Origin: a virus
DNA: 22,413 nt
Direction: 5' to 3' (one strand)
IMG/VR virus record: IMGVR_UViG_3300034117_000358
Location: 1-22,413 of that record
In this document: one piece after another, positions 1-22,413 of the stretch
Numbering within the stretch: the first letter of the stretch is position 1
Layout: each line of letters opens with the position of its first letter
The notes under the pieces: model-generated
Told to the model about the DNA's origin: nothing
What the model saw: only the letters and a program-made list of their open reading frames with translations
The model's database searches: none
Made by a program: the position numbers and the translations under genes

Positions 1-449
1 AAATCCCAACCAATCAATTCAAAATCTTCTTGTACCTCTACTTTGTTTCCAGATAAGTTACGAGTAGAACCCATACCTCTTGATGAGATACCTAATAGAA
101 TACCAGCCTTCAATAATTCTTTTAAGATATTACCAGATGGAGTAGATAGAACTTCAACAGTTCCAACTAAATCATCACCGTCCCAATGAATCTCTCTAAT
201 ATTATGAGAAACATTCTTTAAGTTGATTACAGTAGAATCCGGATGGTCTAATTCACCTAATGCTCTACGCTCTTTGATGAATTGTTCATACTTCTTAGCT
301 TCTCTCATTAAGATTTCTTTCGGATAAATTCTTCCGTTTTGATTCTCAGCACCAGCTCTTTGTAGAATACCTTTAACAATGGTTCTTCCACCTTCATCTT
401 CTTGTACCTTTCCCTCAAATAATTTTGTTTCTATTAAAAGTCCTTTCAT
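1..449 (-). CDS. 21: Prohead core protease, T4 gp21-like (partial, C-terminus beyond the left edge)
   Basis: This is a serine protease that, in T4-like phages, sits in the prohead core and cuts scaffold and capsid proteins after [L/I]-x-E before DNA packaging. I translated the 149 visible residues, beginning MKGLLIETKLFEGK. The two family hallmarks are present: GELDHP with the presumed catalytic His69, and GISSRGMGS with the presumed nucleophile Ser123. Both match the S80 (T4 gp21) peptidase family. The reading frame is open to base 1, so the C-terminus lies outside the window; T4 gp21 is about 212 residues. The start ATG at 449 lies ten bases after the upstream gene's stop and has only A/T-rich sequence before it, with no clear Shine-Dalgarno. 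The position after the portal and core genes matches the T4 order 20-67-68-21. The assignment is confident; the symbol follows T4 numbering by analogy. Confidence 0.88.
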   Translation of the reverse strand, partial: MKGLLIETKLFEGKVQEDEGGRTIVKGILQRAGAENQNGRIYPKEILMREAKKYEQFIKERRALGELDHPDSTVINLKNVSHNIREIHWDGDDLVGTVEVLSTPSGNILKELLKAGILLGISSRGMGSTRNLSGNKVEVQEDFELIGWD

Positions 450-458
450 TATATATTC

Positions 459-956
459 TTAGTGTTTAAGTAAATCATTTATTACTTTATCGTATAATCT
501 CATACTATTTGTATTACCGGCGCCATCAAATCTTTTTTCTTTTTGTAAATATGAAACAACTTTATTTTTTAAAAGTTTTTCAACATCATTATTTTGAATC
601 ATTTTTTTGATAGCTGCTTTAAAATCATCTAGTTCAGGAAATTCATTACCATCAGCATCTCTTGCTTCATTTTTACTAGCTCTTAAATCTGCTAAATCAT
701 CTCCCTCAATATCACCATCCTTATCAGCATCTAATTTTTTCTGCCCACCAACTAATGCTTCATTCTTATCACCCTTACCATTCCAAGCAGTATCTACTTT
801 ATTAAAAAATGCTTTCTTTTCTTCATCACTCATAGATGGGATAGATTTTCCAGCTTTTTCTAATGCTTTAGCAAAGAATGCTTGATATTCGTTTTCTTCT
901 ACCATTACTTCTTTAACTAATTCTTTTAGTCTTGATTTTGTAATTGATGTGTTCAT
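459..956 (-). CDS. Putative prohead core protein with an EF-hand-like loop
   Basis: I do not recognise a named family. The 165-residue protein is highly charged and mostly helical. Its N-terminus has a short amphipathic helix (RLKELVKEV, residues 9-17) that resembles the start of the neighbouring 195-residue protein (RLKEIIRGI). Residues 76-87 (DADKDGDIEGDD) fit an EF-hand calcium loop, with Asp at positions 1, 3 and 5, Gly at 6 and Ile at 8; position 12 is Asp instead of the usual Glu. A second, degenerate acidic loop follows at about residues 100-110. The gene lies between the portal and the core protease, where T4 has gp67 and gp68. From that position I infer a scaffold or internal core role. 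It starts one base after the upstream stop and has no Shine-Dalgarno, so coupled translation is likely. It is real as a gene; the function is inferred. Confidence 0.72.
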   Translation of the reverse strand: MNTSITKSRLKELVKEVMVEENEYQAFFAKALEKAGKSIPSMSDEEKKAFFNKVDTAWNGKGDKNEALVGGQKKLDADKDGDIEGDDLADLRASKNEARDADGNEFPELDDFKAAIKKMIQNNDVEKLLKNKVVSYLQKEKRFDGAGNTNSMRLYDKVINDLLKH

Positions 957-957
957 A

Positions 958-1545
958 TTATAATGTTCTAATTTTTTCTGAAAGATTCATTAGCCTTTCT
1001 TTTATCTTATGTAAACTCTTATTTGTTCTTTTATAGTAATCTCCTCTCTTAACTCCATTCTCATTCTTTATTTTAGAATACCAGTTAACAAATTTCTCTA
1101 CCTCACCTAATTGTTGTTTGATAGATGTTACACCTCTACTCATTTTAGCTTTAGGTGAACCATCTCCGTTTTTAATTTCTAACCAACGATTTTCATTTAA
1201 ACTAGCTTCCTCATCATCCTTTGCTAATATCATACCACTCTTATCAGCAATACCACCAGCATCTGCTGAACTAATTGCTGTTGGTTTCATTGTTAATGGT
1301 TTTTTAGAATTAGCAGGAACATCGTTTTTCAACCAATCCTTACCTTCTTCTAAATCATCAACAACTTCACCACCAGTTACGTTAGCTAATCTTTTGTTTT
1401 TCTTTGCAGTTTGACCTGGTTTAGAAAATGCCGCCGGAGTATCATACCCAGCAACTGCACCAGTTCCAGTCATTTCTTCCAATTCCTTTTCGTCTTGGAT
1501 TTCTTTAACTATACCTCTGATTATTTCTTTTAGTCTATTTGACAT
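958..1545 (-). CDS. Putative prohead core/scaffold-type protein, GTGAVAGYDTP motif
   Basis: This 195-residue, lysine- and glutamate-rich protein has no assigned function. Its N-terminal helix (RLKEIIRGIVKEI, residues 4-16) is followed by an acidic stretch, LEEM, and then MTGTGAVAGYDTP (25-37), a motif I recall near the start of many uncharacterised T4-like marine phage proteins. LKE (5-7) and LEE (22-24) fit the gp21 protease consensus [L/I]-x-E, so the N-terminal peptide could be removed during head maturation. The rest looks partly disordered with a helical C-terminus (about 120-195). The start ATG overlaps the end of the upstream gene by 11 bases and is preceded by AAAGG, so the two are probably translationally coupled. 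The location between portal and protease supports a prohead core role, which is inference only. Confidence 0.72.
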   Translation of the reverse strand: MSNRLKEIIRGIVKEIQDEKELEEMTGTGAVAGYDTPAAFSKPGQTAKKNKRLANVTGGEVVDDLEEGKDWLKNDVPANSKKPLTMKPTAISSADAGGIADKSGMILAKDDEEASLNENRWLEIKNGDGSPKAKMSRGVTSIKQQLGEVEKFVNWYSKIKNENGVKRGDYYKRTNKSLHKIKERLMNLSEKIRTL

Positions 1546-2416
1546 TTACCTTTGATTTTAATTCTTTGATTAACTCATAAGAAAGCATGATAGATGAAAC
1601 ATTATTATCAGTTACAGTTTTACCAATTTTCATTTTTTCTAAAATAGAAATTGTTTCTGCTAATTTAATAGTAGTAACTTTATCTGATATTTTAGATTTA
1701 ATTTCTTTTAGTTCTTTCACAATTTGTGGAAGTTCTACTGCTAAATAATCTTTAAATTTAGATGTATTAGACATGTTATTAATATACTCTTTTAACAAGC
1801 CTTTTTGTTTTTCATCTAAATTTGTGTATTTTTTATTAAAAGTTTCAACAAGAATCTTATAGGTTAGTAATCGTAGGTCTTTATCTTGTTTTTTGTAAGT
1901 TTCTATTAATTTTGTACTATCAGAAACAGGTTCAACTTTGTTTGAAGTTTGTCTTGAGATAATATTCTCAATTAACGTTATTTTTGAATTGAATACATCC
2001 TTAATATCGTAGTTTTCGGACTTCTTAGATTCAAATACTTTATATATTGAAGCTAATACTTTATAGTTAGTTATAGGAGATGTTAAAAATTGCTCTAATT
2101 CAAATTTTGAATTAATCTCTTTAATAAGATTGTATTTTTCTTTAGATAACTTAGCTACATTCAATTTAGAATGAGCTTGAGATACAGTTTCAACAAACAT
2201 TTCAGCTTTTGATTCTGAATTGTATTTTTCTTTTAATAGTAAATCATAAAGACGTAACTCCTTATTTAATTCAGTACCAGATGCAAAGAATTCCTTTACT
2301 ATATGTTTTGCGTTCTCCGTTTTGTCTCCATTAAGAACTTCTAATGTTATTTGTCTTACTAATAATTCAAATAACACTCCAGTGTTCTTAACTTTGGAAT
2401 GTTTTATTTTTTTCAT
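1535..2416 (-). CDS. Conserved phage head-region protein of unknown function
   Basis: The 293-residue protein is lysine-rich and predicted to be almost entirely helical, with no signal peptide or membrane segment. It begins MKKIKHSKVKNTGVLFELLV; the phrase NTGVLFELLVRQIT is one I associate with uncharacterised proteins next to terminase and portal genes in T4-like phages. No catalytic motif is visible. It follows the portal gene by 68 bases and overlaps the next gene by 11 bases. By gene order it occupies the place of the T4 prohead core genes 67/68, but it is much longer than either (about 80 and 141 residues). Its start has one of the few plausible ribosome-binding sites here (AGGG, seven bases before ATG). 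Scaffold core, neck or packaging accessory roles are all possible. Confidence 0.75.
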   Translation of the reverse strand: MKKIKHSKVKNTGVLFELLVRQITLEVLNGDKTENAKHIVKEFFASGTELNKELRLYDLLLKEKYNSESKAEMFVETVSQAHSKLNVAKLSKEKYNLIKEINSKFELEQFLTSPITNYKVLASIYKVFESKKSENYDIKDVFNSKITLIENIISRQTSNKVEPVSDSTKLIETYKKQDKDLRLLTYKILVETFNKKYTNLDEKQKGLLKEYINNMSNTSKFKDYLAVELPQIVKELKEIKSKISDKVTTIKLAETISILEKMKIGKTVTDNNVSSIMLSYELIKELKSKVNVK

Positions 2417-2457
2417 TTATTTACCCTATAATTTAACCTACGTCCATAAACTAACAC

Positions 2458-2467
2458 ATATAAATAT
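2458..2467 (-). promoter_or_regulatory. A/T-rich motif upstream of the 293-residue gene (possible promoter element)
   Basis: On the minus strand this reads ATATTTATAT, starting about 41 bases before the ATG at 2416. The same ten bases occur about 44 bases before the portal start and directly before the 881-residue gene. It could be a weak promoter element, but in DNA this AT-rich a chance match is quite possible. Confidence 0.22.
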
Positions 2468-2484
2468 AAACTTTTTAATGTTTA

Positions 2485-4260
2485 TTAAAATTTACTGTCA
2501 TCTAATAGGTTTTTTTCGTCTAAAAGGTCTGATTTTTCTGATTTTTCACTTAAAATCTTCTTTTTTGCCGAAATACCATTGAGATATTGTTGTGCTATTT
2601 TTTTATTTGATTCGTTAGTTCTAGTTTCTCTCTTTCTCTCTTTCTCATTTTCTTTATTTCCCAATGGGTCTCTACCTAATGGATGTTTATCTTTTCCATA
2701 AGTATTTCCCTCTCTTGGTCTACCACCTTTATCCACAATCTCCTGCTTCATTTTTTCAATTTCCTCCTCAACATTTTGTTGTTGTGGTGGGTTAGCCGGG
2801 TCTTGTCCTTGCTGTTCAATTGAATTATAACGGAAACGGTCTTTAAGGTCTAATACTAATTTAGCTCTTTCCATATCCATTTCATCTTCACTCATTCCAA
2901 ATACATTATGGTAAACCCAATCAGTAGATAACATATTTAATCCCTTCATATCGCTTGCTAATCTAACTTTCTCACTCCAAAGATTTACTTTCTCTTGCTC
3001 ATATATTGTAGAAGCGTTAGTTAAAGTAAGTTGGAAGTTTGTCATTTCTGAATCATCAATACCTTGTCCAGCCAAATGAACGATTGCAATCTTATATAAT
3101 TCACTAACGATTGTTCTTTGAATTCTTTCGATTGTTCTAGCAAAACGAACATCTTGTGCTGCAAGAGTTGCTTTACCATTCACATCTTCTTCATATCCTA
3201 AAAAAGCTTTAGGTATCTTAAGTGCTGCAAATAATTTAGCCTTTAAGTAATCAATATCCTCTACTGCTGAATACTCTAATCCAGATAAGTTATCAATTGA
3301 TGTTCCACTATCTCCACCTCTAACAGGTAAGAAAAAATCTTCCGTAAGGTTTTGAATATTGTATTTTAAATTGTAATCACCAGTATTCTTATCAACAAAT
3401 GGAGTTTTCTTCATTTTGTTGATAATCTTTTGCATGTAGTTATCTACTTCATTAGGATTAATATTACCAATATCAATTTTGAATATTCTTTTTTCAGGAG
3501 CTCTCATAATACGATGGATTAGCATCGCATCTTCCATTAATTGTAATTGTTTCCAAACTCTACGGCCGTTCTCAATCATAGCCTTACCATATGGAAGAAA
3601 GTTTGTATCTGAAAGTAAACGGAAGTGGGCAATTTCATAGTTCTCATATTCCTTTTTACCAAATCTATCTAATTCAACCTTAAACTTAACGTAGTTTTGA
3701 TTCATTGGGTCAGTACCTTCTAATCTTTCCGTATTATATACAGAATATGGAGTTACATTAATAATACCCTTTCCTTCTGCCATTTCTAATGCTAAAAAGA
3801 AATCTCCGTATTTTACAAGGTTTCTAGTCCAAGGCCAAAGGTTAAATTCTATGTTTATAATATCATAGAATAAGTTATGTAGTATTGCACTTACATTTTC
3901 GTTTGATGATTTGATTGTTAATATATCACCATACTCATTCTTTGTTGTTGATTCATCCGAATATATATCTAATGCTGATGCTATAATCGGGTCATTATCC
4001 ATAGCATCATAATCTCTAAATAATTCTCTACGAACCTGATGATATGCCATTGATTGTGCACCCTGATTGGTTTCATAGTATGACCTTTGTAACTTTGTAT
4101 ATCTATCTCTTAGATTTACGAAGTTTGTATTCATTTGTTTTTCATCCGTATCAACAACTCTACGCTTACCATCTTTATCAACGGTAACAATAGCATTTGT
4201 TGAGAATAATTTCTTTAGTCTACCAAAAAAACTCCTATCATCTATTTCTTGTTCTGCCAT
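2485..4260 (-). CDS. 20: Portal vertex protein, T4 gp20-like
   Basis: The portal forms the dodecameric ring at one capsid vertex through which the terminase pumps DNA, and it nucleates prohead assembly. The 591-residue protein shows the gp20 pattern: an N-terminal region with DPIIASALDIYSDE (about 90-105), the central RRVWKQLQLMEDAMLIHRI helix with the following RAPEKRIFKIDIG strand, EDFFLPV, and the stem/clip helix region with LKIPKAFLGYEE and the downstream DVRFARTIERIQ. T4 gp20 is about 524 residues; the extra length is mainly a polar tail from about residue 500 (PPQQQ, then KGGRPREGNTYGK and an Arg/Glu/Lys-rich segment), probably disordered. The gene follows the large terminase gene by a 71-base gap, matching the T4 17...20 order. 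No Shine-Dalgarno precedes the ATG. Confidence is high. Confidence 0.93.
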   Translation of the reverse strand: MAEQEIDDRSFFGRLKKLFSTNAIVTVDKDGKRRVVDTDEKQMNTNFVNLRDRYTKLQRSYYETNQGAQSMAYHQVRRELFRDYDAMDNDPIIASALDIYSDESTTKNEYGDILTIKSSNENVSAILHNLFYDIINIEFNLWPWTRNLVKYGDFFLALEMAEGKGIINVTPYSVYNTERLEGTDPMNQNYVKFKVELDRFGKKEYENYEIAHFRLLSDTNFLPYGKAMIENGRRVWKQLQLMEDAMLIHRIMRAPEKRIFKIDIGNINPNEVDNYMQKIINKMKKTPFVDKNTGDYNLKYNIQNLTEDFFLPVRGGDSGTSIDNLSGLEYSAVEDIDYLKAKLFAALKIPKAFLGYEEDVNGKATLAAQDVRFARTIERIQRTIVSELYKIAIVHLAGQGIDDSEMTNFQLTLTNASTIYEQEKVNLWSEKVRLASDMKGLNMLSTDWVYHNVFGMSEDEMDMERAKLVLDLKDRFRYNSIEQQGQDPANPPQQQNVEEEIEKMKQEIVDKGGRPREGNTYGKDKHPLGRDPLGNKENEKERKRETRTNESNKKIAQQYLNGISAKKKILSEKSEKSDLLDEKNLLDDSKF

Positions 4261-4304
4261 AATTTATTATTAATTTCTACAAAATCCTATTTTGACATTA
4301 TATG

Positions 4305-4314
4305 ATATAAATAT
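4305..4314 (-). promoter_or_regulatory. A/T-rich palindromic motif upstream of the portal gene
   Basis: On the minus strand this reads ATATTTATAT about 44 bases before the portal ATG, inside a 12-base near-palindrome (GATAT-AA-ATATC on the plus strand, 4304-4315). It matches the motif 41 bases before the next downstream gene. A sigma70-like pair (TTGATA, 19 bases, TATAAT) overlaps it on the minus strand. It may be a promoter for the portal and core genes; evidence is weak because the gap is nearly all A and T. Confidence 0.25.
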
Positions 4315-4331
4315 CGTAATTTATCAAAACA

Positions 4332-5927
4332 CTACAACCATTGGGATAAATCTTCAAATCCATCGCCAACTCTCATTTTCCAAGGGTTATCATCTCTAAA
4401 ATCACCGCCACCATATATTCCTTGAGATGCGTTTGATGTTATACCACTTACTGCTTGCTTTGTTAAATCAATACCTTCTTGTCTTAAACGAAGTGCAGTA
4501 TCTCTTACCCAAAGTCCAATTGAAAATGCCATTACTAAGTCATCATTATAACCCTTCATAGCTTCAGCTCTACCATTCATATAGATAAATGTAAATAATT
4601 CATCTATCAAACGAGAAGAACGAACAACTACAGCTTTTTCTCTAAAGTAATCAGTTAATTTAGATATGATTAACGGACGGGTTTTAGAAGTGGTTGAAAA
4701 ACCAGCTACCAATCCCTTATCTTCTGCTCTATACCTATTTGACATTTGATTCTCAACATCAATATATTTCAAATCCTTACTCATATAGAATAAGTTTTTA
4801 TATCCTCTATCAATTACTTGCTGAATTGTTGCCCAACCAATATTTGCGTTCTCTACTACAAGCAATGCATCATTGTATTCAGTTGAAAGTGCTACTAAGA
4901 AGTTTCCAAAATCTTTTGTATCAACTTTACCTTTATATTCTGCTACTTGACTTGAATTAATTATATCAATTACATGACAAGTTGAATAGTCACCACCATC
5001 ACCTCTAGCCACATCGGCCACAACCATATATGATTTAGAATAATCAGCATGCTCCCATTTCCAAAGATTTCCATCAAATCCACCCTTCTCAATTGGTTCT
5101 TGAATATATGTTTCTTTATAAAACATTAATAATTCAGGTTCAATTACAGTTTCACCAGAAGATACAAAATCGCAATCACATTCTTGTGCTGCTTTCTTTA
5201 CACCTAATAATTTCTCTTGTTCATCTCTCCATTTTTGGTCCCTTTCAGGATGTACTGTCCAATGTAATCTGATTGTATTAAATGGATTTCTACTTTCTTC
5301 TGCACCAATCCAAGTTTGGTGAAACCAATTACCCACACCATTCGGAGTAGATAGTGCAATACAGCTACCACCCGTTGATAGGGTAGATTGCGCTGATACC
5401 CAAATCTCATCGATATCATCAATGAAGGCGGCCTCATCGAATATAAGAAGTGATAAGGCTTCCGAACGTCCTGCATCAGGAGAGGAAGCAATAGCCTTAA
5501 TTTGAGAACCATTTTGTAAACGAAGGGAAAGTTTGTTATCTTCCATAGACCCACCCTTAAGCCATGTTGGGAGCAAATCATGCATTACTCTAACCTTTGT
5601 TACTAAGTTTTTTGCAACCTCTTGCTTTGTTGCAATTACCAACACATTAAAATCGGAATTGAATATCATTTTCCAAAGTGAAAACCCAGCACAAAGTGTT
5701 GAGATACCAGTTTGACGTGATTTCAATACTACATTAAATCTATTATCTTTAAATTGAGTTAGGGTTTTTTCCTGAAATGGAAATAATTGAAAAGGTATCT
5801 TACCTCTAACAGGGTGCTGAATCATACAATACTTCTTCATAAAATGTATCGGGTCTACCGCACATTTTTTATATTCTTCTGCAATAATCTCTTTTAGAGA
5901 TTTCTTTTGTGTTATACCAGTACTCAT
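4332..5927 (-). CDS. 17: Terminase large subunit, T4 gp17-like ATPase/nuclease
   Basis: This is the DNA-packaging motor and headful nuclease. The 531-residue protein has both domains. ATPase: LKSRQTGIST (68-77) is the Walker A region; the usual GKT lysine is replaced by Ile, and Lys69 at the start of the loop probably supplies the charge, as in other terminases with a shifted lysine. LLIFDEAAF (160-168) is Walker B with the catalytic Glu, and ALSTPNG (191-197) is the coupling motif. Nuclease (RNase H-like): VVADVARGDGGDYS with Asp305, VVENAN with Glu359, and YNDDLVMAF with Asp462/463, which together would bind the metal ions. CDFVSSGETVI (252-262) is the typical domain junction. T4 gp17 is 610 residues, so this is a slightly short family member. 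It begins one base after the stop of the preceding gene, implying coupled translation. Confidence is high. Confidence 0.95.
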   Translation of the reverse strand: MSTGITQKKSLKEIIAEEYKKCAVDPIHFMKKYCMIQHPVRGKIPFQLFPFQEKTLTQFKDNRFNVVLKSRQTGISTLCAGFSLWKMIFNSDFNVLVIATKQEVAKNLVTKVRVMHDLLPTWLKGGSMEDNKLSLRLQNGSQIKAIASSPDAGRSEALSLLIFDEAAFIDDIDEIWVSAQSTLSTGGSCIALSTPNGVGNWFHQTWIGAEESRNPFNTIRLHWTVHPERDQKWRDEQEKLLGVKKAAQECDCDFVSSGETVIEPELLMFYKETYIQEPIEKGGFDGNLWKWEHADYSKSYMVVADVARGDGGDYSTCHVIDIINSSQVAEYKGKVDTKDFGNFLVALSTEYNDALLVVENANIGWATIQQVIDRGYKNLFYMSKDLKYIDVENQMSNRYRAEDKGLVAGFSTTSKTRPLIISKLTDYFREKAVVVRSSRLIDELFTFIYMNGRAEAMKGYNDDLVMAFSIGLWVRDTALRLRQEGIDLTKQAVSGITSNASQGIYGGGDFRDDNPWKMRVGDGFEDLSQWL

Positions 5928-5928
5928 A

Positions 5929-6612
5929 CTAATCTTTAAGAGGCCTTACTAAATCGTAATTTTTAGGTTTCAATTTTTCATACGCCTCATTTCTTAACTT
6001 TGTAACTTCTTCTATTTCCCTTTCAAAATTAATAATATCAGTCATTATTTCCGCTTTCAATTCAGTAACATCCCTTTCCATACTCCAAGTTTCAATTGTA
6101 CCATCTTCTTGAACTACTTCATATGTTTGCTTTGTATCATTATATGCTTGTTGGAATTGTGCAATTACATCTTTACCATGTGCAATCATATTAGAATACA
6201 TTTTATAGTCTTCGTATTCTTTCCACAATCCATCGTATTTAATTTCAGCCTCTTTCAAAGTAAGACAATGTAAACAATACCCAGTTTTAGATATCATCTT
6301 TTTATCTACTCTAGTTATTTTTATTGTTTTACAATTATCTGATTTACAGCTATTCAACTTATCTAAATAAGCTCTTACTTCAGCCATAGTATCACCCAAT
6401 TCTGATGTTTCTACCTTACCAGCTTCTAATTGCTGCCAAGACCTACCATCGGAATCAGTCCATTTTTCACCAACTTCTCTTTTTACCTTTTCTTTATCTG
6501 CTCCAGAAAATGAAATAAATGATTCCTTTTCATATTCAGCACCATGCATTACCATATCCACCAACTTTCTACGAGTTGGATGCATAAACTTTTTATTGAA
6601 TTCCTTTGCCAT
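5929..6612 (-). CDS. Cys-pair, coiled-coil protein upstream of terminase (candidate small terminase or packaging partner)
   Basis: The 227-residue protein is not assigned to a known family. It begins with a basic segment (HPTRRKLVDMV, 11-21), then has KVKREVGEKWTDSDGRSWQQ (42-61), which looks like a small beta hairpin module. Cys89, Cys94, Cys113 and Cys116 (CX4C...CX2C) form a plausible zinc-binding site. From about residue 120 to the end it is charged and helical, compatible with coiled coil. It sits directly before the large terminase gene and its stop is one base from the terminase start. T4 has the small terminase gene 16 at this place, so a packaging function is a reasonable inference, but I see no clear gp16 motif and T4 gp16 has no zinc site. 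A copy of the repeated 15-base promoter-like motif lies 20 bases upstream. Confidence 0.7.
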   Translation of the reverse strand: MAKEFNKKFMHPTRRKLVDMVMHGAEYEKESFISFSGADKEKVKREVGEKWTDSDGRSWQQLEAGKVETSELGDTMAEVRAYLDKLNSCKSDNCKTIKITRVDKKMISKTGYCLHCLTLKEAEIKYDGLWKEYEDYKMYSNMIAHGKDVIAQFQQAYNDTKQTYEVVQEDGTIETWSMERDVTELKAEIMTDIINFEREIEEVTKLRNEAYEKLKPKNYDLVRPLKD

Positions 6613-6631
6613 ACTATATACGATATATTTG

Positions 6632-6646
6632 TATATATAAGTATAT
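6632..6646 (-). promoter_or_regulatory. Candidate phage promoter, copy C (ATATACTTATATATA)
   Basis: The 15-base minus-strand motif ATATACTTATATATA ends 19 bases before the ATG of the 227-residue gene. It is identical in two other gaps (9731-9745 and 13429-13443). The TATATA(A) core recalls the T4 late promoter box TATAAATA. Three exact copies, each in a gap just upstream of a gene on the same strand, argue for a shared promoter or operator. It could drive the packaging block (227-residue gene, terminase). Confidence 0.45.
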
Positions 6647-6663
6647 CAAAATTAAGAAAACGA

Positions 6664-9309
6664 TTATTTTGCGAAGAAAATACCTAAAATTTGATTTAGG
6701 GGTGCAAATGCACCTGTTAATTTATAAGTGTTACCACCATATACGAATACTAACCCCTCATTTGGTACAATTTTATCAAATCCACCCAAAGCTTGCATTC
6801 TACTTAATTCTAATTTAAGTTTTGCAATCTTTTTAGGGTCACCACTTGCTTTAACATCAGCTATTGTACTTTCCAAACGAGCTAACATTTGTTTAGTAGC
6901 TTGTTTTGGATTTGCTGTTAGTACCGAATCCATAAATGATAAAACGTCTGCACCAACTCCTAAAAATATCTCCTCAAATCTCATTAGATTTTGTTTTGAT
7001 ATTTTAGCTTGGTCATTCTTATCAGTTGAATCTGCCCATTTTTGTATTTTAGGGTCTTTTATATCTGCTATACGGAAACTCTTGTCACCAAAAGCCCATC
7101 TCTTTACTAATCCTATTTTTTGTTGTGCATCCAATCCCTTTGCATTCTTATTTACAAAGTTTGTCCACCAAGCTTGATGATAATCAGCTACTCCCGATTT
7201 ATCATTTAATGCAAATTCAGATTGTAATTTAGTTATCATTGCTAAATATTTTCCTTGTAATTTAGAAAGGTTTTCTGATTTAGGCAATTTTTGCATTGGG
7301 GGTCCCTGAATTGTGTACTTAGATTGAACGTGTGCATTTACTTGCTTAATCATACCACCTAATACTTTTGCAGCTTCTTGATTTTCCCCAACTATAACAC
7401 CTTCTTTATCATATTCGAATGTACCATGAAATACTAATAGGGGTTGATTGTATGGAATTACGTTTACAGAGGTTGGATATATTACTTCTAAGTTCATAAA
7501 ACAAGCGCCATCTTTAAATACCTTTTTTCTTTGTGGTTCAGATAACGCAGATATTGCTGCTGATAAATCTTTCATTGCGAAATTATATGCGTCTGTCAAT
7601 CCACCCCTACCACCAAACTTTTCAGCTACTTGTCCTATTGTCATAGCACCCTCACCTTTGTTCTTTAGATGCGATTTATTACGAGCTGCAACTAATCTTC
7701 CATTTACCCAACTAATTGCTAATGCTTGTCCATCAGTTTTTTCTCTTACAGTTTCCAAATCACCATTTAGTGCTTTAGTTACAATATTTTTTAAATCTGC
7801 AAAAGTAAGATTCATTTCAATATCAAATGGATGGTTCATATGCCCATAAGCACCACCTTCCATTATTAGAGATTCTTTTATAAAATCATTAGGAGCTTTT
7901 AAATCATGCTTTAATATACGATTGTACTTATCGGTTGTATCTTTGTGATTATCTATTGGTAATTTTTGGTCTACTGCTTTTTTCTTTTCTCTCTCAGATG
8001 GTATTTTATCAAAGAAATCCCAACCTTCTAAGTTATCTAAATAGTATCCTTCATTATCATAATCATCCCAATTTGCATTCCATTGAGTACCGGTTGTTGA
8101 ATTACCATCATTGTAGAAGGCTCCATTACCACTTGCTTCAGCTATACTATCACCTTCAATACTTGATAACTTTTCATAATAGTTAATATCTTCCCATAAA
8201 TGGTCCATAGCGATTTCAGTTGCAATACGAACATCAGTTGTATGTTCCATTTCAACTTTAATACCCTTCATTAATTTAGGTTTGATATATTCTGCTGCAA
8301 ATTGTTTTGGTTCATAGTATCCTTTCTCATCATACTTCTTAGCCAAATCAATTAGCGTTTTACCTTTTGCTAAACCACCAGGAATTTTATCTTCATCAAT
8401 CTCCTCATATCCACTCATTCCTTTGTTGTTAAGTTTCTTACTATTCTTCTTAACATCTTTACTATCAGGTGCTCCATTAATATATCCACCCGGCAAACTT
8501 AAACCTACACCGGCACCGCCAGGCAATCCCATTTCTTTTAATGTATCTTTTTTAGGAATTCTGAATGTTACTGCTTTTTTACCATTGATTGTTGGCATTC
8601 CCCACTCATCTTCACCAATATTTTTAACAACTACTTTTTTATTTTTGAATTTACCCATTAATAGAGTATCACCAACTTTTACGTTTAGTTTAATTTCTTC
8701 ATTAATACATTCTTTTAAGCTCTTTAACTTAAGAGTAATTAATTTGAATATTTGGTCATCAAACTTTGGATATGCTTTTGTAAAGTTTTTCTTTCTATCA
8801 GCTGCACTTCCTGCACTTAACCAATAACGAACATCCGTACCACTAATAGGATTTGATGTAGCGGGTGCTGCATACACATATCCTCTATCTAAATAGGGTT
8901 CAGTTATTTTTCCTTTATATGGAGTAAAATACTTACCACTTAAACGATTTTCATCTTTCTCACCAACTACAACTATTAAACCAGTTGTATCCTCATCATA
9001 TTTATTTAGAATTTCTTCAGGTGCATAAGGATTTTTAATATTAACAATTTTGTTTGATGGAATACCAAACATAGTTGTCATTATTGCTTTCTTTTCCTTA
9101 AAATTAAATGGAGATTTTTTTGAATCGGTAACATTAGAAGTTCCGATATATACGCTATCCTTTCCGAATTTGCGTACTAAATTATCATAAGTTGCGTAAT
9201 GGCCCTTATGAAAAGGTTGAAAGCGGCCCGAATAAACAACAACTACTTTGTTTATGGAATCCGCTTCCAACAATATTGATTCTACTAAAAACTTTGCTAA
9301 TCCTTTCAT
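6664..9309 (-). CDS. Multidomain protein: NadM-like nucleotidyltransferase, DUF5661-like domain and ligase-like nucleotidyltransferase
   Basis: This 881-residue protein has at least four parts. Residues 21-165 form a HIGH-superfamily adenylyl/cytidylyltransferase: SGRFQPFHKGH (27-37) and ISGTDVR (155-161) resemble NMN adenylyltransferases of the NadM type. Residues 205-252 form a small beta module (KVGDTLLMGKFKNKKVVV). Residues 306-382 (KIPGGLAKGKT, EMEHTTDVRIATEIAMDHL) match my memory of DUF5661. Residues 485-881 carry ligase-superfamily motifs: EKTDGQ with candidate nucleophile Lys524, AARNK (541-545), FMNLEVIYP (604-612), EGLVF (851-855) and YKLTG (862-866). The peptides FLVESILLEA (7-16) and FIKESLIMEG (476-485) match each other and fit T4-type targeting/cleavage sites ([L/I]-x-E before A/G). 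The protein may therefore be packaged and cut by the gp21-like protease. Neither the substrates nor the processing is known; both enzyme calls rest on motifs. Confidence 0.82.
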   Translation of the reverse strand: MKGLAKFLVESILLEADSINKVVVVYSGRFQPFHKGHYATYDNLVRKFGKDSVYIGTSNVTDSKKSPFNFKEKKAIMTTMFGIPSNKIVNIKNPYAPEEILNKYDEDTTGLIVVVGEKDENRLSGKYFTPYKGKITEPYLDRGYVYAAPATSNPISGTDVRYWLSAGSAADRKKNFTKAYPKFDDQIFKLITLKLKSLKECINEEIKLNVKVGDTLLMGKFKNKKVVVKNIGEDEWGMPTINGKKAVTFRIPKKDTLKEMGLPGGAGVGLSLPGGYINGAPDSKDVKKNSKKLNNKGMSGYEEIDEDKIPGGLAKGKTLIDLAKKYDEKGYYEPKQFAAEYIKPKLMKGIKVEMEHTTDVRIATEIAMDHLWEDINYYEKLSSIEGDSIAEASGNGAFYNDGNSTTGTQWNANWDDYDNEGYYLDNLEGWDFFDKIPSEREKKKAVDQKLPIDNHKDTTDKYNRILKHDLKAPNDFIKESLIMEGGAYGHMNHPFDIEMNLTFADLKNIVTKALNGDLETVREKTDGQALAISWVNGRLVAARNKSHLKNKGEGAMTIGQVAEKFGGRGGLTDAYNFAMKDLSAAISALSEPQRKKVFKDGACFMNLEVIYPTSVNVIPYNQPLLVFHGTFEYDKEGVIVGENQEAAKVLGGMIKQVNAHVQSKYTIQGPPMQKLPKSENLSKLQGKYLAMITKLQSEFALNDKSGVADYHQAWWTNFVNKNAKGLDAQQKIGLVKRWAFGDKSFRIADIKDPKIQKWADSTDKNDQAKISKQNLMRFEEIFLGVGADVLSFMDSVLTANPKQATKQMLARLESTIADVKASGDPKKIAKLKLELSRMQALGGFDKIVPNEGLVFVYGGNTYKLTGAFAPLNQILGIFFAK

Positions 9310-9343
9310 ATCATATAAATATTGAGGATTAATGTTTTACAAA

Positions 9344-9709
9344 TTATTTAGCTTGTTGAGCTTGTTGTTCAGCCAATTGCTTTCTAGTTGGTGCACCCGG
9401 TTGATATTGAACCGTACCATCTTGTAAATTAAGTCTTCCAGCTGGGTATTTATCATCTAATGATTCTAAAACTTCTTTTAACTCAATGCTTGTGTTTTTA
9501 AATTCAGCTTCTCCTTTCTCAAGTAAAGAATCTAATCTAATCAATTCATCTGCTATTTCCTGTTTTCTAACATAAATTTGTCCAAACTCAAGTAATAATT
9601 GATTTGATTTATCATTTAATGAGTTTATTGTAGCTAAAATAGATTCATCTACTTTAGCAATTTCAATCTCAATAGATTGTTTTTGTGGAATGTTATCTAA
9701 TCCTGCCAT
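9344..9709 (-). CDS. Coiled-coil protein B, paralogue of the protein at 13133-13417
   Basis: The 121-residue protein is mostly one long helix with heptad-like spacing (about 20-90), then YPAGRLNLQDGTVQYQPG and a Gln/Ala-rich tail (RKQLAEQQAQQAK). Ungapped over 79 positions it shares 26 identities with the 94-residue protein on the other side of the glycosylation cassette, including FGQIY/LGQIH, YPxG and the final DG/EG turn. I do not know its function. A helical rod ending in a short beta strand suits a small structural connector or a fibre accessory protein; an assembly chaperone is another option. Both paralogues carry the same 15-base motif upstream. No Shine-Dalgarno precedes the ATG. Confidence 0.72.
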   Translation of the reverse strand: MAGLDNIPQKQSIEIEIAKVDESILATINSLNDKSNQLLLEFGQIYVRKQEIADELIRLDSLLEKGEAEFKNTSIELKEVLESLDDKYPAGRLNLQDGTVQYQPGAPTRKQLAEQQAQQAK

Positions 9710-9730
9710 AATTTTGTTTTTTATTGTTTA

Positions 9731-9745
9731 TATATATAAGTATAT
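9731..9745 (-). promoter_or_regulatory. Candidate phage promoter, copy B (ATATACTTATATATA)
   Basis: This is an exact copy of the 15-base minus-strand motif, ending 21 bases before the ATG of the 121-residue coiled-coil gene. The bases that follow are TAAAC. It lies in the 49-base gap after the heptosyltransferase gene. See the copies at 6632-6646 and 13429-13443. Confidence 0.45.
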
Positions 9746-9758
9746 TGTTTTTTTATTT

Positions 9759-10907
9759 TTATAAGAATTTTTTCAATTCATTTATAACCATTTCGGAAGT
9801 TATTGATTTGGTACATTCAAATTGACGTTCCGTACCCTTATGGTCAGGACACCAATTCCAATCACCAGCATCCAATCTAATTCTGTTAAAGCAACCCTCA
9901 CATTTTCCTTTAGGTGCCGCAACTCTATAACAATCTTGCATTTCTGCCCAATCATAGGAAAATCCACTAATTAAAACAGTTGGTACATTTAAAGACCAAC
10001 TCAACCAACTCAACCCACTTCCAATACCAATAAATGCTTTTGATTTTAACATTTCATCCATTACCAATTCTAATGGGCCATTTGGGTGCTTAATTATTCC
10101 TTTTGGTAATTTATTTCCCATATAATCATCACCCTCTTTGGATACTAATTTAACTGTATATCCTCTTTCCTTTAACCAATCTACTACATCTTGCCATCCC
10201 GTTGGGTTATTCCAAAATTTAGATTGTGCAGTTCCAAATACACCAATACAAACTTGTTTAAGGCTTGGGTCTATTTTAACATTTCTTTTTTTAATTAAAG
10301 TTTTTACTTCTTTAAAATCTAAACCTAATATATCAGAACACATTTTTTGCATTGTTTGTGTTTTTGGGTCTATTGGATTTTTAAAGAAATTTATAGAACT
10401 ATCATCATTATAAAACAACCCAACACAATACATTGCGTATAAATTTTCAACAGCTTTGCCAGGCTCTACAAATTTTACATTAGGATATCTTTCTTCAAAC
10501 ATATGATTCATAAATGTAGAAGTTATAACTTCACACTCATGTTGTTTTCTAAACTCCTCAACATATGAAACCCAAGCTAATGAATCTCCTAAAGCCTTTG
10601 AATCCATTGCGATATAAACACGCTTACCTTTTGCATTATAAACATATTCGTACCATATTTTATCATTTTGATAAATAACAATTTTCCATTCTACAAAATA
10701 TTCTATACTACATTTACACCAACAATTATTTTTTATATTTGTAGAATAATGTACCTTTCCAGTTTTATTATCTATAAATTTAACTGTATATTCAGAATCT
10801 ATATTTCCTTTAATTTCAACATATGGTCCTTTAACAAAATGAATTATCACTTTATTTTTTACCTCAACTATATTATTTTTATTTTTCTTTAAATTATCGT
10901 ATATCAT
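9759..10907 (-). CDS. TibC/AAH-like O-heptosyltransferase (BAHT family) with a four-Cys metal site
   Basis: It should transfer a heptose-like sugar from a nucleotide donor to serine/threonine or another acceptor. Bacterial relatives (TibC, AAH) modify autotransporter adhesins and bind iron through four cysteines. The 382-residue protein has an N-terminal beta-rich domain (1-95), then MDSKALGDSLAW (101-112), a GT-B donor region with IGIGSGLSWLSW (293-304) and VLISGF (311-316), and the metal motif: Cys336, Cys339 (KCEGC), Cys353 (WNWCP) and Cys365 (QFECTKS). I chose the ATG at 10907 because it overlaps the upstream TAA stop by one base and has GGAG just before it; a TTG nine bases further upstream is less likely. 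The N-terminal third is visibly even more AT-rich than its neighbours, hinting at acquisition. The phage acceptor is unknown: fibre, capsid and host surface are all possible. Confidence 0.85.
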   Translation of the reverse strand: MIYDNLKKNKNNIVEVKNKVIIHFVKGPYVEIKGNIDSEYTVKFIDNKTGKVHYSTNIKNNCWCKCSIEYFVEWKIVIYQNDKIWYEYVYNAKGKRVYIAMDSKALGDSLAWVSYVEEFRKQHECEVITSTFMNHMFEERYPNVKFVEPGKAVENLYAMYCVGLFYNDDSSINFFKNPIDPKTQTMQKMCSDILGLDFKEVKTLIKKRNVKIDPSLKQVCIGVFGTAQSKFWNNPTGWQDVVDWLKERGYTVKLVSKEGDDYMGNKLPKGIIKHPNGPLELVMDEMLKSKAFIGIGSGLSWLSWSLNVPTVLISGFSYDWAEMQDCYRVAAPKGKCEGCFNRIRLDAGDWNWCPDHKGTERQFECTKSITSEMVINELKKFL

Positions 10908-13078
10908 TAACTCCAAGTTTTAACTGTTAAATCTAATAAAGAGAATCCCTCTGCTTGCTTACTATATACTTTGTTTGTTGTATATCTTAGTCTTGGGTGA
11001 TTTATAAATACATGATTATACCAAAGGTCACCAACATCCCAGCCACAATCTACCAACCTATCCATCCACCATTGTTTCTCTCTATTAGGAATTAAATAAC
11101 AATGTGCAAGGTCTTGATTTGCTGCTGTCTTTGAAAACAACTCATCTATTTTTTCTTTTTCTCTTGATGGATTATCTGCAAATGATATGAATGGTACATT
11201 ATCTCTCTCTGATAAGAAACATGCTCTATGTACTATTTCAACAAATTCTTCCAAACCAGTATAGATAAATGCATCGGCTTCAAATACCAAAGTGTAATCA
11301 AAGTTTCCAGTATCCATCGTTTCCAATGCCATTCTATGTGCCAAATAACAGCCATAGTGTCTACCAGTCATCCAACCTAAACCAGCACCAGGGTATAATT
11401 CTCCCGGCTTATTATCTTTACTTATATGTTCAGGTCTTCTACAATTTTCAGCAGGTGCAAATCCTTCATATGGTTCATTTACAATTGGTTCGTAATACAT
11501 ACCATATTTTTCTAATTGTTTGATAGATTGAATAGATACTCTTTCTCTCATATCATCCGGCCTAGTCAACATATGTTTTATTTGAATACGAGGCTTTTTA
11601 CGAATGAATGAACGAAATCCTTTATCAAACTGCTCATAGAAAAATTCATTTGCAGCTTGTGTTACTCCGTGAAATACTGTATAATCATCTCCACTAATAA
11701 TTCCACCTGGCTTTACTTTGTTGTACCAAACTTTTACATCTTCCATTAAAGAATCGTAAGAATGTCCAGCATCTAACATAATAAAATCTATACTACCATT
11801 TTGAAATTGATTAGCTGCATTATGTGAAGTATCTTTAATTGTATCAAATGTACCATAGTTATCTGATAAGACTGTATTATCTATGAATTCATAAAATATA
11901 TCTCCATTAAATGTGCCAACAATATTTTGATGCAATTCTTCATCATCAGTTCCTTTCCAAGTATCTACGCTTGTGAATTTAATATCTTTACCAGACTCTT
12001 TAATTTTTGTTGCTAAATGATTTGTTGATTTACCAAACCATGCACCCACTTCTACAAATGTTTCACCACCTTTAGCGGATTCAACCATTTCATTATATAA
12101 ATCAGTATATGCAAACCAACCAGGTATTTCATTAAATTCAGGTTGTAGTGTTTCTAATATAACTCTCTTAGTTAATTTTAAATCATCGTTAATATAAGTT
12201 ACTAATGAATTATTATCGTATGTATCTAAATAGGTGTGTAATTTTCTAAATATAGAAGGTAGTTTATATGATAGAGCTTCTTTAACTGATAATGGATTTA
12301 ATTCTATTTTAGATGCAAAATAAAACATATCACTTGCTGCATAGAATGTATCAACATCAGTCCTCTCACCCCATATGACACAATTTTCAGGTTTATAATC
12401 CATTAAAGGTCTCCAATAGTGTTCAAAGTTTCCAGCCTGATTTCCTACAAAATGAAATTTAATTTTATATTTTTCTAATTGTCTTGCTATTGAAAATATT
12501 TCACCTTGATTTTTACCTGGTGCAAATAAACCAACATTAAGTACATGCTTCCAAGTTGGGTCTAATCCCAATTCTTTTTGGGCCTCCTCCTTATTAAATT
12601 CATATTCTTCAATTGGATATTCCCATATATCAGTTTCAACGCCGGTTTCAATAAATCGTTGTCTACTCCATTCAGATACTAAAATGTACCTATCAGGATG
12701 ATAAGCTATTTCAGATGGATTTGTTAATGAACCATGTGTAGATGCTACAATAAAATAAGGTCTATCTTTTCTAAAAATAACGTCTAATGCAAATAATGGT
12801 AAATCAAATTGTGGTATTTCCTGAAAATGAATTATATCAGGTTTAAAATCCTCAATAATTTGTAATATTCTAGATTTATCTTCTGCTAATGTATGTACTG
12901 GTACTAACGACTTTATTCTATTTTTTTGAACCACAAAAGCATTTCCACCACTATTGTTTATTTCAACAACTTCAATTTCAAAATCTTTTATGAATTCTTT
13001 TACCTGCTTATATAGGTATTGCGGTTGACCCCCAGTAGAAAGATGCGGAGCAACATAAAGTAACTTCTTTTTAGACAT
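10907..13078 (-). CDS. Trifunctional fusion: GT4-like glycosyltransferase, SAM methyltransferase, GT25-like glycosyltransferase
   Basis: The 723-residue protein joins three enzymes of glycan synthesis. Residues 1-305 form a GT-B glycosyltransferase: GGQPQYLY (16-23) near the N-terminus, NVGLFAPGKN (181-190), and an E-x7-E pair, Glu259/Glu267 (ELNPLSVKE), typical of GT4 enzymes. Residues 320-485 are a class I methyltransferase: FVEVGAWFGKST (341-352, SAM loop), VDTW with Asp372, and FIMLDAGHSYDS (432-443), close to the Methyltransf_24 type. Residues 505-723 look like a GT-A/GT25-type transferase: GRHYGCYLAHRMA (572-584) and LVFEADAF (597-604), where EAD replaces the usual acidic triplet. The gene is preceded by a good Bacteroidota-type promoter and its stop overlaps the start of the heptosyltransferase gene, so the two form an operon. 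Family calls are firm for the first two domains and moderate for the third. Confidence 0.86.
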   Translation of the reverse strand: MSKKKLLYVAPHLSTGGQPQYLYKQVKEFIKDFEIEVVEINNSGGNAFVVQKNRIKSLVPVHTLAEDKSRILQIIEDFKPDIIHFQEIPQFDLPLFALDVIFRKDRPYFIVASTHGSLTNPSEIAYHPDRYILVSEWSRQRFIETGVETDIWEYPIEEYEFNKEEAQKELGLDPTWKHVLNVGLFAPGKNQGEIFSIARQLEKYKIKFHFVGNQAGNFEHYWRPLMDYKPENCVIWGERTDVDTFYAASDMFYFASKIELNPLSVKEALSYKLPSIFRKLHTYLDTYDNNSLVTYINDDLKLTKRVILETLQPEFNEIPGWFAYTDLYNEMVESAKGGETFVEVGAWFGKSTNHLATKIKESGKDIKFTSVDTWKGTDDEELHQNIVGTFNGDIFYEFIDNTVLSDNYGTFDTIKDTSHNAANQFQNGSIDFIMLDAGHSYDSLMEDVKVWYNKVKPGGIISGDDYTVFHGVTQAANEFFYEQFDKGFRSFIRKKPRIQIKHMLTRPDDMRERVSIQSIKQLEKYGMYYEPIVNEPYEGFAPAENCRRPEHISKDNKPGELYPGAGLGWMTGRHYGCYLAHRMALETMDTGNFDYTLVFEADAFIYTGLEEFVEIVHRACFLSERDNVPFISFADNPSREKEKIDELFSKTAANQDLAHCYLIPNREKQWWMDRLVDCGWDVGDLWYNHVFINHPRLRYTTNKVYSKQAEGFSLLDLTVKTWS

Positions 13079-13095
13079 ATTCTTATTAATTGTAA

Positions 13096-13127
13096 CAAAG
13101 ATACAAAATTATATTGAAACCACCAAA
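13096..13127 (-). promoter_or_regulatory. Bacteroidota-type housekeeping promoter (TTTG, 20 bases, TAnnTTTG)
   Basis: In the 54-base gap before the 723-residue gene, the minus strand reads TTTG (13127-13124), 20 bases, then TATCTTTG (13103-13096). This matches the Bacteroides/Flavobacterium sigma-ABfr consensus -33 TTTG and -7 TAnnTTTG exactly and at normal spacing. Transcription would start about ten bases before the ATG at 13078. The glycosylation cassette could therefore be read by the unmodified host RNA polymerase. A chance match cannot be excluded. Confidence 0.5.
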
Positions 13128-13132
13128 TTTAT

Positions 13133-13417
13133 TTATTCAACGGATTCAAATATAACAACACCTTCTTTTAAATCTATTTCACCCTTTGGATATGTTTTTT
13201 CCAAATCTTTGATAACTTGATTAAATTCTAAACCAATTTTATCAGATTCAGTTTCTACACCTTCTTTAACAGATTCCAATCTTTTAATTTCCAATTGCAA
13301 TTCTCTAATTCTCAAATGAATTTGTCCTAAATTCAGTATCAATTCATTTGCTTGAGTTTGATATGATACCAATTTGTCTAATGTTTCCTTTGGTAATTGT
13401 TCAGTCTTTTGTGCCAT
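13133..13417 (-). CDS. Coiled-coil protein A, directly downstream of the fibre gene
   Basis: The 94-residue protein is one long amphipathic helix (about 8-75) ending in YPKGEIDLKEGVVIFESVE, predicted as a short beta hairpin. It is the shorter paralogue of the 121-residue protein at 9344-9709 (26 of 79 ungapped identities). It starts 31 bases after the fibre gene ends and has its own promoter-like motif. Small genes just after T4-like fibre genes often encode connectors or fibre-folding chaperones, so one of these roles is plausible, but nothing in the sequence proves it. There is no Shine-Dalgarno. Confidence 0.72.
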   Translation of the reverse strand: MAQKTEQLPKETLDKLVSYQTQANELILNLGQIHLRIRELQLEIKRLESVKEGVETESDKIGLEFNQVIKDLEKTYPKGEIDLKEGVVIFESVE

Positions 13418-13428
13418 AATATATTATT

Positions 13429-13443
13429 TATATATAAGTATAT
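13429..13443 (-). promoter_or_regulatory. Candidate phage promoter, copy A (ATATACTTATATATA)
   Basis: The same 15-base minus-strand motif lies between the fibre gene and the 94-residue gene, ending 11 bases before the ATG. Here it runs on into a perfect TATAAATA (13432-13425), the T4 late promoter box. If that box were used in the T4 manner, transcription would start almost at the start codon, giving a very short leader. Confidence 0.48.
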
Positions 13444-13448
13444 ATTTT

Positions 13449-16400
13449 TTAAGAATTAAGTTTAGATTCTAAATCCCTAACTTTTAAGGTTAATTCTTGA
13501 ACTGCTTTCCATAGAACAAATACTAATCCTTGCTTATCAATACCAGATGTCATCCATTTTTTATCTCCAGTTGGATTTTCCTCATCCTCATAATGCCAAT
13601 CAAAATCAACCCAATCTTCAAAGCCAGCAGCAACTACTTCTTCCGCAATTACACCGGTTTGAATAGGAGGATTTTCTAAATCCTTATCAGCTTTCCAATA
13701 GTAATTTACAATTGGAACACTTAATATTTTATCTAATAAATTATCAGGTTCCCAACTTGTGATATCATATTTATGCCTTATACACGAAGTATCTCTACCA
13801 ATAGTCCAGTTACTAAGTGATATTTCCAATCCTCTACGAGTTCCACCACCAGGACTATATAAACCAAATAAATAAACCGTAGGAAATGTTTCCCCACCCT
13901 GAGTTGTATATGTTAATTGTCCGGCTTTTCCATTACTTGCTTGCCAGTTAGTAAAACCAGTTCCCAATGTTATATTATTACCATTAGTATTAATGTGTCC
14001 AGCAGATGCTTCTATATTAATTGCATTTCCACCACTTGTACCTTTTATCTGAACAGTTGAGTTTGTACCATCTCCAGTTAATTCGTACCATCCCTTTGAT
14101 TTTAATATTGGGTATGCCGTTGATGTATTTTTTTCTGCTTTAAAATATTTGTTTGTACCAGATGCAATTTGTATTCCTGAACTTGTCAACTCAACTATTT
14201 CAGTAAGTTTATCCAATTGTATTCCTGGGAATGTTTGTGCAAAGAAAATATCAACATTACCACTAATAACAGTTCCCCATTGGATATGCCAAGGGTATGC
14301 ATAATATGTTACACCTGCTTCTAAAGTAAGTGTTTGATTACTTGTTGCTGTTCCTGTAACTGATGCACCAGAACCACCACTAAAAGTTGAAACATAAAAG
14401 TAACCTGCTGTTAGTGATGTGATTTTGGTGCCAGCGGGATCATCTGTAGAGAATATATCAAATCCAAACTCTCCATTAATTTCACCAGACCAAGGTGTAT
14501 TTGGAGTGACTCCTACGTTATTAGCAGAAAAATCAATATCACCATCTGAAAATGTACCAACAAATCCATTTAAATTAATTGCTGTACCATTACCAGCCGT
14601 AAGTGTGTAAGTTTTAGTGTAACCATTACTCAAATATGTACTGGAATTAGCCGAACTAATTGAAGGTAAGGCATCATTTATTGTAGCTACAGTAAAAGTG
14701 ACAGGACTTCCTCCAACTTCTGATAAAGAACCTTTTTTTAATATTAAATCAGGATTGCCACTTGCGGTTGTTTTTATGTAAATACTATTATTAGCTGCAT
14801 CTAAAAATAAAGTATTTAAATTATTTTTAATTAAACCAGAATCAATTATCCATCCATCAATACCTCCTAAATAACCACTATCAGCGGTAACTGAACCTGC
14901 AATAGTCAAATTAGTACCATCAAAAAATAATCTATTACCTAATGAAAATTTATTAGTAGTATCTACATAGAATGGTGTATTTAAATTATTATAAGTACCA
15001 GTTCCTATGTATATTTTACGATTAGATGTTTGAGCATCCAATACTATTTGAGGATATACATCTGAGCCTACTGCAAATTTGTTAGAAAAATAACCTTGAA
15101 CACCAGCAACCACAGGTGCATATACAAAATTAGATGATATAAACGTGCCAGTAAATGCACCATCTGCTAATTGTTGAGTTTTAGCCACTGCATTAATAAA
15201 TGCTGCACTAGCGGTTAAATTAGCTATATTTGCTGCTGACGTAAGAGCAATTGCTGCTGAACTTGATGCTGAATTATTTGCGTATGCTTGCGTTGATGCA
15301 TTACCACTACCTCCAGCTACTATATTCAAATCACCAGATAATTCCAAACCAGTTCCGGTCCATCTAAGATAGTTAGTACCTGCTGCGTTTTTTAAAGAAA
15401 ATCTTGGTTTGTATGTAGTTGGCCCAGTTCCATCATTATAGATACCCAACCATATACCAACTTGGTCATATCCAATTGTACCATATTGACCTATTGCCAT
15501 ATAAGGGTCTTCTCTACCACCAGCCAATACAATGTTTGCAAATGCACTACCACTATTGTTACCAACGTTAATTGTGTTTTTTACAAATGATTCTTCAAAT
15601 ATTGCAATCTTAGCTGCCACAAAGAATTCTTCTTCTCCTAAAAATTGCCACCAAGCATTATCACCACCAGCAGTTGGTGCATGATAATTAACTAAAGTAC
15701 CTTGCTTATTATAAGTTGTAGGTCCACTTCCACTTATTGCTGCGTAATAAGTTACCGGAGATGTTCCATAGATAACGGCATCTCTTCTTGTATTTTTAGT
15801 CTCAACTGAACCACTATAATCAGTTGCATTGTTCCACTCACCTCTCATTACAATACCAGGTCCAGTTGACCCTTCTATTTGTATTGATAATGATTGTGTT
15901 TTATATAGGGTTTGTCTACCTTCACATTCAATTTGATATACAATTTCAGCAATACTATTTGTTTGTGGGTCTGCCCAATTTGTTATTGGTGGCATTTCAG
16001 CAGGTACTCCAGTTACATAGCTTCCCACTAACCAACTATTTGGTAAAGTTAGCCAAGATGATTTAGTATATATAGAAACCCTACATTGATTTGGGTATCC
16101 AGTTTTACCATATGCATCTACTGCAGTTATAGGACTCCATCCGGCCGGCTGATTTGTTAATTCTTGATTACCTCTATATACTCTAACTAATGTACCCGTT
16201 CCAGATGTTCTAAATTCTCCAGATACTCTATAAACTGCTGATGAATTTTCATTTGTTAATTTAACATCATATGGAGCTGGTGGTTCAAATTGTACAGAAA
16301 TAGATTGTGTTACAAATTGAACTTGTCTTCCACCATATACTCTATCATTTTCAAAATCTACCTTATATACAATTGTACCCGATGAACTAACAGCTGGTGC

Positions 16401-19400
16401 GTACCAACCAATTATATCTCCAATTGAAGCTGGACTTCCAGCTGGGAATTTATTAGCTGCTGTTGTAATCCAAGACGATGTTGTAAATATTGATGCAGAT
16501 GAATATCCTAATATACCAATAACATTATCTTGGAAATCATAATCATCAGGATATGTTGGTGCCGGATACGATGTTACGTTTGTTAATTGTTGTGTTCCTT
16601 TAAATGTGGTTATCTTCATTCCAGTTGCTTTGAATGAACTTGTCCACAAATTAGCTGTCATAGCACAATTATCATTTGATGATACTATTTTATAAGCATC
16701 TGCTCCAGCCTTTATACCAGATATTGTTAATTGTCCTTCTGCTCTAATATCAGATTGTTGTAATGAAGTATATACAGGAGCTTTACCATCCGTAAGTTTA
16801 ACTTTCCAAGTTTTATTTTCTCCAGGCCCAGCTGCATCAGCCCCATCAATTGGTCCAAATGTATATGATGGTGGTGTACCTTCTAATGGTTGAGGTCCAT
16901 CATAAAAAGTTTCACTACCATCCAATTCAACATAATATAAATAAGCGTTTGGACCTGCTGTTACTCCAGCTGAATACGAACCTGTTGTATTAAATGCACT
17001 TACTATTAAATCAATACCACTTTCAGGTGTAGTTTTTCTACCATCTCTATTATAGTTTACAGTATATGAAGATGCTTTAAAATCTACTTTACGAGCTTTT
17101 GCAGCATCTATGTTTTTTGTAAATGTTTGAGTTCTAGTATAAATTGATGAAGTATATGAATGCCCAGCTCCTAATGCAAATGGATATACTTGAATTGTAT
17201 AAAGTGCACTTGCCGAAACGTATGGATGGTCAAATCTATTATAATTTATAGTTGCTGTACTTAATGATGAAGATGATAATGAACCTGTTCTGATATTCCA
17301 TATAGAACCTCCTCTAGTTTCAATTGAGTTTATTCTCCAAGTACCAGGAGCTATTGAACGTGTTGTGAATGTAAGAAAATCATCTCCTTCTTTAACTTGT
17401 ATTGTTGTATTTGCTGGAGAATATCCAACTGGAGTTACATAACCAACTTCATCAGCTGCTAATGTTACTACCGATGGAGTCATTAATATTTGTATAGGTG
17501 GTGCTCCTTCTAATACTTTTGTATAATTTACAATCACACTAGCAGTATAGATAGATGATGTATAATATGGATGTATTATAAGTGGATATTCAACACTACC
17601 ACTTAATTGTGTAAAATTAGATGATGCACTTACTATTAACGATGCCGTATATGGTACTCCAAATGATGAAGTAAATTGTATATTACCTGATTTAATATTT
17701 TTTTCTATTATTGAACCAGTTGCTATATAGAATGTACCATGTGTACTTAAATTATTTAAAGTATATGCGCTTGAACTAAATGCAAGATATCTAGAACCTT
17801 GTTTTAATTTAATATCGGTAATTGAAGGTCTAAAATCATTTATAACACCTCTTGAATTAGCTCCCAATGTTACGGCGATTGGATTTACTTCAAATACAAT
17901 ACTCTCATCTCCTTGCTTACCTTCGGGTACAATTGTAAATGTTTTATCTAAACTAACCGATGCAGATGTCCAAGGTTCAGTATATGTAAATGTTAGTGTT
18001 AAATTTTTAGTTTGATTTAAAGGACTTCTTACATAATTTAAACCAGATGGAGCTTGTGATGGGATTATATTTTTATTATCATCAGTTGCAACAACAGTTA
18101 GTGTTGGGTGTAAACTTTGAGTATGATAATACATCCAATATTCAGGAACCCAATCTTTATTAATTGACATTGATGGATAAATCTGAAACGAAGATGTTAC
18201 TGCTTCTAATGTACTTGTAGTTCCTCTTTTTGCAAAAGAAGCGGTAGCAAATCCAAATGAAGGTCTAAATTCAATTTCCGTTCTAGGATTTATTGTAAAT
18301 GAATCAGCATTATAAGTTACAGTACCACTATCCAATCCATCTTGCAAATCTTCCAATATAATTGATGCTAACACAGAAGATGATACAGCGTAAGCTGGAC
18401 CAGATGCTGCAGATGATGATGGCATTAAGTAAACTATTCTTCTGAAATCAATTGAATCTCTATTGAATACTGCATTATAATCTATTTGGCTAGTACCTAA
18501 TGAACCTGTTGATAATCCCACAATCATATTACTTGCAGTAACATAAGATAAGTTTACAAACTTTTCATTTCCTTCTTTAGAGCGAGAAATAATATGAAGT
18601 TGAATATTTGAAAAGTTTTTATAAGATTGTTTACTTAATAAAATATCATTAATACCATCAATTCTTACCGCTTGAATTTCCAAAGATGATGTACTACTAT
18701 TTCTAATTTGAGTTCCTCTATAAGGTCTAATAATATGATTCACACCACCAAATCCATCTAATATTTTATATATGTTAATGGTATCGGTAAATCCCTCACA
18801 CTCTCCTGTCAATTTTACTAATTGAACATTTATATCACTTCTAGAACCTGTGAAATCCTGAACTCTCATAAAAACATTACTAGTTCCAATTCCTTGTAAT
18901 AATCCAGGATATTGGCCGCTTCCTGAATACAATGGGTCTGGCCCAGCGTAAACTGATGCGGTATATTGAGATGAAGATAATGCGTTTCCAAAGAAATCAA
19001 AAGATTGAGACGTATAATGTACCGAACCTGTTAATAAAGTTTTTTGTTCTTCTATTGTTATAATCGTAGGTGGTACTGGATTTGAACCAGAATCAAACTG
19101 AAATCCTGTACTTGATGCTACTAATCTTAATTGCTTTCGTATTGTTTGTAAGTTACCACCATCAAAAGTTTTGGTTTCTTCAACCAATACAGGTATATAA
19201 TTATTATTTATATCATAAAATTCAAAACGATATATAAACGTTTCTGCAGGTAAATTTCTTGGTACTGATTGTATAAATGTAATTTCATCAGGAGAGAATG
19301 CCGTTTCTTGCGATGCCTTTAAACTAACATCAGCTATGTACCAATCAGTTCCCCTCACATCAAAATATAATTTAGCATTATCAATTTTTTCTGCTTTTAT

Positions 19401-20822
19401 ATTTTCACTAATATTTTGTTTTTGAAGTAAAGCGTTTTGAGTTTTTAATGTTAATATACTTTGCTTTACTTGTAGAGTAATTGGTGAACCATTTATTGTT
19501 GTTTGTCTAGAACCACTTAGGTATGCTTCAATATAATTACTAGCATTTCCAACTGCTTCTTTTTTAACATTAAAATTTAAACTATATTCAATACCCTCAT
19601 TTATATTAAAAGATTTTGATGTAAAGAATTTTTCAACACCAATAGTACTATTTAATTTAACTGAATTGTATAAAAATGTTTGATTAAATGTGGTTACTAA
19701 ATTATTTGAAGATGTTATCCAATATCCAAATGGATACTGTGATTTAAAATTTAAATTATCAAATAAACCATAGTTTTCTTGATTTTTTGTAGTAGATTCC
19801 AAATCAACTAAAAGTTCATTTGATTCTAATTGTATTTCTTGAACAAATTGGAAATCAGATAAATCTGCAGTTGATTTTCTAAATATTTTAACTCTAGCAC
19901 AATCACCAACAAACGTAGTTAAATCTGCTAATGTTATTTTTGCAAAAGAACCAGTTAGTGCCGTTTTTAAATTATCAACCCCCTCCGTATAATTAAATGT
20001 TGCAGTAAATGCTTCATTTGTAAAATTTTCAATTTGTGCAGCTGAACCCAATGCCGTATTAGTATATGGTGGTTGTACTATTATTTCTCTTGAATTAATT
20101 ACTTCTGTAACTAATGGTGAATATTCTATACCAGGAATATCCAAATATGTTCCTACAACAGATGCTGTCCAAAACGTGTTTCCAACGGTTGTTAGTAAAT
20201 ATTCTGTGGCTTGTGTGAAATTTTTTAGTTGCTGTCCTACGTTTGGAGTTAATGCCTGCCCATTTACAATTCCAGTTTGAATTTTTGAAGTAACTACATT
20301 TGAAAATATTGGTTTAACTATTTCAGTAATACTAACTTGAGGTCTTACATAAAATCTTACGTTATCTTCATTTGATAATAATCTATTAACTTTAAATTCT
20401 CTTTCCCATTTAAGATTATAAATACCAGCCCATTCATCAGGAATTGGTTGAGTGATACCATCCGCATCTATATAAGTTTTCAGTTCACCCAATACAGTAA
20501 TTTTTGCATTACCAATTGGAGTATCCTCATATATGTAAACTGCGACTAATTTTGATAATCCTTCATAATATTCAGGAACACCACTACCAGGTTCAAAATA
20601 AATTGGATTACCATCAACATCTAAAATTTCTATTTTAATTTCAGTACTCTCCTTTAAATGCTGGGAGCCTTCAACTAAAAACCCATTTTTACCTCCTGTA
20701 AATGTTTCTTTAAATTCAGTTATTCTAAAATAATCAGAATTTGGATTTGTATCTGTTACAAATGTTTGAAAATAAGTTAAATTTTGCGTTAAATTATCCG
20801 CATATTTTTTGATTCTTGCCAT
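13449..20822 (-). CDS. Giant fibre/tail adsorption protein with C-terminal S74 intramolecular chaperone
   Basis: At 2457 residues this fills a third of the window. The N-terminal part (1-170, beginning MARIKKYADNLTQNLTYFQ) resembles anchoring domains of large T4-like tail proteins. The middle is Ser/Thr/Tyr/Gly-rich beta structure with two pairs of internal repeats (977-1243 and 1377-1655) that look Ig-like. Residues 1655-1800 contain GEWNNATDYSGSV and WWQF, a module I associate with distal phage fibres. The end (about 2340-2457) is a peptidase S74 chaperone-of-endosialidase domain: S-C-I-R-H-K with nucleophile Ser2346 and Lys2351, GVIAEEV, and a terminal coiled coil (AVQELTLKVRDLE). In the family, this domain trimerises the fibre and then cuts itself off just before the Ser. 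Its length and domain order suggest a long receptor-binding fibre. AGGA six bases before the ATG is a plausible ribosome-binding site. Confidence 0.88.
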   Translation of the reverse strand: MARIKKYADNLTQNLTYFQTFVTDTNPNSDYFRITEFKETFTGGKNGFLVEGSQHLKESTEIKIEILDVDGNPIYFEPGSGVPEYYEGLSKLVAVYIYEDTPIGNAKITVLGELKTYIDADGITQPIPDEWAGIYNLKWEREFKVNRLLSNEDNVRFYVRPQVSITEIVKPIFSNVVTSKIQTGIVNGQALTPNVGQQLKNFTQATEYLLTTVGNTFWTASVVGTYLDIPGIEYSPLVTEVINSREIIVQPPYTNTALGSAAQIENFTNEAFTATFNYTEGVDNLKTALTGSFAKITLADLTTFVGDCARVKIFRKSTADLSDFQFVQEIQLESNELLVDLESTTKNQENYGLFDNLNFKSQYPFGYWITSSNNLVTTFNQTFLYNSVKLNSTIGVEKFFTSKSFNINEGIEYSLNFNVKKEAVGNASNYIEAYLSGSRQTTINGSPITLQVKQSILTLKTQNALLQKQNISENIKAEKIDNAKLYFDVRGTDWYIADVSLKASQETAFSPDEITFIQSVPRNLPAETFIYRFEFYDINNNYIPVLVEETKTFDGGNLQTIRKQLRLVASSTGFQFDSGSNPVPPTIITIEEQKTLLTGSVHYTSQSFDFFGNALSSSQYTASVYAGPDPLYSGSGQYPGLLQGIGTSNVFMRVQDFTGSRSDINVQLVKLTGECEGFTDTINIYKILDGFGGVNHIIRPYRGTQIRNSSTSSLEIQAVRIDGINDILLSKQSYKNFSNIQLHIISRSKEGNEKFVNLSYVTASNMIVGLSTGSLGTSQIDYNAVFNRDSIDFRRIVYLMPSSSAASGPAYAVSSSVLASIILEDLQDGLDSGTVTYNADSFTINPRTEIEFRPSFGFATASFAKRGTTSTLEAVTSSFQIYPSMSINKDWVPEYWMYYHTQSLHPTLTVVATDDNKNIIPSQAPSGLNYVRSPLNQTKNLTLTFTYTEPWTSASVSLDKTFTIVPEGKQGDESIVFEVNPIAVTLGANSRGVINDFRPSITDIKLKQGSRYLAFSSSAYTLNNLSTHGTFYIATGSIIEKNIKSGNIQFTSSFGVPYTASLIVSASSNFTQLSGSVEYPLIIHPYYTSSIYTASVIVNYTKVLEGAPPIQILMTPSVVTLAADEVGYVTPVGYSPANTTIQVKEGDDFLTFTTRSIAPGTWRINSIETRGGSIWNIRTGSLSSSSLSTATINYNRFDHPYVSASALYTIQVYPFALGAGHSYTSSIYTRTQTFTKNIDAAKARKVDFKASSYTVNYNRDGRKTTPESGIDLIVSAFNTTGSYSAGVTAGPNAYLYYVELDGSETFYDGPQPLEGTPPSYTFGPIDGADAAGPGENKTWKVKLTDGKAPVYTSLQQSDIRAEGQLTISGIKAGADAYKIVSSNDNCAMTANLWTSSFKATGMKITTFKGTQQLTNVTSYPAPTYPDDYDFQDNVIGILGYSSASIFTTSSWITTAANKFPAGSPASIGDIIGWYAPAVSSSGTIVYKVDFENDRVYGGRQVQFVTQSISVQFEPPAPYDVKLTNENSSAVYRVSGEFRTSGTGTLVRVYRGNQELTNQPAGWSPITAVDAYGKTGYPNQCRVSIYTKSSWLTLPNSWLVGSYVTGVPAEMPPITNWADPQTNSIAEIVYQIECEGRQTLYKTQSLSIQIEGSTGPGIVMRGEWNNATDYSGSVETKNTRRDAVIYGTSPVTYYAAISGSGPTTYNKQGTLVNYHAPTAGGDNAWWQFLGEEEFFVAAKIAIFEESFVKNTINVGNNSGSAFANIVLAGGREDPYMAIGQYGTIGYDQVGIWLGIYNDGTGPTTYKPRFSLKNAAGTNYLRWTGTGLELSGDLNIVAGGSGNASTQAYANNSASSSAAIALTSAANIANLTASAAFINAVAKTQQLADGAFTGTFISSNFVYAPVVAGVQGYFSNKFAVGSDVYPQIVLDAQTSNRKIYIGTGTYNNLNTPFYVDTTNKFSLGNRLFFDGTNLTIAGSVTADSGYLGGIDGWIIDSGLIKNNLNTLFLDAANNSIYIKTTASGNPDLILKKGSLSEVGGSPVTFTVATINDALPSISSANSSTYLSNGYTKTYTLTAGNGTAINLNGFVGTFSDGDIDFSANNVGVTPNTPWSGEINGEFGFDIFSTDDPAGTKITSLTAGYFYVSTFSGGSGASVTGTATSNQTLTLEAGVTYYAYPWHIQWGTVISGNVDIFFAQTFPGIQLDKLTEIVELTSSGIQIASGTNKYFKAEKNTSTAYPILKSKGWYELTGDGTNSTVQIKGTSGGNAINIEASAGHINTNGNNITLGTGFTNWQASNGKAGQLTYTTQGGETFPTVYLFGLYSPGGGTRRGLEISLSNWTIGRDTSCIRHKYDITSWEPDNLLDKILSVPIVNYYWKADKDLENPPIQTGVIAEEVVAAGFEDWVDFDWHYEDEENPTGDKKWMTSGIDKQGLVFVLWKAVQELTLKVRDLESKLNS
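15868..16694 (-). repeat. Tandem protein repeat in the fibre (two units of about 140 residues)
   Basis: Unit 1 (residues about 1377-1517) and unit 2 (about 1518-1653) follow the same order: a leading strand with SSN/NEN, a segment TFKGTQQLTN versus VYRGNQELTN, SIFTTSSWIT versus SIYTKSSWLT, then Pro-rich loops, a strand IVYKVDFE versus IVYQIECE, and VTQSISVQFE versus KTQSLSIQIE. The units probably are Ig-like beta domains duplicated within the fibre. The boundary positions are approximate. Confidence 0.6.
17095..17894 (-). repeat. Tandem protein repeat in the fibre (two units of about 135 residues)
   Basis: Unit 1 (residues about 977-1111) and unit 2 (about 1112-1243) share the pattern NPIAVTLGAN/TPSVVTLAAD, ITDIKLKQG/NTTIQVKEG followed by a hydrophobic strand, a HGTFYI/GGSIWNI segment with ATGSI/RTGSL, SGNIQFTS/TATINYNR, and a closing TSSIYTAS/TSSIYTRT strand. 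The similarity is clear by eye but diverged, suggesting an old duplication of Ig-like domains. Boundaries are approximate. Confidence 0.5.
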
Positions 20823-20843
20823 GTATGTTCCTATTAATTACTA

Positions 20844-20867
20844 ATAAATATTATGTTTAATATTTAT
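20844..20867. repeat. Perfect inverted repeat in the divergent intergenic region (candidate operator)
   Basis: ATAAATATTA, a 4-base spacer TGTT, and TAATATTTAT form a perfect 10-bp inverted repeat. It lies 21 bases upstream of the fibre start (minus strand) and about 45 bases upstream of the ribbon-helix-helix gene (plus strand). The position between divergent genes fits an operator for a dimeric regulator. The arms are all A and T, so chance is a real alternative. Confidence 0.4.
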
Positions 20868-20875
20868 AATTATTA

Positions 20876-20907
20876 AAATCTAAAGAATAATAAAGAAATC
20901 TAAAGAA
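20876..20907 (+). repeat. Direct repeat upstream of the ribbon-helix-helix gene (candidate operator)
   Basis: AAATCTAAAGAA occurs at 20876-20887 and again at 20896-20907, a 20-base period (about two helical turns), ending five bases before the ATG at 20913. Tandem sites one or two turns apart are typical of ribbon-helix-helix repressors, so autoregulation of the gene that follows is a reasonable inference. A-rich sequence makes this suggestive only. Confidence 0.4.
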
Positions 20908-20912
20908 ACGTT

Positions 20913-21086
20913 ATGAAGAAGTACGCAATGATACAAATAGATGCTGAAATACATCAGGCATTAAAGGAATTTTGTAAAGAGAAAGGATATAAGATAAATG
21001 GGTTAGTAGAAACCCTTATAAAAGAAAAGGTGCAGTCTTTAAACAAGACCACACCTAAAAATGTATTACCAGTTACTAGAAATTAA
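20913..21086 (+). CDS. Small ribbon-helix-helix (Arc/MetJ-type) DNA-binding protein
   Basis: This is the only plus-strand gene I support. The 57-residue product is MKKYAMIQIDAEIHQALKEF (1-20), then CKEKGYKINGLVETLIKEKV (21-40), and a polar tail. It has the classic fold order: one beta strand (about 3-9) that would pair with its twin in a dimer and enter the DNA groove, helix A (about 11-24) and helix B (about 28-42). Proteins of this type are usually small repressors. The gene converges with the gp46-like gene, overlapping its end by 11 bases (21076-21086), and diverges from the fibre gene. No strong Shine-Dalgarno is seen; AAAGAAA precedes the ATG. It could control the fibre gene, itself, or, through convergent transcription, gp46. 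The fold call is good; the target is inferred. Confidence 0.75.
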   Translation: MKKYAMIQIDAEIHQALKEFCKEKGYKINGLVETLIKEKVQSLNKTTPKNVLPVTRN

Positions 21087-22413
21087 TCTTACTAAAACCA
21101 TCTACTTTCTTAATTTCAATAAGTCCATCTACTATATCTCTCATTTGTTCTAAGTGAGAAATAACCCAAATGAAATCAAATTGAGTTTTAAGATACTGCA
21201 TCATCATAAATAAGGATGATAGATTATCCGCATCTAATGTTCCAAACCCTTCATCTATTACTAAGAAGTTTGGTCTAGGTAGGTTGCATATGTTAATTAG
21301 AGCCACTCTAATCGCTAATCCCGATATGAACTTCTCCATACCACTACACATCTCTAAAGCCCATTCCTGGTCTTCGTAAACGATTCTAGCGTTAATGTTC
21401 TTTCCATCAGTATCCATTGATATTGAGAAGTCTACCACTTGTCCTAATATGTTGTTCACTTCGTTTTCAATTGCTGGAAGTGCTTTGGATATTAACTCAT
21501 ATGGTACACCATCTTTCTTAACTGCATCTAAGTAGAATGTATATAATTGATTTTTACTTTCCAATTCTTTTACTTCCTCCATCTTAGCTACCATATTGTC
21601 AATGTAGGTTTTTGTTGCACCTACCTCTGACATTAATTTTAACATCTTTTTATTGACATTAGATATTTGAGTTTCAATACCTTGCTTTTCCTCTTTAATA
21701 TTTTCAATTTGATTTACTAAAGAAGTATTGTTTGTAATTGTTTCTACATTATCATTATATCTTTTAATATCAGCCTTTGCTGTTTCTAATTGATGTTGTA
21801 GTAATTCAATTCTTGATTCTGCGGTTTTACCATCGGCTTCTAATCTTTCTCTTAATGTAATTAATCTACTATGCTCATCAGTCCATTGTTTCCATTGACG
21901 GAATTGGTCTTCAACTCCAGCCAATTCACCTAATTGAGTTATAAGAGCACCATGTAATATGTTTAGTATTTCTAATTGATTACCTTGCTCTCCTAATTTC
22001 TTTTCAGTTTCATTTGCATCCTTTACGAATACATTGTTCATACAAAAGTTACAATTAGGGTCATACTCATGCTCTGCTAAATGTGATAACTTCTCTTTGT
22101 TGGTTTCAATTGTTTGTTCTAATAATTCAATCTGATGTAATGTATCTTTGATTTGCCCTTTAACTAAATTCAATTGTATTTGAGCATCACCAATATCAGT
22201 TCCGTTTATAGTAACTTTAGAATCAACCATTTCTTTGGCTTCTCTAACCAATTCTTTAGCCTCCGTATGCTTTTCAACTAATTTGTATTTAGTACCACCC
22301 CAAGTTGTTAAATCACCCTCAATTGTTTTAAGTTTTGAATTTAGAGTATCAATGTTTAAATTACCTTGTATTGGAATGATTTGTTGGGATAGATTTATTA
22401 TTTGTTCATCCAA
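21076..22413 (-). CDS. 46: Recombination nuclease subunit, T4 gp46/Rad50/SbcC-like (partial, N-terminus beyond the right edge)
   Basis: With its gp47/Mre11-like partner, this SMC-type ATPase processes DNA ends for recombination-dependent replication. The visible 445 residues hold the second half of the protein: coiled coil (about 1-110), a zinc-hook-like CNFC (121-124), the returning coiled coil (about 130-300), and the C-terminal ATPase lobe with the signature CSGMEKFISG (356-365, a variant of LSGGQ), Walker B FLVIDEGFGTLD (383-394) with its D-loop, and the switch His420 (VISHLEQ). The Walker A lobe must lie to the right of the window; the frame is open to the last base, and the TTG codon at the edge is not a believable start. 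T4 gp46 is 560 residues. The gene ends in TAG at 21078-21076, overlapping the convergent small regulator gene. Confidence 0.9.
   Translation of the reverse strand: MDEQIINLSQQIIPIQGNLNIDTLNSKLKTIEGDLTTWGGTKYKLVEKHTEAKELVREAKEMVDSKVTINGTDIGDAQIQLNLVKGQIKDTLHQIELLEQTIETNKEKLSHLAEHEYDPNCNFCMNNVFVKDANETEKKLGEQGNQLEILNILHGALITQLGELAGVEDQFRQWKQWTDEHSRLITLRERLEADGKTAESRIELLQHQLETAKADIKRYNDNVETITNNTSLVNQIENIKEEKQGIETQISNVNKKMLKLMSEVGATKTYIDNMVAKMEEVKELESKNQLYTFYLDAVKKDGVPYELISKALPAIENEVNNILGQVVDFSISMDTDGKNINARIVYEDQEWALEMCSGMEKFISGLAIRVALINICNLPRPNFLVIDEGFGTLDADNLSSLFMMMQYLKTQFDFIWVISHLEQMRDIVDGLIEIKKVDGFSKINF

Follow-up and report, generated by a model that had tools for sequence, protein, structure and literature searches.

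A putative packaged polyprotein of a virus with candidate head-protease sites at its module borders

Whether a phage can load several enzymes into its head as one chain and have them separated there by the head protease is the question raised by an 881-aa protein of the IMG/VR virus record IMGVR_UViG_3300034117_000358. The window, meaning the whole stretch of DNA that was analyzed (22,413 nucleotides, positions 1 to 22,413 of the record), carries its gene as an ORF at positions 6664-9309 on the minus strand, the strand having been left unstated in the first-pass annotation; all window features described below lie on the same strand. Comparison with related sequences suggests that the protein is probably a tagged precursor that is packaged and cut by the head protease into separate proteins.

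Domain analysis identified an HxGH-type nucleotidyltransferase at residues 24-195 (8725-9240), matched by Pfam as CTP_transf_like PF01467 at residues 25-161 (E 1.2e-7; 32.4 bits against a family cut-off of 21) and by phrog_395 (E 8e-13). It is followed by a VGDT module at residues 205-253 (8551-8697) that had no Pfam match and looks SH3/KOW-like by eye. DUF5661 lies at residues 346-385 (8155-8274; PF18905, E 4.8e-8), and the protein also has a variable middle. The ligase-like domain occupies residues 486-881 (6667-7854), and these last 396 residues contain EKTDG, EGLVF, and YKLTG, which we take to be the ligase-type motifs KxDG, EGxVF, and YKLTG; EK.DG, EG.VF, and YKLTG were kept across an alignment of the domain (A3). 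No Pfam family matched these 396 residues and a PDB profile search returned no convincing match to them (best E 0.082, to a short stretch of an unrelated protein). Two nucleotidyltransferases had been proposed for this protein, the first of which is borne out by PF01467, while the second is a putative assignment from motifs. The AlphaFold models were of too low a quality for exposed linkers to be seen (mean pLDDT 48.7 for the whole protein and 58.3 for the ligase-like part).

The suggestion of a polyprotein had been based on two matching decapeptides, both of which are present in the protein: FLVESILLEA at residues 7-16 (9262-9291) and FIKESLIMEG at residues 476-485 (7855-7884), directly before the ligase-like domain and with conservation pointing to possible cuts (↓) at E479↓S480 and E484↓G485. 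The pattern F[IL].ES[IL][IL].E has two copies in the protein, starting at residues 7 and 476, and such a pair occurred in 0 of 20,000 shuffles (shuffle mean 0.0001). The bare motif [IL].E[AGS] was found five times against 1.6 in shuffles and is a weak signal alone, because 39 of 2,000 shuffles reached five or more. The third site claimed, IAE↓A at residues 389-392 (8134-8145) after DUF5661, was recovered as well and is marked by a recurring module head pattern, and comparison with a relative (L192) added INE↓E at residues 202-205 (8695-8706) as a possible cut at the border between the nucleotidyltransferase and the VGDT module.

The genomic context is that of a head gene block. A T4-type portal protein (2485-4260; PF07230, E 8.1e-66), the terminase large subunit (4332-5927; PF03237, E 5.7e-12), and a gp21-type prohead protease (3-449; PF03420, E 1.2e-24), whose gene is cut by the window end, share the strand of the 881-aa gene and follow the same order as their T4 counterparts, confirming the gp21-like protease reported for this block. 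PF03420 was present in 5/5 related genomes searched, the match at G005:1941-2414 being to a complete protease, and a Pfam search matched no peptidase family in the 881-aa protein itself. The T4 protease is described as cutting after L/I-X-E (PMC9026906). The gp23 proteins of six records (G001, G002, G004, G006, LR756508, and Mel-JY01) contain LL[DSK]E↓A or LISE↓A, for which the T4 counterpart is FLTE↓A; the gp23 pattern found no gp23 in G003, G005, or LR756500. Since PF03420 and the gp23 sites resemble those of T4, the protease specificity in the window's group is likely the same as that of T4 gp21.

An alignment of 34 sequences showed M1, L4, L8, E10, L13, and E15 to be invariant, and the P1' residue after E15 was Ala in 31/33 representative relatives. 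A T4-type tag had been placed at residues 7-16; the resemblance holds, and the tag is better read as residues 1-10, a CTS-like MKGLAKFLVE (9280-9309), with cuts possible after E10 (E10↓S11) and after E15 (E15↓A16). An N-terminal peptide of about ten residues ending in [L/I]xE, the form of a capsid-targeting sequence (CTS), was found both in MKGLAKFLVE↓S and in ILLE↓A. No clear abundance of tags was seen within the window's own group. The broad tag class was not enriched in G001 (6/327 against 4.7 in shuffles), where two unrelated proteins share MIKLTNIL[NK]E, and it was counted in 3/31 proteins of G003 (0.5 shuffled) and 4/33 of G006 (0.4 shuffled), with matches in both including the family protein and a scaffold-like gene. 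The excess of [IL]xE[AGS] in G001 was weak both genome-wide (194 against 149.8, sd 13.3, in shuffles) and in the first 25 residues of its proteins (23 against 16.3, sd 4.6).

Conservation at the module borders was evaluated in relatives from an IMG/VR scan with the 881-aa protein, which detected at least 589 stretches encoding relatives; the best 80 of these gave 37 distinct full-length proteins and 33 representatives at <90% identity. Before the ligase-like domain, Glu at -1 and -6 and Ile or Leu at -3 were conserved in 33/33 representatives, and E↓GGAYGH was kept in all 59 distinct contexts listed for the window-type relatives, with upstream sequence of several different types. The module head at IAE↓A, matched by its pattern in 13 cases among the representatives, had P1 Glu and P3 Ile or Leu in 13/13 and Ala, Thr, Tyr, or Gln as P1'. 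Strict sites ([IL]xE[AGS]) were concentrated in the N-terminal segments (49 against 5.5 shuffled) and the middle (82 against 26.6, 33 of the 82 coming from the one conserved site that precedes the ligase-like domain) and were scarce in the nucleotidyltransferase (0 against 5.1) and the ligase-like domain (6 against 19.6, with the ligase-like part of one protein, L030, truncated), counts that are not independent events because the proteins are related. The [L/I]xE sites thus lie mostly outside the folded domains of the 33 representatives, as expected of substrates of a gp21-type protease. One module tail (e.g., SPSDFLKE) joins different heads and one head (e.g., AT[AS]SE) joins different tails, in both cases with Glu at the join. 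The outcome of a blind test on block borders was mixed, in that 33/319 block ends lay near strict sites against a random 8.9 (sd 3.2), and block starts lay within 2 residues of strict sites in 0/273 cases (random 7.4) and within 6 residues in 30/273 (random 15.0). Two candidate natural splits of the gene were rejected, L071 because its ORF starts 99 bases from the end of its stretch with no obvious start site, and L030 because a single in-frame stop interrupts its ligase-like part.

A second set of relatives was assembled from the Microcystis phage Mel-JY01 (PP395634.1), which encodes, upstream of the genes for terminase and head proteins, a 639-aa fusion of nucleotidyltransferase and ligase-like domain; IIAE↓GG marks the domain border, and the N-terminal peptide of the window form is absent. 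The best 80 of 304 IMG/VR relatives of this fusion were combined with two loci found with an LR756500 query, one of which is the same as the LR756500 gene across the query region; two of the resulting 82 were too short, leaving 80 counted. [IL]xE preceded the ligase-like domain in 73/80 loci (39/41 distinct 11-mers), and Met replaced the P1 Glu (LLLM↓GG) in 7/80 (2/41 distinct 11-mers). The N-termini of six of these seven were unreadable because contig ends cut the genes off, and the seventh (L251) has the N-terminal tag. Wherever both ends were readable, no homologue that retained the domains lacked both peptides, and the losses seen were single ones, of the N-terminal peptide in Mel-JY01 or of the Glu in those seven loci.

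The site distribution in 19 complete proteins of the second set was 14 in the first 30 residues (1.1 shuffled), 61 in the middle (21.0 shuffled), and 2 in the ligase-like domain (7.4 shuffled). A tag of the form M-x(1-4)-KLT-x-[WY]L...L-x-E precedes different first modules in this set. In L246, which also contains a Zn_protease domain, the tag is followed by the nucleotidyltransferase, with 43% identity to the window protein from the tag to the domain end. In L192 it leads directly into the VGDT module, 33/52 residues from the end of the tag through the module being identical to window residues 198-249, so that a module internal to the window protein is the first module there. An APRVPRKKGQ module follows the tag in L229, and in L220 a related N-terminus, MSLELLVNEIVKPFIQE, precedes an AAA_33/zeta-toxin-type P-loop domain.

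Unfused counterparts were identified in the huge phage LR756500 (462 kb), where a separate gene encodes the ligase-like domain. Its product has the N-terminus MKFLKSYEEFLNENLILE directly before GGSYGH, and the last part of that N-terminus is the counterpart of the internal peptide FIKESLIMEG. The ligase-like, PF01467 (E 1.8e-7), and DUF5661 (E 2.3e-10) proteins are encoded there by separate genes in a row on the same strand. Two of these three neighbors, the ligase-like and DUF5661 genes, have the T4-CTS-like tag [YF]xxF[ILVM]x[ED], and the nucleotidyltransferase gene is without a tag of this form. Within the first 20 residues the tag pattern was present in 22/621 LR756500 ORFs, compared with 1.46 in shuffles and 1.1 in an internal-Met control, although one of the 22 looks like chance. 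A leucine-rich-repeat-like family accounts for four of the 22 and five others are weakly linked; no similarity to one another was detected among the remaining 13. The same pattern in ~150 kb of T4 selected 2/226 ORFs, IPII and IPIII, and is specific rather than sensitive because it misses T4 IPI and Alt. Nothing convincing was found in LR756500 for the VGDT module (best E 0.0069, in another gene than the tagged neighbor).

A further arrangement occurs in the huge phage LR756508, whose 914-aa chain comprises a ParB-like part (phrog_4715, E 1.5e-6; Pfam ParB_N below cut-off), a nucleotidyltransferase, and a ligase-like domain. Its strict sites fall at residue 18 near the N-terminus, at residues 128, 357, and 494 between the mapped domains, and at residue 724 inside the ligase-like part. 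GGAYGH is missing from this chain, in which the site at residue 494 (SLDE↓S) precedes the HLRHPF of the ligase-like domain by 16 residues. No IMG/VR relatives were retrieved with the LR756508 query and two with the LR756500 query.

Virion data are available for a cyanophage relative of the nucleotidyltransferase. The putative cytidylyltransferase T4-GC190, a cyanophage core protein, is listed as an experimentally determined virion protein, having been newly detected by mass spectrometry among 41 proteins of virions of the Synechococcus phage S-SM1 and not detected in an earlier S-PM2 study (PMC3037559). GC190 belongs to phrog_395 (E 5.9e-129) and in S-SM1 begins with MKKFSAFLNE↓A, its gene lying away from the head genes. 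Among 160 GC190-related IMG/VR genes (the best 80 of each of two queries), 145 had a tag within the first 16 residues (47/53 distinct N-termini), and in 13 of the 15 untagged genes the reading began at a later Met (MASQQAKQMG), downstream of a GTG start that is annotated in S-CAM9. The nucleotidyltransferase gene of HTVC008M is without a tag of this form. When the ligase-like domain was compared by profile with cyanophage GC71, the HxxHP and KxDG motifs aligned but the match was not significant (E 0.11, probability 0.5%), for which reason homology is not claimed. A GC71-GC190 fusion suspected from phrog_455 was rejected, as a motif test identified none among the 160 ORFs.

Packaging and cleavage, proposed earlier from the motif match, gain comparative support because an unfused relative starts with the internal peptide, the tag recurs on other LR756500 proteins, virions contain T4-GC190, a relative of the nucleotidyltransferase (PMC3037559), and the flanking modules vary around a preserved site ahead of the ligase-like domain. 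Counting against them are the single peptide losses in relatives, the low tag counts in the window's group, the untagged nucleotidyltransferase genes of LR756500 and HTVC008M, the position of the GC190 gene outside the head block, and the block starts that miss strict sites within 2 residues. By comparison with these relatives, the first 10-15 residues would act as a capsid-targeting sequence that brings the precursor into the prohead core, where the co-encoded gp21-type protease would remove the tag after E10 or E15 and cut after [I/L]xE at the module borders, at least at E479 or E484 before the ligase-like domain and probably also at IAE↓A and INE↓E. The nucleotidyltransferase, the small modules including DUF5661, and the ligase-like enzyme would thereby become separate proteins inside the head and be delivered to the host along with the DNA. 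Their task may be nucleic-acid or cofactor repair, or counter-defense, at entry, the repair idea being drawn from the nucleotidyltransferase, the ligase-like domain, and the P-loop kinase-like domain of the second set; NDP-sugar supply is another possible task.

A different fate of the same packaged protein would be that the tag is trimmed off and the enzymes remain fused in a single polypeptide, in which case the internal peptide would be either a relic or a linker that belongs to the ligase-like domain. Such an outcome would agree with T4 Alt, which is described as processed at its two ends (PMC9026906), with the position of the internal peptide against the conserved GGAYGH, where it could be part of the domain fold, and with the loss of the P1 Glu in part of the second set. 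We consider it unlikely, since a relic should decay, yet both P1 and P3 are kept in all window-type representatives, LR756508 retains a site before the domain even without GGAYGH, and further sites occur at several other module borders. That the matches are merely short E-rich linkers fitting [IL]xE↓[AGS] by chance draws on the shortness of the bare motif and the shuffles that equal its count, but the decapeptide pair never arose in shuffles, the sites are conserved despite changing flanks, and the tag class recurs in LR756500, so that this reading is already disfavored and very improbable.

The protein could also be an enzyme fusion that acts unpackaged in the infected cell, in RNA, NAD, or NDP-sugar metabolism, with the peptides as conserved linker helices. 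Phages commonly encode nucleotidyltransferases of this superfamily, with matches annotated as NMN adenylyltransferases; to our knowledge there is no proteome for the window's group, a point counted in favor of such a fusion. A survey of jumbo phages assigns such enzymes roles in NDP-sugar supply (PMC7824862). Against this stand the presence in virions of T4-GC190, the closest family with virion data (PMC3037559), the same kind of N-terminus in most GC190 loci, and the position of the gene next to terminase and portal within the head block, as in Mel-JY01; an unpackaged role is hence quite improbable. The favored interpretation remains that of a tagged precursor cut in the head.

CTS loading with gp21 trimming is already known for T4 (PMC9026906), and packaged multidomain phage proteins are already known as well (PMC5512222). 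The T4 internal proteins IPII and IPIII and Alt share with the 881-aa protein the N-terminal tag of about ten residues ending in [L/I]xE, the gp21-type protease in the head block, and a tag borne by several different proteins (here in a relative), but each is described as one cargo trimmed at its ends (PMC9026906), whereas the window protein strings several domains into one long chain and has further copies of the site at positions between them. T4-GC190 is alike in its nucleotidyltransferase domain, CTS-form N-terminus, and LRE↓A site before the following module, and differs in being a 387-aa protein unfused to DUF5661 or a ligase-like domain. The polyvalent proteins (Iyer et al., 2017; PMC5512222) are similarly multidomain, with shuffled effector domains and predicted packaging, and the window protein likewise joins several effector domains in one phage polypeptide. 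That paper already likens them to viral polyproteins whose peptidases release the domains, and it attributes the release to peptidase domains that are part of the chain itself (PMC5512222). Such a domain is common, though not universal, in polyvalent proteins, and none was found in the window protein, which has candidate sites for a separate head protease. Packaged proteins of phiKZ and SPN3US are also cut after Glu by a gp21-type protease, but the phiKZ motif is S/A-X-E and the processing is described as propeptide removal (PMC9026906). A chain that a separate head protease cuts at sites bounding interchangeable modules was not found in the literature covered, subscription papers and preprints being outside its scope.

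A broader reading, to which we give an even chance, is that of a cargo cassette in which a single capsid-targeting tag brings a string of effector modules into the prohead, the head protease frees them there, and modules swap at the cleavage sites. Because they are bounded by [IL]xE, modules could be added, lost, or exchanged by recombination with their neighbors unharmed, and no fewer than three lineages would share this design, namely the window's group, the Mel-JY01-type group, and LR756508. Such a cassette, if real, would deliver equal doses of several injected enzymes. If the 881-aa protein is indeed a packaged and cleaved precursor, the tagging, loading, and trimming known from T4 would extend to a modular polyprotein, phages would inject enzyme sets in a fixed ratio, and a simple sequence rule would predict head-borne proteins of uncultured phages and offer a reason for the cytidylyltransferase in cyanophage virions.

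Domain make-up varied among the fused nucleotidyltransferase chains of the second set, the loci recovered mainly with Microcystis phage Mel-JY01 as query. A zinc-protease-like domain (PF05618) was identified alongside the nucleotidyltransferase in locus L246 (122-3730), and P-loop AAA_33/zeta-toxin domains likewise accompanied the nucleotidyltransferase in L220 (899-4033) and L229 (542-4810). The family open reading frame of the window-type relative L030 (338-3565) was split by one in-frame stop within the ligase-like domain. In the window itself, a 723-residue protein (10907-13078, minus strand) appeared by eye to comprise a glycosyltransferase-like and a methyltransferase-like part.

Shared N-termini were also observed on separate genes. 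The start MIKLTNIL[NK]E was common to two different proteins of G001, a genome of the window's own group (240564-240998 and 1909-2625), the latter carrying a zinc-ribbon-like module found also within some chains. Three similar Mel-JY01 genes (60276-60923, 60923-61102, and 62056-62715) began with MIKL.SL..E followed by ISDRVWH[LV]T.

The gp21-type protease match of huge phage LR756508.1 lay in two halves (156507-156824 and 157830-158102), both inside a single 576-residue open frame, and the approximately 335 residues separating them are candidates for either an intein or an inserted domain. Different genes in the first 320 kb of this record, including those at positions 177696, 182802, 255042, 257837, 263330, 297444, and 299011, encoded the N-terminus M[LKR][LF]K.[IL]L.E and then a [YW]RG-type motif, and may represent a family of tagged ADP-ribosyltransferase-like effectors.

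In the same 320 kb, the wider tag, a short N-terminal peptide resembling the T4 capsid-targeting sequence (CTS), was present in 28 of 376 ORFs compared to approximately two expected. In huge phage LR756500.1, 22 ORFs carried an N-terminus resembling the T4 CTS, which in many cases read MKYIxxYxxF[LIV]xE; the proteins otherwise differ and include a leucine-rich-repeat-like family. These 22 ORFs are predicted to constitute a packaged set.
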